Assembly: GCA_947463385.1 (NCBI GenBank)
Contig: CANHSL010000001.1
Location: forward strand, 1 to 64,000
Source: Flavobacteriales bacterium
GTDB lineage: Bacteria > Bacteroidota > Bacteroidia > Flavobacteriales_D > Crocinitomicaceae
Direction of reading: 5' to 3'
Length of the DNA: 64,000 nt
Positions 1 to 64,000 of the stretch are shown in pieces. The notes beneath the pieces were generated by a model. That model worked only from the letters and a program-made list of their open reading frames with translations. It had not been told where the DNA came from and ran no database searches. The position numbers and the translations under genes are program-made. Each line of letters begins with the position of its first letter. Position 1 is the stretch's first letter.

Positions 1-136
1 AATAGACACCATCGGTAGCCACATTTTGCGCTTGTCCGAGCGAGGTGAAGGGTTGTCCGGCACTACCATTTTGTGCATGTAAATTGGTAAGAAAGCCAAA
101 AAAGAAGATAAAGATTAAAAGACCGAATAATCGCAT
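1..136 (-). CDS. Exported protein, N-terminal fragment only
   Basis: The reverse strand opens with an ATG at 136 and reads without a stop to the window edge (45 codons plus one base). The first 22 residues form a signal peptide: a short basic start, a Phe/Ile/Leu-rich core at about residues 4-18, and an LHAQ end where signal peptidase I would cut, the pattern seen in other exported proteins of this window. The mature part begins NGSAGQPFTSLGQ and is too short to assign a family. The body lies to the left of the window. It is divergent from the AraC-type regulator. I am confident that it is coding and exported; the function is unknown. Confidence 0.7.
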   Translation of the reverse strand, partial: MRLFGLLIFIFFFGFLTNLHAQNGSAGQPFTSLGQAQNVATDGVY

Positions 137-241
137 GGTAAAGTTTTTGTCGAAAATACAATATCTGCCTGTGTTAGTTTTTGCGCGTTTTGATTATAGT
201 AATAATATGCGTAATTTAGTAACTTAAAAATTAATATTTAT

Positions 242-1435
242 ATGAGTTTTTCGCTGGTCATTCAGGTGTTATCTGCCTTTTTCTCCTTATTGATCGCCTT
301 AATTGTTTTGCGGAATATTAAGCGAAATCCTTATTTGAACATTTTTATTTTATTGATATTTACCCTGAATTTGATTCGTATTCCATTCTCGCTAACGTAT
401 GAATTGGGATGGCAAACGGCATTTCGAGAAATACCAAAACCCTTTAATATTTTGTTTCTTTCAAATGTGGTGTTTTTCTATTATTACATTCGATCCTTGG
501 TGCTAAAAGAGAAGCGTTCATTGAAATACTTTTGGCTTTCATTACTTATTCCATTGTTTTTGTTTCTTGTTAATTTGTTGTTTTCTTCCAAGCAGGGATA
601 TGAGTTGATTCTCAAAGGGTTTAATTTTCCAATCGCAACAGGCTTTATCGTTTATTTCTTTTTTAAATCGGTGTATATCGTTTACCGAGCGTTGTGGGGA
701 TCATCGCGAAAAGTTTTGCGTTTTGCTAATTATAAGTTGATTCGAGTTTGGGTGTTAATCCTATTAACGATGTATGCCTTGGGTTCTCTTCGTGTGATGG
801 GAATCTTCGTGCTTGAATTAGTTAACAAACAAGATCAAGTTCCTGTAAGCTATCCATATGTTAGCTCGCTACTTTATCTAGGCATGTTAATCATTCTGTT
901 TATGTATCCGGAAATTTTATATGGACTCCGGCGTGAGAATATTGTTTTACCCTTAAACAATGCAAGTTCTTCAAGCAATGGATTATTGCCATCCTTTAAT
1001 TGGCGCATGGAGCCTAAGCCAATTCATAACAAATTAGACTTATCCTTGGCCATAAAATTCAATGAGCGCATGGATGAAATAACAAGAAAGCTTGAATCAA
1101 AAATTGCGATCCAAGCGATTGTTAAAGATCCCGGCATTAATTCGATTCTTCTTGCGGAAAAACTTGATATACCAAGAACCTACATGCACTTTTTATTTAA
1201 ATATCATGCAGATTTCACTTTTGTGGCCTATCGTTCAAAAATTCGAGTCTTTTACGCCATTTCAAAGATGAAAGAAGATTTTTTGAGTAAAAATACCATG
1301 GATGCACTTGCACGTGAATGTGGGTTCTCTTCGTATAATCCCTTTTACGCTGCGTTTAAAGCAGAAATGGGGGTAGGACCGAGTGACGTGTTAGCGCAAT
1401 TAAAACAAGGCTTGAATCAAAGTCAAGAGCTCTAA
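242..1435 (+). CDS. Membrane-anchored AraC-family transcriptional regulator
   Basis: A 397-residue protein with two parts. Residues 1 to about 220 are a run of roughly seven hydrophobic helices. The C-terminal 100 residues are an AraC/XylS helix-turn-helix domain: the first helix pair lies around IPRTYMHFLFKYH and the second around MDALARECGFSSYNPFYAAF, with the family's G-F-S-S-x-N-x-F-x-x-x-F signature clearly present. Bacteroidota have many such 7TM-AraC proteins that sense a membrane or envelope signal, but the ligand and target genes cannot be read from the sequence. The ATG at 242 gives a sensible first membrane helix. The last 36 nt overlap the 3' end of the convergent thioredoxin-like gene. 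Confidence 0.85.
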   Translation: MSFSLVIQVLSAFFSLLIALIVLRNIKRNPYLNIFILLIFTLNLIRIPFSLTYELGWQTAFREIPKPFNILFLSNVVFFYYYIRSLVLKEKRSLKYFWLSLLIPLFLFLVNLLFSSKQGYELILKGFNFPIATGFIVYFFFKSVYIVYRALWGSSRKVLRFANYKLIRVWVLILLTMYALGSLRVMGIFVLELVNKQDQVPVSYPYVSSLLYLGMLIILFMYPEILYGLRRENIVLPLNNASSSSNGLLPSFNWRMEPKPIHNKLDLSLAIKFNERMDEITRKLESKIAIQAIVKDPGINSILLAEKLDIPRTYMHFLFKYHADFTFVAYRSKIRVFYAISKMKEDFLSKNTMDALARECGFSSYNPFYAAFKAEMGVGPSDVLAQLKQGLNQSQEL

Positions 1436-1942
1436 CTCTAAGGTCTTCCCATGGTCCTTTGCATACCATCCATGAAGCGATTCGTGCAACACCTTAAGTT
1501 CAACTCCTTCCGCTTTTAATTCGTTAAATAGTTCTTGTGCTTCACGTGTTCTAGGTCCCCACACAAACAAATCAATCCCTTGTTCATCTCGAACAATTAC
1601 TTTGGGAATGCCTTTCCCACCGTTGGTGAGGTATTGATCAATCAAGGTGCTTTGGTCTCTTAGTTCTAAGGTAAAGTGTGCGTTTGGTATTTGATCTATT
1701 AACTTCAACAGCAAAGGCACACTTTGCGCTGCATCCCCACACCACGGTTCGGTGATGATGATCCAATGGGAGGGTTTCGTAATTCCTTGCACTGCAGTGG
1801 TAAATTCCGCACTTGGGGTAAAGGTCTTTGTAATCCGTTTGAATCGGGCCTCGTTTAATTCCAAATAGGGTTGATATTCCTCTTGGTAGATTCCCCCGTT
1901 CAAGGCCTTCTCCCAGTGCTGTTGATATGCTGTAAGATCCAT
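1400..1942 (-). CDS. Thioredoxin-like protein with WCGDA active site
   Basis: A 180-residue cytoplasmic protein with a thioredoxin fold: the strand SHWIIITEPWCGDAAQS carries the active-site loop, and GGKGIPKVIV gives the cis-proline segment. The usual second active-site cysteine (CxxC) is replaced, leaving WCGDA, so it cannot form the classic intramolecular disulfide. This monothiol form is a known thioredoxin-family variant in Bacteroidota; its substrate is not established. It lies 2 nt downstream of the fused 2-oxoacid dehydrogenase E1 gene on the same strand and is probably co-transcribed. Its 3' end overlaps the convergent AraC-type regulator by 36 nt. Confidence 0.8.
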   Translation of the reverse strand: MDLTAYQQHWEKALNGGIYQEEYQPYLELNEARFKRITKTFTPSAEFTTAVQGITKPSHWIIITEPWCGDAAQSVPLLLKLIDQIPNAHFTLELRDQSTLIDQYLTNGGKGIPKVIVRDEQGIDLFVWGPRTREAQELFNELKAEGVELKVLHESLHGWYAKDHGKTLELELLTLIQALF

Positions 1943-1944
1943 TA

Positions 1945-4371
1945 TTATATGCGAGGGAATTGTGTCGGGTTTGCGTTTGACATTAGTTCGTACACTTTTT
2001 CTACAATATCATCAATGCTTGGTTTCGAGAAATAATCCCCGTCGCTACCATAGGCCGGACGATGGTCTTTAGCGCTAAGCGTCTGTGGTGCTTCATCCAA
2101 ATGGTAATACCCCCCTTGTTCTACCAATATTTTTTCAAGAATATACGCCGTTGCGCCCGCAGAAACATCCTCATCAATGATTAACAAGCGATTTGTTTTT
2201 TCAAGCGACTTCACAATATCATGCGATAAATCAAACGGAAGCAGGGTCTGCACATCAAGAAGTTCTACCGAAATCCCTAATTCTTCCAAAATTGGTAAGG
2301 CTTGTATGCAAAGATTCAACGTGGAACCATAAGAAACCAAGGTTAAATCGGACCCTTCGCTTAGGCGTTCTACCTGACCAAGGGGAAGTTTAAACTCACC
2401 CAAATTTGCAGGGATTTTTTCTTTCGTTCGATATCCGTTGAGTGGTTCAATAACCAAGGCTGGTTCATCTGCCTCCATCAAGGTGTTGTAGAATCCTGCC
2501 GCTTTGGTCATGTTTCTGGGCACGCACACATGCATTCCGCGCAATGAATTGATGATCATTCCCATCGGTGAGCCGCTGTGCCATACCCCTTCTAAGCGAT
2601 GACCGCGCGTACTGATAATTAGTGGCGCTTTTTGTCCTCCTTTGGTACGATACTGCACCGTCGCAAGGTCGTCAGACAAGATTTGAATGGCATACAACAA
2701 GTAATCTAGGTATTGAATCTCTGCGATTGGACGAAGTCCACGCATGGCCATTCCAATGCCTTGACCGATGATGGTGCACTCGCGAATTCCAGTATCGAAT
2801 ACCCGCAACTCACCAAACGTTTCTTGCAGGCCTTCCAAAGATTGGTTTACTCCGCCAATTTTCCCCGCATCTTCACCAAACACAAGCAGGTTCGGATATT
2901 TCTCCAGTAACATTCGGTAATTTTCTCGCAAAATAATTCGGCCATCCTCCATGGGAGCGTCGGTATCATACGTAGGTTCAATCGATGGGATGTTTCCAAT
3001 TTGTTTGTTTGATTCACTGTACAAGTAGGAAGAATAGCGGTCGTGACTTTCTTCTTTTTTCTTACTCAACCATTGGCTTAGCACCGTTTTGTTTGCGGAT
3101 TCTGTCCCGCGTAGGCTTCTTAGCGCCCGTCGTGCCAATGAATACACATCTTTTCGTTGGGGTTCGCGGTTTTTAATCAAGGCATCTAATTCTGCTTGAA
3201 ACGCATTGCTCAAGGTTCCTTCTTGGATCAACCCACTAAGAATGCCTTCTAAAGATAAGCTGTCCTTTTTAATGTCTTCCGTGAACAAAGTCCACGCCTT
3301 GTTTTTTGATGCTTTAACTTCTTCTTTTGCTTCATTCGCGATTTGATCAAGGACTTCTTCGCTTGCCAACGGTTCAGGACCGCCATCAAACGAAAGAATC
3401 CATTCCTTGAACTTAGCAATGCAGTCATGGGTTTTTTCCCATTCCATGCGTTCGGCGCTTTTGTAACGCTCATGTGATCCAGACGTGGAGTGACCTTGTG
3501 GTTGATTAACTTCTTGCACGTGAACCAACACAGGAACATGCTCCGTACGTGCTAAATTTACCGCCTTTTCATAGGTTTGACATAAATGCGCGTAATCCCA
3601 TCCTTTGGTAGTTAGTATTTCAAATCCGGGATTTTCGGCCGTGCGTTGGAATCCTGCTAAGGCTTCTGAAATGCTATTTTTTGTCGTTTGAAGTTCTCTA
3701 GGAACAGAAATACCGTACCCGTCGTCCCAAACAGACATCACCATGGGAACTTGTAATACTCCTGCAGCGTTTAAGGTCTCCCAAAAAGGCCCTTCAGACG
3801 TAGAGGCATCACCAATCGACCCGAAGGCAACTTCGTTTCCTTCAATAGAAAATTGTTGAAACTCATTAGTATGTAAAGACGGATTATTTCTGTAGATTTT
3901 AGAAGCCAAGGCCAAGCCTAATAACCTCGGCATTTGTCCTGCCGTTGGAGAGATATCAGCTGAACTATTTTTTTGTTGGGTTAAGTTTTTCCATTGTCCT
4001 TGTTCGTCAAGATTTCTTGTGGCAAAATGTCCGCCCATTTGACGGCCCGCAGATTGAGGCTCAACAGCCAAATCGGTGTGGGCGTAAAGTCCTGAAAAGT
4101 ATGCTTGCACACTCAGTGCTCCAATGGCCATCATCCATGTTTGATCTCGATAATAACCGGATCTGAAATCCCCAGCTTTGAAGTACTTTGCAAGCGCTAA
4201 TTGCGCCAATTCTTTACCGTCACCGAAAATCCCAAATTTCGCCTTACCGGTGAGTACTTCCTTTCTTCCAAGAAGGGACGCTTCTCTGGAAATACAAGCT
4301 AATTTATAATCCGAAAGCACTTCATCTTTAAAGGCATCGAATCCGAGGGTTGCTTCGTTGATGGACGACAT
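1945..4371 (-). CDS. 2-oxoacid dehydrogenase E1 component, alpha and beta subunits fused
   Basis: An 808-residue thiamine diphosphate enzyme in which the E1 alpha and beta chains of a pyruvate or branched-chain 2-oxoacid dehydrogenase complex form one polypeptide. The alpha half has the ThDP/Mg region starting at GD (residues 187-188), followed by the GPFWETLN segment and ending at WDDGYG (about 215-220), where the classic NN is DD. The beta half starts near residue 475 (ILRENYRMLLEKYPN; FGEDAGKIGG) and has the transketolase-like C-terminal domain (LLIIDEDVSAGA). It would decarboxylate a 2-oxoacid and pass the acyl group to a lipoyl E2. No E2 or E3 gene lies nearby, so substrate choice is open; branched-chain 2-oxoacids are the usual assignment for this fusion in Bacteroidota. 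A TATATTTG box lies upstream. Confidence 0.88.
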   Translation of the reverse strand: MSSINEATLGFDAFKDEVLSDYKLACISREASLLGRKEVLTGKAKFGIFGDGKELAQLALAKYFKAGDFRSGYYRDQTWMMAIGALSVQAYFSGLYAHTDLAVEPQSAGRQMGGHFATRNLDEQGQWKNLTQQKNSSADISPTAGQMPRLLGLALASKIYRNNPSLHTNEFQQFSIEGNEVAFGSIGDASTSEGPFWETLNAAGVLQVPMVMSVWDDGYGISVPRELQTTKNSISEALAGFQRTAENPGFEILTTKGWDYAHLCQTYEKAVNLARTEHVPVLVHVQEVNQPQGHSTSGSHERYKSAERMEWEKTHDCIAKFKEWILSFDGGPEPLASEEVLDQIANEAKEEVKASKNKAWTLFTEDIKKDSLSLEGILSGLIQEGTLSNAFQAELDALIKNREPQRKDVYSLARRALRSLRGTESANKTVLSQWLSKKKEESHDRYSSYLYSESNKQIGNIPSIEPTYDTDAPMEDGRIILRENYRMLLEKYPNLLVFGEDAGKIGGVNQSLEGLQETFGELRVFDTGIRECTIIGQGIGMAMRGLRPIAEIQYLDYLLYAIQILSDDLATVQYRTKGGQKAPLIISTRGHRLEGVWHSGSPMGMIINSLRGMHVCVPRNMTKAAGFYNTLMEADEPALVIEPLNGYRTKEKIPANLGEFKLPLGQVERLSEGSDLTLVSYGSTLNLCIQALPILEELGISVELLDVQTLLPFDLSHDIVKSLEKTNRLLIIDEDVSAGATAYILEKILVEQGGYYHLDEAPQTLSAKDHRPAYGSDGDYFSKPSIDDIVEKVYELMSNANPTQFPRI

Positions 4372-4387
4372 AGTTCAAATTTGAGTG

Positions 4388-4395
4388 CAAATATA
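4388..4395 (-). promoter_or_regulatory. TAnnTTTG promoter box for the E1 dehydrogenase gene
   Basis: On the minus strand TATATTTG lies 16 nt before the ATG of the E1 fusion gene and matches the Bacteroidota -7 consensus TAnnTTTG exactly. No clear -33 TTG is seen. Confidence 0.5.
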
Positions 4396-4452
4396 GCGTT
4401 TTTGTCCACTTTTTTTAGCTAGTTGTGGCTAAGAATTTTGCATTTTTGTAGC

Positions 4453-5154
4453 ATGAAAATTGAGTTATGTGTGGCTTCTGTTGAAGCCTTGTTAGCCGCT
4501 AAATCCTTGGGTGTAGATCGCATTGAACTTTGTGCAAACTTAGAGCAGGGAGGATTAACCCCATCCATAGGTTTTGTTAAGAAAGCACAGGACTTAGGCA
4601 TCGAAACTCATGTGCTAATTCGGCCCAGAAGTGGCGGATTTGTATACAATGAACATGAAATGGAAATTATTCTTGCGGATGTTCTTGAATTTCAACGCTT
4701 AAACGTTGATGGCTTAGTATTGGGGATGTTGACAGATACCATGCGTTTAAATCGCCCGGTGCTTGAACAGATTCGAAACATATTCAATAAATCCCTAACC
4801 TTTCACAGGGCCTTCGATGATTTGGTGGAATGGAAACAAGAACTCCAATGGTTGGCTGAAGCGGGATATAATCGGGTATTGTCATCGGGCCTATCAACTA
4901 CGATTTCAAACGGCGTTCCTGTATTAGCATCCATGAAAAAAGAGGCAAAAAATCGAATTGAAATTATGCCAGGGGGTGGTATTAATCTCGCGAATTTACC
5001 TTTGATTATGGAGCAAGTTGTACCTGATGCCGTTCATTTTTCAGCCACGGGTAAGCAATCCTTGGATCCTGATTCTATGTTCTCAGAGGAAGTACTTATT
5101 TTTGACGAGAATAAAGCGAAACGATTGATTGAAATGTGTCGAAATTTCAGTTAA
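4453..5154 (+). CDS. cutC: CutC family protein
   Basis: A 233-residue TIM-barrel protein of the CutC family. The N-terminus MKIELCVASVEA, the block GVDRIELCANLEQGGLTPS, then HVLIRPRSGGFVY and LTFHRAFDD are the conserved family segments. CutC was named for copper tolerance in E. coli, but that role is disputed and the enzymatic function is not settled. I use the ATG at 4453, where the family's MKIELC start lies; an upstream in-frame start at 4423 would add ten residues with no homology. It is divergent from the E1 gene and about 110 nt upstream of grpE. Confidence 0.9.
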   Translation: MKIELCVASVEALLAAKSLGVDRIELCANLEQGGLTPSIGFVKKAQDLGIETHVLIRPRSGGFVYNEHEMEIILADVLEFQRLNVDGLVLGMLTDTMRLNRPVLEQIRNIFNKSLTFHRAFDDLVEWKQELQWLAEAGYNRVLSSGLSTTISNGVPVLASMKKEAKNRIEIMPGGGINLANLPLIMEQVVPDAVHFSATGKQSLDPDSMFSEEVLIFDENKAKRLIEMCRNFS

Positions 5155-5190
5155 ATACTGACAGTAGGTACTTGTGATTCATCTAAAACT

Positions 5191-5201
5191 GACATTATGT
5201 C
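5191..5201. promoter_or_regulatory. Short palindrome upstream of grpE-dnaJ
   Basis: GACAT-T-ATGTC is an 11-nt inverted repeat 64 nt upstream of the grpE start, in the only gap before the chaperone pair. A related ACTGACA occurs 32 nt earlier. It could be an operator or heat-shock control site, but this is inference from position only; no CIRCE element is visible. Confidence 0.25.
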
Positions 5202-5264
5202 CTTTGTTAAGCGCAATGTCTGATATGGAATCTAATTTGTCTAACCAAACACAAAGAAACTGAG

Positions 5265-5834
5265 ATGAGTAAACGAAAAAATAATGCGATGGAAGATAAT
5301 ACAGCGGATCAGATGAATTCAAACGAAGAACAACAAGGCCACGAATCAGCGAATAATTCGAGCAATGACGACAATACTCCAACGGATCCTACTCTTGATG
5401 TTGAGGCGAAATTAAAGGAGCAAGAAGATAAATTCCTTAGACTTTATGCGGAGTTTGAAAATTATAGACGACGTTCTGCTAGGGAAAAAGCGGATTACTT
5501 GTCCTCAGCAAGTCAACAGATGATTGTAGCCATGCTTCCCATTTTGGATGATTTTGAACGTGCTTCAAAAAACAATGAAAATGTCACAGATATTGCGGTA
5601 GTTAAGGAAGGCTTTCAATTGATCTATACCAAATTAGGTCAAATTCTAGAAGCGAAAGGCTTGAAACCGATTGATGCAATGAATCAACCCTTTGACTTTA
5701 ATCTGCATGAGGCTATTGCCAATGTTCCAGTTGAAGATGAGACACTAAAAGGTAAAGTGATAGATCAGGTGGAAAAAGGATATTATTTAAATGAGAAAGT
5801 GATTCGCTTCGCAAAAGTAGCGGTCGGACAATAA
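5265..5834 (+). CDS. grpE: Nucleotide exchange factor GrpE
   Basis: A 189-residue GrpE. The first 45 residues are polar and disordered (Asn/Asp/Glu-rich), followed by a long helix ([21 protein letters not shown], about 50-70) and the conserved beta-wing domain, where [30 protein letters not shown] and [10 protein letters not shown] are family hallmarks. GrpE releases ADP from DnaK so that clients can cycle. It is followed after 4 nt by dnaJ, with which it must be co-transcribed; dnaK is not in this window. The ATG at 5265 gives the normal family length. Confidence 0.97.
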
Positions 5835-5838
5835 GGTT

Positions 5839-6951
5839 ATGAGTCAAAAAAGAGATTATTACGATGTATTAGGCATTTCAAAAAATGCAACGGAGGCGGA
5901 AATTAAAAGTGCCTACCGAAAATTAGCGTTGAAGTATCACCCCGATAAAAATCAGGATGACCCGTCGGCTGAAGATAAATTTAAAGAAGCAGCCGAAGCA
6001 TACGAAATACTAAGTAATTCAGAAAAACGTGCCACCTATGATCGGTTCGGTCATGCGGGAATGGGTCAGGGAGGATTTAGTGGGGGTGGAATGAATATGG
6101 ATGATATCTTTTCACAGTTTGGAGATATTTTCGGTAGCGCCTTTGGTGGCGGTAGTTTTGGTGGCAGCCGCAGCGGTAAACGCGTGGTCAAAGGATCTAA
6201 CCTTCGCGTAAAAATGAAATTAACATTGGAGGAAATTGCCACCGGTGTTAAAAAGAAAATCAAGGTCAATAAATTAGTTCAGGCCGATGGGGTAACGTAT
6301 AAGACATGTTCTACATGCAAGGGTTCAGGTCGTATCACGCAAATGGCTCAAACCTTTTTGGGTGCCATGCAAACCCAATCAACATGTAATGCGTGTCAAG
6401 GGGCTGGACAAATGATCGACCAGAAACCAAGTGATACTGATCAATACGGTCTGCGTAAGCAAGAAGAGGTTATTGAAATAGAAATCCCCGGCGGAGTGGA
6501 AGATGGAATGCAACTTTCCGTTCGTGGAAAAGGAAATGCAGGTCCGTTTAATGGGGTAAATGGTGATTTAATCGTAGTGATTGAAGAAGCGGAGCATGCG
6601 GAATTGAAACGTGAAAATGAGCACGTGCATTTTGAAGCAGTAGTTACCTTAACCGATGCGATTCTTGGAGCTTCGTTGGAAATCCCAACCATCAATGGAA
6701 AAGTGAAAATTAAGATAGACCCAGGCACTCAAAGTGGTAAGGTACTTCGTTTAAAAGGAAAAGGCTTGCCCAATATTCAAGGGTATGGAACAGGTGACCA
6801 ATTTGTTCATATCCATGTTTGGACCCCAACAAATTTATCCAAGGAAGAAAAGGATTGGTTTGAAAAAAATAGAGAGAACGCAAACTTTAAACCCACCGCG
6901 CGTGAAAAGGAAGGAGGCTTCTTTAAGCGAGTTAGGGATATGTTTTCATGA
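5839..6951 (+). CDS. dnaJ: Chaperone DnaJ (two-repeat zinc domain)
   Basis: A 370-residue class I J-protein that delivers clients to DnaK and stimulates its ATPase. The J domain is at residues 4-70 with the HPD motif in KYHPDKNQ, then a Gly/Phe/Met-rich linker (about 75-115), the client-binding beta domains and the C-terminal dimer region. The cysteine-rich region has only two CxxCxGxG motifs (near residues 156 and 182) instead of four; the second pair is replaced by the stretch [12 protein letters not shown]. This gives one potential zinc site. I recall the same two-motif form from flavobacterial DnaJ, so it is probably a lineage trait rather than damage. The stop overlaps the CPBP gene start by 4 nt. 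Confidence 0.96.
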
Positions 6952-7838
6952 GAAGGTTTGAACACGCTTGGGATGCTGGAGATTTTAGTGCCCTTAAAGT
7001 TTTCCTTACCCTGCTGCTTGTTCTTGGTGGCTTTCTTTTGGGGAATTTCCCGCTGAATATGCTTTATCCCAACGATGGGGGGCGTACAATGTCAGATTTA
7101 GTGTCCTTTTTTGGATTTAAAACCCTGTTTATCTTGCAAATGATTCCATTTTTTGTTGGGATTGTTGCATTTGTAATTAGCGCTAGATTTATTCATAAAA
7201 CATCCGTAAGGTCATGGATATCTGCTCGACCAACAATCGATGGTAGACGCCTTCTTTTTTCGTTTGGTTTATGGGCCTTGTTGATTATTGTTCCAACTAT
7301 GATTGATTGGTATAGGTACCCAACAAAGTACGAGTTTCAAGCAATAGATTTTCAGTTTTTTACTTCATTTACATTACTCGCAATCTGTTTACCCTTTCAA
7401 GTGTTTTTTGAAGAATTGATGTTTAGAGCCTTCATTTTTCAAGGCATCACGAAACGTACAAAATCGGTTTTTATCGCTGTATTGCTTAGTGGTGTTATGT
7501 TTGGCTTAATGCATATTGGCAATCCTGAAGTTTCAGCTCACGGCTATGGCTTACTTGGGATTTATATCGCATTAGGGATATCAATTTCCTTAATGGCTTT
7601 CCTGGATCAAGGCCTTGAAATTGCCTTTGGGTTTCATTTAGCCAATAACTTCATAACCGGAATCTTGGTGACTTCTTCCGACCAGGCATTTCAAACCCAC
7701 GCCTTGTTAAAGGTGGATTCACTGGATGTCAGCTTCGCTTCAACCAGCGTGTTGCTGCTGTCATTGCTTTTGTTTTTACTTGTATGTTATCAAAGATTTC
7801 AGTGGAGACAGGTGTTTGCAAATCGAAATAATCATTAG
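6948..7838 (+). CDS. CPBP family intramembrane metalloprotease
   Basis: A 296-residue polytopic membrane protein with about seven to eight helices. It carries the CPBP (Abi/CAAX-processing-like) motifs in order: EELMFR near residue 155, [10 protein letters not shown] near 188 and FHLANNF near 228, which supply the Glu and His residues of the putative metal site. Family members act as glutamic or metal-type intramembrane endopeptidases; substrates in Bacteroidota are unknown. The ATG overlaps the dnaJ stop (ATGA), so it is translated with the grpE-dnaJ operon. Confidence 0.88.
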
Positions 7839-7847
7839 TTTCGTTAC

Positions 7848-8765
7848 ATGATTGAGGTTAAGGGAGTAAGTAAGTTTTACAGTCAAAAAAAAGCCTTAGA
7901 CGAGGTGAGTCTCAACATCGAGGCCGGTAGGATTTTTGGTTTGATCGGACCAAATGGCGCAGGGAAAACTACCTTAATTCGAATCTTAAACCAGATCATT
8001 GAGCCAAGCGCCGGTCAAGTATTAATCGGGGGGATTCTATTAAATCCACTGCATGTGAAGGCCTTTGGATATTTACCTGAAGAACGTGGGCTATACCGAG
8101 AAATGAAAGTCCTTGATCACTTGATATTTTTAGCTAGCATTCGGGGATTATATCACCAAGACGCCCAAAAGGCAGCCAAACATTGGCTTGAAAAGTTCGA
8201 AATAATGCCGTGGTCTAAAAAACGCATCGATTCCCTATCTAAAGGGATGGCTCAAAAAATTCAATTCATTGGGAGTATTTTACATGACCCACAGGTAGTT
8301 ATTTTAGATGAACCGCTTAGTGGTTTTGACCCCTTGAATATTCAACTGATTTTGAATGAAATAAAGGCGATGAAAGAAGGTGGAAAAACCATTATCTTTT
8401 CTACGCACAATATGAATAGTGTGGATGAAATTTGTGATGAAGTTGGACTGATTAATCATGGAAAGTTAGTTGCGCATGATAAGGTTAGCGCCTTAAAAAC
8501 TCAACACAAAACAGGCGCATTCAAGGTGCGGTATAAAGGGAATCAGATTGCCTTTGCGAACGCCCTTTGGACAGGTTTTGAACTTGTTTCAACAGAAGAA
8601 ATAGGCGACCAATGGTTCCAGTCGGTCATTAGAAGCCGTCAAGGGCAAACCTTTAATGATGTATTTTCCTCTTTGTCGCCAGCCCTAGAATTGCATTTAA
8701 TCGAAGAACAACTCCCCGGAATGCAAGATGTTTTTCTTAAACTCGTAACCGATTCTACGCCATGA
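7848..8765 (+). CDS. ABC transporter ATP-binding protein (NatA-like)
   Basis: A 305-residue ATPase subunit. The Walker A motif GPNGAGKTT lies at about residues 35-43, the signature helix reads LSKGMAQK, Walker B is VVILDEPLSGFDP, and the switch histidine is in FSTHNM. A C-terminal extension of about 90 residues follows the ATPase core, as in NatA/DUF4162-type exporters. It shares an ATGA overlap with the permease gene, so the two form an ABC-2 type exporter. The family's best-studied member extrudes sodium, but the substrate cannot be inferred here. Confidence 0.93.
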   Translation: MIEVKGVSKFYSQKKALDEVSLNIEAGRIFGLIGPNGAGKTTLIRILNQIIEPSAGQVLIGGILLNPLHVKAFGYLPEERGLYREMKVLDHLIFLASIRGLYHQDAQKAAKHWLEKFEIMPWSKKRIDSLSKGMAQKIQFIGSILHDPQVVILDEPLSGFDPLNIQLILNEIKAMKEGGKTIIFSTHNMNSVDEICDEVGLINHGKLVAHDKVSALKTQHKTGAFKVRYKGNQIAFANALWTGFELVSTEEIGDQWFQSVIRSRQGQTFNDVFSSLSPALELHLIEEQLPGMQDVFLKLVTDSTP

Positions 8766-10087
8766 GGAATAGCCTGTTAATTGCCTTTCGTGAATTAAAA
8801 GAACGCTGGGATAACCGGTCGTTTCGGGCTATGTTGTTTTTGGGTCCCTTGTTGATTTTATCACTCATTTATTTGGTGCTTGAATCTGGGAACCAAGGCG
8901 TAACATCGATGAAGGTGCTCATTGCCGATCCAACGAATTTATTCGAAAATAAAATTGCTTCTAGGCCTTCAGAATCAGTGACTTATTTTTTCTATGATGA
9001 TTACATCGAATTTGAATCGTTTAAAAATAGTCCAAAATTCAAAGAATTTGATGCCTTGATCGAACTCAATGAAAAGGTGTTGATCAACAAAAAAGTATTT
9101 CTTTTTCATCGCCAAGAACCTAATTTACAGCTTAAAATGAAGCTCAAGTTCGAAGTGGAGCGCAGAATGGAGGAGGTGATGATTGAGCAATTTACGACCC
9201 TTGGGGTAGATGATTTCCGTAAAATTAAGCAACCCCTAAACATTGATTTTAGAAATGTAGATGACCCATATAATCAAGCGGATCAAGGCATCGCATGGGT
9301 TGGCTATTCTTTGGGTTACCTGATGATTTTCTTTATTGCGATTTTTGGTACGAACATTACAAAAAGCATAAACCGAGAGAAAACAAACCGAATTTCGGAA
9401 GTGATTCTTGCTAGCGTTAAAGCGCGTGAATTGATGTTGGGAAAGATTTTCGGGAATTTAATCGCTTCGTTTTTGCAGCTTTTTATATGGTTGCTGTTAG
9501 TGGGTATTGGATTGTGGCTGTTGCAGGCAGTTATAATTCCAGAATTATTTACCCCTGAACATTTAACGGGGGTTCAAGTGTCCGATCAGCAATTGAAGGA
9601 ATTAGGTATGCAGACGATTTCTCAAGAAAACAACAACCTAGACCTAATCTATCACCGCATTAATTACCTATGGGTGATTCCTAATTTTATTCTGTTCTTT
9701 CTTGGTACCTATTGGATCTTTGCCTCCTTCTTTACCATCATGGGGGCCATGAGTGGCGATGAGTCCGATGGCCAACAATTTTTAATTCCGATATGGATTT
9801 TATTAACCCTTACCATCTTTGCGGGCTATAATACACTTTCCTATCCCGAATCAGACCTTACCCAGTTCTTTAGCTTTTTCCCGTGGACATCCGGTATGGT
9901 TTCCATGATTAAAATTACCGTAGGTGTCACCGTGACTGAATACCTAGGAATTCTCTTCGCTTGGCTTATTCAAGTGTTGGTAGGTACAATTTTTATGCTT
10001 CTCGCTGCGCGTATTTTTAAACATGGCATTTTATCTTACAGCCACCGCTTTAGTGTCAAACTTTTCTTTGACTGGTTAAAGAAATAA
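8762..10087 (+). CDS. ABC-2 type transporter permease (NatB-like)
   Basis: A 441-residue membrane protein with one N-terminal helix (about 22-42), a periplasmic domain of about 135 residues, and a C-terminal bundle of five to six helices beginning near residue 178. The cytoplasmic segment INREKTNRISEVILASVKARELMLGKI after helix two is the coupling-helix region typical of NatB/ABC-2 permeases. It overlaps the ATPase gene by 4 nt and forms the membrane half of the same exporter. The substrate is unknown. Confidence 0.9.
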   Translation: MRNSLLIAFRELKERWDNRSFRAMLFLGPLLILSLIYLVLESGNQGVTSMKVLIADPTNLFENKIASRPSESVTYFFYDDYIEFESFKNSPKFKEFDALIELNEKVLINKKVFLFHRQEPNLQLKMKLKFEVERRMEEVMIEQFTTLGVDDFRKIKQPLNIDFRNVDDPYNQADQGIAWVGYSLGYLMIFFIAIFGTNITKSINREKTNRISEVILASVKARELMLGKIFGNLIASFLQLFIWLLLVGIGLWLLQAVIIPELFTPEHLTGVQVSDQQLKELGMQTISQENNNLDLIYHRINYLWVIPNFILFFLGTYWIFASFFTIMGAMSGDESDGQQFLIPIWILLTLTIFAGYNTLSYPESDLTQFFSFFPWTSGMVSMIKITVGVTVTEYLGILFAWLIQVLVGTIFMLLAARIFKHGILSYSHRFSVKLFFDWLKK

Positions 10088-10096
10088 ATCCCGCGC

Positions 10097-10999
10097 ATGA
10101 TCTCAGCTGGAATTGACTTGGGAACAAATACCTTTGATTTACTGATTGCTGATGTTTCAACTTCCGAATGGAAGGTATTGCATCAAGAGAAACAGTGGGT
10201 AGGACTTGGGGTTGATTTTTATGAAACCTCCTGTATTTCAGATCGAGCAAAAACTGCAGCGATAGCTTGTTTGAAGCAATTTCAAAACACGTGCCGCGCA
10301 TTCCACGTGGATAGCCTTAAAGCTGTCGGAACCAGCGCACTAAGAGATGCGTTGAATGGAATGGAATTCGTTAAAGCGCTGCATGATGAACTTGCTATCT
10401 CTGTTGAAATTATTTCCGGTGAACGAGAAGCTGAATTGGTTTTCCTTGGATTAAAATCCTTAAATAATTTCCCACGTAACGGATTGATTATGGATGTCGG
10501 GGGAGGAAGTACCGAATTGATCGCTTTTCAAGAGCTTCAGATATCGGGATTGAATTCATTGAACATTGGCGTGACGAGGTTGCTTGGGCAAACAGACATA
10601 AATCGCGTACTGACATCCCTTGATGTGGCTGCTTTCGAACGCTTGTTTAATGCTGAATTAAAGTTTAGTAAGCGCCATATCCCTGCGCTGGTCGGTAGCG
10701 CGGGTCCGTTCGAAACGTTTTATCAATTAATTTACAAGACGAACTTACCTTTCCGCTCATGTGTTCAGCTTCCAATGGAAGCGCTTTGTCCGCTCCTTGA
10801 TCAATTGATTTACAGCACCTATCAGCAACGGCTCACCATGGATGCTGTTCCAGAATTGAGGAAAAAATATCTGCACCTAGCGGCTTTGCAAATTAAATGG
10901 GTAATTCAAACCTTTTCTATTAATCAAGTTTTTGCAAGTTCTGCCGGCTTGTCTGATGGCCTTATTGCTGCTCAAAAATTGTCCGAAAAGTCAAATTAA
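10097..10999 (+). CDS. Ppx/GppA phosphatase family protein
   Basis: A 300-residue member of the ASKHA fold exopolyphosphatase/pppGpp phosphatase family. The phosphate-1 motif is AGIDLGTNTFDLLIAD at the N-terminus, VGTSALRDA and ISGEREAEL follow, and the glycine-rich phosphate-2 loop is MDVGGGSTELI near residue 135. It is a short form lacking the C-terminal HD domain of E. coli Ppx. It would hydrolyse polyphosphate or pppGpp; the sequence does not decide which. It starts 9 nt after the ABC permease and overlaps the convergent AlkB-like gene by 38 nt. Confidence 0.92.
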   Translation: MISAGIDLGTNTFDLLIADVSTSEWKVLHQEKQWVGLGVDFYETSCISDRAKTAAIACLKQFQNTCRAFHVDSLKAVGTSALRDALNGMEFVKALHDELAISVEIISGEREAELVFLGLKSLNNFPRNGLIMDVGGGSTELIAFQELQISGLNSLNIGVTRLLGQTDINRVLTSLDVAAFERLFNAELKFSKRHIPALVGSAGPFETFYQLIYKTNLPFRSCVQLPMEALCPLLDQLIYSTYQQRLTMDAVPELRKKYLHLAALQIKWVIQTFSINQVFASSAGLSDGLIAAQKLSEKSN

Positions 11000-11537
11000 T
11001 TCGCGGTTCAATCACCTTTGGTTCTTTGGGGATGCAATGCTTGTATTCATGCTGTGTATTACCGCCCATGAGCATTAAGGACCCATTGCCTAGTTTAATT
11101 GTATGCGCTTTGTCGCCTGTAATTGATTTCAATTTAAATGTTCGTTCAGCGCCAAAACTAACGGATGCAATCACTGGGTTTTTTCCAAGTTCTTTCTCGT
11201 TATCCGCATGCCATCCGTTGGAATCCATGCCGTTTCGGTAGAGATTAATTAGAACAGAATTATAGGTGTGGCCCGTTAGCTCTTCTACACGTTTCATTAT
11301 TTCAAAAAGCGGTTCTATGAAGGGACTTGCAGGTAATTCTTGTCCAGAGTACCGATAAGGTATCGGATGTATGCAATGGAACGATTCGAACCTGGGGGTT
11401 TTTAGTTGTTTACCAAACATATGAATCAATCCCTGCTTTAAGGACGTGAACGAGGCAAGTCTGTTGAAATAGTCCACCGATTCCGCTTCACTATAAATGG
11501 ATTCCCAGTAATAAATGTGTTCAGCAAGTGGAGTCAT
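10962..11537 (-). CDS. AlkB-like 2-oxoglutarate/Fe(II) dioxygenase
   Basis: A 191-residue protein of the AlkB family that oxidatively removes alkyl groups from nucleic-acid bases. The iron ligands are visible as HAD in GWHADNE (about residue 118) and the distal His in HEYKHCIPK. The 2-oxoglutarate-binding arginines lie in PRINLTFR near the C-terminus. The segment YNSVLINLYRNG before the HxD is also family-typical. It is closest in layout to AlkB homologs of the ALKBH2/3 type. The gene is divergent from mscS, and its tail overlaps the Ppx gene by 38 nt. Confidence 0.9.
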   Translation of the reverse strand: MTPLAEHIYYWESIYSEAESVDYFNRLASFTSLKQGLIHMFGKQLKTPRFESFHCIHPIPYRYSGQELPASPFIEPLFEIMKRVEELTGHTYNSVLINLYRNGMDSNGWHADNEKELGKNPVIASVSFGAERTFKLKSITGDKAHTIKLGNGSLMLMGGNTQHEYKHCIPKEPKVIEPRINLTFRTIFEQQ

Positions 11538-11570
11538 ATGGCGTTCATCAAGGAAACAGTAGAAAATTAC

Positions 11571-11578
11571 TACTTTTG
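11571..11578 (+). promoter_or_regulatory. TAnnTTTG promoter box for mscS-like gene
   Basis: TACTTTTG matches the Bacteroidota -7 consensus exactly and ends 19 nt before the ATG at 11598. A recognisable -33 TTG at the usual spacing is not evident. Confidence 0.5.
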
Positions 11579-11597
11579 AACAAAATTCAATGCATTT

Positions 11598-12383
11598 ATG
11601 AGCAAAGAGGATACGATTCTAGGATATAAATATGTGGATTTGCTGCATTACTTGGCTAATGTAGGCTTAAACATTCTAATTGCCTTGATAATTTTAGTTG
11701 TGGGTTTTTGGGTTTCCAATCGCCTGGGCAAAATGATTTCAGGCATCATGAAACGCCGTAACGTGGATGAAGGATTAACCTCGTTTGTCACGAGCGTCTC
11801 TGTTGTGTCTTCAAAAATTCTAGTGGTGTTAACTGCCATTAGTCAATTGGGTATTGCTATGACATCTTTTGTCACTGTGCTGGGGGCTGCAGGTATTGCT
11901 ATTGGTATGGCGTTTTCTGGTACCTTAAGTAATTTTGCAGGTGGAATTCTGATTTTGGTTGTCAAACCCTTCAAATTGCATGATACAATAACCGCGCTGC
12001 TTGTTACAGGCGAGGTAACAGATATTCAAATTTTTAATACCTACATTAAAACACCGGATAACAAAACCATCATTTTACCAAATGGTCCGCTCATTAATGG
12101 AACCATTATTAATTTCACCAAAGAAGGTAAGCGAAGAGTTGACATTATCTTTCCAATCAAATATGGCACGAACATTTCGGAAATTATTGATCAAACCCAA
12201 CAGGTAATAAATAAGCAGCCCTTAATTTTAAAAACTCCAGAAACCTTAATTTATTTAACAGATTTGGATATGAAATCAGCAAAGTTAAACGTGAATTGCT
12301 GGGTTAATACAACGGATTACGCCAAGGTAAATAAGGAGTTAACAAAAGAATTTTTTCAATGGCTAGAACCGATAGCGGATTAG
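11598..12383 (+). CDS. Small-conductance mechanosensitive channel (MscS family)
   Basis: A 261-residue MscS-type channel that opens under membrane tension to release solutes during hypo-osmotic shock. There are three transmembrane helices, at about residues 18-40, 65-85 and 90-125. The pore-lining third helix is Gly/Ala-rich (VLGAAGIAIGMAFSGTLSNFAGG). The cytoplasmic beta domain follows with KTPDNKTIILPNGPLING, a highly conserved MscS motif. Length and layout match the E. coli MscS class. The last 25 nt overlap the start of the hotdog thioesterase gene. Confidence 0.95.
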   Translation: MSKEDTILGYKYVDLLHYLANVGLNILIALIILVVGFWVSNRLGKMISGIMKRRNVDEGLTSFVTSVSVVSSKILVVLTAISQLGIAMTSFVTVLGAAGIAIGMAFSGTLSNFAGGILILVVKPFKLHDTITALLVTGEVTDIQIFNTYIKTPDNKTIILPNGPLINGTIINFTKEGKRRVDIIFPIKYGTNISEIIDQTQQVINKQPLILKTPETLIYLTDLDMKSAKLNVNCWVNTTDYAKVNKELTKEFFQWLEPIAD

Positions 12384-12805
12384 CATTAATCAAAGAATAC
12401 GACCAAAAAAATGCGTTTGCAAGGTCACTTGGGCTTTCGTTGAATGTCATAGGTGATGGGGTGGTTACGTATACCTTAACCGTGGAAGACGACCATTTGG
12501 CTACGCCTGGTTTTGCCCATGGTGGGGTGCTAACAACCTTGTTGGATGCGACAATGGGGGCCGGGGCTTTAACGCTTGTTGCTGATGAGGGCTTGGTCGT
12601 GTCTACGATCGAAATGCAAGTGAATTTTATTCAAGCAGCAACCTTAAACGAACGTATTATTGCCACATCAACGGTGGTGAGAAAAGGAAAAAAAGTTATC
12701 TTTATGCGCGCAGAAATTCGGAATGAACAAAATAAATTGATTGCTGTTTCAAACGGTTCATTTTATCCATTTAAAGCCGAAAAAGCGGGTTATACATTAA
12801 ATTAA
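12359..12805 (+). CDS. PaaI-like hotdog-fold acyl-CoA thioesterase
   Basis: A 148-residue hotdog domain. The motif GFAHGGVLTTLLDATMG (around residues 50-66) is the PaaI/YbgC-like active-site helix, and ISTIEMQVNFIQAA forms the following strand. Such enzymes hydrolyse acyl-CoA thioesters, typically aryl- or medium-chain forms. The only nearby ATG at 12359 puts the first 25 nt inside the mscS-like gene, consistent with coupled translation; a shorter start is not available before the fold begins. Confidence 0.85.
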   Translation: MARTDSGLALIKEYDQKNAFARSLGLSLNVIGDGVVTYTLTVEDDHLATPGFAHGGVLTTLLDATMGAGALTLVADEGLVVSTIEMQVNFIQAATLNERIIATSTVVRKGKKVIFMRAEIRNEQNKLIAVSNGSFYPFKAEKAGYTLN

Positions 12806-12811
12806 ATACCT

Positions 12812-13726
12812 ATGTTAATAACAATTCTCTTATTGATTTTTACGGTTGTTGTCTTACCAATCGTTTCCTTTTATTTCGGAACCCCGCTATCGGATATACA
12901 ACACAGTATTTTGGTGGACCACATGGTATACGTGGTTGGGGCAGTGGTTGCGTATTGTTTTCTCGTTGGAGAATTAACCCGCAATAATTCGCAGGTAGAT
13001 AAATTATGGAGTATTGTTCCAATTTACTATGTGTGGCATATGGCTGCAGTAGCTGGATTCCCTGATCGCATGGTACTTATGGCGATCTTAGTTTCCATTT
13101 GGGGCATCCGCTTAACGTACAATTTCGCCCGGAGAGGTGCTTACACCTGGAGATTTTGGGCAGGCGAAGAGGATTATCGTTGGGAAATTCTTAGAAAACG
13201 CCCAGGGTTTTCGAATAAAATAGTTTGGGCTCTTTTTAATTTCTTCTTCATTAGTGCCTATCAAAATGTACTAATTTTCTTATTTACAGTTCCAATTGTT
13301 ACAGCCGTTGGTAATAAACCCCTCGGGATTTGGGATGCAATCCTCGCAGCAATTTATTTACTTTTCGTTGGGGTAGAGTATGTGGCAGATCAACAACAAT
13401 GGGTGTTTCAGCAAGAAAAATACCGTCGAATCAATGCGGGAGAGCCCTTAGGTGAGTACGCACATGGGTTCGTGAGAACAGGACTATGGGGCATGGTTCG
13501 TCATCCAAATTACGCCATGGAACAAAGCGTTTGGATTGTTTTCTACTTATTCTCGGTTGTAGCTACTGGCGAATGGGTAAACTGGTCAATCGCAGGTTGC
13601 GTTCTGTTGGTAATTCTATTCAAAGGGAGTTCCGATTTTTCTGAGGAAATTTCAGCAGAAAAATATCCAGAGTATAAGGAATATCAAAAACGTGTGCCTC
13701 GGTTTATTCCCTTTACCAAGTTTTAA
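12812..13726 (+). CDS. DUF1295 family membrane protein (steroid 5-alpha-reductase-like)
   Basis: A 304-residue polytopic membrane protein with about seven helices. The C-terminal motif GLWGMVRHPNYAMEQSVW (around residue 225) is the signature of DUF1295, a family related to steroid 5-alpha-reductase and isoprenylcysteine methyltransferase folds, where the RHPNY block contributes to NAD(P)H or SAM-type cofactor binding. The reaction is not known. It follows the thioesterase after 6 nt and overlaps the convergent MerR gene by 14 nt. Confidence 0.82.
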   Translation: MLITILLLIFTVVVLPIVSFYFGTPLSDIQHSILVDHMVYVVGAVVAYCFLVGELTRNNSQVDKLWSIVPIYYVWHMAAVAGFPDRMVLMAILVSIWGIRLTYNFARRGAYTWRFWAGEEDYRWEILRKRPGFSNKIVWALFNFFFISAYQNVLIFLFTVPIVTAVGNKPLGIWDAILAAIYLLFVGVEYVADQQQWVFQQEKYRRINAGEPLGEYAHGFVRTGLWGMVRHPNYAMEQSVWIVFYLFSVVATGEWVNWSIAGCVLLVILFKGSSDFSEEISAEKYPEYKEYQKRVPRFIPFTKF

Positions 13727-14063
13727 GCGAAATTAAACGCTCTTTAATCGATTCTAGTCGATCGATCAACTCTTGATGTTTCTTTTGTTTATTAAGCGCT
13801 GTCGTGGGTTTGTTTAGCTTAAGCTGTTGCTTTGCTCCCTCTAAGGTGAATCCTTGAATTTTCACCAATTGATACACGTGGTTTATTAATGCAATTTCTT
13901 TAATGCCATACATGCGATTGCCCTTTGCATTTTTTTTGCCCACTTGAAAGTCAAATTCCTTTTCCCAAAAACGCAATAAGGAAGCATTGACATCGAGCAT
14001 TTTTGCTAACTCTCCAATGGAATAATATAGTTTCGTGAGTTTGGAAATATCAATTTCTGCCAT
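13713..14063 (-). CDS. MerR-family transcriptional regulator
   Basis: A 116-residue protein with a MerR winged helix-turn-helix at residues 12-80: YSIGELAKMLDVNASLLRFW is the recognition helix region and GNRMYGIKEIALINHV the wing and second pair, followed by a short coiled-coil dimerisation helix to the end. It has no C-terminal sensor domain, so it resembles the short, effector-free MerR proteins found in most Bacteroidota. Its target may be its own promoter or the divergent NlpC gene 44 nt away; that is inference from position. Confidence 0.88.
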   Translation of the reverse strand: MAEIDISKLTKLYYSIGELAKMLDVNASLLRFWEKEFDFQVGKKNAKGNRMYGIKEIALINHVYQLVKIQGFTLEGAKQQLKLNKPTTALNKQKKHQELIDRLESIKERLISLKTW

Positions 14064-14107
14064 GCCAAGAGGTAAAGTGTTTTCAAAAATAGTTATAATT
14101 TCGTAGG

Positions 14108-14662
14108 ATGAGAGTCTCGCTCATTTTTTGTCTTTTTTTCCTTGGAAGTTATTCGGCTGGATTCGGACAAGTGATTAAGGACAGCCTTGCGGTCCTACCT
14201 ACCGATAGTCTTGTTAAGCCAACGAAAGATTCAAGCGTAGTTAATGACAAAGTCGCATCCATTATTTCTTTTGCTAAAACGTTTTTAGGAACCCCGTATC
14301 ATTGGGGAGGCACCACGCCTTCTGGCTTTGATTGCTCCGGTTTTATTAATTACATTTTTGGATCCTTTGGTTTTTCTTTAGTAAGAACAAGTTATAGCCT
14401 GGCGGAATTAGGAGAAACTGTTACCTTGAGTGAAATACAGCCTGGAGATTTGATGTTTTTTAGAGGGAGTAGCAATTCAGGGGGAGTAGGTCACGTAGGA
14501 ATGGTGATTGAAGTTACCCCAGATGCCATTAACTTTATCCATTCTTCTACCAATAAAGGAGTGACAATAAATAATTTTAAGACAAGTAAGTATTATATTT
14601 CCCATTATGTGAAGTCTAAACGCCTAGATTACGGAGTTTCAAAACAAGTTAAAAAGAATTAA
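14108..14662 (+). CDS. Exported NlpC/P60 (C40) peptidoglycan peptidase
   Basis: A 184-residue exported cell-wall hydrolase. A signal peptide covers about residues 1-21 (ending AGFGQ), followed by a 30-residue Ser/Thr/Asp linker and the NlpC/P60 domain. The catalytic Cys76 is in PSGFDCSGFINYIFG, the His is in VGHVGMVIE, and the third polar residue is in NFIHSS. It would cleave D-gamma-glutamyl-diaminopimelate bonds in peptidoglycan stems in the periplasm. One nucleotide separates it from the YhhQ gene. Confidence 0.93.
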   Translation: MRVSLIFCLFFLGSYSAGFGQVIKDSLAVLPTDSLVKPTKDSSVVNDKVASIISFAKTFLGTPYHWGGTTPSGFDCSGFINYIFGSFGFSLVRTSYSLAELGETVTLSEIQPGDLMFFRGSSNSGGVGHVGMVIEVTPDAINFIHSSTNKGVTINNFKTSKYYISHYVKSKRLDYGVSKQVKKN

Positions 14663-14663
14663 A

Positions 14664-15350
14664 ATGAATTTTGATCGTAAAACATGGCTTTTTATCATCT
14701 TATCCGGTTTATTTGTAACGAATGCGGTTACCGCAGAATTGATAAGCAATAAGTTAATTTCAATTCCCATTCAAGGTGATTTCTTGGGGCTAAAGTTTGG
14801 TCCATTTGTTACTGTGATTGGTATTTTACCCTGGCCTTTTGTTTTTTTATTAACGGATCTTTTGAATGAGTTCTATGGGTATAAGACAGTAAGAAAACTC
14901 TCGTGGATTACCTCGGGTTTAATCTTATACTGTTTCCTCATTGTTGGTGTTTCACTTAAAATTCCTGCAGTTGAATTGCCTGGCACCTCGCTGGCTGATG
15001 ATAAATCGTATACCATGGTTTTCGGTCAGGCCCAAATGGTTATTGTTGGTAGTATTATCGCCTTTTTATTGTCGCAGCTCATGGACGCCTATTTATTTAG
15101 TTGGATTAAATCTAAAACAGGAGATAAATACATTTGGTTGCGCAGCACCGGTAGTACCGTGATTTCTCAATTGGTAGATTCCTATGTGGTCCTCTTTATT
15201 GGATTTGTCATCACCGGGAATATGAGTTTTCAAGATTATTTAGTTATTGCTCCAACAAATTATGTCTTGAAGTTGTTAATTGGAGTAGCGCTAACGCCAT
15301 TAATTTATGCAGGTCATTTCTCCGTTCGTAAATATCTATCAAAAGCTTAA
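14664..15350 (+). CDS. Queuosine precursor transporter (YhhQ/VUT family)
   Basis: A 228-residue inner-membrane protein with six to seven helices. The segments [15 protein letters not shown] near the start, [18 protein letters not shown] and [18 protein letters not shown] are conserved in the YhhQ (VUT, DUF165) family, which imports the queuosine precursors preQ0 or preQ1 for tRNA modification. It overlaps the 5' end of the methionine sulfoxide reductase gene by 44 nt in another frame. No queuosine biosynthesis genes are nearby. Confidence 0.9.
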
Positions 15351-16356
15351 GCAGCTGTTTTTATGCGCCTTGGTTTTACTCTTAAATGCCTGTTCATTTT
15401 CTCAATCTAATAACCCGATGGACTCAACTGAAGAACTGGAAAAATTCGGAGATAAGCTTCTCCCTAAAAATGTGTGTCATGTCATTAAAGAAGGAGGTAC
15501 AGAACGTCCCTTTACAGGTAAATATGTATACCATAAAGCCAATGGAAATTATTGCTGTATAGGCTGTGATGCACCCTTGTTTTCAAGTACAACGAAATTT
15601 GATTCAGGTTCCGGTTGGCCAAGTTTTTATGATGTTATTGAAAGTGGTTCAATCAAAGAAGTGAAGGATCTTTCCTACGGAATGGAGCGAATTGAAATTC
15701 GTTGTGCAAAATGCGACGCACACCTTGGACATGTATTTGAGGATGGTCCAAAACCAACAGGGTTAAGGTATTGTGTAAACTCTGTTTCCTTAGATTTTAA
15801 GCCAGTTGATGATGGGGTGGAAACGGAGGAAATCACACTTGGTGCGGGGTGCTTTTGGTGCGTAGAAACCTGTTTTAAAGAATTAGAAGGAGTCATTGAG
15901 GTTTATCCAGGATATGCCGGAGGAAAAACCCTTAATCCAACCTATGAGCAAGTTTGCAGTGGAACAACCGGTCATGCTGAAGTTGCCCGCATTGTTTTTG
16001 ATCCTAAAATAATCTCTGTAAACGAATTGCTTGAGTTGTTTTGGTGGATTCATGATCCTACGCAATTGAATCGACAAGGAAATGACATTGGAACACAATA
16101 CCGCAGTGTTATTTTTTATCACAACGAGGCCCAAAAAGAAATTGCCGCTGCATATCTAAAGAAATTAGAAAAGGAAAAAGTATGGGATAAACCTATTGTT
16201 ACAGAACTTACCGAATTGAACAATTTTTATCGTGCAGAACAGTATCACCATGATTATTTTAACCAACATCCAGAGAATCAATACTGTCAGTTTGTGGTTA
16301 AACCTAAGGTGGAAAAATTCAGAAAAATCTTTAAAGAAAAACTGAAAAGCAATTAA
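15307..16356 (+). CDS. Bifunctional methionine sulfoxide reductase, MsrB-MsrA fusion lipoprotein
   Basis: A 349-residue fusion. An N-terminal lipoprotein signal ends at Cys29 (LLLNACS). The MsrB domain (about 40-165) carries the zinc pairs CCIGC and CAKC, and the catalytic Cys is in LRYCVNS. The MsrA domain (about 175-345) has the catalytic GAGCFWC block, YAGG and a YHHDYF segment. The protein should reduce both R- and S-methionine sulfoxide in envelope proteins from a lipid anchor. The start is uncertain: the first ATG lies 44 nt inside the YhhQ gene, but no later ATG preserves the signal peptide. The reading frame meets the convergent T9SS gene, overlapping by 4 nt. Confidence 0.92.
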
Positions 16357-18932
16357 CGCACTAAGGTCACGTGACCTACTTCCATGATTTTCTCGTCGTT
16401 GTTTAAGGTCTTGAAAATTATTTTCCAAGTATAAACTCCATCAGGAGCCCTTCCGCCTTTTTTACCGGTAGAGCCGTCCCAACCAAATTTTACATTGCGC
16501 GTCTCGTAAACTAGTTCACCCCAACGGTCGAAGATATACATCACAAACTCATACGGATCATATCCTGAAAAGAATACCGGTTTGAATGCTTGGTTGTATT
16601 GATCCCCGTCCGGTGTAAACGTGTTGGGAACCCAATATATCACCTCTTCACCCGTACAATCTTCCAGTACTTCGATTAACAGGGTATCGCTTCCTTGGCA
16701 ACCGGCATTGTTTGTTCCAGTCACAATTAATTCGTTCGTTCCTACGCCTGGCATATATGCCATTCCATTGCCAACAGGTACATTCCAAACATATGAGTTA
16801 GCGCCGGTTGCGTTCAGTTGAACCGCATTTCCAAAACAAACAACTTTATCCGGACCAGCATCAATTGCAGGACTTTGTGAGATGGTAATTAAAAAATTAT
16901 CAATCCCAGGACATACCGCGGCAGGAGATGTGTAAGTCACTAAATAACTACCAATGGACGAGGTTGATAAATCAATGTTCCCAGTCACAGGGTCAATGGT
17001 TATACCTGGACCTGCGCTTACTGTACCTCCCAAGGTTCCACCAATGGTAGCAATGGGATTCGGGTCCGTTAAACAATATACTGAGTCGGGATAAGTGATT
17101 GTTGCCGGTTCAGGACCGGTATAGTTTCCAGTGAACGGATAAGTACAGCCAGCATCATCTGTAATCGTAAATCCAAACGGACCGGATGCAGTAAGGTTAT
17201 TCATAATAATATTACCGCCATTTGTGGTCGTGTTTACAGCAAATCCGGCAGTGGCGGGAATAGGGTTTGATCCAGTGAATTGTGTCCCATTCAATGAAGG
17301 TGATCCACCATTCACGGTAATTGTGGCCGTAGTATTGGCACAATTTGAAGTATACGTTGTAGTTACATCTGGTAAGTATTGAACCGCAATTGGGTCACCT
17401 AAATCGTAACATTGTAACGCAGGCAATACAACATAACTATAAATTCCATTTACAATACTATACATTGTAATCGGAACAAAATACACGGTATTGTCGGTGA
17501 ATGTTCCTGCAGGGAATGAGTTAATGAAGGATAGGTCGTTAACATCAGTTAAGTTTCCATCGTTGGTAACAACCCCAACGAAACATGGGTCATCAGGAAT
17601 ATCCAAGCCTTGTTGACCGGCTAACACAGGTGTTAAGGCAACTGTCGGTGGACAAGAATAGGCCAGCCAAACAATGCCCGGGTCATAAGGTGGTGCTGTT
17701 GGGTCATAATTCGGATCATTTGGATTCGTAGCGCCTGGAATTTCAGCCGGCACACTAAAATTATTATTTGTGGTAATGCTGAATTGATCTCCAAAGCAAA
17801 CTTTGTTGATAGCAGGCATCCCTTGAAGTGTAGTGGTAAATGTTCCCATCATTGCATTGCAATTACATTGAGGAGGAGTTGGGTAGGTCAAGGTTGCCGT
17901 ACAGCTTGGGTCAGCGGAAAATGTTGCAGTAACCACACAGGTATTGCCGTTGGCAGATCCGGTTAGACTAAAGTTAGCTGAACCGCCGAATGGGGCATTA
18001 AATACTTGCGAACCTCCACAGGAATTGGATAGTGTTAGAGTTCCTGATGCAGGGGCATTGGTGAAATTTATTGTTCCGGTAATGGTATATTGGTTGGTTG
18101 CCGGATCACAGTTTGTAATGTTTCCCGTGAAGTTGCCAAACGAACACGGGGTTGCGTTGCAAGGCGCGGGGGCCGTATAGTTTTGTGAGGTATTACAATT
18201 GGCATTAGCCGAGAAAACGGCAGTTACTAAACAGTTTGCACCATTCGCGTTTAAACCCGTTAGGTTATAATTAATTACACTACCAAAAGGAGCATTAAAT
18301 ACTTGAGGTGCACCGCCACAATTGCTGCTTATCGTTAATGTACCAGAATTTGGCGGGTTATTTATATTCAAGGTACCACTAACAGCGTAGAGGTTATTGT
18401 TGCAGGGGCCGGGTGTCGCGGTAAATCCAGTAACTCCGCATACAAAAGAACAATCAGCCGAACCAGTTCCACCCGTTTGAGAAAAACTAATCGTCCCGGG
18501 TGTGTTTGCAAAATTGGTTAAAAGTAAAATATAGAATTGACCCACTTGTGCATTGGGAATCGAGGCGGTCTCTTGTGCTGCAGGAGAATAACTACAATCT
18601 ATAGCCGAACCAACAGGGAATGTCCCACCTCCACAACCCGCTGCCAAGGAATTATAGGGTCCCCACAACGCGAAATCTACATCGATTCCAGAGCCTGCTC
18701 CCGTTTGCTGACTAATACTAAAGGTCATCGGACCGTTCTGGTCGATTTCCATAAAATACCATACAGGATTGGGTGTGGTCCCTAAGCATCCAACAGAACC
18801 TAAATCTTGTACGTTAGTACTGTTCGGAAAGGAATAATTGGTGCCAGTACAAAACGGATTCGCTTGATTGCATTGAGCCTGCGAATTAAGGAGTAATCCA
18901 AAAAGAAAAAATATTAGGAGAAACTTTTTCAA
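16353..18932 (-). CDS. Large secreted protein with T9SS type B (gliding-associated) sorting domain
   Basis: About 859 residues. A signal peptide ([19 protein letters not shown]) follows a TTG start at 18932, whose TTGA overlaps the upstream stop; an alternative TTG at 18956 adds eight residues. Early domains include a lectin-like N-terminal region. Then come two copies of an approximately 80-residue module (each containing SGTLT, CGG, VFNAPFG and a NxC-V-TA-FSA pattern, around residues 175-355), Ig-like strands with [11 protein letters not shown]-type repeats, and the C-terminal CHU_C/gliding-associated domain ([33 protein letters not shown]). This directs export by the type IX system, with likely attachment through PorV/SprF-type partners. 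The function is probably adhesive; that part is inferred. Confidence 0.85.
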
Positions 18933-19303
18933 TGCTTGGATTTTTGAGTTAACCAAAGACGCTTCTCTTCCGTAAGAAGTCGTTTATGTTTTTTTGCCCA
19001 TTTAAGCACAATCACTTTATTGTCATTGAAACTTAAATCGTTTTCATAAGGTGGAAAATCACGAGGAATTTTACCCTTTTTAAAATAGGTTTGCAGCGTT
19101 TTGATGTCCAAAATATAACGGTCTGCAGCCGGACTGCGCTCACCACTTACACCAAAAATAACAGGCACCTCCACAGGTGTTGTAGCTGCAGGATTAATTT
19201 GGTGGGTAGGCGTATTGAACCCTTTCTTTTGGTTGGTGCTTTGTGCTTCTACATTAAAAAATGTTAGTAAAACAATAGGTAGAAGTACTAGTTTGAATTT
19301 CAT
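18929..19303 (-). CDS. Exported hypothetical protein upstream of the T9SS type B gene
   Basis: A 124-residue protein with a signal peptide ending VEAQ at about residue 21. The mature part has a Pro/Thr-rich start and then an Asp/Lys-rich region without a family I recognise (LDIKTLQTYFKKGKIP, LKWAKKHKRLLTEEKRLWL). It is the first gene of a two-gene unit: its TGA overlaps the TTG start of the large T9SS type B protein, so translation is probably coupled and the two may act together at the surface. A TATATTTG box lies 16 nt upstream. Confidence 0.6.
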   Translation of the reverse strand: MKFKLVLLPIVLLTFFNVEAQSTNQKKGFNTPTHQINPAATTPVEVPVIFGVSGERSPAADRYILDIKTLQTYFKKGKIPRDFPPYENDLSFNDNKVIVLKWAKKHKRLLTEEKRLWLTQKSKH

Positions 19304-19319
19304 TTCGGTTCCTTGACGT

Positions 19320-19327
19320 CAAATATA
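19320..19327 (-). promoter_or_regulatory. TAnnTTTG promoter box
   Basis: On the minus strand TATATTTG lies 16 nt before the ATG at 19303, an exact -7 consensus match, and would drive the two-gene unit ending in the T9SS type B protein. Confidence 0.5.
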
Positions 19328-19409
19328 AGCAAAAGTTGCCATCTTTGATGAATATTAAACAATAGAGAGCAAAGAGTAATTAACACTATTTATTTGAAAT
19401 CTTAACCTT

Positions 19410-20396
19410 TTGGTAATTCAAGGCCTTACATATCATTTTCCTGCTCGTCAAATTGACATTACGGATGCGAGTTTCGAGAATAAACAGCAGTATGATGCGC
19501 ATCAAACCTTTGTTGGTACATCAACGCTTTATCAAGCCTCCTCTGATCTCACAGCAAGTGATTTAGCGTTTAATGCAGCAATAAAGCTGCTTGTAGATGT
19601 TGATCTCAATGACATCGATTTTTTAATTTTCTCTTCCTTGACTTTGGACTATCACGCGCCGTCCACGGCAAGTATTTTGCATAAAAAACTCGGATTAAAA
19701 GCCGCTTGTGGCGTAATGGACCTTCCCTTAGGTTGTGCCGGATTCCCTATGGCACTGATGACAGCAAATGGATTATTTAAAACCATGAACCTAAACCGTG
19801 TCTTAGTCCTATTGGGTGAAATACCAACACGTGCAGTTCATCCGGCAGATGCTTCCCTCAAGTACGTTTTTGGTGACGCAGGAGTAGCGGTGATGTTAGG
19901 TCAATCGATGGATACGCTGTATTTTGAATTTGGAAATGATGGCGATGGTTTTTCTAGCCTGAATGTGCAACGAGGTGGTGCCCGTTTCCCTATGGATATT
20001 TCCTATCTTGAGTCTAACCGAGAGTTTCCTTGGTTAAATCAATTCGGAGCATTGTCCATGGATGGTCATGGTATTTTAAAACTAAGCTTAACGCACATTC
20101 CTCAGGCTGTTTATTCACTGCTCGATAAATACGGACTCACACTGGATCAAATCGATCATGTAATTTTTCATCAAGCGAGTAATATTGTTATTGATGCGCT
20201 ACAGCGGAAACTAAACCTACCGAAAGAAAAGGTTGTTAATTATCTAGCAGATGGAGGAAATACCATCTCTTGCGGAATTCCTATAGCATGGGCTAAAGCA
20301 CAAGAAGAGATGCGCTTTAAAGCAGGAGACAGCATCATGGTTTTCGGTTTTGGTGTCGGTTTTTCTTGGTGCGGAAGTATTTTGAAGTATCATTAA
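19410..20396 (+). CDS. 3-oxoacyl-ACP synthase III-like enzyme (first of pair)
   Basis: A 328-residue thiolase-fold condensing enzyme of the KAS III/FabH type. The Cys-His-Asn triad is complete: Cys in DLPLGCAGF (near residue 110), His in VIFHQASNIV (near 251) and Asn in DGGNTISCG (near 281), with a terminal GFGVGFSWCG loop. FabH enzymes join an acyl-CoA starter to malonyl-ACP. The frame has no ATG near the natural start; TTG at 19410 is the first possible one after an in-frame stop at 19395. It heads a tight same-strand run with an ACP, a second KAS III, an SDR, a glycosyltransferase and an acetyltransferase, so it probably makes a special short acyl chain rather than serving housekeeping lipid synthesis. 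Confidence 0.88.
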   Translation: MVIQGLTYHFPARQIDITDASFENKQQYDAHQTFVGTSTLYQASSDLTASDLAFNAAIKLLVDVDLNDIDFLIFSSLTLDYHAPSTASILHKKLGLKAACGVMDLPLGCAGFPMALMTANGLFKTMNLNRVLVLLGEIPTRAVHPADASLKYVFGDAGVAVMLGQSMDTLYFEFGNDGDGFSSLNVQRGGARFPMDISYLESNREFPWLNQFGALSMDGHGILKLSLTHIPQAVYSLLDKYGLTLDQIDHVIFHQASNIVIDALQRKLNLPKEKVVNYLADGGNTISCGIPIAWAKAQEEMRFKAGDSIMVFGFGVGFSWCGSILKYH

Positions 20397-20408
20397 GTTA
20401 AGGTTAAC

Positions 20409-20416
20409 TATCTTTG
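20409..20416 (+). promoter_or_regulatory. TAnnTTTG box abutting the ACP start
   Basis: TATCTTTG ends 3 nt before the ATG at 20420, in the 23-nt gap between the first KAS III gene and the ACP gene. It matches the Bacteroidota -7 consensus and could give an internal, practically leaderless transcript of the ACP and downstream genes. It may be coincidental. Confidence 0.35.
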
Positions 20417-20419
20417 AGT

Positions 20420-20659
20420 ATGGAAATTAATGGATTTATCAACCACTTGACAGAAGAGTTTGAGGACTTAGGAGTCTTTGAATTAACACCTTCTACGGTA
20501 CTTAGGGAGATTCCCGGTTGGAACAGCATGCATATTTTATTGCTTGTTGCCATGATTGATTTTCGTTATCAAGTCTTGTTGTCCGGTGAACATTTGAAAA
20601 TGGTGGTTTCGGTAAATGATTTATTTGAATTGGTGAAACAAAAGCAAGGTGAACACTGA
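20420..20659 (+). CDS. Stand-alone acyl carrier protein
   Basis: A 79-residue four-helix carrier. The phosphopantetheine-accepting serine sits in PGWNSMHILLLVAMID (near residue 35), where the classical DSL is NSM but the flanking hydrophobic helix is intact. It lacks the strong acidity and sequence of the housekeeping AcpP, so it is a specialised carrier. I use ATG 20420; a TTG two codons earlier adds only two residues. Located between two KAS III genes and overlapping the second by 11 nt, it should carry the acyl chain these enzymes build and hand it to an acyltransferase. Confidence 0.82.
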   Translation: MEINGFINHLTEEFEDLGVFELTPSTVLREIPGWNSMHILLLVAMIDFRYQVLLSGEHLKMVVSVNDLFELVKQKQGEH

Positions 20660-21695
20660 AATTCATAATACACGGATTGATGCAGTGTATGCGGGTATAC
20701 CTGAGCATGAAGTATTTACCTCTGATTATTCTTTGTTTTCTCCCGATGAAGCGCGCTTATTTACTAAAAATACAGGCATACATTCCCGACGTGTTGCTCC
20801 AGATGGCGTTACATGTTCTGATTTGTGTTACATTGCCGCTGAAGCGCTGTTAGCCGATTTTGATGTGGCAAATGAAATCGATTTGCTCATTTTTGTTTCT
20901 CAATCTCCGGATTATTTTTTGCCTGCTACCGCAATTCTTTTGCAAGAGCGTTTGGGCTTACGCGATGCGTGCATGGCCTTTGATATCAGTTTAGGTTGCT
21001 CGGGCTATGTATATGGCTTACAAGTGGTAGGCCAGTTTATTCAATCCGGTGCCGTACGGAAAGCCTTGCTTCTTGTCGGAGATAAATCAACGATTTCTAC
21101 AGCCTATCAAGATAAGAGCACGTATCCATTATTCGGTGATGCAGGTACGGCAACCTTGCTGTCGTTTTCAGCGGATTCAAAACCCTGGTTTATAAATACT
21201 GGTTCCGATGGCTCCGGAAAAAATTCCATCATTATCGAGGGTGGACATTCACGGAATCCTTACGGGACTTATTCGGAAGAGCTTTTGGATTACGATGGCA
21301 AGATGCATTCAAAAAGCCATCTGCATCTAGAGGGGCTGGATGTGTTTAATTTTGCATTAAATCGCGTTCCGCAATCGATTCAAGAAACGCTTCAATGCTC
21401 AGGTAAATTAATGGATACTATTGATTATCTTGTGCTTCATCAGGCGAATGGATTGATTACAAAGACATTGGCGAGAAAGCTTAACGTGCCATTGGAGCGT
21501 TGTTTGACCTCTATTGAGCAGTTTGGTAATACAAGTTCAGCATCCATTCCCTTAACCCTAGTTTGTCACGGGGATGAATTGTATGGACGTAAGGACATTT
21601 CACTTATCTTGTCTGGTTTTGGTGTGGGTTTTTCCTGGGCCTCACTTTTTTTAAGCGCCGATTTCCCTAAAACTAAACTCATTACGCATGCTTAA
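20649..21695 (+). CDS. 3-oxoacyl-ACP synthase III-like enzyme (second of pair)
   Basis: A 348-residue KAS III-family enzyme, GTG start, overlapping the ACP gene by 11 nt. Catalytic residues are all present: Cys in DISLGCSGYVYGL (near residue 116), His in LVLHQANGLI (near 262) and Asn in FGNTSSASIP (near 294). It is clearly paralogous to the synthase at 19410 but well diverged from it. Two active-looking synthases on one ACP suggest either two successive condensations or a heterodimer; the sequence does not decide. The stop overlaps the SDR start by 8 nt. Confidence 0.88.
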   Translation: MNTEIHNTRIDAVYAGIPEHEVFTSDYSLFSPDEARLFTKNTGIHSRRVAPDGVTCSDLCYIAAEALLADFDVANEIDLLIFVSQSPDYFLPATAILLQERLGLRDACMAFDISLGCSGYVYGLQVVGQFIQSGAVRKALLLVGDKSTISTAYQDKSTYPLFGDAGTATLLSFSADSKPWFINTGSDGSGKNSIIIEGGHSRNPYGTYSEELLDYDGKMHSKSHLHLEGLDVFNFALNRVPQSIQETLQCSGKLMDTIDYLVLHQANGLITKTLARKLNVPLERCLTSIEQFGNTSSASIPLTLVCHGDELYGRKDISLILSGFGVGFSWASLFLSADFPKTKLITHA

Positions 21696-22416
21696 CCTAT
21701 CAGAGAAAAGGGTTTTGGTAACAGGTGTTTCTTCGGCTATTGGTGCCGAAATCGCCCAAACGATTCTTAAACTGGGAGGTACAGTGGTTGGGACCTATCG
21801 GTCTTCGGATTCTGTCCTTTTGGAGCAGCTTTCAACTCAAGGTGGCTTTGAATCTTTTCACTGGGATGTTTTTACTGAACCCCATTTTCTTGAAGGACAG
21901 CAAGCTTTTGACGCTTGGGTGCATTGTATTGGTGTCATTCATCCGCAGCCCATCAAATATTTAAACAAGGAAGGAAGTGAAGCGCTTTTTCAAGTGAATT
22001 ATTTCTCTGCAACGCGCATGGCCTCTTTGTTAATGAAGCAAAATTTACTTCTACCAAAGGCTTCAATTGTGTTTTTATCTTCTGTTTCAAGCCAGTATCC
22101 GTATCGTGGAGGAGCCGCCTATGCATCTTCAAAAGCAGCCTTAGAAACGTTTGCTAAAGCACTGGCGTTGGAGTTGAGTACGAAGCAAATCCGTGTAAAT
22201 ACCTTGGTTTGTGGATTGGTGAGGTCGCCAATGTTTGATGCCTCAAAAGCCCCATATTCCGCTGCTGAAATTGAGTCCATGGAGGCTAGGTATCCATTGG
22301 GCATCGGAACTCCATCAGATGTAGCGAAACCTTGTGCCTTTTTATTGAGTGATTATGCCGCTTGGATTTCTGGTGCGCAACTGCTGCTTGATGGCGGGTT
22401 AATGTTGAATGTGTAA
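21688..22416 (+). CDS. SDR oxidoreductase, likely 3-oxoacyl-ACP reductase
   Basis: A 242-residue short-chain dehydrogenase. The NAD(P) motif is TGVSSAIGAEI at the N-terminus. The catalytic Ser is in FLSSVSS, the Tyr and Lys are in YASSKAAL, and the C-terminus has the FabG-like WISGAQLLLDGG block. In this setting it would reduce a 3-oxoacyl-ACP to the 3-hydroxy form. It overlaps the preceding KAS III by 8 nt and is followed after 9 nt by the glycosyltransferase. The substrate is inferred from neighbours only. Confidence 0.85.
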   Translation: MLNLSEKRVLVTGVSSAIGAEIAQTILKLGGTVVGTYRSSDSVLLEQLSTQGGFESFHWDVFTEPHFLEGQQAFDAWVHCIGVIHPQPIKYLNKEGSEALFQVNYFSATRMASLLMKQNLLLPKASIVFLSSVSSQYPYRGGAAYASSKAALETFAKALALELSTKQIRVNTLVCGLVRSPMFDASKAPYSAAEIESMEARYPLGIGTPSDVAKPCAFLLSDYAAWISGAQLLLDGGLMLNV

Positions 22417-22425
22417 TTTTAACGA

Positions 22426-23325
22426 ATGAACGATCAAGTTACCGTTGTTATACCAACCTTTAATAATTCCAAGGGAGCGATTGATTTAGTACAGTTACTA
22501 GCGGTTCATTTCCCGGCCTTTCATCTAATTGTTGTTGATGATGGGAGTGAGGTATCCCACTGGGAGCAACTTAAATCTTTTTCTTCCTTTCCTAGGCTTA
22601 AAAAAATACGGTTAGCAAAGAATTTTGGACAACATGCAGCCTTGTATGCAGGCATGTCACAGGTGAAGACAGCCTACGTGATAACCATGGATGATGACCA
22701 TCAGGATTTAGTAACACATATTCCTGCCTTGTTGGCGGCCACATCAAGTGGAAGTCATGCTGTAATTTATGGTCTATTTTCGGTCCGTCGCACGTGGCTT
22801 AGGTCAACATTGACTACCGCTTATCGGTTGTTTTCTGGGATGGTGGGTGCGGGGCATGGCAAGGGAAGTGGCTTTCGTTTGTTGCGAAATGATTTGGTTC
22901 AGTCCCTGTGTAAAGATGCCGGTGGAGTTCAGTTCTTGGATGAACGCATTCGGTGGTTTACGGATGAAATTGCTTTTGTATCTCTTAAGGTCCATGTAGG
23001 GTCTTTTAAGTCTAGATATTCACTCGGTAGATTACTCAGTTTAAGCATTGGAAAGTCCTTTTATGCCACCGATTTTCCATTGAGATTAATGGCAGTTTTT
23101 GGTGCATTGATGGCCTTGGTTAACCTCGGCATAGGAACGTTTTTTTTATATAAAAAATTAATAGATAAGATTGAGGTACCGGGGTTTACTTCCTTGATTG
23201 TTAGCGTATTGTTTTCTACCGGTCTATTGCTTTTTGGTGTAGGGATTCTTGCTACGTATTTGCGTCAAATTCTGCTTCGGGTGAATCACGCTCCTACATA
23301 TCACATTCAAGAGATTTCAGAATGA
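22426..23325 (+). CDS. GT2 glycosyltransferase, membrane-anchored (ArnC/GtrB-like)
   Basis: A 299-residue enzyme with a GT-A catalytic domain at the N-terminus (VVIPTFNNSKGAI, LIVVDDGSE, and the metal-binding MDDDHQD near residue 88), then two transmembrane helices near residues 220-245 and 255-285. This layout is that of polyprenyl-phosphate sugar transferases such as ArnC and GtrB, which load one sugar onto undecaprenyl phosphate at the inner membrane. The ATGA overlap with the GNAT gene and the upstream acyl-ACP genes suggest that the sugar is acylated. The sugar identity is unknown. Confidence 0.87.
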   Translation: MNDQVTVVIPTFNNSKGAIDLVQLLAVHFPAFHLIVVDDGSEVSHWEQLKSFSSFPRLKKIRLAKNFGQHAALYAGMSQVKTAYVITMDDDHQDLVTHIPALLAATSSGSHAVIYGLFSVRRTWLRSTLTTAYRLFSGMVGAGHGKGSGFRLLRNDLVQSLCKDAGGVQFLDERIRWFTDEIAFVSLKVHVGSFKSRYSLGRLLSLSIGKSFYATDFPLRLMAVFGALMALVNLGIGTFFLYKKLIDKIEVPGFTSLIVSVLFSTGLLLFGVGILATYLRQILLRVNHAPTYHIQEISE

Positions 23326-23924
23326 TACTAACTGGATTTGGAGTTGTCTTGAAGCGAATTACCAAGGAAGATATTGAGCAAATTAGGCGCTGGAGAAATC
23401 AAGATTTCGTAAGGGATCAAATGTTTCACACGGAATTGATAACAGAAACACAACAGGATGCTTGGTTTGAATCTGTAAACAACTGCTTTAATTATTACTT
23501 TGTAATTCATGTGGATGAATTGCCAATTGGAGTCATTTATGCAAAACATGTGAACCCAAAAACCTTAGCGGGGGAGGGTGGAATTTTTATCGGAGAACAC
23601 GCTTTTTTAACTTCTGATTCACCGGCGAGAGCCTCCATGCTTCTTTTACATTTCTGCTTTAATAAATTGATGTTAAGTAGTTCATTAATAAGAATTAAAG
23701 AAGGTAATAAGGTGGCCATTCGCTACAACGAACTTCTAGGGTATGTGGTTCAACAACGGGCCGGAGAAGAAATATTACTATGCCTAACGAAGGAGGCTTT
23801 TCAGCGTTCAATGATGGTATCACGCGTCCTGCGTTTATTGGATATCGAGTCAATTCAATTAACGGGCATGCCTTCTGAAAATAATCTGGAGCAACTCAAT
23901 GCCTTGCTGGAATCAAATCGGTAA
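23322..23924 (+). CDS. GNAT-family N-acyltransferase (PseH/RimJ-like)
   Basis: A 200-residue GNAT protein. The opening KRITKEDIEQIRRWRNQDFVR and QQDAWFESV are typical of the RimJ/PseH branch, which acylates amino groups of proteins or amino sugars, and the acyl-CoA-binding loop region lies around residues 85-125. It overlaps the glycosyltransferase by 4 nt. I infer that it N-acylates the sugar handled by that enzyme, possibly taking the acyl group from the cluster's ACP. The acceptor is not proven. The last 12 nt overlap the convergent hydroxylase gene. Confidence 0.8.
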   Translation: MILTGFGVVLKRITKEDIEQIRRWRNQDFVRDQMFHTELITETQQDAWFESVNNCFNYYFVIHVDELPIGVIYAKHVNPKTLAGEGGIFIGEHAFLTSDSPARASMLLLHFCFNKLMLSSSLIRIKEGNKVAIRYNELLGYVVQQRAGEEILLCLTKEAFQRSMMVSRVLRLLDIESIQLTGMPSENNLEQLNALLESNR

Positions 23925-24572
23925 ACAGCCCTTTTCAAAAGCCTCATTCCATGCTGAGTGCGAAGCCATTGAGAGTAAAAAAGGGTCATCCAAATGTGCT
24001 ATTTTATGTCGACTGATTTCATGAGCAGTATAGCCCCATAAGGGGTTTGGAATATCAAACATTAATACAATTCGATCTTCGCTGCTTTGATTCCAAGCGC
24101 TGTGTTCATAGGAATCATCAAAAATGATCATCTTACCGGGTTGATGATATTCTGTTTGGTTTCCAACCCGAATAGCGCATGCGTTTCCTTGTGGAACGAT
24201 TAAGGGAAGGTGTCCTCTCAAGATCATCCGTGAATACCCCCGGTGGGGCATAATGGTCGTGTTGGGCTTCATTCGTGAAAAGTCACAGGAAATGAGCTCG
24301 GGTATTGAGTTTATGAGCGCTGCTGTCCTTGGACAAAGGGCTTGATTGTTAAGGTGACTCATTCCGAAAAACTTGAATGTAAACACATCCCATGCTGCAT
24401 CCTCTTCACTTTGTACATACTGCGGAAACGTCTTAAGCCACGATTTAGGCGTGTTTAATGCAAGTAAATCAGTGAGTTCTTTTGATATTAGGTCGAAGGA
24501 ATCCGTTAATGCGTTAAGAAATTCGAACGTTTTGCTGTCATAAAAAAAGCTTGGATTCTTTGGGTCCTTCAT
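23913..24572 (-). CDS. Aspartyl/asparaginyl beta-hydroxylase-like dioxygenase
   Basis: About 219 residues of the Asp/Asn beta-hydroxylase (LpxO-like) branch of 2-oxoglutarate/Fe(II) oxygenases. The first metal His is in TIMPHRGYSR (near residue 117), the RGHLPL segment binds 2-oxoglutarate, and the second His is in FDDSYEHSAWN (near 163), followed by RIVLMFDI. Relatives hydroxylate Asp residues of proteins or the 2-position of lipid A acyl chains. Next to an acyl-chain cluster, hydroxylation of an acyl group is plausible but not shown. I use ATG 24572, preceded by the near-consensus box TATCTTTA; a TTG at 24602 would add ten residues. Confidence 0.85.
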   Translation of the reverse strand: MKDPKNPSFFYDSKTFEFLNALTDSFDLISKELTDLLALNTPKSWLKTFPQYVQSEEDAAWDVFTFKFFGMSHLNNQALCPRTAALINSIPELISCDFSRMKPNTTIMPHRGYSRMILRGHLPLIVPQGNACAIRVGNQTEYHQPGKMIIFDDSYEHSAWNQSSEDRIVLMFDIPNPLWGYTAHEISRHKIAHLDDPFLLSMASHSAWNEAFEKGCLPI

Positions 24573-24612
24573 CGCGATAAAGATAGAATTTTTTTCAGTC
24601 AACTTCTCGTTG

Positions 24613-24620
24613 TAAATTTG
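24613..24620 (+). promoter_or_regulatory. TAnnTTTG promoter box for the WG-repeat gene
   Basis: TAAATTTG ends 5 nt before the ATG at 24626 and matches the Bacteroidota -7 consensus. It lies in the 53-nt gap to the divergent hydroxylase gene. Confidence 0.5.
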
Positions 24621-24625
24621 ACCTA

Positions 24626-26752
24626 ATGATGCGTTCGTACTTCCTTATATCGTTCTTGCTGAGTACGGCATATACCGTGCTGGGACAAAAGGATAAGGTT
24701 TTGCGTGGATTTACCGAATTAAACGCTAAGAACTATGGGCTGGCCTTGCAAAGCTTTCATGAAATTAAAGACAAAAATCCAAGTGTTTCGAGCTTCGGAA
24801 TGGCACTTTTGTTTGGTGAGACGCTTGAGTTTAAACACCTCGATTCAGCCATCTTCTATACCAATGAAGCCATTCAGTCCTTTCCATTGAATTTATCTCA
24901 TATTTCTCGAAAACAAGGAATAGCCTTGCAAGACTTGGGTTGGGATCTTGAGGGGATGAAACGATTGCTTCAAGGTTTCTATGCTAAGAAGTTCAACGAA
25001 TTGCAGAAAACGAATTCGATTGCAGAAATAAACCAGTTTTTAATGGTAGCGAAAGATTATGAGTACAGGGATGCGGTCCTTGACTTCCGGGATAGTTTGT
25101 GCTTCGTGGCGTGTGGTCAGGACCAGTTGGCTTGCTTATTGCAATTAAAATTAATGTCCCCGAAATCAAAGTTCACTACACAACTTCAAGAGCGTATCGA
25201 AGAACTTGGGTATAAGCGTTGGGTACAACATGGGAAAGAAGACGAATTTTACACGTACACACTGTATCATCCATGGAGTATTTATAAACCCTTAGCGGAG
25301 GATGAGATCTATCATCTGTACATGACGCAAAACGACACCATAGCGTTTAAGCGGTTTATTCAGTTGTATCCTGGAAATAAAAATATCGATAAAATTTGGC
25401 GCGCATTTTATCAATTGAGCGCAGGGAATTATGATCAAAACAAGATGCGGAATTTTATTTCTCGTTATCCCATGTATCCGTACGCTGAAAATGTACGCGC
25501 TGAATTGGAGCGTTTCGGAAAAGAATTATATCCTTATGCATCAGCAGATGGACTCTTGGGTTACATGGATGAACAGGGGTTGGTGGTGATACCTGCTGTT
25601 TACGATTGGGTGGGTGATTTTAAGGAAGGGTTAGCCGTAGTTATGAAAGGGGCATCCTATGGGGTGATAAATAAGCAAGGTCAATTGCACTTGCCTATTG
25701 CGTTTGAGTTTATTTCTGATTTTCATAACGGCTATGCTATTTTCAGTCAGAATTCAATGTTTGGCTTAGTAAATCGTGCGGGTATTGAGGTGATTATTAA
25801 TCAATTTAATGATTTAGAATGGGCGTTTGGGGATTTACTTATTTATGAGAATGACGGCCTGAAGGGCGTAATGAATATCCAGGGGGAATTCCTTTCTCCG
25901 CTTATGTTTAACGAGGTGAATCCAGTGAACGAGATGTTGGCTGTTGTTACGATTGATGGGCTTTCTGGGGTGATAAACTCATCCCTTATCAAGGTTATAC
26001 CGATTGCGTACGAGCAAGTAATTCAAAATGAACATGGATTTTTGGTGGTTAAAGAGGGCCAGCGGGGTATGTTTGATCCGTTTGGAAAAGCCTTGCTCCC
26101 TGTGGAGTTTAATGAAATCGGCGAGCTGAGTCAGGGATTCAGAGTGCTTCGGAAAGGGAATGTATTTAGTCACGTGAATTGCACCACATGGCGCATTGCG
26201 GATTACTGGTACACGAATTTTCCAGATGCCATGCGTTGGGCGAAAATGATCAATGGGCAATTTCTCATACTGAAAAATAAAAAGTACGTGTTTGTAGACA
26301 CCTTGCAGCGCTTCACCAAATTATTTTCCATGAATCAATTGAATACGGTGGCTGAAGTACTATCTGGAATCAAGGAGAAAAATGGAAGTTTTGGTTTTTG
26401 GGATCGAAGCGGAAAGGAATTGTCACCTTTTCAGTTCGATTACGTTGAACCGTTGAAGAATGGACAATATCTAGTAACATTGAACGGACAACATGGAATT
26501 TATTCCAACGCCGGGCAGCCAGTGCTTCCCTGTATTTATGATGATATTATCGCTTGGAATGAAAATAACTACTACGTAGTGCAAAAAGGATCAAAAAAAG
26601 GTATTTTTACCATGGATGGAAAGGAAATCTTGCCCCTTGAATTTGATTGGATTAAAAAATATAACGAGCAGTGTTGGATGCTTAAAAAGGATGGTGAACT
26701 CATGTATTTTTTTCCAACGAGTGCAAAATGGATTACACTAACTAGAAACTAA
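24626..26752 (+). CDS. Exported WG-repeat protein
   Basis: A 708-residue protein with a signal peptide ending VLGQ near residue 21. An N-terminal TPR-like helical region spans about residues 25-300. Seven or more WG repeats follow to the C-terminus, seen as recurring G-x-x-[DN]-x-x-G followed by IP and Y/F-D/E motifs (for example GYMDEQGLVVIPAVYDWV, GVINKQGQLHLPIAFEFI, GIFTMDGKEILPLEFDWI). WG proteins are abundant in Bacteroidota, are probably beta-propeller-like, and have no settled function. The stop codon is immediately followed by the TonB-like gene, so they are co-expressed. Confidence 0.85.
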   Translation: MMRSYFLISFLLSTAYTVLGQKDKVLRGFTELNAKNYGLALQSFHEIKDKNPSVSSFGMALLFGETLEFKHLDSAIFYTNEAIQSFPLNLSHISRKQGIALQDLGWDLEGMKRLLQGFYAKKFNELQKTNSIAEINQFLMVAKDYEYRDAVLDFRDSLCFVACGQDQLACLLQLKLMSPKSKFTTQLQERIEELGYKRWVQHGKEDEFYTYTLYHPWSIYKPLAEDEIYHLYMTQNDTIAFKRFIQLYPGNKNIDKIWRAFYQLSAGNYDQNKMRNFISRYPMYPYAENVRAELERFGKELYPYASADGLLGYMDEQGLVVIPAVYDWVGDFKEGLAVVMKGASYGVINKQGQLHLPIAFEFISDFHNGYAIFSQNSMFGLVNRAGIEVIINQFNDLEWAFGDLLIYENDGLKGVMNIQGEFLSPLMFNEVNPVNEMLAVVTIDGLSGVINSSLIKVIPIAYEQVIQNEHGFLVVKEGQRGMFDPFGKALLPVEFNEIGELSQGFRVLRKGNVFSHVNCTTWRIADYWYTNFPDAMRWAKMINGQFLILKNKKYVFVDTLQRFTKLFSMNQLNTVAEVLSGIKEKNGSFGFWDRSGKELSPFQFDYVEPLKNGQYLVTLNGQHGIYSNAGQPVLPCIYDDIIAWNENNYYVVQKGSKKGIFTMDGKEILPLEFDWIKKYNEQCWMLKKDGELMYFFPTSAKWITLTRN

Positions 26753-27514
26753 ATGTCGAACAAAGAGCGTATTGTACTGTCTTTTATTCTCTCCATGGCA
26801 TCCATTATTTTCCCAGTGATGGCCCTTGTGATTGTAAATAATGACCGGTATGTGCACGTTGAGCCATTTTTTACGCCAGACATCGAGTTAATCGAAACGG
26901 AACGAGAGATTTTAGTTGATCCCTCCGAGCTGTTTATTAATCAAAGTGAGGAAGACCTAAAGAATTTGGTGCGTAATCAAGCGGACGAAAGACCCATTTC
27001 TCGAGACGATTATTCGCAAAATGAACCAACGGGAGATCCGTATGAACGCATCAAGGCCTATGAGCAAGAGTTATTTTCTGAGGCAGGAGGTGATAAGGAG
27101 CGCGCAAAGTTAAAGACTGAAATGGATCAGCGGAAACAACAACCGACCAAAACAGGAAATGGGAATAAGAATCCCGGAAAAACAGAATCCACCTCAAGCA
27201 ATCAGTATGCTGGCGATGTTATGGTTGAATTTAAACTCGAGGGCCGTTCCGCATTTGAAAATAACCTCTGGTATGTGCGAAACCCGGGTTACACCTGTGG
27301 ATATGGGTCTTCCGGTAAAGTAGTGGTAACTATTAAAGTAGATAAAGGGGGTAGGGTAATAGATGCCCATTACGATGCGTCAAACAGCAGTGGCGCCAAT
27401 GAGTGTATGATCGAGCAATCGGTGCGTTATGCCAAAAAATCGAGGTTTAATTTCAAGGATTCTTCACCCGTACAACAAAGCGGCAAAATCATTTATAAAT
27501 TCGTTGCACAATAA
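26753..27514 (+). CDS. TonB C-terminal domain-like protein
   Basis: A 253-residue protein with one N-terminal membrane helix (about residues 8-28), a long acidic and then Lys/Gln/Gly-rich linker to residue 150, and a C-terminal region (GKVVVTIKVDKGGRVIDAHY, then ECMIEQSVRYAKKSRFNF) that has the beta-beta-alpha-beta pattern and GxVV-I--D--G-V motif of TonB energy transducers. Such proteins pass proton-motive energy to outer-membrane receptors. The linker lacks the usual Pro-Lys repeats and no ExbBD genes are nearby, so it may be a TonB-like protein with a different partner, perhaps the WG-repeat protein just upstream. Confidence 0.75.
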   Translation: MSNKERIVLSFILSMASIIFPVMALVIVNNDRYVHVEPFFTPDIELIETEREILVDPSELFINQSEEDLKNLVRNQADERPISRDDYSQNEPTGDPYERIKAYEQELFSEAGGDKERAKLKTEMDQRKQQPTKTGNGNKNPGKTESTSSNQYAGDVMVEFKLEGRSAFENNLWYVRNPGYTCGYGSSGKVVVTIKVDKGGRVIDAHYDASNSSGANECMIEQSVRYAKKSRFNFKDSSPVQQSGKIIYKFVAQ

Positions 27515-27551
27515 AAAGATTAAATTTTAATCATTTGTATTGATTATTTTT

Positions 27552-27559
27552 TAATTTTG
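27552..27559 (+). promoter_or_regulatory. TAnnTTTG promoter box for HTH/S24 regulator
   Basis: TAATTTTG matches the -7 consensus and ends 15 nt before ATG 27575. A TTTG lies 14 nt further upstream, closer than the usual -33 spacing. Confidence 0.45.
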
Positions 27560-27574
27560 TGTAAAATCGTGTTT

Positions 27575-28369
27575 ATGTTAATTGGAGAAAATATTAAAAT
27601 TCTTAGGAAAAGAAAAGGTAAATCGCAAGAGGAAGTTGCTGTTGCCTTGGGCTTGAATCGCTCAACATACAGTGGGTATGAAAATAACATTGCTCAACCT
27701 AATCTGGAAAACGTGTTACAGATTAGCACCTATTATGGCTTATCGATCGAAGAGCTCATTACCAAAGATTTCTCCACATTTAAAGAAGTAGATTGGCGCA
27801 TACTGACGGAGCGTGCAGAGCACCGTATGAAGGGGTCTGAACTTCGGATTTTAGCTTCAATTGTTAGCCTGAATAATGATGAACTTATTGAGGTAATTCC
27901 AGAAAAAGCAAGTGCCGGATATACCTCAGGTTTTGCAGACCCGGAATTTTTTACAGATTTCCCTACCTTGAGTTTGCCATTTCTTTCAAAGAATAAAAAG
28001 TATAGAGCCTTTCCAATTCAAGGCGATTCCATGCCGCCGGTAAGTCAAGGTTCAATCGTGGTGGGAGAGTTTATTCAAGACTGGACCTCAATGAAAAATG
28101 AAGAACAATACATCCTGGTTACAAAATCGGAAGGGATCGTTTTTAAAACGGTGGGACGGAGTCCGGAAAAGCCAGGTTTGCTTACCCTTATTTCAACCAA
28201 TTTGAATTATCAACCGTATGAAATTCCGTTTTCAGAACTTTTAGAGGCATGGAAATTTGTCTGTTACATTAGCCGAGAATTACCTGAAATCGTTCCTGAT
28301 GATCAAAGCATTCTAAATTCCATTCGTACCCTTCAAATGGATGTTAAGCAATTACTTCATAGAAAATAA
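27575..28369 (+). CDS. XRE-family regulator with S24 (LexA/CI-like) domain
   Basis: About 264 residues. The N-terminal Cro/CI helix-turn-helix is at about residues 5-58 (KILRKRKGKSQEEVAVALGLNR, then TYSGYENNIAQPN). A linker with a putative cleavage region follows, and then an S24 peptidase-like domain with the catalytic Ser in QGDSMPPVSQG and the Lys in GIVFKTVG. LexA/CI-type proteins cut themselves under stress; the SAGYTSG stretch before the S24 core resembles the Ala-Gly cleavage site, so self-cleavage is plausible. I use ATG 27575; a TTG six codons earlier falls in the promoter box. Not obviously part of a prophage; the next gene is thrS. Confidence 0.85.
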   Translation: MLIGENIKILRKRKGKSQEEVAVALGLNRSTYSGYENNIAQPNLENVLQISTYYGLSIEELITKDFSTFKEVDWRILTERAEHRMKGSELRILASIVSLNNDELIEVIPEKASAGYTSGFADPEFFTDFPTLSLPFLSKNKKYRAFPIQGDSMPPVSQGSIVVGEFIQDWTSMKNEEQYILVTKSEGIVFKTVGRSPEKPGLLTLISTNLNYQPYEIPFSELLEAWKFVCYISRELPEIVPDDQSILNSIRTLQMDVKQLLHRK

Positions 28370-28404
28370 GTGCTTAATCGCATAGTTTTCCCCCTTGATT
28401 TCAC

Positions 28405-28412
28405 TACTTTTG
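28405..28412 (+). promoter_or_regulatory. TAnnTTTG promoter box for thrS operon
   Basis: TACTTTTG ends 9 nt before the thrS ATG and is an exact -7 consensus match; it would drive thrS-infC-rpmI-rplT with a very short leader. Confidence 0.55.
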
Positions 28413-28421
28413 TAGTCGATT

Positions 28422-30371
28422 ATGGAAGGAATTATTAAAGTTATTTTACCCGATGGTTCACAGCGTGAATATCCTGTGGGTAGTACCGCATTGGACGTTG
28501 CTACAAGTATTTCTGAAGGCCTAGCTAGAAATGTGTTGGCAGCTAAAGTTAATGGAACGGTTCAAGATGCCATGAGTGTTTTACCCGCTCAAAGTGAACT
28601 TCAATTGCTAACATGGAATGATGCAGAAGGGAAATCCACCATGTGGCACTCTTCGGCACACCTCATGGCCGAGGCCTTAGAATTTCATTTCCCAGGCGTT
28701 AAATTAGCCATTGGACCGCCTATTGCGAATGGATTTTATTACGACGTTGATTTTTTAGAACATTCATTCACCGAGAAGGATCTAGAAAAAGTAGAGGCTA
28801 AAATGAAAGAATTAGCCAAGCAAAAGAATCCATTTATCCGTCAAGACGTTTCTAAACAAGATGCCCTAGCGTATTTTACAGAAAAACAAGATCCCTACAA
28901 ACTGGAATTAATATCGGAATTAGAAGACGGTACAATTACGTTTTATACACAAGGTAATTTTACTGATTTATGCCGTGGTCCACACATCCCGGACACGGGG
29001 CACATCAAAGCCGTGAAGTTATTGTCTATTGCCGGAGCGTATTGGAGAGGAGATGAGAAAAATAAGCAGCTTACGCGAATTTATGGAATTACCTTCCCGA
29101 AAAATGCTGAACTCACCGAATACTTGGAGCGCCTAGAGGAAGCAAAGAAACGTGACCATAGAAAACTTGGTAAGGAATTAGAATTGTTTACCTTTTCTCA
29201 AAAAGTAGGACAGGGATTGCCGATGTGGTTGCCGAAAGGTGCGGCATTAAGAGATCGCCTAGAGCAATTCTTGAAACGTGCACAAAAAGCGGCAGGATAT
29301 CAGCAGGTGATTACACCACACATCGGGAACAAAGCCCTTTATGTTACATCTGGACACTACGAGAAATATGGAGCAGACTCCTTTCAGCCTATCCGTACTC
29401 CAGACCCGGATGAGGAATTCTATTTAAAACCAATGAATTGTCCGCACCATTGCGAAATCTTTAAATCTAAACCGCGGTCATATAAAGAATTACCCACCCG
29501 TTTTGCAGAATTCGGTACAGTTTATCGATACGAGCAATCCGGTGAATTACATGGATTAACCCGCGTTCGTGGGTTTACACAAGACGATGCACATATATTT
29601 TGTACGCCGGAACAAGTGAAGGATGAATTCAAGAAAGTAATAGACATCGTTCTGTACGTGTTAAAAACCTTGGATTTCAATAACTTTAAAGCACAGATTT
29701 CCTTGCGTGATAAAGAGAATCGCGCCAAGTATATCGGGAGCGAAGAAAATTGGGTACGTGCAGAACAAGCAATTATCGAAGCAACGGAGGAAATGAATCT
29801 TTCTACGTTTGTAGCTTATGGTGAAGCCGCCTTTTATGGTCCTAAATTGGATTTCATGGTACAAGACGCCTTGGGAAGAGAATGGCAGTTAGGTACCATT
29901 CAGGTGGATTACAACCTTCCTGAACGCTTCGAATTGGAGTATATCGGTGCGGACAATCAAAAACACCGTCCAGTAATGATTCACCGTGCACCTTTTGGTT
30001 CCATGGAACGCTTTGTTGCTGTACTGATTGAGCACTGTGCGGGAGATTTCCCACTTTGGTTAACTTCTGATCAATTTGTGATACTTCCAGTGTCCGAGAA
30101 ATATAACGACTATGCGCAAAAAGTTTTAGAATTGCTAAATAATTCCGATATTCGCGGACTCGTAGACGAGCGGAATGAAAAAGTAGGGAAGAAAATACGA
30201 GACGCAGAGTTAAGCAAATACCCATTTATGCTTATTGTTGGGGAGAAAGAGGCAGAATCAAATTCGATTTCTGTACGTCAACGAGGTAAAGGGGATTTAG
30301 GGACTTTAAGTCCGGAATCATTTGCTGCGCTTGTGCAGAACGAAATGGAACGAGAATTAGCAAAGAATTAA
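28422..30371 (+). CDS. thrS: Threonyl-tRNA synthetase
   Basis: A 649-residue class II synthetase with the full domain set: TGS (residues 1-62), the editing domain with [11 protein letters not shown], the catalytic core with the zinc ligands around [10 protein letters not shown], class II motif 2 as [21 protein letters not shown] with TQDDAHIFC following, motif 3 as [11 protein letters not shown], and the C-terminal anticodon-binding domain. It charges tRNA-Thr in the cytoplasm. It leads the conserved thrS-infC-rpmI-rplT unit. The leader is too short (9 nt after the promoter box) for an E. coli-like operator. Confidence 0.98.
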
Positions 30372-30391
30372 TAGCATATTTAAATCACTGA

Positions 30392-30934
30392 ATGAGAAGA
30401 AACGCAAGGCCGGTAAGAAAAGTTGAAGAAGCACAACATCGCATCAACGATAAAATTACATCCGCTGAAATACGATTAGTTATTGAAGGTCAAGAGCCCC
30501 AAGTAATGAAACTATCCGCAGCCTTGGCTTTAGCAGATCAACAAGAACTCGATTTAGTTGAGATTTCTCCGAAAGCGGTTCCACCAGTGTGTAAAATCAT
30601 GGACTATGCGAAGTTCATGTACACACAAAAGCGGAAACAAAAGGAGCTTAAGGCGAAGCAAAGTAAAATTGTGGTTAAGGAAATTCGGTTTGGTCCGAAC
30701 ACGGATGACCATGACTTTAACTTCAAATTAGCGCACGCTAGAAAGTTCTTGGAAGAAGGCAGTAAGGTGAAAGCCTATGTATTCTTTAGAGGGAGAACGA
30801 TTGTATTTAAGGACCGTGGCGAGATTTTGTTATTGAAATTTGCTCAAGAACTTGCAGATGTTGGTATTGTAGAACAGCTGCCAAAATTAGAAGGAAAGAA
30901 AATGATCTTAATGATCAATTCGAAAAAGAAATAA
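30392..30934 (+). CDS. infC: Translation initiation factor IF-3
   Basis: A 180-residue IF-3 with the N-terminal domain ([14 protein letters not shown], then [19 protein letters not shown]), a lysine-rich linker helix and the C-terminal ribosome-binding domain ([21 protein letters not shown], then [11 protein letters not shown]). It keeps 30S subunits free and checks start-codon pairing. It begins with an ordinary ATG, unlike E. coli infC with its autoregulatory AUU, so that feedback mode is not expected here. It lies 20 nt after thrS. Confidence 0.98.
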
Positions 30935-30968
30935 AGAAGCTAATAGTTAATGTTTAAATTGTAGAACA

Positions 30969-31166
30969 ATGCCTAAAATGAAAACAAAATCCAGTGCGAA
31001 GAAGCGATTCACGATTACTGGTAGTGGTAAAATTAAGCGTAAACACGCGTTTAAAAGCCACATTTTGACGAAAATGGCTACAAAGCGCAAGCGTAATTTA
31101 ACCCATGCTGGATTGGTACATGAGTCCGATGTAGCGAATGTTAAATTGCAACTTTGCATGAAGTAG
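30969..31166 (+). CDS. rpmI: 50S ribosomal protein L35
   Basis: A 65-residue, strongly basic protein beginning [14 protein letters not shown], with the L35 hallmark [14 protein letters not shown]. It is an intrinsic large-subunit protein. The 34-nt spacer after infC and the position before rplT are conserved in bacteria. Confidence 0.98.
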
Positions 31167-31253
31167 TTGTTGGTTTAATTAATGTTTAACCCGATACCCA
31201 GAATCCAAGCCCACTGAAACAGCGTGGCTCTGTGTCTCAAAAAAAATTAAAGT
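31167..31253 (+). promoter_or_regulatory. rpmI-rplT spacer with hairpin, possible L20 leader
   Basis: The 87-nt spacer is long for this compact operon. It contains an imperfect hairpin at 31208-31229 (AGCCCAC pairing with GTGGCT around a 9-nt loop, one bulged C), followed by an A-rich stretch up to the rplT ATG. In other phyla L20 represses its own operon through leader RNA structures; a similar role here is inference only. Confidence 0.3.
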
Positions 31254-31601
31254 ATGCCTAGATCAGTAAATCACGTAGCGTCAAGAGCTAAGAAAAAGAA
31301 CTTGATGAAATTGGCCAAAGGTTATTATGGCCGTAGAAAAAATGTTTGGACCGTCGCTAAAAATGCAATCGAAAAAGGATTGTTATATGCGTACTCTGGA
31401 CGTAAACAAAAGAAAAGAAATTATCGTTCACTTTGGATCGTGCGTATCAATGCAGGGGCTCGTCAACACGGAATGAGCTATTCTCACTTTATGGGATTAG
31501 TTAATAAAAGTGAAATGACCTTGAACCGCAAAGTACTCGCGGATTTGGCAATGAACCATCCAACTGCATTTAAAGCAGTGGTTGATGCCGTTAAAAAGTA
31601 A
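31254..31601 (+). CDS. rplT: 50S ribosomal protein L20
   Basis: A 115-residue basic protein starting [15 protein letters not shown], with the conserved [13 protein letters not shown] and [21 protein letters not shown] segments. L20 is needed early in 50S assembly and in many bacteria represses its own operon. It is the last gene of the thrS unit and is followed by a clear intrinsic terminator. Confidence 0.98.
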
Positions 31602-31625
31602 ATAAATCCTTTTAACTATTAGCAG

Positions 31626-31653
31626 AAGCCATTAGATTTCTAATGGCTTTTTT
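31626..31653 (+). terminator. Intrinsic terminator after rplT
   Basis: A perfect 10-bp stem (AAGCCATTAG / CTAATGGCTT) with a 4-nt loop is followed by a run of T. It ends the thrS-infC-rpmI-rplT transcript. Confidence 0.9.
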
Positions 31654-31660
31654 ATTTTTG
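31653..31660 (+). promoter_or_regulatory. TAnnTTTG box for the Gfo/Idh gene
   Basis: TATTTTTG lies directly behind the rplT terminator's T-run and ends 9 nt before ATG 31670. Terminator and promoter are thus head to tail with no gap. Confidence 0.45.
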
Positions 31661-31669
31661 TATTACTAA

Positions 31670-32644
31670 ATGCACATGATACGAATCGGATTATTTGGTA
31701 TTGGACACCTTGGTAAAATTCACTTGAAAATTTTAAAAGGACTTCCTCAATATTTTGAACTTGTTGGCATACATGACATTGACCGGAATGCCGGTTTAGC
31801 GGTTCAAGAAGAGTTTAATATTCCCTATTTTGAATACGCCGACGAGCTCATTCAACGGGTTGATGCCTTGGATATAGTCACGCCAACGCCCTTTCATTTT
31901 GAGTTAGCATTCAAAGCGATTCAACAAAATAAACATGTGTTTATTGAGAAACCTGTTACTCAAACCTTGAGCGAAAGTTCCGCCTTATTGGATTTAGCTG
32001 CGCAAAGAAAATCTAAAATACAAGTTGGACACGTGGAGCGTTTTAACCCAGCGTTTGTTGCTGCCCAACCTTTATTGCATAAACCAGACTTCATTGAAAC
32101 GCATCGCTTAGCCCAATTTAATCCCAGAGGAACAGATGTTCCTGTGGTGCTGGATTTAATGATTCATGACTTGGATATTATTCTGCATGTGGTTAATTCT
32201 CCAGTAAAACATGTCTCCGCATCCGGTGTAGCGGTCGTAAGCGATAGCCACGATATTACGAATGCACGGATCGAATTCGAAAACGGTACGGTTGCCAACC
32301 TTACCGCCAGTAGAATCTCACTTAAAAACATGCGTAAATCGCGGTTCTTTCAACGAGACGCATACGTTGGAATTGATTTCTTGAATAAAAGCATTGAGGT
32401 GGTTCGCCTTGAAGGCCTTGAAGGACCCGCTGATCCCTATGATATGATTCTGGATTTAGGGAATGGAAAGGCTCCAAAGAAATTAAGCATTGATTCTCCA
32501 AAAGTTTTCCCTACCAATGCCATTGAAGAAGAACTAAAAGAATTTGCCTTGGGAATTACGAATGAGACTCAGATTTCCGTGGATTTGAAGGCAGGACATG
32601 AGGCCTTAAAAGTGGCGTATCAAATACTAGATTTAATTCAATAA
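31670..32644 (+). CDS. Gfo/Idh/MocA family oxidoreductase
   Basis: A 324-residue NAD(P)-dependent dehydrogenase. The Rossmann motif is GLFGIGHLGKIHL at the N-terminus, the catalytic Lys is in VFIEKPVTQT near residue 95, and the second family block VGHVERFNPAF follows. Family members oxidise or epimerise sugars or their nucleotide forms. ATG 31670 or the ATG two codons later could be used. Its neighbours are a lipoprotein and a polyprenyl sugar transferase, which fits surface-polysaccharide work, but the substrate is unknown. Confidence 0.88.
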   Translation: MHMIRIGLFGIGHLGKIHLKILKGLPQYFELVGIHDIDRNAGLAVQEEFNIPYFEYADELIQRVDALDIVTPTPFHFELAFKAIQQNKHVFIEKPVTQTLSESSALLDLAAQRKSKIQVGHVERFNPAFVAAQPLLHKPDFIETHRLAQFNPRGTDVPVVLDLMIHDLDIILHVVNSPVKHVSASGVAVVSDSHDITNARIEFENGTVANLTASRISLKNMRKSRFFQRDAYVGIDFLNKSIEVVRLEGLEGPADPYDMILDLGNGKAPKKLSIDSPKVFPTNAIEEELKEFALGITNETQISVDLKAGHEALKVAYQILDLIQ

Positions 32645-32650
32645 AATAAA

Positions 32651-33547
32651 ATGGAATTTCCTACGTTTTTGCCACGCATGGATTTCAAAAACTTCGTTTT
32701 TGTCGGATTAGTTCTCTTGTTGCAAGGATGTGTAAAAAACAATCCGGATCCTTCATGGCTCTATATTGATAAATGGTCCTTGGTCGCGAATCCTGAGTTG
32801 AGTGGGGCTGAGGGGGAGTTAAGTCATTCGCTAACAGAAGCTTGGGTCTATGTGAACGATCAATGTGTTGGTGTTTTTGAACTTCCAGTTAAGATTCCCC
32901 TAGTTAAATCTGGAAATGTTGATATTAAAGTATATCCGGGTGTTCGGGTTAATGGAATTGCCGCAACAAAGAAAATTTATCCCTTTTGTTCCGTCTATTC
33001 AGCGAACCTTACACTTACTCAAAATCAAACGGTATCGATTTCTCCGCTCACAAAATATGTTTCAAATTCCCAGTTCATTATTGAGGACTTTGAAGGAGCA
33101 AATGTGATGCTCGAGAACGATCCCAATACCTCCATGGCTAATTTTGTGTTAGATAATACCGATTTACAACCATTCAACGGAAACACGTATGCCAAAGTCG
33201 ACCTGAATTCAACCGATTCAATTTGGGTAGCTTATACGACGTTTGGGTCGTACCTTCCGCGGGGTAAGGAAGTTTACCTTGAAATTGATTACTATACCAC
33301 TAATCGGGTGGTCACTAGCCTTCTTGCAATTTCTCCAAGTGGACTTAAAAAGAATCCAAATATTCAGTTGAATAAATCCACCCCGGAAACAGTGAAATGG
33401 AAGAAAATGTATATCGAACTTCGAGAACTCATTGGGGCTTCCGAAGCAAGTGCCTATTTTGATCATGGGTTCGAAGCGTGGAAAGAATCTTCACTTCCGA
33501 ATACAGAAATTAGAATTGATAATATAAAGGTTGTCTACATGCCATGA
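32651..33547 (+). CDS. Hypothetical lipoprotein
   Basis: A 298-residue protein with a lipobox (VLLLQGC, Cys27), so it is likely anchored in the envelope. The mature region has beta-rich stretches: an early domain resembling a PEGA/carboxypeptidase-like module (EAWVYVNDQCVGVFELPVKIPLVKSG), then a carbohydrate-binding-like jelly-roll segment (FIIEDFEGAN to the C-terminal EIRIDNIKVVY). No catalytic residues stand out. The start may be the internal Met10. The stop overlaps the sugar transferase start by 4 nt, so the two are translationally coupled. Confidence 0.7.
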   Translation: MEFPTFLPRMDFKNFVFVGLVLLLQGCVKNNPDPSWLYIDKWSLVANPELSGAEGELSHSLTEAWVYVNDQCVGVFELPVKIPLVKSGNVDIKVYPGVRVNGIAATKKIYPFCSVYSANLTLTQNQTVSISPLTKYVSNSQFIIEDFEGANVMLENDPNTSMANFVLDNTDLQPFNGNTYAKVDLNSTDSIWVAYTTFGSYLPRGKEVYLEIDYYTTNRVVTSLLAISPSGLKKNPNIQLNKSTPETVKWKKMYIELRELIGASEASAYFDHGFEAWKESSLPNTEIRIDNIKVVYMP

Positions 33548-34932
33548 AGCGATATTGGGCGTTGAGTTTGTTGGTGTTGGATGTGCTTGCGGCAATGATT
33601 GCATGGTTCATTTTTTACGTGACAAGGGCAACTTGGCTCGAGCACAAAATGTTTATTCCCAACAGTACATTTTATTTAGGGATTAGCCTGGTACCAATTG
33701 CCTATATCCTCTTTTACTACTTACAAGGAACCTACTTAAATGTACGAAGACTCTATCGACTTAAAATCATTCAACATACCTTATTTGCAAGTATAATCGG
33801 CTCCGTGTTAATTTTCTTTGTCCTCTTGTTGGATGATGATGTATTAAGTTACCGAGACTATTATTATTCCTTCAGTGTACTCTTTCTAAGTCATTTTTTT
33901 ATAACCTTGATTCCAAGATTAAGCCTAGTTACCTTGATGATTCATCGACTACGCCAAGCAGGAAATGGGTTTTCAACGGTTATAATCGGTGGCAGTGAAC
34001 GCGCCTTACATGTATTCAAAGAACTTGACATGCAACAATATAACGTCAATGCGTTCATTGGCTACGTAAACGTAAACGGTTCCGATCACGCATTGCAACC
34101 CGAAATGCCTTACTTGGGTCACGTTACGAGCCTTGAGGAAATTCTGGCTGAACATCACGTAGATGAAGTTATTGTGGCTATTGAAAGTTCCGACCATGAC
34201 CGACTCCATAAGATCCTTGTAAAAATCAACGACTTAAGAATAATTGTTAAAGTGCTTCCCGATATGTACGAGCTATTGAGTGGCTCCTTAAAAATGACCA
34301 ATATTTATGGTGCACTTTTCGTTGAACTGAATCGTGATGTGATGCCCCTCTGGCAACAGGCAATCAAACGATTTATGGATATTTCACTTTCCATAATCGC
34401 AATTCTCGTATTGCTTCCGCTTTATTTGATTGCTGCCGTGCTGGTTAAGTTTAGTTCTCCCGGACCTATTTTCTTTCTTCAAGAACGCATCGGACTCAAT
34501 AACAAACCCTTCCAAATTATAAAATTCCGTACGATGTATGTGAATTCAGAGGCAAATGGCCCACAGCTTTCCTCCTCGAATGATGCGCGTATTACACCTA
34601 TTGGTCGCTTCATGCGAAAAACAAGGTTGGATGAATTCCCGCAATTTGTTAATGTGATTCTTGGCCACATGTCCTTGGTTGGTCCCCGTCCTGAGCGACA
34701 ATTCTATATTGATCAAATCGTTCAACATGAACCGCAATATGTGCTGCTGAATCGTGTACGCCCCGGCATTACTTCGTGGGGACAAGTGAAATATGGCTAC
34801 GCTGAGAATGTAGAACAAATGCTTGATCGTATGAAGTATGATTTGCTTTACATCAATAACCGGAGCATTGCCCTTGATTTAAAAATTCTGTTCTACACGG
34901 TGGCCATTGTCGTCAAGGCCAAGGGGAAGTAA
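33544..34932 (+). CDS. Undecaprenyl-phosphate sugar-1-phosphate transferase (polyprenyl glycosylphosphotransferase)
   Basis: A 462-residue enzyme of the WcaJ/PglC superfamily. Four N-terminal helices (about residues 5-120) and a Rossmann-like CoA-binding-type domain precede the C-terminal catalytic bacterial sugar transferase domain with KRFMDISLSIIAILVLLPL, SPGPIFFLQERIGLN, FKIIKFRTM-type FQIIKFRTM, and LVGPRPERQFY. It transfers a sugar phosphate to undecaprenyl phosphate, starting a surface or exopolysaccharide. No glycan assembly cluster is adjacent, so it probably feeds a pathway encoded elsewhere. It abuts the next convergent gene with no gap. Confidence 0.92.
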   Translation: MKRYWALSLLVLDVLAAMIAWFIFYVTRATWLEHKMFIPNSTFYLGISLVPIAYILFYYLQGTYLNVRRLYRLKIIQHTLFASIIGSVLIFFVLLLDDDVLSYRDYYYSFSVLFLSHFFITLIPRLSLVTLMIHRLRQAGNGFSTVIIGGSERALHVFKELDMQQYNVNAFIGYVNVNGSDHALQPEMPYLGHVTSLEEILAEHHVDEVIVAIESSDHDRLHKILVKINDLRIIVKVLPDMYELLSGSLKMTNIYGALFVELNRDVMPLWQQAIKRFMDISLSIIAILVLLPLYLIAAVLVKFSSPGPIFFLQERIGLNNKPFQIIKFRTMYVNSEANGPQLSSSNDARITPIGRFMRKTRLDEFPQFVNVILGHMSLVGPRPERQFYIDQIVQHEPQYVLLNRVRPGITSWGQVKYGYAENVEQMLDRMKYDLLYINNRSIALDLKILFYTVAIVVKAKGK

Positions 34933-37900
34933 TTACTCCACAACCACCTTATAGTTCCACATTGTTTTTTCTCCTTCGATGTGCAAAAGATACCATCCCG
35001 CCGAAAGGGTTGTCGGAAGGTTCCCTTGAAATTCGTTCTCAGCCTGAGCTTCCCAAACCCGTTTTCCTTTTCCATCAAATAAGGTCAAGGTGGATTTTGG
35101 TAAATTCTTAATGTTAATGGTACCGCCTGCTCTGAGTGGGTTAGGGTATACGTTTGGCGCTTGGGTGTTTTGTACCTCATTAATCCCTACAGAACTGCCT
35201 AAATTAATGTTATCCAAGTAAATGATATTACCCCAGTCACCTTTGTTCCTAAACGCAACTTGCACGTTGTTTTGTCCTGCCCAAGTAGCTAAATTCACCG
35301 TATCCGTTCTCCATTGGGTAGAGGTAGGCACAAATTCCGATTGATTGTCAGGTGCCGTGGCAAGATTTTCTCCTCCTCGGTAATACACATACTGATAACT
35401 TGCACCACAATCTGTTGAAACCCCAAGGTATAAAGAATCAGAATAACCCGCGCCCCAACGACAATAAGCCACGTCAAAAGTTAATAAGGGTTGATTTACC
35501 AATTGAGCCCCATCGATATTGAAGATAAGATCGTCTAAACTCCCCTGTGAATCAATGTTGTAATTATCGAATTTAGCGGATTTTGATGAGTTTGAGTATC
35601 CGCCTACCGTCGAGGAGTTACTCCAGGTTCCACCGTTGTCTTCGTTGTCAATACTCCATCCATTCGGTAAGAAATTGCCTTCAAATCCTTCCTGAATGAT
35701 TCCGGGTAAGGTATATTGAGTAACCGTTACCGAAAGTGTATCGCTGTCGGTTTGACCGTTTCCATCCGTTATGCTTAATATGGCTTGATGCGTCCCTACA
35801 CCAAATAATACGGCAGGATTTCTTAGGGTGGAAGTACTTGGAGATCCCGTAGGAAAACTCCAATTCCATGTGGCATTTTGATGGTTCAATACTGAATGAT
35901 CTTCGAAATAAAATGAATCACTCGCACAAATTACAGTTTGCGACAGTTTATCTACCATAATTCGACAAATAGGCGCATTCGGTGCCTCATTTAGGGCGCT
36001 TTCCCATATGCCCTTTCCGTAAGAAGCCATGCGGATTTTACCATCCCGATAAAACGGACGTAATATGTTCCCATTGATTTGCGTAGGAAGTCCTGAATTA
36101 TCCAACAACCAAGAGCTGGTGGCATTTCTGTAATATACTGCCTTATTGGTTGCACAATACACCCCGCCGTTGGTGCCTCCAATAGTCAGTATACTCTGCA
36201 CGCTTTCGTTGTTAAGTACATTGGTCGTAATGTTTGTAAACGAATTCCCTCCATCTGTACTTTCAAAGGTTTTGTTTCCATTCGACCCACTCGCATAGGC
36301 AATGAATAAGTGATTGTCATTGGCTGGATCTAAGGTAAGCAACATGCGTCGGCTATTTCCTGCGGGGATTGTTAGTTGATTCCACGTAGTCCCGCCATCC
36401 GTAGATTTCCATAATTTACCAAGGTTTCCAGAGGCAGGTTGCTGATTCAAGTAAATGATGTTTGGATTTTCACTTCCAATCTCTATATACTTCACTTGAT
36501 CGCCAGCTGCTGCTCCAAAGGAATACACCAAATTAAACGAAACGCCGCCATCGGTAGTTTTCCAAAGGGAATTATCCTTTCCAAGATACCCGATGCTGTA
36601 GCAATTGGGTTGAAATTCAAATTCGCTGGATTCTGCGGCCCAGTAACTTTCGTTGGGCGACATGCCAAAAGGTGCACCAGTGATTGGATTAGCTAAGCTT
36701 GTTGGTAGCGTTTTTCCGCCAATATCCGAATAATAGGTAATTCTGTTTCTTCCCGGATTAACATATCCCGTAGGGGCTTCACCGCCCCCTAAATTCAAGA
36801 AATTACCCGCGCCGTAGTTTTCGTGATACCCTTGATTTCCATTGTGATACAACCCACCAACCAATACATCCTCATTCCATCCGGCACCAAATCCCCAAAA
36901 ATCTGACGCGCGAACTCCTGACATCTTGAAGTCGGGTTGGGTCGTTAAAAAATCGGTCGATTTATAGATTCCTCCATCGGTAGTAATCCACGTGTTCCCA
37001 TTCACTTGACGAAAATCTTGATTGTCTACATGAAGCGATAGTGGTCCGCCAACATATCCAGAGACGCTCGTGTAATTTGCGCCTCCGTCTGTGGAACGGT
37101 ACAAGTTGAGACCACCCACCAATATTTCATCGGCATTGTTTGGATTGGCAAGTATAGCACAGTTATAAAATCCTTGGTGGTATAACCAGGTATCCCAACC
37201 AATCGCTAAATTGGGATGTGCTGCGGAATACGGTCCACCATCTTGTCCATAGGCATTTACCCAAGAATTTCCCGCATTATCGCTTTTATAGATGCTGATA
37301 AATCCGTAGTCATTGGCTTTTGCTTCTCCAATTAAATACACATAAATTCGATTTGGGTTAGCAGGAGTAAGGGCAATTCGAGCGCCGCCATCGTTTCGTG
37401 CAGGATCCACGGAGCTATACCATCCATTGCTTTGCGAGGTCCATGTGGCACCAAAATCAGTAGATTTTAAAAATCCGCAAATATTCAGGTTCGGATCATG
37501 CTTTACGAGGTATTGTTCTTGTGCGTTTGTAACGTTTGGTTTTATGTCATAGCAGGCATCCCCCCACAGTTGCGTCCATGTTGTTCCGCCATTCGTTGAA
37601 CGGTGTAAGCCTTTATCTGAGGCAACCAATACGATGTTTTCATTTCCCGGAACGATTAGAATTTCATTCACACCAAAACCCGAGTTAGGCAACACATTGG
37701 TCCATGTGGATCCACCATCCAAACTTCGATACACACCATTATTCCCGCCAGCAAAAAAGAGTAGGGGATTGCTTGGGCTAACTTCTACAGCACTTACCCC
37801 ACTTGAAAAATCTAATCCCATAGAGATACAGGTCCAGTTTTGTCCTCCATCTATACTTTTGTATACTTCTCCGGGCTCGGTGCCGCAAATGACCGTGTTT

Positions 37901-38319
37901 GGTGAACCAGCACATTGATCTAAACTGTAAATATTCGCTTGGTCACCCCCTTGTCCTCCGCCTTGAGAATAGGTGGTGATAGGTCCAACCACAGACCAAG
38001 ACGAAGATTTATTTACGCTGGGTTTTGGATTGGAATTAACTGCTTGAGCAACAATATACCCTGCATCATTCAGTTGGGTGGAGTAGGTGCGCACCCATCG
38101 TTTATAGTATTGTGTATGGTAGGTTTTCTCAAACGGATGTGTTCGGTAATACGTGTTATACGCCGTTGAAACTTCCAGCATATTGGGATTATCGCCATAC
38201 ATGAGTTGAGCCCATTGGGGCAAGGTTGAAATTTCTACGGCGGATGGTTTCTTCATGAGTTGGGCTCTGCTCAAGGTGAAGCTGCCTATCAGTAGGGCGG
38301 TGAATAGGAGGTGTTTCAT
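34933..38319 (-). CDS. Secreted BNR/sortilin-like propeller protein with PKD and T9SS type A domains
   Basis: A 1128-residue secreted protein. A signal peptide (ending LSRAQ, residue 20) leads into a long beta-propeller region of BNR/Asp-box repeats: SIDGGQNWT, SLDGGSTWT, STNGGTTWT, STDFGATWT, STDGGTTWN, STDGGNSFT and others between about residues 150 and 760. Then come a PKD domain (WNWSFPTGSPSTSTLRNP, VTVTQY), a MAM-like jelly roll, and the T9SS type A sorting domain (VYPNPLRAGGTINI, LSAGWYLLHIEG). It is exported through the outer membrane and probably surface-bound. The family includes glycoside-binding and WD40/VPS10-like proteins; no catalytic site is evident. Its ATG overlaps the upstream acyltransferase stop by 4 nt. 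Confidence 0.88.
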   Translation of the reverse strand: MKHLLFTALLIGSFTLSRAQLMKKPSAVEISTLPQWAQLMYGDNPNMLEVSTAYNTYYRTHPFEKTYHTQYYKRWVRTYSTQLNDAGYIVAQAVNSNPKPSVNKSSSWSVVGPITTYSQGGGQGGDQANIYSLDQCAGSPNTVICGTEPGEVYKSIDGGQNWTCISMGLDFSSGVSAVEVSPSNPLLFFAGGNNGVYRSLDGGSTWTNVLPNSGFGVNEILIVPGNENIVLVASDKGLHRSTNGGTTWTQLWGDACYDIKPNVTNAQEQYLVKHDPNLNICGFLKSTDFGATWTSQSNGWYSSVDPARNDGGARIALTPANPNRIYVYLIGEAKANDYGFISIYKSDNAGNSWVNAYGQDGGPYSAAHPNLAIGWDTWLYHQGFYNCAILANPNNADEILVGGLNLYRSTDGGANYTSVSGYVGGPLSLHVDNQDFRQVNGNTWITTDGGIYKSTDFLTTQPDFKMSGVRASDFWGFGAGWNEDVLVGGLYHNGNQGYHENYGAGNFLNLGGGEAPTGYVNPGRNRITYYSDIGGKTLPTSLANPITGAPFGMSPNESYWAAESSEFEFQPNCYSIGYLGKDNSLWKTTDGGVSFNLVYSFGAAAGDQVKYIEIGSENPNIIYLNQQPASGNLGKLWKSTDGGTTWNQLTIPAGNSRRMLLTLDPANDNHLFIAYASGSNGNKTFESTDGGNSFTNITTNVLNNESVQSILTIGGTNGGVYCATNKAVYYRNATSSWLLDNSGLPTQINGNILRPFYRDGKIRMASYGKGIWESALNEAPNAPICRIMVDKLSQTVICASDSFYFEDHSVLNHQNATWNWSFPTGSPSTSTLRNPAVLFGVGTHQAILSITDGNGQTDSDTLSVTVTQYTLPGIIQEGFEGNFLPNGWSIDNEDNGGTWSNSSTVGGYSNSSKSAKFDNYNIDSQGSLDDLIFNIDGAQLVNQPLLTFDVAYCRWGAGYSDSLYLGVSTDCGASYQYVYYRGGENLATAPDNQSEFVPTSTQWRTDTVNLATWAGQNNVQVAFRNKGDWGNIIYLDNINLGSSVGINEVQNTQAPNVYPNPLRAGGTINIKNLPKSTLTLFDGKGKRVWEAQAENEFQGNLPTTLSAGWYLLHIEGEKTMWNYKVVVE

Positions 38320-39233
38320 CGGTATCGTTGATTAAATCGGTTTTCTTGTAAGGTTCTTAATGCGTTTAAATCTTCAGGAATTTCTCGTTTCCATCGCTTG
38401 TGCGACCACATCCATAAGGATGGATTGGAATGAATAGCGGTTTCCAAGCGTTTGGTATAAGCTTCCGTAAGCTCCCCAAAGGTAAGCGTTTTTGGGGTTT
38501 CGCTTAGGAGTTCAAAGGTCAACGAATAAAATCCTGGACTTGTTATTGAAAGATTTAGAAAGACCACTGCGGCATCGGTTTCATTCGCCAAAGCTTCCGT
38601 GCCAAAAGGGATGGCGGTAGGTTGATTAAGGAATTGCATCCAATAGCTTTTTGAAGAATCTCCTGGACTCTGATCGGCCAACATTAATAAAATGAACGGC
38701 TGATTCGTTTCCTTCAGAATATGCTCCCTGTAGTTTTTACTGTGGATGACCTTCAGACCAAACCGCTCGCGGCGTTCGGTTAACTTTTGTTGCCAGAATG
38801 AAGCGGAAAGGGGCATGCCAAGACCAAATACGTTCGTTGGAAAATGAATACCTAACGACGTGATGAGCCATTCCCAATTTCCATAATGGCCACCAACCAA
38901 CAAAATATTCTTCCCCTTTGCATGCAATTCATGAATTAAGCTCGGATTCGTGTAGGCAATTCTTGTCTTTAAGGCATCAGCCGAAAAACTTAGGTTTTTA
39001 ACGGCCTCAATAAATACAGTGCTTAAGTGCCAATAAAAGGCCTTAGATTTTTCTTTGATTTGTGCTGGGTTGTCGTGCGGGAAACTACGGGTAAGATTCA
39101 TGAGCACCACCTTTTTTCGATAGCCAACTACATGATTTAATGAAACATATAAGATTGGTCTGAGAAGCATTAAAAACGTAAGAGGTAATAAGGAAAATGG
39201 ATATACGATGAGGGAGTATAGGAGCCTATTCAT
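38316..39233 (-). CDS. Lipid A biosynthesis acyltransferase-like protein (LpxL/HtrB family)
   Basis: About 305 residues. An N-terminal membrane helix is followed by the LPLAT core: the HxxxxD/E-type block is GGHYGNWEWL (near residue 120), and the downstream LMLADQSPGDS segment also matches the family. It would transfer a secondary acyl chain to the lipid A precursor at the inner membrane. I use ATG 39233, where a proper membrane start (MNRLLYSLIVYPFSL) begins. It overlaps the rarA stop by 8 nt, and its own stop overlaps the BNR protein's start. Confidence 0.88.
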   Translation of the reverse strand: MNRLLYSLIVYPFSLLPLTFLMLLRPILYVSLNHVVGYRKKVVLMNLTRSFPHDNPAQIKEKSKAFYWHLSTVFIEAVKNLSFSADALKTRIAYTNPSLIHELHAKGKNILLVGGHYGNWEWLITSLGIHFPTNVFGLGMPLSASFWQQKLTERRERFGLKVIHSKNYREHILKETNQPFILLMLADQSPGDSSKSYWMQFLNQPTAIPFGTEALANETDAAVVFLNLSITSPGFYSLTFELLSETPKTLTFGELTEAYTKRLETAIHSNPSLWMWSHKRWKREIPEDLNALRTLQENRFNQRYR

Positions 39234-40509
39234 TGGTACCGTATTTATCGTTCCATAGTTGGTAGAGTTGCTTCGCAATTTCTTGCTCTTTAGCACTGCT
39301 TCCGGCTTTAAAGAAATTACTTCCAGCAATTGAATCCGGGAGAAATTCTTGGACTACAAAGTTCCCTGGGAAATCATGGGCATATAAATAACCCTCGCCG
39401 TAACCTAACTCCTCCATCAAGGCGGTTGGGGAATTTCGCAGGGGAAGGGGTACTGGTAAATCTCCGGTTTTAGCTACCAGTTCTTGCGCTCGATTAATGG
39501 CTTGATAGGCGGCATTTCCCTTGGGTGAGGACGCCAAATAAATCGTGCATTGTGAGAGCACAATTCGAGATTCTGGCCAGCCTAATTTTGATACGCTATC
39601 AAAGGTTGTATTTGCGATTAACAGCGCATTTGGATTAGCCAACCCAATGTCTTCAGAGGCGATAATTAAGAGGCGACGGGCGATGAATTTTGGATCCTCT
39701 CCACCGGCAATCATTCGCGCAAGCCAATACACTGCGGCATTGGGGTCGCTTCCGCGAACCGATTTGATAAACGCAGAAATAATATCGTAATGTTGTTCCC
39801 CGTCTTTGTCATACCTTGAAAGGCTCTGCTGCGCATTGGCAAACACATACTCATTCGTAATGACTAAAGGTTGATTGGAAGGGGTGCTTCCGACTAATAA
39901 TTCAAAAACATTGAGCAATTTTCGTGCGTCTCCCCCAGAAATAGCCAATAAGGCTTCTGTTTGTTGCAGGGTTATATCCCTAGATTTTAACCAAGAATCT
40001 TTGGCTAAGGCTCGGGTTAAGAGCAATTCCAAATCCTCTTTATTATGGCTTTTTAAGGTATATACCTGACAGCGGGAAAGCAGGGCGGCAATCACTTCAA
40101 AGGATGGGTTTTCGGTGGTTGCACCCATGAGGGTAACGGTTCCTTTTTCTACAGCTCCAAGCAAGGAATCTTGTTGTGCTTTTGAAAATCGATGAATTTC
40201 ATCAATAAATAACACGGCACCGCCTTGTTGAAACATTCCTCCTTTTTCAGCTTGCTGAATCACTTCACGCACCTCCTTAACTCCAGATGAAATGGCAGAC
40301 AATTTGTAAAAAGGTCGCTTGAGGTGGGTTGCAATTAAATTCGCTAGGGTAGTTTTACCCACACCCGGAGGACCCCAAAAAATCATGGATGGAAGCACGC
40401 CGGCTTCAATGGACTTGCGCAACGGCGCATCATGCCCAAGTAAATGATGCTGTCCGATGTAATCGTCGAGCACTAAGGGGCGCATCCGTTCTGCCAAGGG
40501 CGTATTCAT
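39226..40509 (-). CDS. rarA: Replication-associated recombination protein RarA
   Basis: A 427-residue AAA+ ATPase of the RarA/MgsA/WRNIP1 family. Walker A is WGPPGVGKTTLAN near residue 50, Walker B is AVLFIDEIHRFSK, sensor 1 is GATTENPSF, and the C-terminal tetramerisation region (RMIAGGEDPKFIARRL and after) is complete. It works at stalled replication forks with the clamp loader and SSB. It heads a three-gene minus-strand unit with the acyltransferase and the BNR protein. Upstream the near-consensus box TACCTTTA is 7 nt from the ATG. Confidence 0.95.
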   Translation of the reverse strand: MNTPLAERMRPLVLDDYIGQHHLLGHDAPLRKSIEAGVLPSMIFWGPPGVGKTTLANLIATHLKRPFYKLSAISSGVKEVREVIQQAEKGGMFQQGGAVLFIDEIHRFSKAQQDSLLGAVEKGTVTLMGATTENPSFEVIAALLSRCQVYTLKSHNKEDLELLLTRALAKDSWLKSRDITLQQTEALLAISGGDARKLLNVFELLVGSTPSNQPLVITNEYVFANAQQSLSRYDKDGEQHYDIISAFIKSVRGSDPNAAVYWLARMIAGGEDPKFIARRLLIIASEDIGLANPNALLIANTTFDSVSKLGWPESRIVLSQCTIYLASSPKGNAAYQAINRAQELVAKTGDLPVPLPLRNSPTALMEELGYGEGYLYAHDFPGNFVVQEFLPDSIAGSNFFKAGSSAKEQEIAKQLYQLWNDKYGTNE

Positions 40510-40574
40510 GGGTTAAAGGTACGAATAAGGGAAGAGATGAACAATGTAGAAATGATTTTCAGCGTTCTTGCCTC

Positions 40575-40607
40575 CTGTTACCATGGATTTGCAATCCGTG
40601 GTAACAG
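40575..40607. repeat. REP-like 15-bp palindrome at the edge of the AT-rich block
   Basis: Two 15-nt arms (CTGTTACCATGGATT and AATCCGTGGTAACAG) surround a TGC loop and pair throughout with one G-T wobble. The inner GGATT-TGC-AATCC core resembles short palindromes that I recall scattered between genes in Bacteroidota, some associated with RAYT transposases. It overlaps the 5' end of the hypothetical gene that follows. Identity as a dispersed repeat is inference until the genome is searched. Confidence 0.6.
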
Positions 40608-40894
40608 CGTTAAGTCGTAACCTCTCTTTTTTGCTAGCATTCCAAGCGGATGATAATTTAAACGATGAAGAGTTACGTACACGGCAAAACAACATTTATG
40701 AAATTATTCAAAATCTAAATTTTGATAAATTTCTAAACTCTACATGCTATCAAAATCTAATAAATGCGGTAGGCGAAGATGAATACCCTTTATTTGTATT
40801 TAAAATTCTTAACAAAGACGGAATTGTTCAAATTGGAAATTTTCTTTTTAAATTAGATTTTATTAATAGAGTTCGAATAAACAGCGGATATTGA
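40583..40894 (+). CDS. Hypothetical protein, first gene of the AT-rich block
   Basis: About 103 residues, no signal peptide. The N-terminal ten codons are read from the REP-like palindrome (MDLQSVVTALSR), which is suspicious: either the gene uses this start or its true 5' end has been lost. The C-terminal part (LFVFKILNKDGIVQIGNFLFKLDF) resembles a motif I have seen in uncharacterised Bacteroidota proteins that usually continue beyond this point, so it may also be truncated there. The TGA overlaps the next ATG. Function unknown. Confidence 0.45.
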   Translation: MDLQSVVTALSRNLSFLLAFQADDNLNDEELRTRQNNIYEIIQNLNFDKFLNSTCYQNLINAVGEDEYPLFVFKILNKDGIVQIGNFLFKLDFINRVRINSGY

Positions 40895-41709
40895 TGAATT
40901 TTAAATCTTTGATTGTAATTAATCTAATTTTCGGGAGTAGCATTTGTTACTCCCAAAATTGGATTTTTAGAATTAAACCATTAGTAGGATCCACAATTTT
41001 AAGCTTTCAAAAATTCAATTCTATCATTTTGGACGATCAAATAATTTATTCGAATGGAAATAAACCAGCTGGCTTTATTTTTTCTGATAATGCTAATATT
41101 CAACCAGGATGGAATTTGGAACTTTACACAGAATTTTATCAATTAAATAAAAACATTTTAATAGGTGGTGGTTTTGGATTTTACAATGGTGGGCGCGTTT
41201 TTTTAAAAGTTACAAGTACTCAGAATAATTCGATTTATACAACGGACAATCAAATTATTATGGGTAATGGAAACTACTTTGGGAGTTCAACAATTGGGTT
41301 CAATGACTTTAATTTTTACTTACTTGGTTCTTATGACCCAGATATAAAAATTAACTCTAATTCTCAGAACAGATCTTTGTTTTCGATGGGATTTGGTGTT
41401 ACAAATAATAAAAAAAATGATCGGAGTTGGATAACTCCAATAGGTGTATTTGAGTTTGAGACCTTCAAAAGGCACACCCTTCTTCCTTTTTTACTTTTCC
41501 GTTACGAACTTGAATTAGTCAACAAAAATGGAAAAAATATATTTAACTGTTATTTGAATTATCAACAAGGAATTTACAATTTCGCCAAATTAACACTGAC
41601 TGATGTTTATAACCTAGGTCCATTTTCTTCACAAGTTGCCACATCTCGAGGAACGAGTATTGGCATTGGCCTTACAAAACCTATCAATTGCTCGAGAAAT
41701 AAAAAGTAA
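40894..41709 (+). CDS. Exported hypothetical protein, possible outer-membrane barrel (tandem paralog A)
   Basis: 271 residues with a signal peptide ending ICYSQ near residue 21. The mature part is beta-rich with alternating hydrophobic/polar strands and many Gly/Asn/Tyr/Phe, ending in repeated strands (LPFLLFRYELELVNK, then GTSIGIGLTKPI), which suggests a small beta-barrel. It is a diverged paralog of the next gene: the start (WIFRIKPLVGSTILSFQK against FIFELEPGLKFAGMSFQK) and end correspond. The composition is clearly more AT-rich than the flanking housekeeping genes. Confidence 0.65.
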   Translation: MNFKSLIVINLIFGSSICYSQNWIFRIKPLVGSTILSFQKFNSIILDDQIIYSNGNKPAGFIFSDNANIQPGWNLELYTEFYQLNKNILIGGGFGFYNGGRVFLKVTSTQNNSIYTTDNQIIMGNGNYFGSSTIGFNDFNFYLLGSYDPDIKINSNSQNRSLFSMGFGVTNNKKNDRSWITPIGVFEFETFKRHTLLPFLLFRYELELVNKNGKNIFNCYLNYQQGIYNFAKLTLTDVYNLGPFSSQVATSRGTSIGIGLTKPINCSRNKK

Positions 41710-41716
41710 CATTTTG

Positions 41717-42562
41717 ATGAAAAATTTTTGGACTTATTTTTTACTTTTTTTAGCAAATGTAAGCGTGGGTCAAAAATTTATATTTGAACTCGAACCAGGA
41801 CTTAAATTTGCCGGAATGAGTTTCCAAAAAAATAGTGGGAATATCAATGATGTAGTTCCATCAATTTACACTTTTCAAAATATTAATAGGGTAAATGCAT
41901 TCCAAAATATTAAACACACAAACAAATTTGGATTAGAGCCTTTAATCAATTTGTCACTAATTAGAATTAATGATCGATGGAAATTAGGGATTGGTTTATC
42001 GAGTTATATTACTAAAAGTCAAATAAATCTCTCTTGCAAAGGTTACTCGTATCTTACTTATTTAGATTCCAATATCATTTACACTGAATACATTTCTAAA
42101 CTGTTAATTGCTAGATATAATCAGTTTTATATTTATTCTACCTTAAATATCGGAAAATCAAGCTATTTGACAAATAATGTATCATTTGGATTTGGCATCA
42201 ATAAACCTTCCATATTCAACACTAAGAATGAAAAGGAATATTATCAATCTTATATTTACAATCAGCAAGGGTATGTAAAATCCATTTCATTAAACAAGTC
42301 AGATATTTGGGGATATTGTCAACCTTTTATGTCCATTAAGTACGAGCTTGGTTTTCATAATAAAAAACATTTGCATGATTTTTTTACATTCTTTGTAATG
42401 TATGTACAAGGGTTTTCATCGCAATATTCATTTCATTTAACTGCTCAAAACAATAATGGAAATTCAATCGATGTTTCATCGATAAATAAAGGGTCAGGGT
42501 TACGAATAGGAATTTCAAAATCATTTGTTTTTGAAAAGAAACACTTCCAAAATAAATTTTGA
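41717..42562 (+). CDS. Exported hypothetical protein, possible outer-membrane barrel (tandem paralog B)
   Basis: 281 residues. I use ATG 41717, which yields a signal peptide (KNFWTYFLLFLANVSVGQ); an upstream start at 41636 lies inside the preceding gene. It shares the layout of paralog A, with matching strands near the end (FMSIKYELGFHNKK, then GSGLRIGISKSF). It is probably a tandem duplication that has diverged strongly. Function unknown. It begins 7 nt after its paralog. Confidence 0.65.
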   Translation: MKNFWTYFLLFLANVSVGQKFIFELEPGLKFAGMSFQKNSGNINDVVPSIYTFQNINRVNAFQNIKHTNKFGLEPLINLSLIRINDRWKLGIGLSSYITKSQINLSCKGYSYLTYLDSNIIYTEYISKLLIARYNQFYIYSTLNIGKSSYLTNNVSFGFGINKPSIFNTKNEKEYYQSYIYNQQGYVKSISLNKSDIWGYCQPFMSIKYELGFHNKKHLHDFFTFFVMYVQGFSSQYSFHLTAQNNNGNSIDVSSINKGSGLRIGISKSFVFEKKHFQNKF

Positions 42563-42601
42563 AACTATTTTTCCAATTTAGAACTATGAAAATCAATGCT
42601 A

Positions 42602-42803
42602 TTAATAATTATTTTGCTTTAGATTAATTTCCTTCCTTAATTTCTTTGCAAGTAGTGAATCTTGCTTTTCAAGTTCGATTTCCTCGTTGGTTCTTGGTGC
42701 ATATATACCGTGAATGATACAAAGTCGAATGAGTTCATTTGCCGTTTTTACATTAAACTTTTTCATGATTTTTGTTCGAATAAGATCTAAGTTCTTCTTT
42801 GAA
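42602..42803 (-). pseudogene. 5'-truncated LuxR-type helix-turn-helix remnant
   Basis: Reading the minus strand from about 42803, SKKNLDLIRTKIMKKFNV followed by KTANELIRLCIIHGIY matches the second half of a LuxR/FixJ HTH domain (the recognition helix and the scaffold helix), then a charged tail to the stop at 42602. The first half of the HTH and any receiver domain are missing. The open frame continues to 42883, but that part is antisense to another remnant and no ATG precedes it. It is most likely the 3' end of a response-regulator or LuxR gene left after a deletion. Confidence 0.7.
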
Positions 42804-42954
42804 TATTTCTGGACAATTAGTATTTTCGAAAAGTATACGACTGGGAAATCACATAAATTCAATGAGCACGACAAATTTATCAACAGGAGTTTACCTGGTT
42901 AAATTTTCAGATCAGGATGCAAAATGTATTACAAAAAAATGGATGAAATTATGA
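42784..42954 (+). pseudogene. 5'-truncated T9SS type A sorting-domain remnant
   Basis: In the frame opening after a stop at 42781-42783, the translation from 42799 reads LNISGQLVFSKSI and then TNLSTGVYLVKFSDQDAKCI, ending KKWMKL. This is a textbook T9SS type A C-terminus (N-x-x-G-x-x-V, then L-x-x-G-x-Y-x-V-x-F, then K-K). The body of the cargo protein is absent. Its TGA overlaps the ATG of the following T9SS gene, so it was once probably the upstream gene of an operon. Together with the antisense LuxR remnant, it marks a deletion junction near 42800. Confidence 0.75.
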
Positions 42955-44201
42955 AAAATGTTATTCTATTCTTCGCATTGCTATTTTCCAAATTCGGACA
43001 AGCACAAAATTGGCATACTTATCACACCAGTTTATTTCATCCTTATTTTTTTTGGCATTCATATGGATATCCATATAAACAATTCAAGATCAATCCATAC
43101 GACAACACTATCTGGTTTGCACATAAAACGGAAATTTTTCGCCTGGCAAACAATGGACAATTTACTGATTTCAATGAAAACAATGAACCTGTTTTACAAG
43201 GTTATTATGCGTTTGAAGACATCACGTTTACGCCAACAAGAACGGTGCTAATTGATCGTTATTTTGGCTTAGTCAATTACGATGGCTCCAACTGGAGTAC
43301 CATTCCAAATGGTGTAGATGGCGTTCATTTATCTTCAGATGGTGATACCATTTGGTGTGCTCGAATAAATGAAAATTACTTGGTAAATCATCCGCAAGGT
43401 TCTCAATTAGGCAATGTTAGTTATCTGAGAAGGATCGAATCCAAAAACGGAAATCATTGGGCAACTTCAGGAGTTGACCAAGGTGTTTTATTTCATTTTC
43501 AAAATGGAATGCCAACCATGTACAATGCAGACACCATTCCATTCATGCTTGAAAATCAGACGTATCACATGAAATTTTCTAAATATTCAGACACCCTTTA
43601 TAAATCAGGGGACTTAGGCATTTCATTGGCAGTGGGTAATTCATTCGTTGATACGATAACGCCACATAACTCAATCAACATGCCCGCAGACCTCATTGTT
43701 AAAGAATTTGAAATTGACAAAAACAATAATATCTGGGCGGTTTTTGGCGAATTTGGCATTTTGAATCCACCGAAAAAAATCGGTTTTCTAAATCGCAACC
43801 TCAAAACCTGGACAATTTATGATGATCAGAATACACCGATTGTATTTACTGATGGTGTTGGGATAGAACTAGATACCTTGGGGAATTTATGGGTAGTGAA
43901 TAAACAATTACTCCATGTTTTCACAACCGGAATTGAACCTGCTTGGTTAGGAACTTCTGAATTGGCTAACGATAATTCCTCAATTGTAATATATCCAAAC
44001 CCAACAAAAAATGAATTACATATTCAAAACAATGGATTGAACGTCGAATTAATTGAAATACTTGATGTCAACGGCAACGTTTTAATGTGTTTTTCTTCTT
44101 TAGAAAATATCTCAGTAGAAAATTTAAATGCAGGATTGTATTTTGTTCTAGTCAAATTCGATAAAGGGAATATTGTGCAACAAAAGCTAATCAAAGAATA
44201 A
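42951..44201 (+). CDS. Secreted protein with T9SS type A sorting domain
   Basis: About 416 residues. I use ATG 42951, which gives the signal peptide KNVILFFALLFSKFGQAQ; an earlier ATG at 42924 would add nine residues from the preceding remnant. The middle region (about 40-330) shows spaced propeller-like strands (NTIWFAHKTEIFRL, NNIWAVFGEFGIL, GNLWVVNKQLLHVF), like two-component-regulator-type propeller repeats. The C-terminus is a T9SS type A domain (VIYPNPTKNELHI, then LNAGLYFVLVKFDKG and KLIKE). It is an exported surface or extracellular protein; no catalytic site is seen. The gene lies in the AT-rich block. Confidence 0.85.
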   Translation: MKNVILFFALLFSKFGQAQNWHTYHTSLFHPYFFWHSYGYPYKQFKINPYDNTIWFAHKTEIFRLANNGQFTDFNENNEPVLQGYYAFEDITFTPTRTVLIDRYFGLVNYDGSNWSTIPNGVDGVHLSSDGDTIWCARINENYLVNHPQGSQLGNVSYLRRIESKNGNHWATSGVDQGVLFHFQNGMPTMYNADTIPFMLENQTYHMKFSKYSDTLYKSGDLGISLAVGNSFVDTITPHNSINMPADLIVKEFEIDKNNNIWAVFGEFGILNPPKKIGFLNRNLKTWTIYDDQNTPIVFTDGVGIELDTLGNLWVVNKQLLHVFTTGIEPAWLGTSELANDNSSIVIYPNPTKNELHIQNNGLNVELIEILDVNGNVLMCFSSLENISVENLNAGLYFVLVKFDKGNIVQQKLIKE

Positions 44202-44346
44202 TGATTTTAAGGTCAAATCAATTATTCACTTTCCGTTAGCGAAAACCCATCTAATAAATCTCTTATGCGTTTTAAATTATTGGCTGCTTAAATATCTTTC
44301 AATCACGTTCGCTCAAATCCAGTTTCTTTATGTGATTTTTGGTCTT
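44202..44346. other. Gene-free spacer before the triple repeat
   Basis: I see no gene, RNA or clear hairpin here. Together with the repeats, inverted repeat and tRNA terminator that follow, it makes up the only non-coding stretch over 300 nt in the window (44202-44760). Confidence 0.6.
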
Positions 44347-44426
44347 CCTTCTAGTAGCTAAAGAAGGGGTATGCTTCAAAACAATCAAAAAGCAAGGGTG
44401 CTCCGAAGTCGCAACCTTTCTTTTTT
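44347..44426 (+). repeat. Direct repeat unit 1 with terminator-like hairpin
   Basis: Hairpin CCTTCT/AGAAGG (44347-44367) precedes GGGG, then the shared core GCTTCAAAACAATCAAAAAG (from 44373) continues through GCAAGGGTGCTCC to GCAACC at 44416. AAGGGTGC can pair with GCAACCTT around a 9-nt loop and is followed by TCTTTTTT, so the unit ends like an intrinsic terminator on the + strand. Confidence 0.75.
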
Positions 44427-44453
44427 ACTGTGTCATTAACTATTCTGTGGATT

Positions 44454-44556
44454 GGGATTATGCGCTAAAACGCATGAACCCGAGAGGGGAGTAGCTTCAA
44501 AACAATCAAAAAGCAAGGGTGCTCCAAAGTCGCAACCTATCTTTTTTGCTTTTTTT
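44454..44556 (+). repeat. Direct repeat unit 2 with two hairpins
   Basis: Hairpin GGGATTATGCG/CGCATGAACCC (44454-44481, two mismatches), then GGGGAGTA and the 44-nt core at 44494-44537, which differs from unit 1 at one base within the core (CGAAG to CAAAG). The core's hairpin is again followed by a T-rich tract. The core starts 121 nt after that of unit 1. Confidence 0.78.
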
Positions 44557-44589
44557 CCGTTGTCAAAGCTGTTAAACGATTAGATAAGA

Positions 44590-44676
44590 GGGATTACTCG
44601 CTAGCGCTCGTGATCCCGCGGGGAGTAACTTCAAAACAATCAAAAAGCAACGATGCAAGCATCCTTGCCTTTTTTT
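44590..44676 (+). repeat. Direct repeat unit 3, diverged 3' half
   Basis: Hairpin GGGATTAC/GTGATCCC (44590-44617), then GGGGAGTA and CTTCAAAACAATCAAAAAGC as in units 1 and 2, but the terminator-like hairpin is a different sequence (GCAACGATGC / GCATCCTTGC), followed by seven T. The structure is conserved while the sequence has changed. Confidence 0.75.
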
Positions 44677-44729
44677 ATTACCATTTTGCTCACTATTGCA
44701 AGCAATGATGGCTACTGGTAATAAAAAAA
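44670..44729. repeat. 14-bp perfect inverted repeat
   Basis: TTTTTTTATTACCA (44670-44683) is the exact inverse of TGGTAATAAAAAAA (44716-44729), separated by 32 nt that contain a further small palindrome ATTGC-AA-GCAAT. It bridges repeat unit 3 and the tRNA-Ser terminator. It could be a long stem bringing two T-runs together, acting as a bidirectional terminator, or a remnant of an element end. Confidence 0.65.
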
Positions 44730-44755
44730 GCCAGCCTTTCGGCTAGCTTTTTAAT
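44727..44755 (-). terminator. Terminator of tRNA-Ser
   Basis: On the minus strand AGCTAGCC-GAAA-GGCTGGCT forms an 8-bp stem with one mismatch, followed by a run of T. It lies 6 nt past the tRNA's 3' end. A T-run also follows the stem on the + strand, so it may work both ways. Confidence 0.8.
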
Positions 44756-44760
44756 TGTTT

Positions 44761-44848
44761 TGGCGGAGAGTGAGGGATTCGAACCCCCGGAACCTCGCGG
44801 TTCAACGGTTTTCAAGACCGCCGCAATCGACCACTCTGCCAACTCTCC
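44761..44848 (-). tRNA. tRNA-Ser (anticodon TGA), CCA encoded
   Basis: The minus strand reads GGAGAGTTGGCAGAGTGGTC, then the anticodon loop CTTGAAA (anticodon TGA, reading UCA codons), a long variable arm typical of serine tRNAs, the T-loop GGTTCGAATCC and the closing ACTCTCC acceptor strand. The discriminator is G and the terminal CCA (44761-44763) is genome-encoded. The 88-nt length and the extended variable arm confirm serine. Confidence 0.96.
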
Positions 44849-44904
44849 GCGGCAAAAGTACTAATTGTTTAACAATTTCCAAGTGTTTTTTGGGAATTCG
44901 CGAA

Positions 44905-45705
44905 TTAATTCTTTAAAAGCGCTTTCATTTGTTTTGAAATCATGCGATTTGCATACAGTGGATTGATCCGAGTAATTAGATTCATTAACCAGGAATCTCT
45001 TCCAATATAAGCATGATATTTATTGCGTTCTACCGCTTCAATGATTTGCCTAGCTGCCTCATTCGCTGAAAGCATTTTGTACGTTGATTCGGTTGCTGAA
45101 GCAGGTATTTCTATTCCTGAATTACTGGTGATTTCTGTTTTAACCGCCCCAGGTAAAATTAAGGTGACATGTACCTTGGTTTCTGCTAGTTCTGCAAATA
45201 ATCCCTCGGTAAAAAGCTTAACCGCTGCTTTAGATGCGCCATAGATCGTTTGACCAGGTACAGGCAAAAAACCACCCATACTCGACGTGTTAATGATGTG
45301 TGCTTCATGTCTTGATAACAAGGTTGGTAGAAATGCCTTGGTTAGAAAAATTAAGCCATAGAAATTAACATCCATCACATGGCGAATGTCGTGTTCCGTC
45401 AGTTCATTGAAGGGTTTAAAAGCTTGAATGATTCCCGCGTTATTGAATATACCATCAATGGTTTTATGGGTTTCTATGATGCGCGCACTTATGACTTTAA
45501 TGGCATTTAAATCAGCAATATCCAGCACATAACTTCCGCTAAATCCACCGAACGGTTGTAAGTACTCATTCACCTCGGCCAGGGTCTCTTCATTGCGGTC
45601 AATACCAACAACAAATCCACCTTTTTGCGCGATTTGATAGGAAAGTTCTTTGCCCATTCCGCTTCCTGCGCCCGTAACAACAAAGGTGTGGTCTTTGATT
45701 TTCAT
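44905..45705 (-). CDS. SDR-family oxidoreductase
   Basis: About 266 residues. The NAD(P) motif is VVTGAGSGMGKEL, NNAG appears in GIFNNAGII, the catalytic Ser is in INTSSMGG and the Tyr/Lys in YGASKAAVK. The C-terminal 30 residues after the core (DSWLMNLITRINPLYANRMI) look like a membrane-associating tail found in SDRs acting on lipids or retinoids. Substrate unknown. I use ATG 45705; a TTG at 45717 overlaps the promoter box. A related SDR lies divergently 160 nt away. Confidence 0.85.
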   Translation of the reverse strand: MKIKDHTFVVTGAGSGMGKELSYQIAQKGGFVVGIDRNEETLAEVNEYLQPFGGFSGSYVLDIADLNAIKVISARIIETHKTIDGIFNNAGIIQAFKPFNELTEHDIRHVMDVNFYGLIFLTKAFLPTLLSRHEAHIINTSSMGGFLPVPGQTIYGASKAAVKLFTEGLFAELAETKVHVTLILPGAVKTEITSNSGIEIPASATESTYKMLSANEAARQIIEAVERNKYHAYIGRDSWLMNLITRINPLYANRMISKQMKALLKN

Positions 45706-45714
45706 TTTTTTGAA

Positions 45715-45722
45715 CAAATATA
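45715..45722 (-). promoter_or_regulatory. TAnnTTTG promoter box for SDR gene
   Basis: TATATTTG on the minus strand ends 9 nt before ATG 45705; exact -7 consensus. Confidence 0.5.
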
Positions 45723-45865
45723 CTCCGTTTTAAGGGGTTTGATTAGAAATGCTCTTTAGATGAATGAAATGGTATCTTATCGTGTTCATTTATTAAACAC
45801 AACTGAAGGTTTTGGTATTGTGCAAATCAGTTTTAATCCCTAATCATGCCTGCTTATTTTTAACC

Positions 45866-46654
45866 ATGAAATTCAAGTGGGATAATAAAGTCGTGTTAGT
45901 TACTGGTTCCTGCCGAGGCCTAGGACTAGAAATCGCAAAGCATTTGTTGGATTTGAATGCCTTCGTTGTTTTTCATTCCAGAGAAACACCGCTTCCAAAT
46001 GACCCTAGCATAATTCAGGCGTTTGAAACGAATCAAGCAATTTACCTTCAGGCTGATTTGCGAAACGCAATGGAAGTAGAACGGTTAATTGCTGCTGCAA
46101 GTGATAAATTTGAACGATTAGATGTGGTCATTAACAATGCGGGGATTTCAGCATTTGGCAGCATGGAACAGGTTGAATTATCGATTTTTCAAGAAGTATT
46201 AGATACTAATTTATTGGGTTCAGTCCATATTTCCAAGGCTGCTATTCCTGCGCTTAAGAAAACCAACGGAAGTATCTTATACGTATCTTCATTAGCTGGA
46301 TTATTCGGTGTTCCGAGATATATTAGCTATTCTATGTCGAAGGCTGCATTAAGGCAACTACGAGATGGGCTGGCTCTTGAATTACATGACACGGGGGTAC
46401 ATGTCGGGTTAGTTTACCTTGGGTTTGTTGAGAATGATGCAGCTAAATATGCGCTTGATTCAGTTGGAAATAAACTTGCAATTCCCCAGAGAAACAAATT
46501 GTTAAGCATTTCGAAAAGGTACGCTTCAAAATCAATTTTAACAAGCGTAGAAAAAAGGAAATCCGTGAGCTATATCCCCTTATCAGGTAAATTATTTAGC
46601 GTAATTACTTTTTTATTTTCTGGTGCGCTATCTATGTTTTTTCGAAGGCGATAA
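45866..46654 (+). CDS. SDR-family oxidoreductase
   Basis: About 262 residues. The cofactor motif is VLVTGSCRGLGLEIA, then VVINNAGISAFG, the catalytic Ser is in LYVSSLAG and the Tyr/Lys in YISYSMSKAALR. The C-terminus ends in a hydrophobic helix and basic tail (SVITFLFSGALSMFFRRR), suggesting membrane attachment. I use ATG 45866, where the normal SDR start lies; the longer frame from 45812 adds 18 residues without homology. It is divergent from a second, tail-bearing SDR; the pair may share a lipid substrate, but this is inference. Confidence 0.83.
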   Translation: MKFKWDNKVVLVTGSCRGLGLEIAKHLLDLNAFVVFHSRETPLPNDPSIIQAFETNQAIYLQADLRNAMEVERLIAAASDKFERLDVVINNAGISAFGSMEQVELSIFQEVLDTNLLGSVHISKAAIPALKKTNGSILYVSSLAGLFGVPRYISYSMSKAALRQLRDGLALELHDTGVHVGLVYLGFVENDAAKYALDSVGNKLAIPQRNKLLSISKRYASKSILTSVEKRKSVSYIPLSGKLFSVITFLFSGALSMFFRRR

Positions 46655-46655
46655 C

Positions 46656-48176
46656 TTAATGCTTGATGATTTTCAAGCTGCGATTCATGATCGTTATTAA
46701 ATACACTCCAACCGGTAACTCTTTCACCCAGATTTCACCCTGGTTTGATGTGTTTCCCATTTTCACAACTTGTCCTAATGAATTCATTAGTGTGTAAGGT
46801 GTACAAGGTAAATTGGAAAATTGAATAAATTCATTGCATGGATTTGGTCCGAAATTAATATCAGTTTCACTTAATCCACCCAACATTTCCACACAGAAAG
46901 GTTCGTTTGTCCAAGGTTGGTTTGAAACGAATGGATAATACCATGAACTTGGAGAATTGCCTGCACTTACCAAGGGCGTAAAACTTGTTCTCGTTGGCGC
47001 AAGCTCATTCAAAGGGGTCTCGTTGTTCGGGTCTGTACAATACGTATAGAGCTGATCAATCGAATCTACCGCCGATATCGCATAGTGTTTTTGTGTGATC
47101 ACTTGTTTTTTTATCCCGTAGAGTGGACCGCTCGATAACATGTAAAGTAGGGTGTCCTGTTCAATCATCCGTTGTATGTTTCCCATGTGCTTCAGCGATT
47201 GTATAGGCAGTAAATTGGGTGTTGATATTTTGTTTGCATACGATCCAAAGTCGCCCCCCTGCCAATACCAGCATGTTACGCTATCGATAACAGATAGTGG
47301 CTTTGACGCCTGTTCTTCGATCATACCCATTCCCATCCCGTTTTGAAAAGTTTTCTGTTCCGTAATATTCCCACTGTAATCAACCTTTATGAGATCCATG
47401 CTAATCATCGCATGACTTCGATTCGATAGGACTAAGCCATCGTGTTGGGCGATTACCTGAATAAAGTCAGGCTGATATCCATGGTCGTATTTATTCCCAT
47501 CAATTACATTTCCTTGGGAATCTAATTTCAAAATAACACCTGAGAACGTTCCCAACGCAAATTGCTGCCCACAGGCGTAAATGCTTGAATCTCTTGTACA
47601 AAGGTCGTTCAATTGAAAACCATCTGCGTTCAAATCGTAGGTCTTGGTCCAATGTACATTGCCATAGAAATCAACTTCACTCAAGGCATTGCTTGCGGTA
47701 CCAATACCTGATGTAAGTACCAGCATCGCGCTGTCATTCAAGCGTTCAATATCCCGCACCGTAGCATCGACTCCTGGGTCGGTTATACTGCTTATTACTG
47801 ACCAAAGAATTTGTCCTTGTTGATTGATGGCAATCGTAATGCCTTGCCAGATTTCTGCAGGTCCTACCGCGATGGATATCTTTCCACCAATAAGCGCCAG
47901 GGTATCATTTATCTTCGTGAGCTGCGTGAACTCAGAAAAACTCGAAAGGGCACCTTGACTTAGAAACTGTGTTTGGATACATTGACCGTTTATATCATGA
48001 ACACTTAAGAATCCGTTTGAAAAACTCTGTGTTCCAACAACTAAATAGGACCCATTTCCCATTTGTACGACCGATTTAGCCTGAATATCATACTGTTGAC
48101 TAAAGGTGCGGTTGACAAAAGATTGTGATTTGAATAAAAAGGGAAGAAATCCGAGGACTAAGAGAAAAAATTTCAT
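46656..48176 (-). CDS. Secreted protein with T9SS type A sorting domain
   Basis: A 506-residue exported protein. A signal peptide ends at LFKSQ (residue 18). The region to about 400 carries repeating strands with the pattern L-T-x-x-N-D-x-x-L and D-x-x-G-N-x-x-W/I (SEVDFYGNVHWTKTY, KLDSQGNVIDGNKYD, KVDYSGNITEQKTF), as in delta-60/beta-propeller secreted proteins. The C-terminal domain (NFGPNPCNEFIQFSN, then LPVGVYLITIMNRSLKIIK) is a T9SS type A sorting signal. No enzymatic motif is seen. A TACATTTG box is 8 nt from the ATG. Confidence 0.82.
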   Translation of the reverse strand: MKFFLLVLGFLPFLFKSQSFVNRTFSQQYDIQAKSVVQMGNGSYLVVGTQSFSNGFLSVHDINGQCIQTQFLSQGALSSFSEFTQLTKINDTLALIGGKISIAVGPAEIWQGITIAINQQGQILWSVISSITDPGVDATVRDIERLNDSAMLVLTSGIGTASNALSEVDFYGNVHWTKTYDLNADGFQLNDLCTRDSSIYACGQQFALGTFSGVILKLDSQGNVIDGNKYDHGYQPDFIQVIAQHDGLVLSNRSHAMISMDLIKVDYSGNITEQKTFQNGMGMGMIEEQASKPLSVIDSVTCWYWQGGDFGSYANKISTPNLLPIQSLKHMGNIQRMIEQDTLLYMLSSGPLYGIKKQVITQKHYAISAVDSIDQLYTYCTDPNNETPLNELAPTRTSFTPLVSAGNSPSSWYYPFVSNQPWTNEPFCVEMLGGLSETDINFGPNPCNEFIQFSNLPCTPYTLMNSLGQVVKMGNTSNQGEIWVKELPVGVYLITIMNRSLKIIKH

Positions 48177-48184
48177 TTTTATTT

Positions 48185-48192
48185 CAAATGTA
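48185..48192 (-). promoter_or_regulatory. TAnnTTTG promoter box for T9SS protein gene
   Basis: TACATTTG on the minus strand ends 8 nt before ATG 48176; exact -7 consensus. Confidence 0.5.
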
Positions 48193-48248
48193 ACTAAAAA
48201 GACACAGCTATTCCTTCAACCTTTCTACCTTTACATTGTTTAAAACCT

Positions 48249-49154
48249 ATGGCACTAATTGAAGTTTCCCATTTAGCTAAGAATTTCGGTTCCTTTCACG
48301 CGGTGAAAGATGTTTCTTTTCATGTAAATGAAGGAGACGTGTTTGGGTTTTTAGGTCCAAACGGTGCCGGTAAAAGTACAACCATTCGTTGCTTACTCTC
48401 TTTGATTCGTCCAACGGACGGGGAGATTAAGTTTTTTGGTAAATCCCTAAATCAAAACCGATCTGAAGTATTAACTCGGGTTGGGTGTATTATTGAAAAA
48501 CCTGATTTTTACAAATACCTTTCTGCACAGCGTAATTTAGAAATATTTGCGCGAATTTCCGGAAAGGACATTACAAAACGTCAAATTCAAGAAATGATTG
48601 ATTTTGTTGGTTTGAATGGAAGGGAAGGGGATAAGGTATCTGGTTTTTCACACGGCATGAAGCAACGCTTGGGAATTGCTCAAACCTTGTTGCACAATCC
48701 AGATGTAATTATTCTTGACGAACCAACCACAGGCTTAGATCCCCAAGGAATTATTGAGGTTCGAAATTTAATTCTTCGCTTGCGAGATGAACAAAAGAAA
48801 ACGGTACTCCTTTCTTCGCATCAATTGTCTGAAATTGAAATCATTGCAAATCGGATGGTGATCATTAACCAGGGTAAAACCATTGTAGAAGGGGATGTGC
48901 ATGAATTGCTCGAAAAACAAAGCATGAACCTAGAGATTTCAGTAGCGAATCCAACGGTTTTTGAGGAAACGATACAACGCGATTTCCCTTCGCTAACAGC
49001 ACGTTTAGTCTATAAAGGCACTTACCATATTGAAATGGAAGAGGACATTCGCCAGCCATTGATTCAGCGACTTGTAGAAACAGGTTGCGGCGTAAAAGCG
49101 GTGATTCCAAAACGAAGTTTGGAAGATTTTTTCATTAAAATGACCGAGAAATGA
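48249..49154 (+). CDS. ABC transporter ATP-binding protein
   Basis: A 301-residue ATPase with Walker A GPNGAGKST (near residue 37), signature FSHGMKQRLG, Walker B VIILDEPTTGLDPQG and the switch His in SSHQLSE. It belongs to the ABC-2/CcmA-like exporters. It begins a three-gene unit (ATPase, permease, LolA-like protein) joined by two ATGA overlaps. The substrate is unknown; the LolA-like partner hints at envelope lipid or lipoprotein traffic. Confidence 0.93.
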   Translation: MALIEVSHLAKNFGSFHAVKDVSFHVNEGDVFGFLGPNGAGKSTTIRCLLSLIRPTDGEIKFFGKSLNQNRSEVLTRVGCIIEKPDFYKYLSAQRNLEIFARISGKDITKRQIQEMIDFVGLNGREGDKVSGFSHGMKQRLGIAQTLLHNPDVIILDEPTTGLDPQGIIEVRNLILRLRDEQKKTVLLSSHQLSEIEIIANRMVIINQGKTIVEGDVHELLEKQSMNLEISVANPTVFEETIQRDFPSLTARLVYKGTYHIEMEEDIRQPLIQRLVETGCGVKAVIPKRSLEDFFIKMTEK

Positions 49155-49996
49155 TGCTGTGGAAAAATACGATTAACGAATTACTCAAGATTGCTACTAA
49201 AATTAGAAGTTATATCGGAATTGGCGCATTGACGCTATTAATTCTGATTGTACTTTTTGCCATGAAAGCAGATGGGAAGTCCTACATTGGTTTTGTTACG
49301 GCTTCCTTTGAACAAACCTTAAGTTTTAATGGCAAAATTTTAAACGGAAATTTAATTGCGTTCATCATCATGCAGATGTTGATCGTACACGTTCCCTTAT
49401 TAATTTCCCTAGTCACGGGCGACTTACTCTCTGGGGAAGAAGCCTCAGGTACGATCCGAATGCTTGCGACAAAACCGATTTCTAGGTCAGGTATTGTTTT
49501 GTCTAAATGGATTGCAGCGACGATTTACACCTTGATAATGACCGTTTGGTTAGGTTTTTTATCCCTTTTTGTAGCAAAATGGATGTTTGGTACCGGCGAT
49601 TTAATCGTGTTGAACTCCAATGGACTATTAATCATTCCGGAGGCCGATTTAGCGTGGCGTTTTGCCTTGGCGCTCCTCATTGCCTTTCTTGCGTTATGGA
49701 CGGTTGCTACCTTGTCGCTTGCCTTTTCAGCCTTTGCTAAGAATAGCGTTGGTCCGATTGTTTCTACGATGTCAGTTATCATTTTATTTACCATCATTGG
49801 TACCTTGGATGTTTCCGTTTTTGATGCGATTAAACCCTACATGTTTACTACCCACATGGCGGCATGGCGTAGCGTGTTCGAAGATCCATATCCTTTGTCA
49901 GCCATTTGGGAATCGGTAATTATTCTCGTGGCACATATTGGGGTGTTGCTTGGAATCACCCTTATTAGATTTAATAAAAAAGACATTACCTCATGA
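49151..49996 (+). CDS. ABC-2 type transporter permease
   Basis: A 281-residue membrane protein with six predicted helices (about residues 20-40, 65-95, 115-145, 170-195, 200-220 and 255-275). The cytoplasmic stretch GDLLSGEEASGTIRMLATKPISRSG after the second helix is the coupling region of ABC-2 permeases that export via an ATPase like the one encoded upstream. Overlaps both neighbours by 4 nt. Confidence 0.88.
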   Translation: MMLWKNTINELLKIATKIRSYIGIGALTLLILIVLFAMKADGKSYIGFVTASFEQTLSFNGKILNGNLIAFIIMQMLIVHVPLLISLVTGDLLSGEEASGTIRMLATKPISRSGIVLSKWIAATIYTLIMTVWLGFLSLFVAKWMFGTGDLIVLNSNGLLIIPEADLAWRFALALLIAFLALWTVATLSLAFSAFAKNSVGPIVSTMSVIILFTIIGTLDVSVFDAIKPYMFTTHMAAWRSVFEDPYPLSAIWESVIILVAHIGVLLGITLIRFNKKDITS

Positions 49997-50676
49997 AATC
50001 AGTATTACTTGTTGTTTTTATCCTTACAGGGGTAGTTGGATTTGGTCAAACTGCGGAAGAAATCCTAAAAGGGGTAATTGATAAAATCGACCTTGTTGAA
50101 GATTATCAAGCCGATGTTCAAATCAAAGCGGCTATCCCGTTTATTAAAGTACCCATAGCAAAGGCTACGATCTATTTTAAACAAAAGGATAAGTTTAAAG
50201 TGGAATCGAAGGGAATTGCCATCCTGCCTAAACAAGGTATGAGTGACTTAACTGGATTCTTATCCAATGAAAAAAAGTATAGCGCTGTATTGGGAGAGGC
50301 AAAAACAATTAATGAGCATAAAACGCGCTTGATTTCTATACTACCAACAGACGAAAACAGTGAGATTATTTTAGCGAAAGTGTATATCTCTACCTCGGAG
50401 GATTTAATTTATAGAACCGTACTAACCACCAAATCGAGTGGCACGGTTTCTATTGATTATGAATACAACCTGAATAAGAAATATGGCCTACCGAATAAAA
50501 TGACCTTTACAGTAGATATTAAAAAATTCAAAATGCCAAAAAGTGTCGCTTCCGATATTCGTAATAACGAAAAGAAAAAGAAGTATAAAGAAAACGAGAA
50601 AGGAACCATTGTGTTGACCTTTTCAAACTATCTCGTGAACAAAGGGATTTCAGACGAGGTCTTTAAAAAAGACTAA
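49993..50676 (+). CDS. LolA-like outer-membrane lipoprotein-sorting protein
   Basis: A 227-residue exported protein. The signal peptide ends VGFGQ (about residue 19). The mature N-terminus (AEEILKGVIDKIDLVEDYQADVQIK) and beta strands (KATIYFKQKDKFKVESKGIAIL) follow the LolA/LolB-like half-barrel pattern of Bacteroidota proteins annotated as outer-membrane lipoprotein-sorting proteins. It probably carries a hydrophobic ligand across the periplasm. Placed in an operon with an ABC exporter, it may receive that exporter's cargo. Its 3' end overlaps murB by 4 nt. Confidence 0.75.
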   Translation: MKSVLLVVFILTGVVGFGQTAEEILKGVIDKIDLVEDYQADVQIKAAIPFIKVPIAKATIYFKQKDKFKVESKGIAILPKQGMSDLTGFLSNEKKYSAVLGEAKTINEHKTRLISILPTDENSEIILAKVYISTSEDLIYRTVLTTKSSGTVSIDYEYNLNKKYGLPNKMTFTVDIKKFKMPKSVASDIRNNEKKKKYKENEKGTIVLTFSNYLVNKGISDEVFKKD

Positions 50677-51677
50677 TAGATATTCACTTCACGTTCCAAC
50701 GTAACGCCAAATTTTTCTTGGATATCTTCAATGATGCGTTGCGAAAGCTCATAAATTTCCTTTCCAGTGCCGCCACCATAATTGACTAACACAAGGGCCT
50801 GGAGTTCATGCACTCCCACATTGCCAAATCTTTTTCCTTTCCAACCTGCTTGTTCGATTAACCAACCCGCTGCTAATTTCACCTGACCTTCCCCGGCGGG
50901 ATAGGAGGGAACGCGCTCATAGGTTGATTGGATTGATTGAAGTACCTCGTTAGCAACTACCGGATTTTTGAAGAAACTTCCTGCATTCCCGAGCTGTTTT
51001 GGGTCGGGTAGCTTCGATTGACGAATGCGAATTACGGCCTTGCTGACATCTTTGATGCGAGGTGTTGTTATTCCCATTTGCTTCAGTTCGGCCTCGATTA
51101 CACCATACGACGTATTCATAGTGGGATGTAGGGATAAGGTAAACGCTACATTACAGATGACATATTGATTCTTCAATTCACGCTTAAAAACACTTTCCCT
51201 GTAGCCAAAAGCACAATCCGCTAGATGAAATCGCTTTACTTCGCCCGTAGAAATTTCTACGGCATCCAGATAAGCAAAGGTGTCTTTAATTTCTACACCA
51301 TACGCCCCAATATTCTGCATCGGGGAAGCGCCCACGCAACCCGGAATTAAACTTAAATTTTCAAGTCCACCATACCCTCGATCTACGCAATACATCACAA
51401 AGTCATGCCACACCTCGCCAGCACCTGCTTCAATAACAACATGCGTTTCCGTACGTTCGATTTCCTTAATACCTTTGATGCAATTTCGAACAAAAAGGCC
51501 TTCGAAATCTTTAGTGAATAACATGTTGCTTCCAGCGCCGGAAATTAAGGTTTCATGTGTTTTTATACTTGGAAGTAGCGTACTTAATTCTTCTATTGAG
51601 TCAAATGACGCAAACGACGCTGCTTTAACGTCAATTCCGAAGGTGTTGTATGGCTTTAGAGAGATCCCTTTTTGCAT
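50673..51677 (-). CDS. murB: UDP-N-acetylenolpyruvoylglucosamine reductase MurB
   Basis: About 334 residues. It has the FAD-binding segments KPYNTFGIDVKAA and LISGAGSNML, SLIPGCVGASPMQNIGAYGVE, and the catalytic Ser in GNAGSFFKNPVV. The presence of YGYRESVFK-type sequence (FGYRESVFK) marks the type I MurB form. It makes UDP-MurNAc for peptidoglycan. I use ATG 51677, 3 nt behind a TAGATTTG promoter box, so the mRNA is probably leaderless; the longer frame from 51752 is not homologous. Confidence 0.96.
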   Translation of the reverse strand: MQKGISLKPYNTFGIDVKAASFASFDSIEELSTLLPSIKTHETLISGAGSNMLFTKDFEGLFVRNCIKGIKEIERTETHVVIEAGAGEVWHDFVMYCVDRGYGGLENLSLIPGCVGASPMQNIGAYGVEIKDTFAYLDAVEISTGEVKRFHLADCAFGYRESVFKRELKNQYVICNVAFTLSLHPTMNTSYGVIEAELKQMGITTPRIKDVSKAVIRIRQSKLPDPKQLGNAGSFFKNPVVANEVLQSIQSTYERVPSYPAGEGQVKLAAGWLIEQAGWKGKRFGNVGVHELQALVLVNYGGGTGKEIYELSQRIIEDIQEKFGVTLEREVNIY

Positions 51678-51680
51678 GGT

Positions 51681-51688
51681 CAAATCTA
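51681..51688 (-). promoter_or_regulatory. TAnnTTTG promoter box for murB
   Basis: TAGATTTG on the minus strand ends 3 nt before ATG 51677. At usual -7 geometry, transcription would start at or next to the ATG. Confidence 0.55.
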
Positions 51689-51703
51689 ACAAAAAAGTGT
51701 TAG

Positions 51704-52522
51704 TTAGCGTTTGAAAAATCCATAATCCCATGGATGAACGGTGTAAAACCAATCAAACCAGTTTAAGTGGTGACTGAAAATAAATCCCCTGCTGGCATTT
51801 TTTGGAACAAAGACTCTTCCGCCTTTTCCGTGTGCTAAGTTTTCTAGGTTTTTAACGGGACCCTGAGGGGCAATACCGTCTTGCATGCAAATTACATCCG
51901 CTTTTTTTTCACCCAAATTGCTTCCATATTGCCAAACTTCTTGGAATTTATTCCAGTCGTAGCCCATAAAGTCAGGGGTTTCTGGTGCAATAATTAAGAT
52001 CTTCCCCAGGTTATAAATTGAATCTACTTGAGTTAAAAATCCAAGAATATAGGCATACCCCATGCTATGGCAAACAATGTCTAGTGTATCATTTTTTGGA
52101 TTTGATTTCAGCGAGTCTTTAGCAAATTGTATAAAGTTTTGTCCACAAATTTTTCCGTTTTCATAGCGGGTTAAAAATCCCTCGGGATTTGGTTTGGTGT
52201 TTAATCCAAATCCTCGTTTACTGCGAAACCAGACAAAACGCGTGAAAACATAAGAGCAAGCGAATCGGAATTTACTTCGGTGAGGGGAAGTTTTTAAGGG
52301 ATGATGTCCAGAAATATAAACTGGCGTTACTGGTAAAAAACGATTTGTTATGGTGTCGTCGTAGCCATACCAATAACTTTGAGGTTTTACAGTAACCCCA
52401 TTGTCCCTCGGTATATTATCCTTTTTTGGACCTAAGTACCCATTGGCAAAGACAAGTATATGCTGCTGGGAGTAACCAAGAAAAGCCCATAAAATAAAAG
52501 CGACTGCAAGTTTACTTCCCAT
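51704..52522 (-). CDS. Alpha/beta hydrolase-like exported protein
   Basis: About 272 residues. A signal peptide (KLAVAFILWAFLGYSQ) is followed by an alpha/beta-hydrolase pattern: HILVFANGYLG as the first strand with oxyanion region, DTLDIVCHSMGYAYILGFL as the nucleophile elbow (CHSMG, Ser as nucleophile, the first Gly of GxSxG replaced by Cys), KILIIAPETPDFMG as the next strand, and a C-terminal HHLNW as the candidate catalytic His. It would be a periplasmic lipase/esterase-like enzyme; substrate unknown. ATG 52522 gives the signal peptide. The start overlaps the upstream TIGR02117 gene by 11 nt. Confidence 0.75.
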   Translation of the reverse strand: MGSKLAVAFILWAFLGYSQQHILVFANGYLGPKKDNIPRDNGVTVKPQSYWYGYDDTITNRFLPVTPVYISGHHPLKTSPHRSKFRFACSYVFTRFVWFRSKRGFGLNTKPNPEGFLTRYENGKICGQNFIQFAKDSLKSNPKNDTLDIVCHSMGYAYILGFLTQVDSIYNLGKILIIAPETPDFMGYDWNKFQEVWQYGSNLGEKKADVICMQDGIAPQGPVKNLENLAHGKGGRVFVPKNASRGFIFSHHLNWFDWFYTVHPWDYGFFKR

Positions 52523-53195
52523 ATTGGTAGAAAATTCCGCCAGCAAAAGCGGTCCAATAACATCCGCGTTGTCCGGCAGACTTTAAGCCTTCGTTTACCC
52601 AAGAATTGCAGGTATTAAGAACGCTGTAAGCCCCTTTCGCATCATAATATCGATCGTAGTCAAATGTTGTTCCTTCTACCGTTGATTCAAGTAGAACAGG
52701 TTTGCTGTTCTTAAAGCGGATGGTTCTTTTAATATAGCTACAGAGTTTTCGATATTGGTTTTCAGTGATTTTTAGTTTGATGGTTGGTCGGTCAATGGGG
52801 ATTTCATAATGATAATAGGCATGAATCGCGGCACCATTTAAGCCAAACGCACCGCGAAAGGCTGTGGATAAGGTTAAATCGTTAAAACTAGGGGTGGTTA
52901 GAAAAAATCGTTTGTCACCCATGCCAATTCCAATCCAATGAAAGGTTGTATCGTACACTTTATTGTTTTCATAGGGAAACAAGGCGTCCCAATTTTGTAC
53001 TTTGTGATGAACAGGGACAATGATGTCTGTGTGTACGCCAGATTGCATAAAGTAAATGCTGACAAGCTTTGGTTCTTCGGTTTTTTCTTTTTCTACCGGA
53101 ATTAGGGCCAAGAAAACGCAGAGAAGAAAAAAGGAAACTACAATTAATCCAACCAGTGAAACACTATACTTGAGTATTAAAAGAAGTTTTTTCAT
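52512..53195 (-). CDS. TIGR02117/DUF2459 family membrane protein
   Basis: About 227 residues with one N-terminal helix (residues 8-30) and an extracytoplasmic domain. The segments IYFMQSGVHTDIIVPV, FHWIGIGMGDKRFFL and NTCNSWVNEGLKSAG are characteristic of the TIGR02117 (DUF2459) family of uncharacterised bacterial proteins, where the conserved His, Asp and Cys could form an active site. I use ATG 53195, just after the DedA stop. Part of a five-gene minus-strand run with very small gaps. Confidence 0.82.
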   Translation of the reverse strand: MKKLLLILKYSVSLVGLIVVSFFLLCVFLALIPVEKEKTEEPKLVSIYFMQSGVHTDIIVPVHHKVQNWDALFPYENNKVYDTTFHWIGIGMGDKRFFLTTPSFNDLTLSTAFRGAFGLNGAAIHAYYHYEIPIDRPTIKLKITENQYRKLCSYIKRTIRFKNSKPVLLESTVEGTTFDYDRYYDAKGAYSVLNTCNSWVNEGLKSAGQRGCYWTAFAGGIFYQYGK

Positions 53196-53196
53196 C

Positions 53197-53829
53197 TTAA
53201 CCACGCTGCGTACGATTTTTTAGATAAGTCAAAAGTAAGGGACTCACTGAAATCAAGACAATGGCAATCGCCATTAAATCGACATGTTCCCTAATCCATG
53301 TTACTTCACCTAATAAATATCCGGCTAAGAGCATTGATCCAACCCACAAGGCCCCACCGAGCAGGTCATAAATAACGAAGGTTCGGTACTTCATCCGTGC
53401 AACTCCTGCTGCAAAGGGAGCAAAGGTTCGCACGAAAGGAACAAATCGAGCCATGATAATCGCTTTTGTTCCATGTTTTTCAAAAAACAGGGAGGTTTTA
53501 TCAAGGTATTCTTTCTTTACCAAGGGTTTGCCTCGAAAGGAAAATGAGAACACATTCAATCCGATTTTTCTTCCCACCCAATAATTAATGTTATCTCCAA
53601 GAATTGCCGCAATAAACAATAAGGGAAGGAGAATCATTAAATCGAGTTGACCACTTTTACAAAACAAACCAGCGGTAAACAACAAGGAGTCGCCGGGTAG
53701 AAATGGAAAAGCAACTAAGCCCGTTTCTATAAATATTACAAGGAACAGAACAATATAAATTGCGGTCCCGAATTCTTGAACAAACCATTTAATATCTAAT
53801 GCAAAAAGATGCTGTAAAATTTCTACCAT
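53197..53829 (-). CDS. DedA family (VTT domain) membrane protein
   Basis: A 210-residue membrane protein with about five helices. The re-entrant signature FPFLPGDSLLFTAGLFCKSG (near residue 42), GDNINYWVGRKIG and FGEKHGTKAIIMARFVP-type FFEKHGTKAIIMARFVPFVR with the conserved Arg are all present. DedA proteins are linked to membrane potential and to flipping of undecaprenyl phosphate or phospholipids. One nucleotide separates it from the rhodanese gene. Confidence 0.92.
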   Translation of the reverse strand: MVEILQHLFALDIKWFVQEFGTAIYIVLFLVIFIETGLVAFPFLPGDSLLFTAGLFCKSGQLDLMILLPLLFIAAILGDNINYWVGRKIGLNVFSFSFRGKPLVKKEYLDKTSLFFEKHGTKAIIMARFVPFVRTFAPFAAGVARMKYRTFVIYDLLGGALWVGSMLLAGYLLGEVTWIREHVDLMAIAIVLISVSPLLLTYLKNRTQRG

Positions 53830-53830
53830 G

Positions 53831-54145
53831 TTAATCGAGTTTTAGCGAAGGGTCAACTTCCATTTGCCACCCTTGAATGCCCTGTTCAACAATTATTACT
53901 TCTAAGAAACCTAGTTCGGTCTCAATTAAATTCCCTGCAGCTTGGGCTCTTTTTCCAGATTGACATAGCAATACCAAGGGGGTGCTTCGATCTTTTTCTT
54001 GAAGGAATTCGATTAAGCTTGCCATTGGGACATTATTGAATCCACAATTCACATGCTGATATTCATAGGGCTCACGAATATCCAGTGCAAGAACGGATCC
54101 TTTTTCAAGGAGTTCTTTACATCGACTAGCATTCCAATATTTCAT
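53831..54145 (-). CDS. Single-domain rhodanese-like protein
   Basis: 104 residues: one rhodanese module with LALDIREPYEYQHVNCG at the start and the catalytic loop LLCQSGKRAQAAG, whose Cys can accept a persulfide. Such small proteins carry sulfane sulfur in the cytoplasm. It lies between the APS kinase gene (15 nt gap) and dedA. Confidence 0.92.
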   Translation of the reverse strand: MKYWNASRCKELLEKGSVLALDIREPYEYQHVNCGFNNVPMASLIEFLQEKDRSTPLVLLCQSGKRAQAAGNLIETELGFLEVIIVEQGIQGWQMEVDPSLKLD

Positions 54146-54160
54146 TCAACAAAAATAGAA

Positions 54161-54691
54161 TTATTGATTGAATGTAGCGCGAATGGCCTGAAGCAATTCA
54201 ACCTTGCACTGTTCAAAAGATAGGAATTCTGTATTTATTTTCAACCATGGATTAATGGGTTCTTCATACGGCTGATGTATCCCCGTGAAATTTCCCTCGT
54301 TCTGTTTAATGCTTTTGGCATAAAGCTGCTTGACATCACGTTGTTTACAGCCTTCAATAGAGCAGTCCACATGAATTATAAAGCATCGATTGATTCCAAT
54401 AATGTGCTGCACCATGGTTTGAATTTCATGGGTGGGTGAAATAAGGGCAGCCATTACATGGATTCCTTGTTCGTTTAATATCCTAGCTATATTTGCAGCT
54501 CTTCGATTTTGTTCTGTTCGATCTTCCTCGGTGAATCCAAGGTCCTTTGAGATGGTATTTCTCAATTCATCCCCATCCAAAATAACGACGTTTTTTCCTT
54601 CCCTTAGAAATTCCTCAGCTAAGGACTTGGATAGGGTTGTTTTTCCCGCGCCTGATAATCCGGTAAACCAAAAGGTGTGTCCTGTTTGCAT
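54161..54691 (-). CDS. cysC: Adenylylsulfate kinase
   Basis: About 176 residues. The P-loop is FTGLSGAGKTTLSKSL, the APS-binding segments are ILDGDELR, FTEEDRTEQNRRAANIA and FTGIHQPYEEP. It phosphorylates adenylylsulfate to PAPS. No ATP sulfurylase (cysD/cysN or sat) gene lies nearby, so it depends on genes elsewhere, or serves sulfation rather than assimilation. I use ATG 54691; a TTG three codons earlier overlaps the TACCTTTG promoter box. Confidence 0.93.
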   Translation of the reverse strand: MQTGHTFWFTGLSGAGKTTLSKSLAEEFLREGKNVVILDGDELRNTISKDLGFTEEDRTEQNRRAANIARILNEQGIHVMAALISPTHEIQTMVQHIIGINRCFIIHVDCSIEGCKQRDVKQLYAKSIKQNEGNFTGIHQPYEEPINPWLKINTEFLSFEQCKVELLQAIRATFNQ

Positions 54692-54697
54692 CTTAAT

Positions 54698-54705
54698 CAA
54701 AGGTA
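54698..54705 (-). promoter_or_regulatory. TAnnTTTG promoter box for cysC run
   Basis: TACCTTTG on the minus strand ends 6 nt before ATG 54691; exact -7 consensus, short leader. Confidence 0.5.
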
Positions 54706-54744
54706 GGAACTTTTGTAAATTCTCCGCATGTGTAACACTTTGAT

Positions 54745-54752
54745 TATCTTTG
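54745..54752 (+). promoter_or_regulatory. TAnnTTTG promoter box for fabG
   Basis: TATCTTTG ends 14 nt before the fabG ATG at 54767, in the 75-nt divergent spacer with cysC. Confidence 0.5.
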
Positions 54753-54766
54753 AAAAAAAATTAACT

Positions 54767-55510
54767 ATGTTATTAAAAGATAAAGTTGTTATTATCACCG
54801 GCGCCTCAAGAGGTATCGGAAAGTCAATTGCACAAATGTGCGTTAATCACGGTGCTAAAGTAGCCTTTACCTATCTTTCTTCGGATGAAAAGGCACGTGC
54901 GCTAGAGGCTGAATTGACCGCACAAGGCGGTGTTGCTGTTGGGTTTAAGTCCGATGCATCCAATTTTGATCAAGCCCATGAATTAGTAGATAAAGTGGTT
55001 GAGCAATTTGGAACGGTAGATGTCCTAGTTAATAATGCTGGAATTACACGAGATACGCTTTTGATGAGAATGACTGAGGAGCAATGGGATGAAGTAATTA
55101 ATACCAATTTAAAATCGGCATTCAACTTAACCAAAGCGGTTATTAAACCTATGCTTAAGGCGCGTTCCGGATCTATTATAAATATGAGTTCAGTAGTTGG
55201 TGTTAAAGGAAATGCTGGTCAAGCAAATTACGCCGCTTCTAAAGCTGGATTAATTGGTTTTACAAAGTCGATTGCTGCCGAATTAGGTTCTAGAAACATC
55301 CGCTGCAATGCCATCGCACCGGGATTCATTGAAACAGAAATGACGGAAGTACTTGATCCTGCTGTGGTTGAACAATGGAGAAATGCGATTCCTTTAAAAA
55401 GAGGTGGAAAACCAGAAGATGTTGCGAATGCTACCGTCTTCTTAGCTTCAGAAATGTCTGCATATATTACGGGTCAAACACTCCACGTTTGCGGGGGTAT
55501 GTTAATGTAA
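54767..55510 (+). CDS. fabG: 3-oxoacyl-ACP reductase FabG
   Basis: About 247 residues, housekeeping FabG: TGASRGIGKSIA cofactor motif, NNAGITRDTLLMRMTEEQW, catalytic Ser in INMSSVVGV, Tyr and Lys in YAASKAGLIGFTKS, and the C-terminal YITGQTLHVCGGM. It reduces 3-oxoacyl-ACP in fatty-acid elongation. Compared with the SDR in the 19-24 kb cluster it is much closer to canonical FabG, supporting a separate, specialised role for that one. I use ATG 54767; the frame from 54728 adds 13 residues that pass through the promoter box. Confidence 0.94.
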   Translation: MLLKDKVVIITGASRGIGKSIAQMCVNHGAKVAFTYLSSDEKARALEAELTAQGGVAVGFKSDASNFDQAHELVDKVVEQFGTVDVLVNNAGITRDTLLMRMTEEQWDEVINTNLKSAFNLTKAVIKPMLKARSGSIINMSSVVGVKGNAGQANYAASKAGLIGFTKSIAAELGSRNIRCNAIAPGFIETEMTEVLDPAVVEQWRNAIPLKRGGKPEDVANATVFLASEMSAYITGQTLHVCGGMLM

Positions 55511-55514
55511 TCCA

Positions 55515-56486
55515 ATGGTAATAAGACCAAGAAGAAACCGAAAACATGCGGCCATACGCGATATGGTGCAAGAGAACTTTTTATCTGTAGAACATTTGAT
55601 TTATCCGATGTTTCTCACGGATGGAACTGGAGTCAAAGAGGAAATATCTTCATTACCTAGAAATTATAGATGGTCCTTGGACTTAATGTTAAAGGAAATT
55701 GAATCTTCGTTAACCTTAGGATTGAATAAATTCGTCTTGTTTCCCGCAGTTTCGGATGATTTGAAAGATAAAACCGCCACGTATAGTTACGCAGCCGAGA
55801 ATTTTTACCTGCATGCGATCCGTACAATTAAAGAGCGATTTCCAGAGGCAATGCTCATGAGTGATGTGGCCATGGACCCGTATTCCTCTGATGGGCACGA
55901 TGGATTAGTGCAGGATGGGAAGATTTTGAACGATGAAACCTTGCCTATTTTAGCTAAAATGAGCATCGCGCAAGCGCAAGCCGGAATTGATATTATTGGT
56001 CCTAGTGATATGATGGATGGTCGAGTTGGGTATATTCGAGAAGCCTTAGATTTAGAGGGATATACCGATGTGAGTATCATGGCATATTCAGCTAAGTACG
56101 CGAGTGCGTTTTACGGTCCATTCAGAGATGCATTGAATTCAGCTCCGAAATCAGGTGATAAAAAAACGTATCAAATGAATCCTGCAAATAAACGGGAAGC
56201 CTTATTGGAAGCCGCGTTGGATATGGAGGAGGGCGCTGATTTTATCATGGTTAAGCCTGCCTTGTCTTATTTGGATGTTATTCACCTGCTTAAAGAACAC
56301 AGTACGGTTCCAATTACTGCGTATAATGTGAGTGGTGAATGCGCCATGGTGTATGCCGCTGCAGAAAAAGGTTGGATAAACTACGAGGCGATTGTCGCTG
56401 AAATATTACTGAGTATGCGAAGAGCAGGGGCCGATGGTATTCTGACCTATTTCGCTAAAGATTTTGCAACCTTTTCCCAAAAATAA
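55515..56486 (+). CDS. hemB: Delta-aminolevulinic acid dehydratase (porphobilinogen synthase)
   Basis: A 323-residue TIM-barrel enzyme joining two 5-aminolevulinates into porphobilinogen for heme or corrinoid synthesis. It has RPRRNRKHAAIRDMV near the start, LMSDVAMDPYSSDGHDG (the Asp-rich form of the metal site, in place of the Cys-rich zinc site), the Schiff-base Lys in MAYSAKYASAFYGPFRDA and the second in FIMVKPALSYLD. Asp in place of Cys implies magnesium rather than zinc at that site. It is 4 nt behind fabG and its stop overlaps the hutH start by 1 nt. Confidence 0.96.
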   Translation: MVIRPRRNRKHAAIRDMVQENFLSVEHLIYPMFLTDGTGVKEEISSLPRNYRWSLDLMLKEIESSLTLGLNKFVLFPAVSDDLKDKTATYSYAAENFYLHAIRTIKERFPEAMLMSDVAMDPYSSDGHDGLVQDGKILNDETLPILAKMSIAQAQAGIDIIGPSDMMDGRVGYIREALDLEGYTDVSIMAYSAKYASAFYGPFRDALNSAPKSGDKKTYQMNPANKREALLEAALDMEEGADFIMVKPALSYLDVIHLLKEHSTVPITAYNVSGECAMVYAAAEKGWINYEAIVAEILLSMRRAGADGILTYFAKDFATFSQK

Positions 56487-57964
56487 TGGCTCAATTTGCA
56501 TTGAATAATCAATGGGTTTCTTTAGAAGAATTGGAACTTGTTTTGAAAAATTCCTCAGAAGTTGTCCTCGGTCCTCAAGCTACCTTAGCCATACAAACGG
56601 GATTTTCTTTTTTACAAGATAAAGTCAAGGAAAAAGGCGCAATTTATTATGGAATAAATACAGGGTTTGGCTCGCTGTGTAATACCGTGATTTCAACGGA
56701 AGATTTGAATCAGCTTCAAGTGAATTTAATCCGATCTCATGCCTGTGGCGTTGGAGCAGAAGTTCCTACGCATTTGGTCAAGCGGATGCTTTTACTCAAA
56801 GCAATTGCACTTTCAAAAGGATTTTCTGGGGTACAGCTTGCAACCGTTGAACGTCTATTGTTCCTATACAATAACGACCTAATTCCTGTGGTTTATGAGC
56901 AAGGAAGCCTTGGTGCTTCTGGTGATTTAGCACCCTTGGCTCACCTCTGTTTGCCACTCATCGGAGAAGGCGAAGTTCGGGTAAACGGTGAGCGTATACC
57001 TGGTTCTGAACTTCGCGCTAAATTTGGTATCGAACCGATCACACTGCAAGCGAAGGAAGGTTTGGCCTTGTTGAATGGAACACAATTCATGAATGCGTAT
57101 GGTACGTATGCTGTAAGTACTGGAATTCATCTGTTTTATGAAGGACTTAAGATTGCAGCCTTGTCATTAGAGGCCTATGACGGCAGACAGGAACCCTTTC
57201 AGGCAAATGTTAATGAATTACGTAAGCAAAGCGGACAGATTGAGGTGGCGGCTACCATGCGTGGTTTGTTGAATGGTACTACACGAATAAAAAACCATGT
57301 GCAAGACCCGTATTCTTTTCGTTGTATTCCCCAAGTTCATGGCGCATCCTTAGATACCTTGAATTTTGTCAAAACGACTTTTGAGAATGAATTAAATGCT
57401 GTAACAGACAATCCTACTTTGTTTCCAGAGGAAGATCAGATTGTTTCGGCAGGGAATTTTCATGGACAACCCTTGGCATTGGCTATGGATTTTCTAGCCA
57501 TCGCATTGGCTGAATTAGGGTCAATAGCGGAGCGTAGAATCTACAAGCTGATTTCAGGTACTCGTGATTTGCCTACGTTTTTAGCCAAACTTCCGGGATT
57601 GAATTCAGGATTTATGATTGTTCAATATGCCGCTGCTTCCATTGTGAGTCAAAACAAGCAGTTATGTACACCGGCCAGTGTGGATACCATTGATTCCAGT
57701 AACGGACAAGAAGATCACGTAAGTATGGGGGCAAACGCCGCTACTAAATTATACCGCGTGCTTGATAATGTGATTTCCGTTGCAGCCATGGAGTGGTTAA
57801 CTGCAGCGCAAGCATATGATTTTAGAGCGGGTTGGAAACTAACTACGGAGGTTGATTCCTTGTATAAGCAATTACGGACTGTAGTTTCCTTTATGGCAAC
57901 TGACCGTTACCTTCATGAAGATATTATATGTGCTCGTAACTTACTTATAAATCGTTTATCCTAG
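56486..57964 (+). CDS. hutH: Histidine ammonia-lyase
   Basis: A 492-residue member of the aromatic amino-acid lyase family with the self-forming MIO cofactor from Ala-Ser-Gly in GSLGASGDLAPLAHL (near residue 140). The selectivity pair after LIR is Ser-His (IRSHACGVG), as in histidine lyases; tyrosine and phenylalanine lyases have His-Leu or Phe-Leu there. It converts histidine to urocanate. No hutU, hutI or hutG gene is adjacent, so the rest of the pathway, if present, is elsewhere. Linked with fabG and hemB in an operon-like array without an obvious functional link. Confidence 0.92.
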   Translation: MAQFALNNQWVSLEELELVLKNSSEVVLGPQATLAIQTGFSFLQDKVKEKGAIYYGINTGFGSLCNTVISTEDLNQLQVNLIRSHACGVGAEVPTHLVKRMLLLKAIALSKGFSGVQLATVERLLFLYNNDLIPVVYEQGSLGASGDLAPLAHLCLPLIGEGEVRVNGERIPGSELRAKFGIEPITLQAKEGLALLNGTQFMNAYGTYAVSTGIHLFYEGLKIAALSLEAYDGRQEPFQANVNELRKQSGQIEVAATMRGLLNGTTRIKNHVQDPYSFRCIPQVHGASLDTLNFVKTTFENELNAVTDNPTLFPEEDQIVSAGNFHGQPLALAMDFLAIALAELGSIAERRIYKLISGTRDLPTFLAKLPGLNSGFMIVQYAAASIVSQNKQLCTPASVDTIDSSNGQEDHVSMGANAATKLYRVLDNVISVAAMEWLTAAQAYDFRAGWKLTTEVDSLYKQLRTVVSFMATDRYLHEDIICARNLLINRLS

Positions 57965-57970
57965 CCGTTC

Positions 57971-59923
57971 TTACTGCTTTACAAACGATTTTTTCAGCTG
58001 TTTTCCGTCGGTTTCGATGCGCATCAAATAGGATCCAGCCATGAGTGATTTAAGCGAAATGGCTTGGTTGTTAACCACCGTTCCTTTTTGTTGAACTTTA
58101 CCATGCATGTCATAAATGATATAGCTTGCCGGACGAACTAACTGTTGTATCTGAATTTCATCCGAGCTAGGATTAGGGTAGAGGGTAATCGCGTGTTCAC
58201 TAGTCAATGAAGTAATATCCAGTAATTCATTCATCCCAATGGTTCCGTTTTGATTCACGATCCAATTGTTTGGGTCAATTACAATGGAATTGTTGATGGT
58301 ACCGATGCCATTGAGTTGAAAGGTGTTCGCGTTTGAGGTGATATCAAAACGAATCGTGGTGTCTGAGTTTCCTGGACGGGTAAACTTCAAATCAATCGGA
58401 TTGGTAAAGGTAGGCGTGACATTAGGCATAGAACTCGTATGGGATATCTTAACAAGCGCATCTGAACCGAGTTGTTTCCATTCCACGGAATACGTTGGGA
58501 ATCCTTCCCCGAAATACCATTCATCAAAGAATGGAGTATAATCAATTCCTGAAGCTTGTGTGAAGGCATCACGCACATCAATTCCGTAGGCTGTTGAATA
58601 GGCTTTACTCGTTAAAAAGTTTTGAAGTGTTTCAAAAAACAGGCTATCGTTGTCCATAATATAGCGCATGCTATGAACAATGGCCGCACCTTTATCGTAA
58701 GTTAATCGTCCACTGAATATTCTATTCTCATTTAAACTGTCTAGTACCCACACGCTTCCACCAGCTTGCGACATCACATTGGTATGCACATCGGCCATGT
58801 TTTGTACTTCTTGTCCAGGATATAGGTTTTCCAGCATCAATTGTTCGCTGTAGGAGGCGAAGCCTTCGTTCACCCAGATGTCGCACCACGAAGCGCAAGT
58901 CACGTAATCTCCCCACCATTGATGACCAAGTTCGTGCGCGGTAAGGGCAGGATTGAAAAACCCTTGGGTAGTCATGGTTTGATGTTCCATTCCTCCGGAA
59001 AACGGAGCCATACAATGGCCGTATTTTTCATTTTCAAAGGGATAAGGACCATATAAGTCATAGTATAATTCAATAAAATCGGCAGTTTCATCGATGTCAG
59101 CTTGAAAATTCGGTAAGGTTTGTGGGTTGTTGTAAATAAAGTTTTGAATCAGAATCGGCGCAGGCGCATTGACCGGATTTGCATAGACATTATACTCTAC
59201 ATATTCTGCAACGGCCACAGAAATTAAATAATAATCGATGGGATAACGATGTTGCCATTCATAGCGGCTGGTTCCGTTGCCTAAATTAACCACTTGTATC
59301 AATTTTCCGTTTGATCCAGCCTTACATGCATTCGGAACAGTGATATTCACATCGCATGAATCCGCTTTATCGGTCAAACTTTGCTTACAAGGCCACCATT
59401 CGTATGCGCAAAATGGCTCAGATAAGGACCAAACTACTTCATTCCCCCACGAAGGAGAGGTTGCATTAGACATGCCACTTCCGCCCAAAGGATTTGTTTG
59501 TGCAGTTGGTGGGGTGCCGTTATAATTGGTTCGAACAGTAAATACAGTGCCTGCTGGATAATTAACGCCAATCTTTACGGCGGAATTTGTCCGTACGAAG
59601 GGAACATTTACTCCATTTAAACTAACCGAAGAAATGGTGAGGGTTGAAAATAATTCATAAAGAATGGTGTCCATAGGAACTAATGCCGTAGCCTTCATTT
59701 CTGCATAACCTGAAAGTGTAGTTGTGGTATTGGTCATATTCAGGTCGAGCTTGTAGTAGCTCACATCATAGCGTTCTGTGAGCGCAATTTGAGAAACACT
59801 GAGGCTATTACTTTTCAGGGTATGATTGTTGAATCGATCGCGTTTACCGCATTGGGTTGAATTTTCTTTTTGGGAGTAACTAACAAATGCAAGGAAAAGT
59901 AAGGGTAAAATAAGCAGTTTCAT
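57971..59923 (-). CDS. Secreted M1-family aminopeptidase with T9SS type A sorting domain
   Basis: A 650-residue secreted zinc peptidase. A signal peptide (ending FVSYSQ, about residue 17), an N-terminal beta domain, the substrate-recognition loop FSGGMEHQTM (in place of GAMEN), and the catalytic site LTAHELGHQWWGDYV with the third ligand Glu in NEGFASYSEQ. A short C-terminal region leads to a T9SS type A domain (LYPNPSSDEIQIQ, then LMAGSYLMRIETDGKQ). It should trim N-terminal residues from peptides outside the cell or at its surface. It is shorter than typical aminopeptidase N, lacking the helical C-terminal domain. Confidence 0.93.
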   Translation of the reverse strand: MKLLILPLLFLAFVSYSQKENSTQCGKRDRFNNHTLKSNSLSVSQIALTERYDVSYYKLDLNMTNTTTTLSGYAEMKATALVPMDTILYELFSTLTISSVSLNGVNVPFVRTNSAVKIGVNYPAGTVFTVRTNYNGTPPTAQTNPLGGSGMSNATSPSWGNEVVWSLSEPFCAYEWWPCKQSLTDKADSCDVNITVPNACKAGSNGKLIQVVNLGNGTSRYEWQHRYPIDYYLISVAVAEYVEYNVYANPVNAPAPILIQNFIYNNPQTLPNFQADIDETADFIELYYDLYGPYPFENEKYGHCMAPFSGGMEHQTMTTQGFFNPALTAHELGHQWWGDYVTCASWCDIWVNEGFASYSEQLMLENLYPGQEVQNMADVHTNVMSQAGGSVWVLDSLNENRIFSGRLTYDKGAAIVHSMRYIMDNDSLFFETLQNFLTSKAYSTAYGIDVRDAFTQASGIDYTPFFDEWYFGEGFPTYSVEWKQLGSDALVKISHTSSMPNVTPTFTNPIDLKFTRPGNSDTTIRFDITSNANTFQLNGIGTINNSIVIDPNNWIVNQNGTIGMNELLDITSLTSEHAITLYPNPSSDEIQIQQLVRPASYIIYDMHGKVQQKGTVVNNQAISLKSLMAGSYLMRIETDGKQLKKSFVKQ

Positions 59924-59980
59924 GCGCGATAAATTTGCACTAAGATATGAAATAGATAGAGATAAGTTTCTAATATTCCC

Positions 59981-59988
59981 TAAATTTG
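59981..59988 (+). promoter_or_regulatory. TAnnTTTG box upstream of the CxxCH lipoprotein
   Basis: TAAATTTG, exact -7 consensus, ends 72 nt before ATG 60061; a second identical copy lies at 59930-59937. The leader would be unusually long for this window. Confidence 0.35.
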
Positions 59989-60060
59989 ATTAAGCCTTTC
60001 GGATTATTTATTGATCCACATTGAAAGGATTTTAAAAGAAATAGTTAAATCAATACGCCT

Positions 60061-60519
60061 ATGAAACGAATCCTATCTTTAATTCCGATTACCATGTTGT
60101 TTGCGGTAGTTCTTTTCTCGTGTGAGAAGGAAGGTGCCTGTGATGAATATAATGTCAGCGAAATTAATGGAGATGATAGCCACAACTTTGGCAATAACTG
60201 CATGCAATGCCATCAAGCTGGCGGAGAAGGTGAAGGATGTTTTGTTGCCGCAGGTTCTGTTAAAAATGCTGCGTTAACGGCTCCGGCAACGAGCGGACAA
60301 GTAGAATTTTATACAGAAGCAAATGGAGCAGGAACCTTGAAATATACCATTCAAATTGATGCGAAAGGAAATTTTTACACGACGGAAGCAATGACGTTAA
60401 CAGGACTTTATCCGGCAATTAAGAATGCTAACGGTACCCATTATATGGGAAATTCTCTTTCAACCGGTGCATGTAATTCCTGTCATGGAAATTCAACAGA
60501 TCCTTTGTACGCGAATTAA
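60061..60519 (+). CDS. Lipoprotein with two CxxCH heme-binding motifs
   Basis: A 152-residue lipoprotein: lipobox FSC with Cys21, then one CxxCH (NCMQCHQAGG, near residue 47) and a second near the C-terminus (ACNSCHGNST, near 139). CxxCH motifs covalently bind c-type heme, so this may be a small diheme cytochrome on an envelope membrane. The region between the motifs looks like a beta-sandwich (GQVEFYTEANGAGTLKYTIQIDAKGNFYTTEAM) rather than a cytochrome c helix bundle. Similar Bacteroidota lipoproteins are common and uncharacterised. No other electron-transfer gene is adjacent. Confidence 0.7.
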   Translation: MKRILSLIPITMLFAVVLFSCEKEGACDEYNVSEINGDDSHNFGNNCMQCHQAGGEGEGCFVAAGSVKNAALTAPATSGQVEFYTEANGAGTLKYTIQIDAKGNFYTTEAMTLTGLYPAIKNANGTHYMGNSLSTGACNSCHGNSTDPLYAN

Positions 60520-60540
60520 GGAAAAAACCTTTTGAATAAA

Positions 60541-60843
60541 TTAAAATAAGGATTTTAATTTTTTTTGTGCCCGAGGCGTAAGCTTATATTCATAGAAAAA
60601 TGGGCTAGAGGCACTGATTTCTCTTGGGAATCCTTCTATTGGCGTATAACATCCGAATCGAGAAAACCCTGTTGAAACATTGAAAAGTAAGAGGACTGCG
60701 GCTCTTCCTTGCGCGTAAAAACAAATAGCGTGAGTGTTTGACGCATTAGCGACTTCATTCAAGTTTTGCACAATGGGTGCTTTTTTCGGTTTGCCCTACC
60801 GCGATGGTATAGGAAATTATCATAGGAAGGAGAGATGTTTCAT
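60541..60843 (-). pseudogene. Frameshifted small exported protein, paralog of the next gene
   Basis: ATG at 60843 starts MKHLSFL and meets a stop at once; one base shift restores a signal peptide (PMIISYTIAVGQTEK), and a second shift at an A6 run joins the long frame that ends KLTPRAQKKLKSLF at 60541. The rejoined product of about 101 residues has a normal signal peptide. Its C-terminus matches that of the intact neighbour (TH-I at the start, then Y---P and a KL---A--KL ending). Either it is a decayed duplicate or there are two indel errors in the assembly. Confidence 0.7.
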
Positions 60844-60866
60844 TATAGCGAAAAATGAGGAAGGGG

Positions 60867-61580
60867 TTAAGGAATGAACTTTCTAAGTTTTATTCGTGCT
60901 TTTTCGCTCAATTTCCCAGAAAAAATGTAAGGTTTTGTTGGATCGAAAGCCTGTTTTAGGTTTTTAGGCTGTATGAATGAATACACTCGAACGCTCTTTT
61001 CTAAATGATTAACGCACAAAGCAACATTAACGTATCGATCGTTTTCAAAAGTGATGATGTGCGTGTATCGATTTGATATACCTCCTGAAACCCGTGTGCT
61101 TGAATCCAACGGTAAGGGATTTAATGCTTGAGAAGAAACACTTCCACTCCCTTCTGGGTTTACATTCTGGGAGGATGTTCCCGTTTCACTTCCAGTTTCA
61201 CTCCCTGTCGAGGGATTGATCGTTAACGTTTCGCTATGGTTAGAAGCATTGCTTGTTTCTTTTTGATCTGCGCAACTCACCTTTCCTTCAGTTGAGGAAG
61301 TTTGTGAATTGGAGAAGGTTTCAGTGTACGATGATGGCTTAAAAAGTACGTTCGTTAATTTACGCAGCGATTTCTTCGAAACGGCTTTCTTCGTAACCAC
61401 CATGGTCTCATATACCCTACCCGTATTCAAATCAAAAACGCCCTCAACATCGGGCATGACTTGATATGACACTACTTGAGTTGTTATAACATTTCGTAGG
61501 TCAGGAATGGTATCTTGAGATTTTTGTCCGAAAGTAAAATAACCGAAAAATACTCCGAGGAAAAGCAGGTAGGATTTCAT
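60867..61580 (-). CDS. Exported protein with low-complexity Ser/Thr/Gly region
   Basis: About 237 residues. A signal peptide (ending FTFGQ, residue 17) precedes an ordered segment (VVSYQVMPDVEGVFDLNTGR), then a Ser/Thr/Gly/Glu-rich stretch of about 75 residues containing repeats such as GSETGSETG, and a C-terminal beta-rich segment (THIITFENDRYVNVALCVNH, then YIFSGKLSEKARIKLRKF). The family is unknown. I use ATG 61580; the longer frame overlaps the DUF2795 gene. It lies 4 nt downstream of that gene and upstream of a frameshifted paralog of its C-terminal part. Confidence 0.65.
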   Translation of the reverse strand: MKSYLLFLGVFFGYFTFGQKSQDTIPDLRNVITTQVVSYQVMPDVEGVFDLNTGRVYETMVVTKKAVSKKSLRKLTNVLFKPSSYTETFSNSQTSSTEGKVSCADQKETSNASNHSETLTINPSTGSETGSETGTSSQNVNPEGSGSVSSQALNPLPLDSSTRVSGGISNRYTHIITFENDRYVNVALCVNHLEKSVRVYSFIQPKNLKQAFDPTKPYIFSGKLSEKARIKLRKFIP

Positions 61581-61584
61581 AAAT

Positions 61585-61806
61585 TTAATACTCGTCCTCG
61601 TTGAACAGAAAGTCCTCCCGAGATGGATAATCTGGCCAGATTTCTTCGATATTTTCATATACATCCCCTTCATCTTCTAATAATTGAAGATTTTCAACTA
61701 CTTCCAAAGGCGCTCCAGTTCGAATCGCAAAATCAATTAATTCATCTTTTGATGCTGGCCACGGGGCGTCTTCTAAGTATGAGGCTAATTCTAAGGTCCA
61801 ATACAT
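61585..61806 (-). CDS. DUF2795 domain protein
   Basis: A 73-residue acidic protein: MYWTLELASYLEDAPWPASK, then DELIDFAIRTGAPLEVVENLQ, matching the DUF2795 family, which is almost universal as a small single-domain gene in Bacteroidota. Its function is unknown; the fold is helical. A TACTTTTG box lies 31 nt upstream. The acidic tail (EEIWPDYPSREDFLFNEDEY) is typical. Confidence 0.9.
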   Translation of the reverse strand: MYWTLELASYLEDAPWPASKDELIDFAIRTGAPLEVVENLQLLEDEGDVYENIEEIWPDYPSREDFLFNEDEY

Positions 61807-61837
61807 TATTTCTTGTTTTAGTACGTGTTATTTTCGG

Positions 61838-61845
61838 CAAAAGTA
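61838..61845 (-). promoter_or_regulatory. TAnnTTTG promoter box for DUF2795 gene
   Basis: TACTTTTG on the minus strand, exact consensus, 31 nt before ATG 61806. Confidence 0.45.
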
Positions 61846-61911
61846 AATTTTATTTTATATCTACCAAATGAAAATGAATATTTTGATGATTATTTAATTC
61901 AACTCGGTGTT

Positions 61912-62460
61912 TTAGCGGTTCGGTTCCCACTTAACTTCCTCTTTTCCAAATTCTTGTAAAATAAAACGAGCAAGTATAAATAAATAGTCACTTAAGCGAT
62001 TAATATAGGTTATTTCATGCGTGAAACGGTGGCTTAATTCATCCATTTCAACAATTCTTCGTTCTGCTCTACGACAAACACACCGTGCAATTTGAGCATA
62101 TGAACTTGTGGGATGACCTCCCGGTAAGATAAAATGCTGCAAGGCCTTTAATTTAGCATCCATTTCATCCATCCAATGTTCTAATTGATTGATTGCTTGT
62201 ACTTCTAGTTCTGGTAAGTTCATCTTGGTGCCCTTTTCCGCCGTTGCCAAATGAGAACCAATCACAAACAACTGATTTTGAATGATGGTTAATTGACGCT
62301 GAGTTTCTGAATTCAGGTAGGTGTCCCTTAATAAGCCCAAGTGTGAATTGAGTTCATCCACGGTACCGTATGCCTCAATTTGTGCATCGGATTTTTTTAC
62401 ACGCACACCACCTATTAATCCAGTGGTTCCATCATCGCCTGTTTTGGTATATATTTTCAT
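61912..62460 (-). CDS. Cob(I)yrinic acid a,c-diamide adenosyltransferase, PduO type
   Basis: A 182-residue trimer-forming enzyme that transfers adenosyl from ATP to cob(I)alamin. The N-terminal ATP loop is MKIYTKTGDDGTTGLIGG, YGTVDELNSHLG follows, and the active-site helix reads ARCVCRRAERRIVEM, all hallmarks of PduO/MMAB-like enzymes. It supplies adenosylcobalamin to enzymes elsewhere. It lies 11 nt after ispH on the same strand. Confidence 0.95.
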   Translation of the reverse strand: MKIYTKTGDDGTTGLIGGVRVKKSDAQIEAYGTVDELNSHLGLLRDTYLNSETQRQLTIIQNQLFVIGSHLATAEKGTKMNLPELEVQAINQLEHWMDEMDAKLKALQHFILPGGHPTSSYAQIARCVCRRAERRIVEMDELSHRFTHEITYINRLSDYLFILARFILQEFGKEEVKWEPNR

Positions 62461-62471
62461 TCTTCGTATCG

Positions 62472-63692
62472 TTAAAAAGTTGCGCGCTCCATGGCCTCTT
62501 CAATGGTACATGGTTCTTGTAATAATTCTAATATTCTCATCATGACACGATCCACAATGGCGTCAGGACAGGATGCCCCTGAGGTAATTGCAATTTTGAG
62601 GCCCTTATTGGATGGTAAAAATTCACGTTCTTCAATCGTTTTATCGTGGATGTTGAACGACCGAACCAAATTTATACTAACAAGTTCGTCAGCCCCTTTA
62701 ACGAAGAACGTTGGTATGGTTTTTTCCATTATTTCAACTAAATGTGTCGTATTTGAGCTGTTGTATCCACCCACTACAATGGCCAAATCCGGTGCTGTTT
62801 CGGATAGGGCATAGGTACTTGATTGATTATCATTAGTGGCGTAACACAAGGTGTCCCGTGTATCGGCCATATGCGATTTAATCTCTGTTTCGCCGTATTT
62901 TTGGATGAGCACACTGCGCAGATAATCTGTGATTTCCTGCGTTTCTGATGCCAACATAGTGGTTTGATTAACAACACCGATTTTATTTAAATGTAATTCG
63001 GGTGAAAATCCGGGGGAGTATTTACCTTCAAAGTATGTGTAGAATTCCGCTGTTGATTTTTTTCCATTCATTATTTCCCCTAAGAATTCTGCTTCAATCA
63101 TGTTTTTTATCACTAAGGATGGTGCGGTTTGATTGCTGTGGGAAAATGTAGCTCGAGTTTCTTCGTGGTCGTATTTGCCATGGATGATGATGGTGTGGTC
63201 GGTTTCTCCAAGTTTTTGGGAACGGTTCCATACTTTTTCAACAAAGGGACAGGTGGTATTGTATGAATCAATGTTTGCTCCAGTGGCGCGGATTTCTTCT
63301 GCTATTGTTACCGTAGTTCCAAAAGCTGGGATAATAACAATGTCGTTCGAGGTAAGTTCCGAAAATGGAATCAGCTGTTCGCCAGCAGGTGTTTGAAGAA
63401 ACTTAATGCCTTGCGCCAATAAATCTTCATTAACGTCTGGATTATGAATCATTTGACTCAATAAGTAAATTCGTTTTTCAGGATTATCCTGTATGGCTTT
63501 ATAACTTTTTTCAATGGCATTTTCTACACCGTAACAGAATCCGAAATGACGAGCTATGATGAACTCTACCTTGGAGAATTGCAAACGGGTGGGACTAAAA
63601 TCTTGTTTTCTTGGGTCATCCAATTTTCTTCTTGCCTTCACCTTCGAAATAATCGGAGAACGGTAAAATGCAGGGATTTCAAATTGCTTCAT
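62472..63692 (-). CDS. ispH: 4-hydroxy-3-methylbut-2-enyl diphosphate reductase IspH
   Basis: A 406-residue iron-sulfur enzyme making IPP and DMAPP at the end of the non-mevalonate isoprenoid pathway. The three cluster cysteines lie in RHFGFCYGVENA, NTTCPFVEKVW and SGASCPDAIVD. It is longer than E. coli IspH (about 316 residues), with an N-terminal extension of about 45 residues plus insertions, a form I recall from Bacteroidota. A TATCTTTG box (63730-63737) lies 37 nt upstream. Confidence 0.95.
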   Translation of the reverse strand: MKQFEIPAFYRSPIISKVKARRKLDDPRKQDFSPTRLQFSKVEFIIARHFGFCYGVENAIEKSYKAIQDNPEKRIYLLSQMIHNPDVNEDLLAQGIKFLQTPAGEQLIPFSELTSNDIVIIPAFGTTVTIAEEIRATGANIDSYNTTCPFVEKVWNRSQKLGETDHTIIIHGKYDHEETRATFSHSNQTAPSLVIKNMIEAEFLGEIMNGKKSTAEFYTYFEGKYSPGFSPELHLNKIGVVNQTTMLASETQEITDYLRSVLIQKYGETEIKSHMADTRDTLCYATNDNQSSTYALSETAPDLAIVVGGYNSSNTTHLVEIMEKTIPTFFVKGADELVSINLVRSFNIHDKTIEEREFLPSNKGLKIAITSGASCPDAIVDRVMMRILELLQEPCTIEEAMERATF

Positions 63693-63729
63693 GTCTTCCT
63701 AACAAGATTTAGGGATTATTTGTTGTAAA

Positions 63730-63737
63730 CAAAGATA
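63730..63737 (-). promoter_or_regulatory. TAnnTTTG promoter box for ispH
   Basis: TATCTTTG on the minus strand, exact consensus, 37 nt before ATG 63692, directly after the upstream gene's terminator. Confidence 0.45.
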
Positions 63738-63740
63738 TAA

Positions 63741-63768
63741 AAGAAAAGGCTACCGTTTCCGATAGCCT
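63741..63768 (-). terminator. Terminator of the DUF4139/MuiA-like gene
   Basis: On the minus strand AGGCTATCG and CGGTAGCCT form a stem with a 4-nt GAAA loop and one mismatch, followed by TTTCTTTT. It sits 6 nt after the stop of the preceding gene. Confidence 0.8.
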
Positions 63769-63774
63769 CGTTTC

Positions 63775-64000
63775 TTATAAATTGATTTGTTGATCTTTTG
63801 GGTGTTTTACCTTGAATGAGAACTCAAGTTTTTTATTCTCACCCGGTTTTAATTTATAATCCCATTCGAGAATGCCATTTCCAGGCAATTCACGTGCACT
63901 GTCTTTTTCAAGCAATTCAATCGTTATGTCGTTATTTGTTGTCATCGGTACTTGATCCTGAATTATCAACTGAATGGTTGATGATTTATTATTCTGCACT
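63775..64000 (-). CDS. DUF4139/mucoidy-inhibitor MuiA-like protein, C-terminal fragment
   Basis: The last 75 codons of a minus-strand gene that continues beyond the window. The segment QLIIQDQVPMTTNNDITIELLEK, the turn GILEWDYKLKPGENKKLEFSF and the ending KVKHPKDQQINL match the C-terminal strand pattern of the DUF4139 domain in MuiA-family proteins, which are exported in Bacteroidota and of unknown function. The GTG at 63999 is more likely an internal valine than a start. Followed by a clear terminator. Confidence 0.75.
   Translation of the reverse strand, partial: VQNNKSSTIQLIIQDQVPMTTNNDITIELLEKDSARELPGNGILEWDYKLKPGENKKLEFSFKVKHPKDQQINL

Follow-up and report, generated by a model that had tools for sequence, protein, structure and literature searches.

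We asked what a compact run of genes in a Flavobacteriales bacterium makes, and whether these genes form a system in their own right. The window, meaning the whole stretch of DNA that we analyzed, was 64,000 nucleotides long. An ORF check of the window found six contiguous and intact ORFs at 19410–23924, and the spacing between successive genes was +23 (from the ACP ATG start), −11, −8, +9 and −4 nt, confirming the six tightly joined, same-strand genes of the initial annotation. For the ACP we preferred the ATG start at 20420, whereas the mechanical call was a TTG at 20414. The cluster and the other features discussed below were as follows:

16353–18956, minus strand: secreted protein that carries a CHU_C sorting domain for type IX secretion
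18929–19303, minus strand: small 124-aa protein that looks secreted, encoded divergently from KSa
19410–20396, plus strand: KSa, a KAS III-type ketosynthase of 328 aa with a TTG start; catalytic C109/H254/N284
20420–20659, plus strand: dedicated acyl carrier protein (ACP); phosphopantetheine serine S38, numbered from the TTG start at 20414
20649–21695, plus strand: KSb, another KAS III-type ketosynthase (348 aa) that starts with GTG; catalytic C117/H264/N294
21688–22416, plus strand: SDR, a FabG-like 3-oxoacyl reductase; N104/S131/Y145/K149
22426–23325, plus strand: GT2, predicted polyprenyl-phosphate-sugar synthase of the GtrB/ArnC type; D39/D89/D91
23322–23924, plus strand: GNAT, predicted amino-sugar N-acyltransferase of the FdhC/PseH-like type; conserved C-terminal extension
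23913–24602, minus strand: hydroxylase of the Fe(II)/2-oxoglutarate type (Asp_Arg_Hydrox, PF05118), similar to LpxO/OlsC/AspH; its gene converges with that of GNAT
54161–54700, minus strand: APS kinase, unlinked to the cluster

The pair formed by the 124-aa gene and the CHU_C gene also adjoins the cluster in another family.

The initial annotation had called for a search for the same gene order in other Bacteroidota, naming a lack of conservation as the result that would count against it. We recovered 80 loci from genome_contigs via GNAT, and these were the base for all order counts. Results showed that the order KSa-ACP-KSb-SDR-GT2-GNAT recurred in 41 of the 80 loci, spread over many Bacteroidota and maintained between families and orders, and that GT2 and GNAT were neighbors in 75 of them. 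The pairwise distances of the six proteins were correlated across 45 loci (r = 0.66–0.84), and the maximum of 300 permutations was 0.28. Some members of the genus had a split operon, with KSa-ACP-KSb-SDR apart from GT2-GNAT-hydroxylase and both halves retained. A pared-down version without KSa and SDR occurred at loci L120–L129; because it lacks both genes, KSa and SDR are not essential to the core. Aequorivita viscosa is a cultured carrier of the system.

The acyl module was examined by profile searches and by residue conservation. Both KSa and KSb matched ACP_syn_III and ACP_syn_III_C in Pfam, and with their Cys-His-Asn triads, kept at ≥95% in homologs, they are KAS III (FabH-like) proteins. 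The SDR matched adh_short, and its tetrad was likewise conserved at ≥95%. The ACP had no match in Pfam or NCBIfam profile searches; its W-x-S motif, containing serine 38, was conserved at ≥95% among 73 homologs. Thus all catalytic sets claimed at the outset (two complete KAS III active sites, the ACP serine and a reductase) proved to be conserved.

GT2 matched Glycos_transf_2 in Pfam, with its three listed aspartates conserved at ≥95%. Its best NCBIfam profile was ArnC (E = 1e-21, far under the cut-off), and its best PDB matches were GtrB (5EKP) and ArnC (9HWJ). These alignments were full-length and included the C-terminal membrane helices, seen in GT2 as two hydrophobic helices at residues 219–237 and 257–275. 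Judged by this similarity, GT2 is closest to, and predicted to be, a polyprenyl-phosphate-sugar synthase of the GtrB/ArnC type. GNAT matched Acetyltransf_3 in Pfam and scored 53.7 bits against the NCBIfam PseH profile, below the cut-off of 93.1, and a pseudaminic acid pathway was rejected on this ground. FdhC (5KTA) was its best sequence match in the PDB. The GNAT model (pLDDT 94) had PseH (4RI1) as its top fold match and also matched FdhC 5KTC, a structure that was solved with a 3-hydroxybutanoylamino sugar product and contains the CoA product. The GNAT matches as a whole were sugar and polyamine enzymes, with sugar N-acyltransferases ranking top. FdhC takes its acyl group from a CoA thioester. 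The pairing of a GtrB/ArnC-like glycosyltransferase with a PseH-like GNAT, as first described, was borne out, with FdhC and PseH as the nearest relatives of the latter.

The convergent hydroxylase belongs to the system as its seventh gene, conserved with the rest. In the same set of loci as above, it accompanied KSb, GT2 and GNAT at 43. The protein falls in PF05118, with H120/R129/H131/H167/R177 conserved, and scored highest against the NCBIfam equivalogs OlsC (113 of 450 bits) and LpxO (95 of 500 bits), reaching neither cut-off. The extent first given to the cluster therefore covers the six genes correctly but ends too early at 23924, because the minus-strand gene at 23913–24602 is also part of it.

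The locus in relatives also holds a TMTC-like GT-C glycosyltransferase gene and Sulfotransfer_3 genes, the former at L172, L173, L175–L177, L187, L190, L196, L200 and others. In the source genome, the TMTC-like gene lies on another contig (C24), ahead of three sulfotransferase genes. Among 121 near relatives, 34 had both GNAT and the TMTC-like gene, 1 had GNAT alone, 2 had the TMTC-like gene alone and 84 had neither (Fisher p = 1.7e-26). Phylum-wide, 24 of 396 genomes contained TMTC-like genes and 5 contained GNAT; because the TMTC-like gene is the commoner across the phylum, the link holds within the order and not everywhere. The source genome's own TMTC-like protein scored above the cut-off for PMT_2 and contained TPRs. 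TMTC_DUF1736 was found in 13 of 34 TMTC-like members, with E up to 0.1, and was absent from the source genome's own protein. The DD (loop 1), YRP and ER motifs of human TMTCs were present, several of them kept only in part. A fold search with the TMTC model was dominated by the TPR repeats, with the GT-C part weakly matching PglB, and searching the PDB with a profile also yielded TPR proteins. We came across no record of a donor or an acceptor for bacterial TMTC-like glycosyltransferases. The APS kinase of the window was the sole one found in the source genome, and the sulfotransferases could draw their PAPS from it. The initial gene inventory was thus right for the six genes, but it overlooked the hydroxylase and the TMTC-like and sulfotransferase partners.

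We looked for genes of sugar synthesis and export. The source genome contained no WecE-like gene (best identity 30%) and no RmlB above the family cut-off, and its cluster held no flippase gene and no sugar 4-aminotransferase. Relatives do carry such genes: WecE-type aminotransferases at about a dozen loci, RmlA and RmlB at L235, RmlA at L266, and ArnE/F-like EamA (flippase-type) genes at L222, L223, L235 and L238. The cluster was correctly described as having no other sugar genes at the window locus, but this description does not extend to its relatives. WecE was enriched in the system carriers of the genus (17/28 versus 3/45 non-carriers, Fisher p = 7e-7), yet its absence from the source genome led us to reject it as a universal sugar enzyme. 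Other DegT aminotransferases were present in the source genome. A PseC-like aminotransferase on contig C48 was rejected as a specific partner because nearly all members of the genus carry it, with or without the system.

Gene content, gene order, catalytic residues, family assignments and TMTC co-occurrence, all observed here, suggest to us that the cluster is probably the cytoplasmic half of a glycosylation system that depends on polyprenyl phosphate and employs an amino sugar bearing a hydroxyacyl group. The steps below, from the kind of sugar and the length of the acyl chain to the flippase, the acceptor, the order of the reactions and what the hydroxylase and sulfotransferases act on, are inferred. 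KSa and KSb would lengthen a small acyl starter bound to the dedicated ACP; reduction of the keto group or groups by the SDR would give a short 3-hydroxy or 3,5-dihydroxy acyl-ACP. GNAT would then N-acylate a nucleotide-activated amino sugar with this chain, and GT2 would load the acylated sugar on undecaprenyl phosphate. The hydroxylase and sulfotransferases may add hydroxyl and sulfate groups before a flippase turns the lipid-linked sugar to the periplasm, where the TMTC-like GT-C would hand it to a surface acceptor. The core of this reading, a short 3-hydroxyacyl chain on an undecaprenyl phosphate-linked amino sugar, was already in the initial annotation; the FdhC/PseH-like GNAT, the GtrB/ArnC-like GT2, the published precedent for the module and the WecE, RmlA/RmlB and ArnE/F-like genes of relatives give it good, independent support. 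The CHU_C protein is, speculatively, a possible acceptor. A broader version, which we hold to be possible but doubtful, is a general protein O-glycosylation system of Bacteroidota: exported surface proteins, the CHU_C protein among them, would receive from the TMTC-like enzyme an amino sugar that is sulfated and polyhydroxyacylated.

The same module could instead be an O-antigen R-group cassette, with the acylated sugar nucleotide going straight into O-antigen repeats and GT2 acting as an ordinary cytoplasmic transferase. Its KAS, ACP, KAS, reductase order equals that of wfpC-D-E-F (PMC6519341), and L266 has ACP, GNAT, KSb, SDR, KSa and WecE in a polysaccharide locus that also contains RmlA and a pair resembling an ABC exporter. 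However, L266, the O-antigen-like case, lacks such a GT2 in its cassette, and polysaccharide genes were absent beside the window cluster and most loci. The whole-length alignment of GT2 to GtrB and ArnC, membrane helices included, and the link with a TMTC-like GT-C also argue against a cassette, which we consider unlikely.

The OlsC and LpxO profiles that rank first for the hydroxylase would suit a small-molecule or membrane-lipid pathway, as would the AMP-ligase, acyl-CoA dehydrogenase and halogenase-like genes (of the natural-product-cluster type) in some relatives. There, GNAT would acylate an amino acid or amino lipid, an OlsC-like hydroxylase would modify it and GT2 would glycosylate the lipid. 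We judged this very unlikely, given the sugar N-acyltransferases at the head of the GNAT matches and the WecE and ArnE/F-like genes that adjoin the system in diverse genomes. The KAS III, ACP and SDR families are all widespread in fatty acid synthesis, and on such general grounds the cluster might consist of duplicated fatty-acid genes that came together by chance and share no function. This idea has practically no chance of being right: it is already refuted by the conserved order between families and orders, and the correlated divergence of the proteins also speaks against it. The source genome's housekeeping FabH sits elsewhere, in a plsX-fabH-accBC operon; therefore, and given the conserved order, we rejected housekeeping duplication as the origin of the cluster genes.

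The genes form a conserved and apparently undescribed system of Bacteroidota, which the polyprenyl-linked reading explains best; literature searches for the whole gene combination found no description. The system is widely scattered in the phylum, would feed a polyprenyl-linked sugar from a small dedicated ketosynthase line, and is tied to bacterial TMTC-like glycosyltransferases. It offers concrete candidate genes for a surface glycan that would be acylated and perhaps also sulfated.

Parts of this system resemble known ones. The three-component systems GtrB/GtrA/GT-C and ArnC/ArnEF/ArnT (PMC11127046) likewise combine a GtrB/ArnC-type synthase with a GT-C partner, a role that the TMTC-like gene on C24, linked or co-occurring in relatives, would fill here, and ArnE/F-like genes adjoin our system in distant relatives. 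Those systems have a dedicated flippase, whereas none was found at the window locus. Our system would differ further in the dedicated hydroxyacyl group on its sugar, its TMTC-like GT-C with TPRs, and the added hydroxylase and sulfotransferases. The TMTC-like protein shares with the human O-mannosyltransferases TMTC1-4 (PMC7801869) a PMT-type membrane part followed by TPRs, and the DD, YRP and ER motifs, although several are only partly kept. FdhC (5KTA/5KTC; PMC4869667) has the GNAT fold of the cluster enzyme and acylates an amino sugar nucleotide, but its substrate is dTDP-Fuc3N, it serves O-antigen synthesis and it has no dedicated ACP.

In the viosamine island of Pseudomonas syringae (vioA/B/S/R/acp), a 3-hydroxybutanoyl group is placed on the 4-amino-4,6-dideoxy sugar of flagellin, and mutation showed that vioR is needed (PMC3927599). 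The island does so with components of the kinds found in the cluster, a reductase and an acyltransferase beside an ACP, but it has a single KAS III. Its transfer step is cytoplasmic and carried out by VioT, and it has no polyprenyl carrier, hydroxylase or sulfotransferase. A sugar 4-aminotransferase accompanies its acyl genes, whereas our cluster holds none. The acyl module comes close to wfpC-F of Flavobacterium psychrophilum, which is predicted to make a 3,5-dihydroxyhexanoyl group, shown by NMR to be amide-linked to Qui2NAc4N (PMC6519341). Because of this closeness, the earlier statement that the product is not predictable from known pathways was too strong. The likeness between the cluster and the O-polysaccharide R1-group genes wfpC-D-E-F-G is one of gene order (KAS, ACP, KAS, ketoacyl reductase). 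In the wfp locus, a PglD-like protein transfers the acyl group inside an O-antigen locus (PMC6519341), whereas our cluster has a GNAT with no O-antigen genes around it. Our system also includes the hydroxylase, a GT2 resembling GtrB/ArnC and, at a distant locus, the TMTC-like and sulfotransferase genes.

The six genes of the cluster were found at the positions given by the initial annotation, all on one strand, and the tight spacing it described was likewise recovered, with gaps or overlaps of 23 nt or less. Pfam and NCBIfam also confirmed the families it had named: two KAS III proteins, an SDR, a GT2 and a GNAT. The ACP matched no family in these libraries; its tryptophan-x-serine motif was kept across 73 homologues. 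The cluster and its immediate neighbors in the window are as follows:

16353-18956, - strand, CHU_C (type IX secretion) protein
18929-19303, - strand, small protein of 124 aa
19410-20396, + strand, first KAS III (KSa)
20420-20659, + strand, ACP
20649-21695, + strand, second KAS III (KSb)
21688-22416, + strand, SDR reductase
22426-23325, + strand, GT2 glycosyltransferase
23322-23924, + strand, GNAT acyltransferase
23913-24602, - strand, PF05118 (Asp_Arg_Hydrox) hydroxylase, convergent with the GNAT gene

The G+C content of the cluster (0.417) was close to that of the window (0.402). The source genome comprises 171 contigs (2.6 Mb) and is 99% complete, and the closest named records were MAGs titled Cryomorphaceae, Flavobacteriales and Crocinitomicaceae.

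The initial annotation had proposed that the gene order be sought in other Bacteroidota genomes. Our scan of 84,980 species genomes yielded 80 loci, mostly from metagenome assemblies, which may be mistitled, and the exact six-gene order was present in 41 of them. Within the genus, the order KSa-ACP-KSb-SDR-GT2-GNAT and the convergent PF05118 hydroxylase were retained at ~38-93% identity, as were the neighboring genes; several members of the genus carried the gene set divided into two halves at separate places. Other families had the identical block in different surroundings (L047, L053, L068-L072, L116-L119). Pairwise distances of the six proteins correlated with one another, and a search with the GNAT by itself was positive in 41/120 relatives. 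A simpler ACP-KSb-GT2-GNAT operon, lacking KSa and SDR, was observed in the same family (L120-L129, L078, L079). At L122 and L123 this simpler operon adjoins WecE-like genes and arrays of PhyH dioxygenases, and at L122 it also lies beside a phosphopantetheinyl transferase gene.

We considered whether the two KAS III genes could be duplicates of a housekeeping gene. The KAS III C-terminal domain had three matches in the source genome, comprising the two in the cluster and one on another contig (C60). The latter is this genome's housekeeping FabH, encoded in a plsX-fabH-acc operon; with a separate FabH so placed and the gene order conserved, we rejected the duplicate explanation.

In our main reading, a hydroxyacylated amino sugar would be carried on polyprenyl phosphate and passed by a TMTC-like GT-C transferase to a surface acceptor. 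The GT2 aligned with GtrB and ArnC structures along its length. For the GNAT, FdhC was the best match by sequence and PseH the best match by fold, and the fold matches also included FdhC with a 3-hydroxybutanoylamino sugar product.

WecE-type aminotransferase genes neighbor the system at about a dozen loci, including L201 of Aequorivita viscosa and L235 of Paenibacillus psychroresistens; three of these loci and L266 were tested against NCBIfam for this assignment, all scoring over the cut-off. The P. psychroresistens locus also has RmlA-like, RmlB and ArnF-like genes; ArnE/F-like genes occur at L222, L223 and L238; and at L266 the acyl genes, GNAT and WecE lie within a polysaccharide locus with RmlA. 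Because WecE, RmlA/RmlB and ArnE/F-like genes accompany the system in relatives, gene content supports an amino sugar as the probable substrate of the system in general. The source genome of the window had no WecE and no RmlB over the cut-off.

In many genomes the block is flanked by further genes: PF05118 hydroxylase genes (one to four), Sulfotransfer_3 genes (two or three) and a gene for a membrane protein 610-880 aa in length. Histidines and arginines typical of the family are kept in the hydroxylase and correspond to residues of AspH. The membrane protein had no match in a strict Pfam search; its family reaches the PMT_2, TMTC_DUF1736 and TPR models and retains DD, YRP and ER, which are motifs of human TMTCs (PMC7801869). 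In the source genome, the TMTC-like gene is on a different contig (C24), with three sulfotransferase genes directly after it. PAPS can be made, because the window encodes the one APS kinase (54161-54700). Among 121 genomes, 34 had both GNAT and TMTC-like genes, 2 had the TMTC-like gene alone, 1 had the GNAT alone and 84 had neither (Fisher p = 1.7e-26, a value inflated by kinship of the genomes, presence being nevertheless patchy inside one genus). Across the phylum as a whole, the GNAT was rarer than TMTC-like genes.

The small protein and the CHU_C protein adjoin the cluster repeatedly, in two families (window 16353-19303; L068, L116, L117, L187, L237). Within the genus the CHU_C protein was conserved far more strongly than the cluster genes, and we regard it as only a neighbor, one that is again paired with the cluster in another family. 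Next to it, an ORF resembling methionine sulfoxide reductases (window 15307-16356) has the look of an MsrB-MsrA fusion; the corresponding region reads as two ORFs in several relatives. Elsewhere, an MBOAT-like O-acyltransferase and a conserved DltD/AlgJ-like partner adjoin the system (L173-L175, L182, L187, L190, L191, L196, L206, L221). The one partner checked had no Pfam match, and periplasmic O-acylation is a possible role for the pair. AMP-ligase and acyl-CoA dehydrogenase genes adjoin the system at L192, L194, L200, L203, L211, L180, L186 and L188, some of which have a tryptophan-halogenase-like gene too; these genes possibly form a halogenated aryl or pyrrole starter module for the ketosynthases.

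With two KAS III proteins and one reductase, one or two rounds of chain extension would fit. The literature searched contained no description of such a gene set combined with TMTC-like, hydroxylase and sulfotransferase genes. Systems that join a polyprenyl-phosphate sugar, a flippase and a GT-C enzyme are already known (PMC11127046). In P. syringae, 3-hydroxybutanoyl viosamine is made via KAS III, ACP and reductase (PMC3927599). The gene order of wfpC-F in F. psychrophilum, KAS-ACP-KAS-reductase, is identical to that of the cluster, and its authors assigned wfpC-F to a 3,5-dihydroxyhexanoyl group (PMC6519341).
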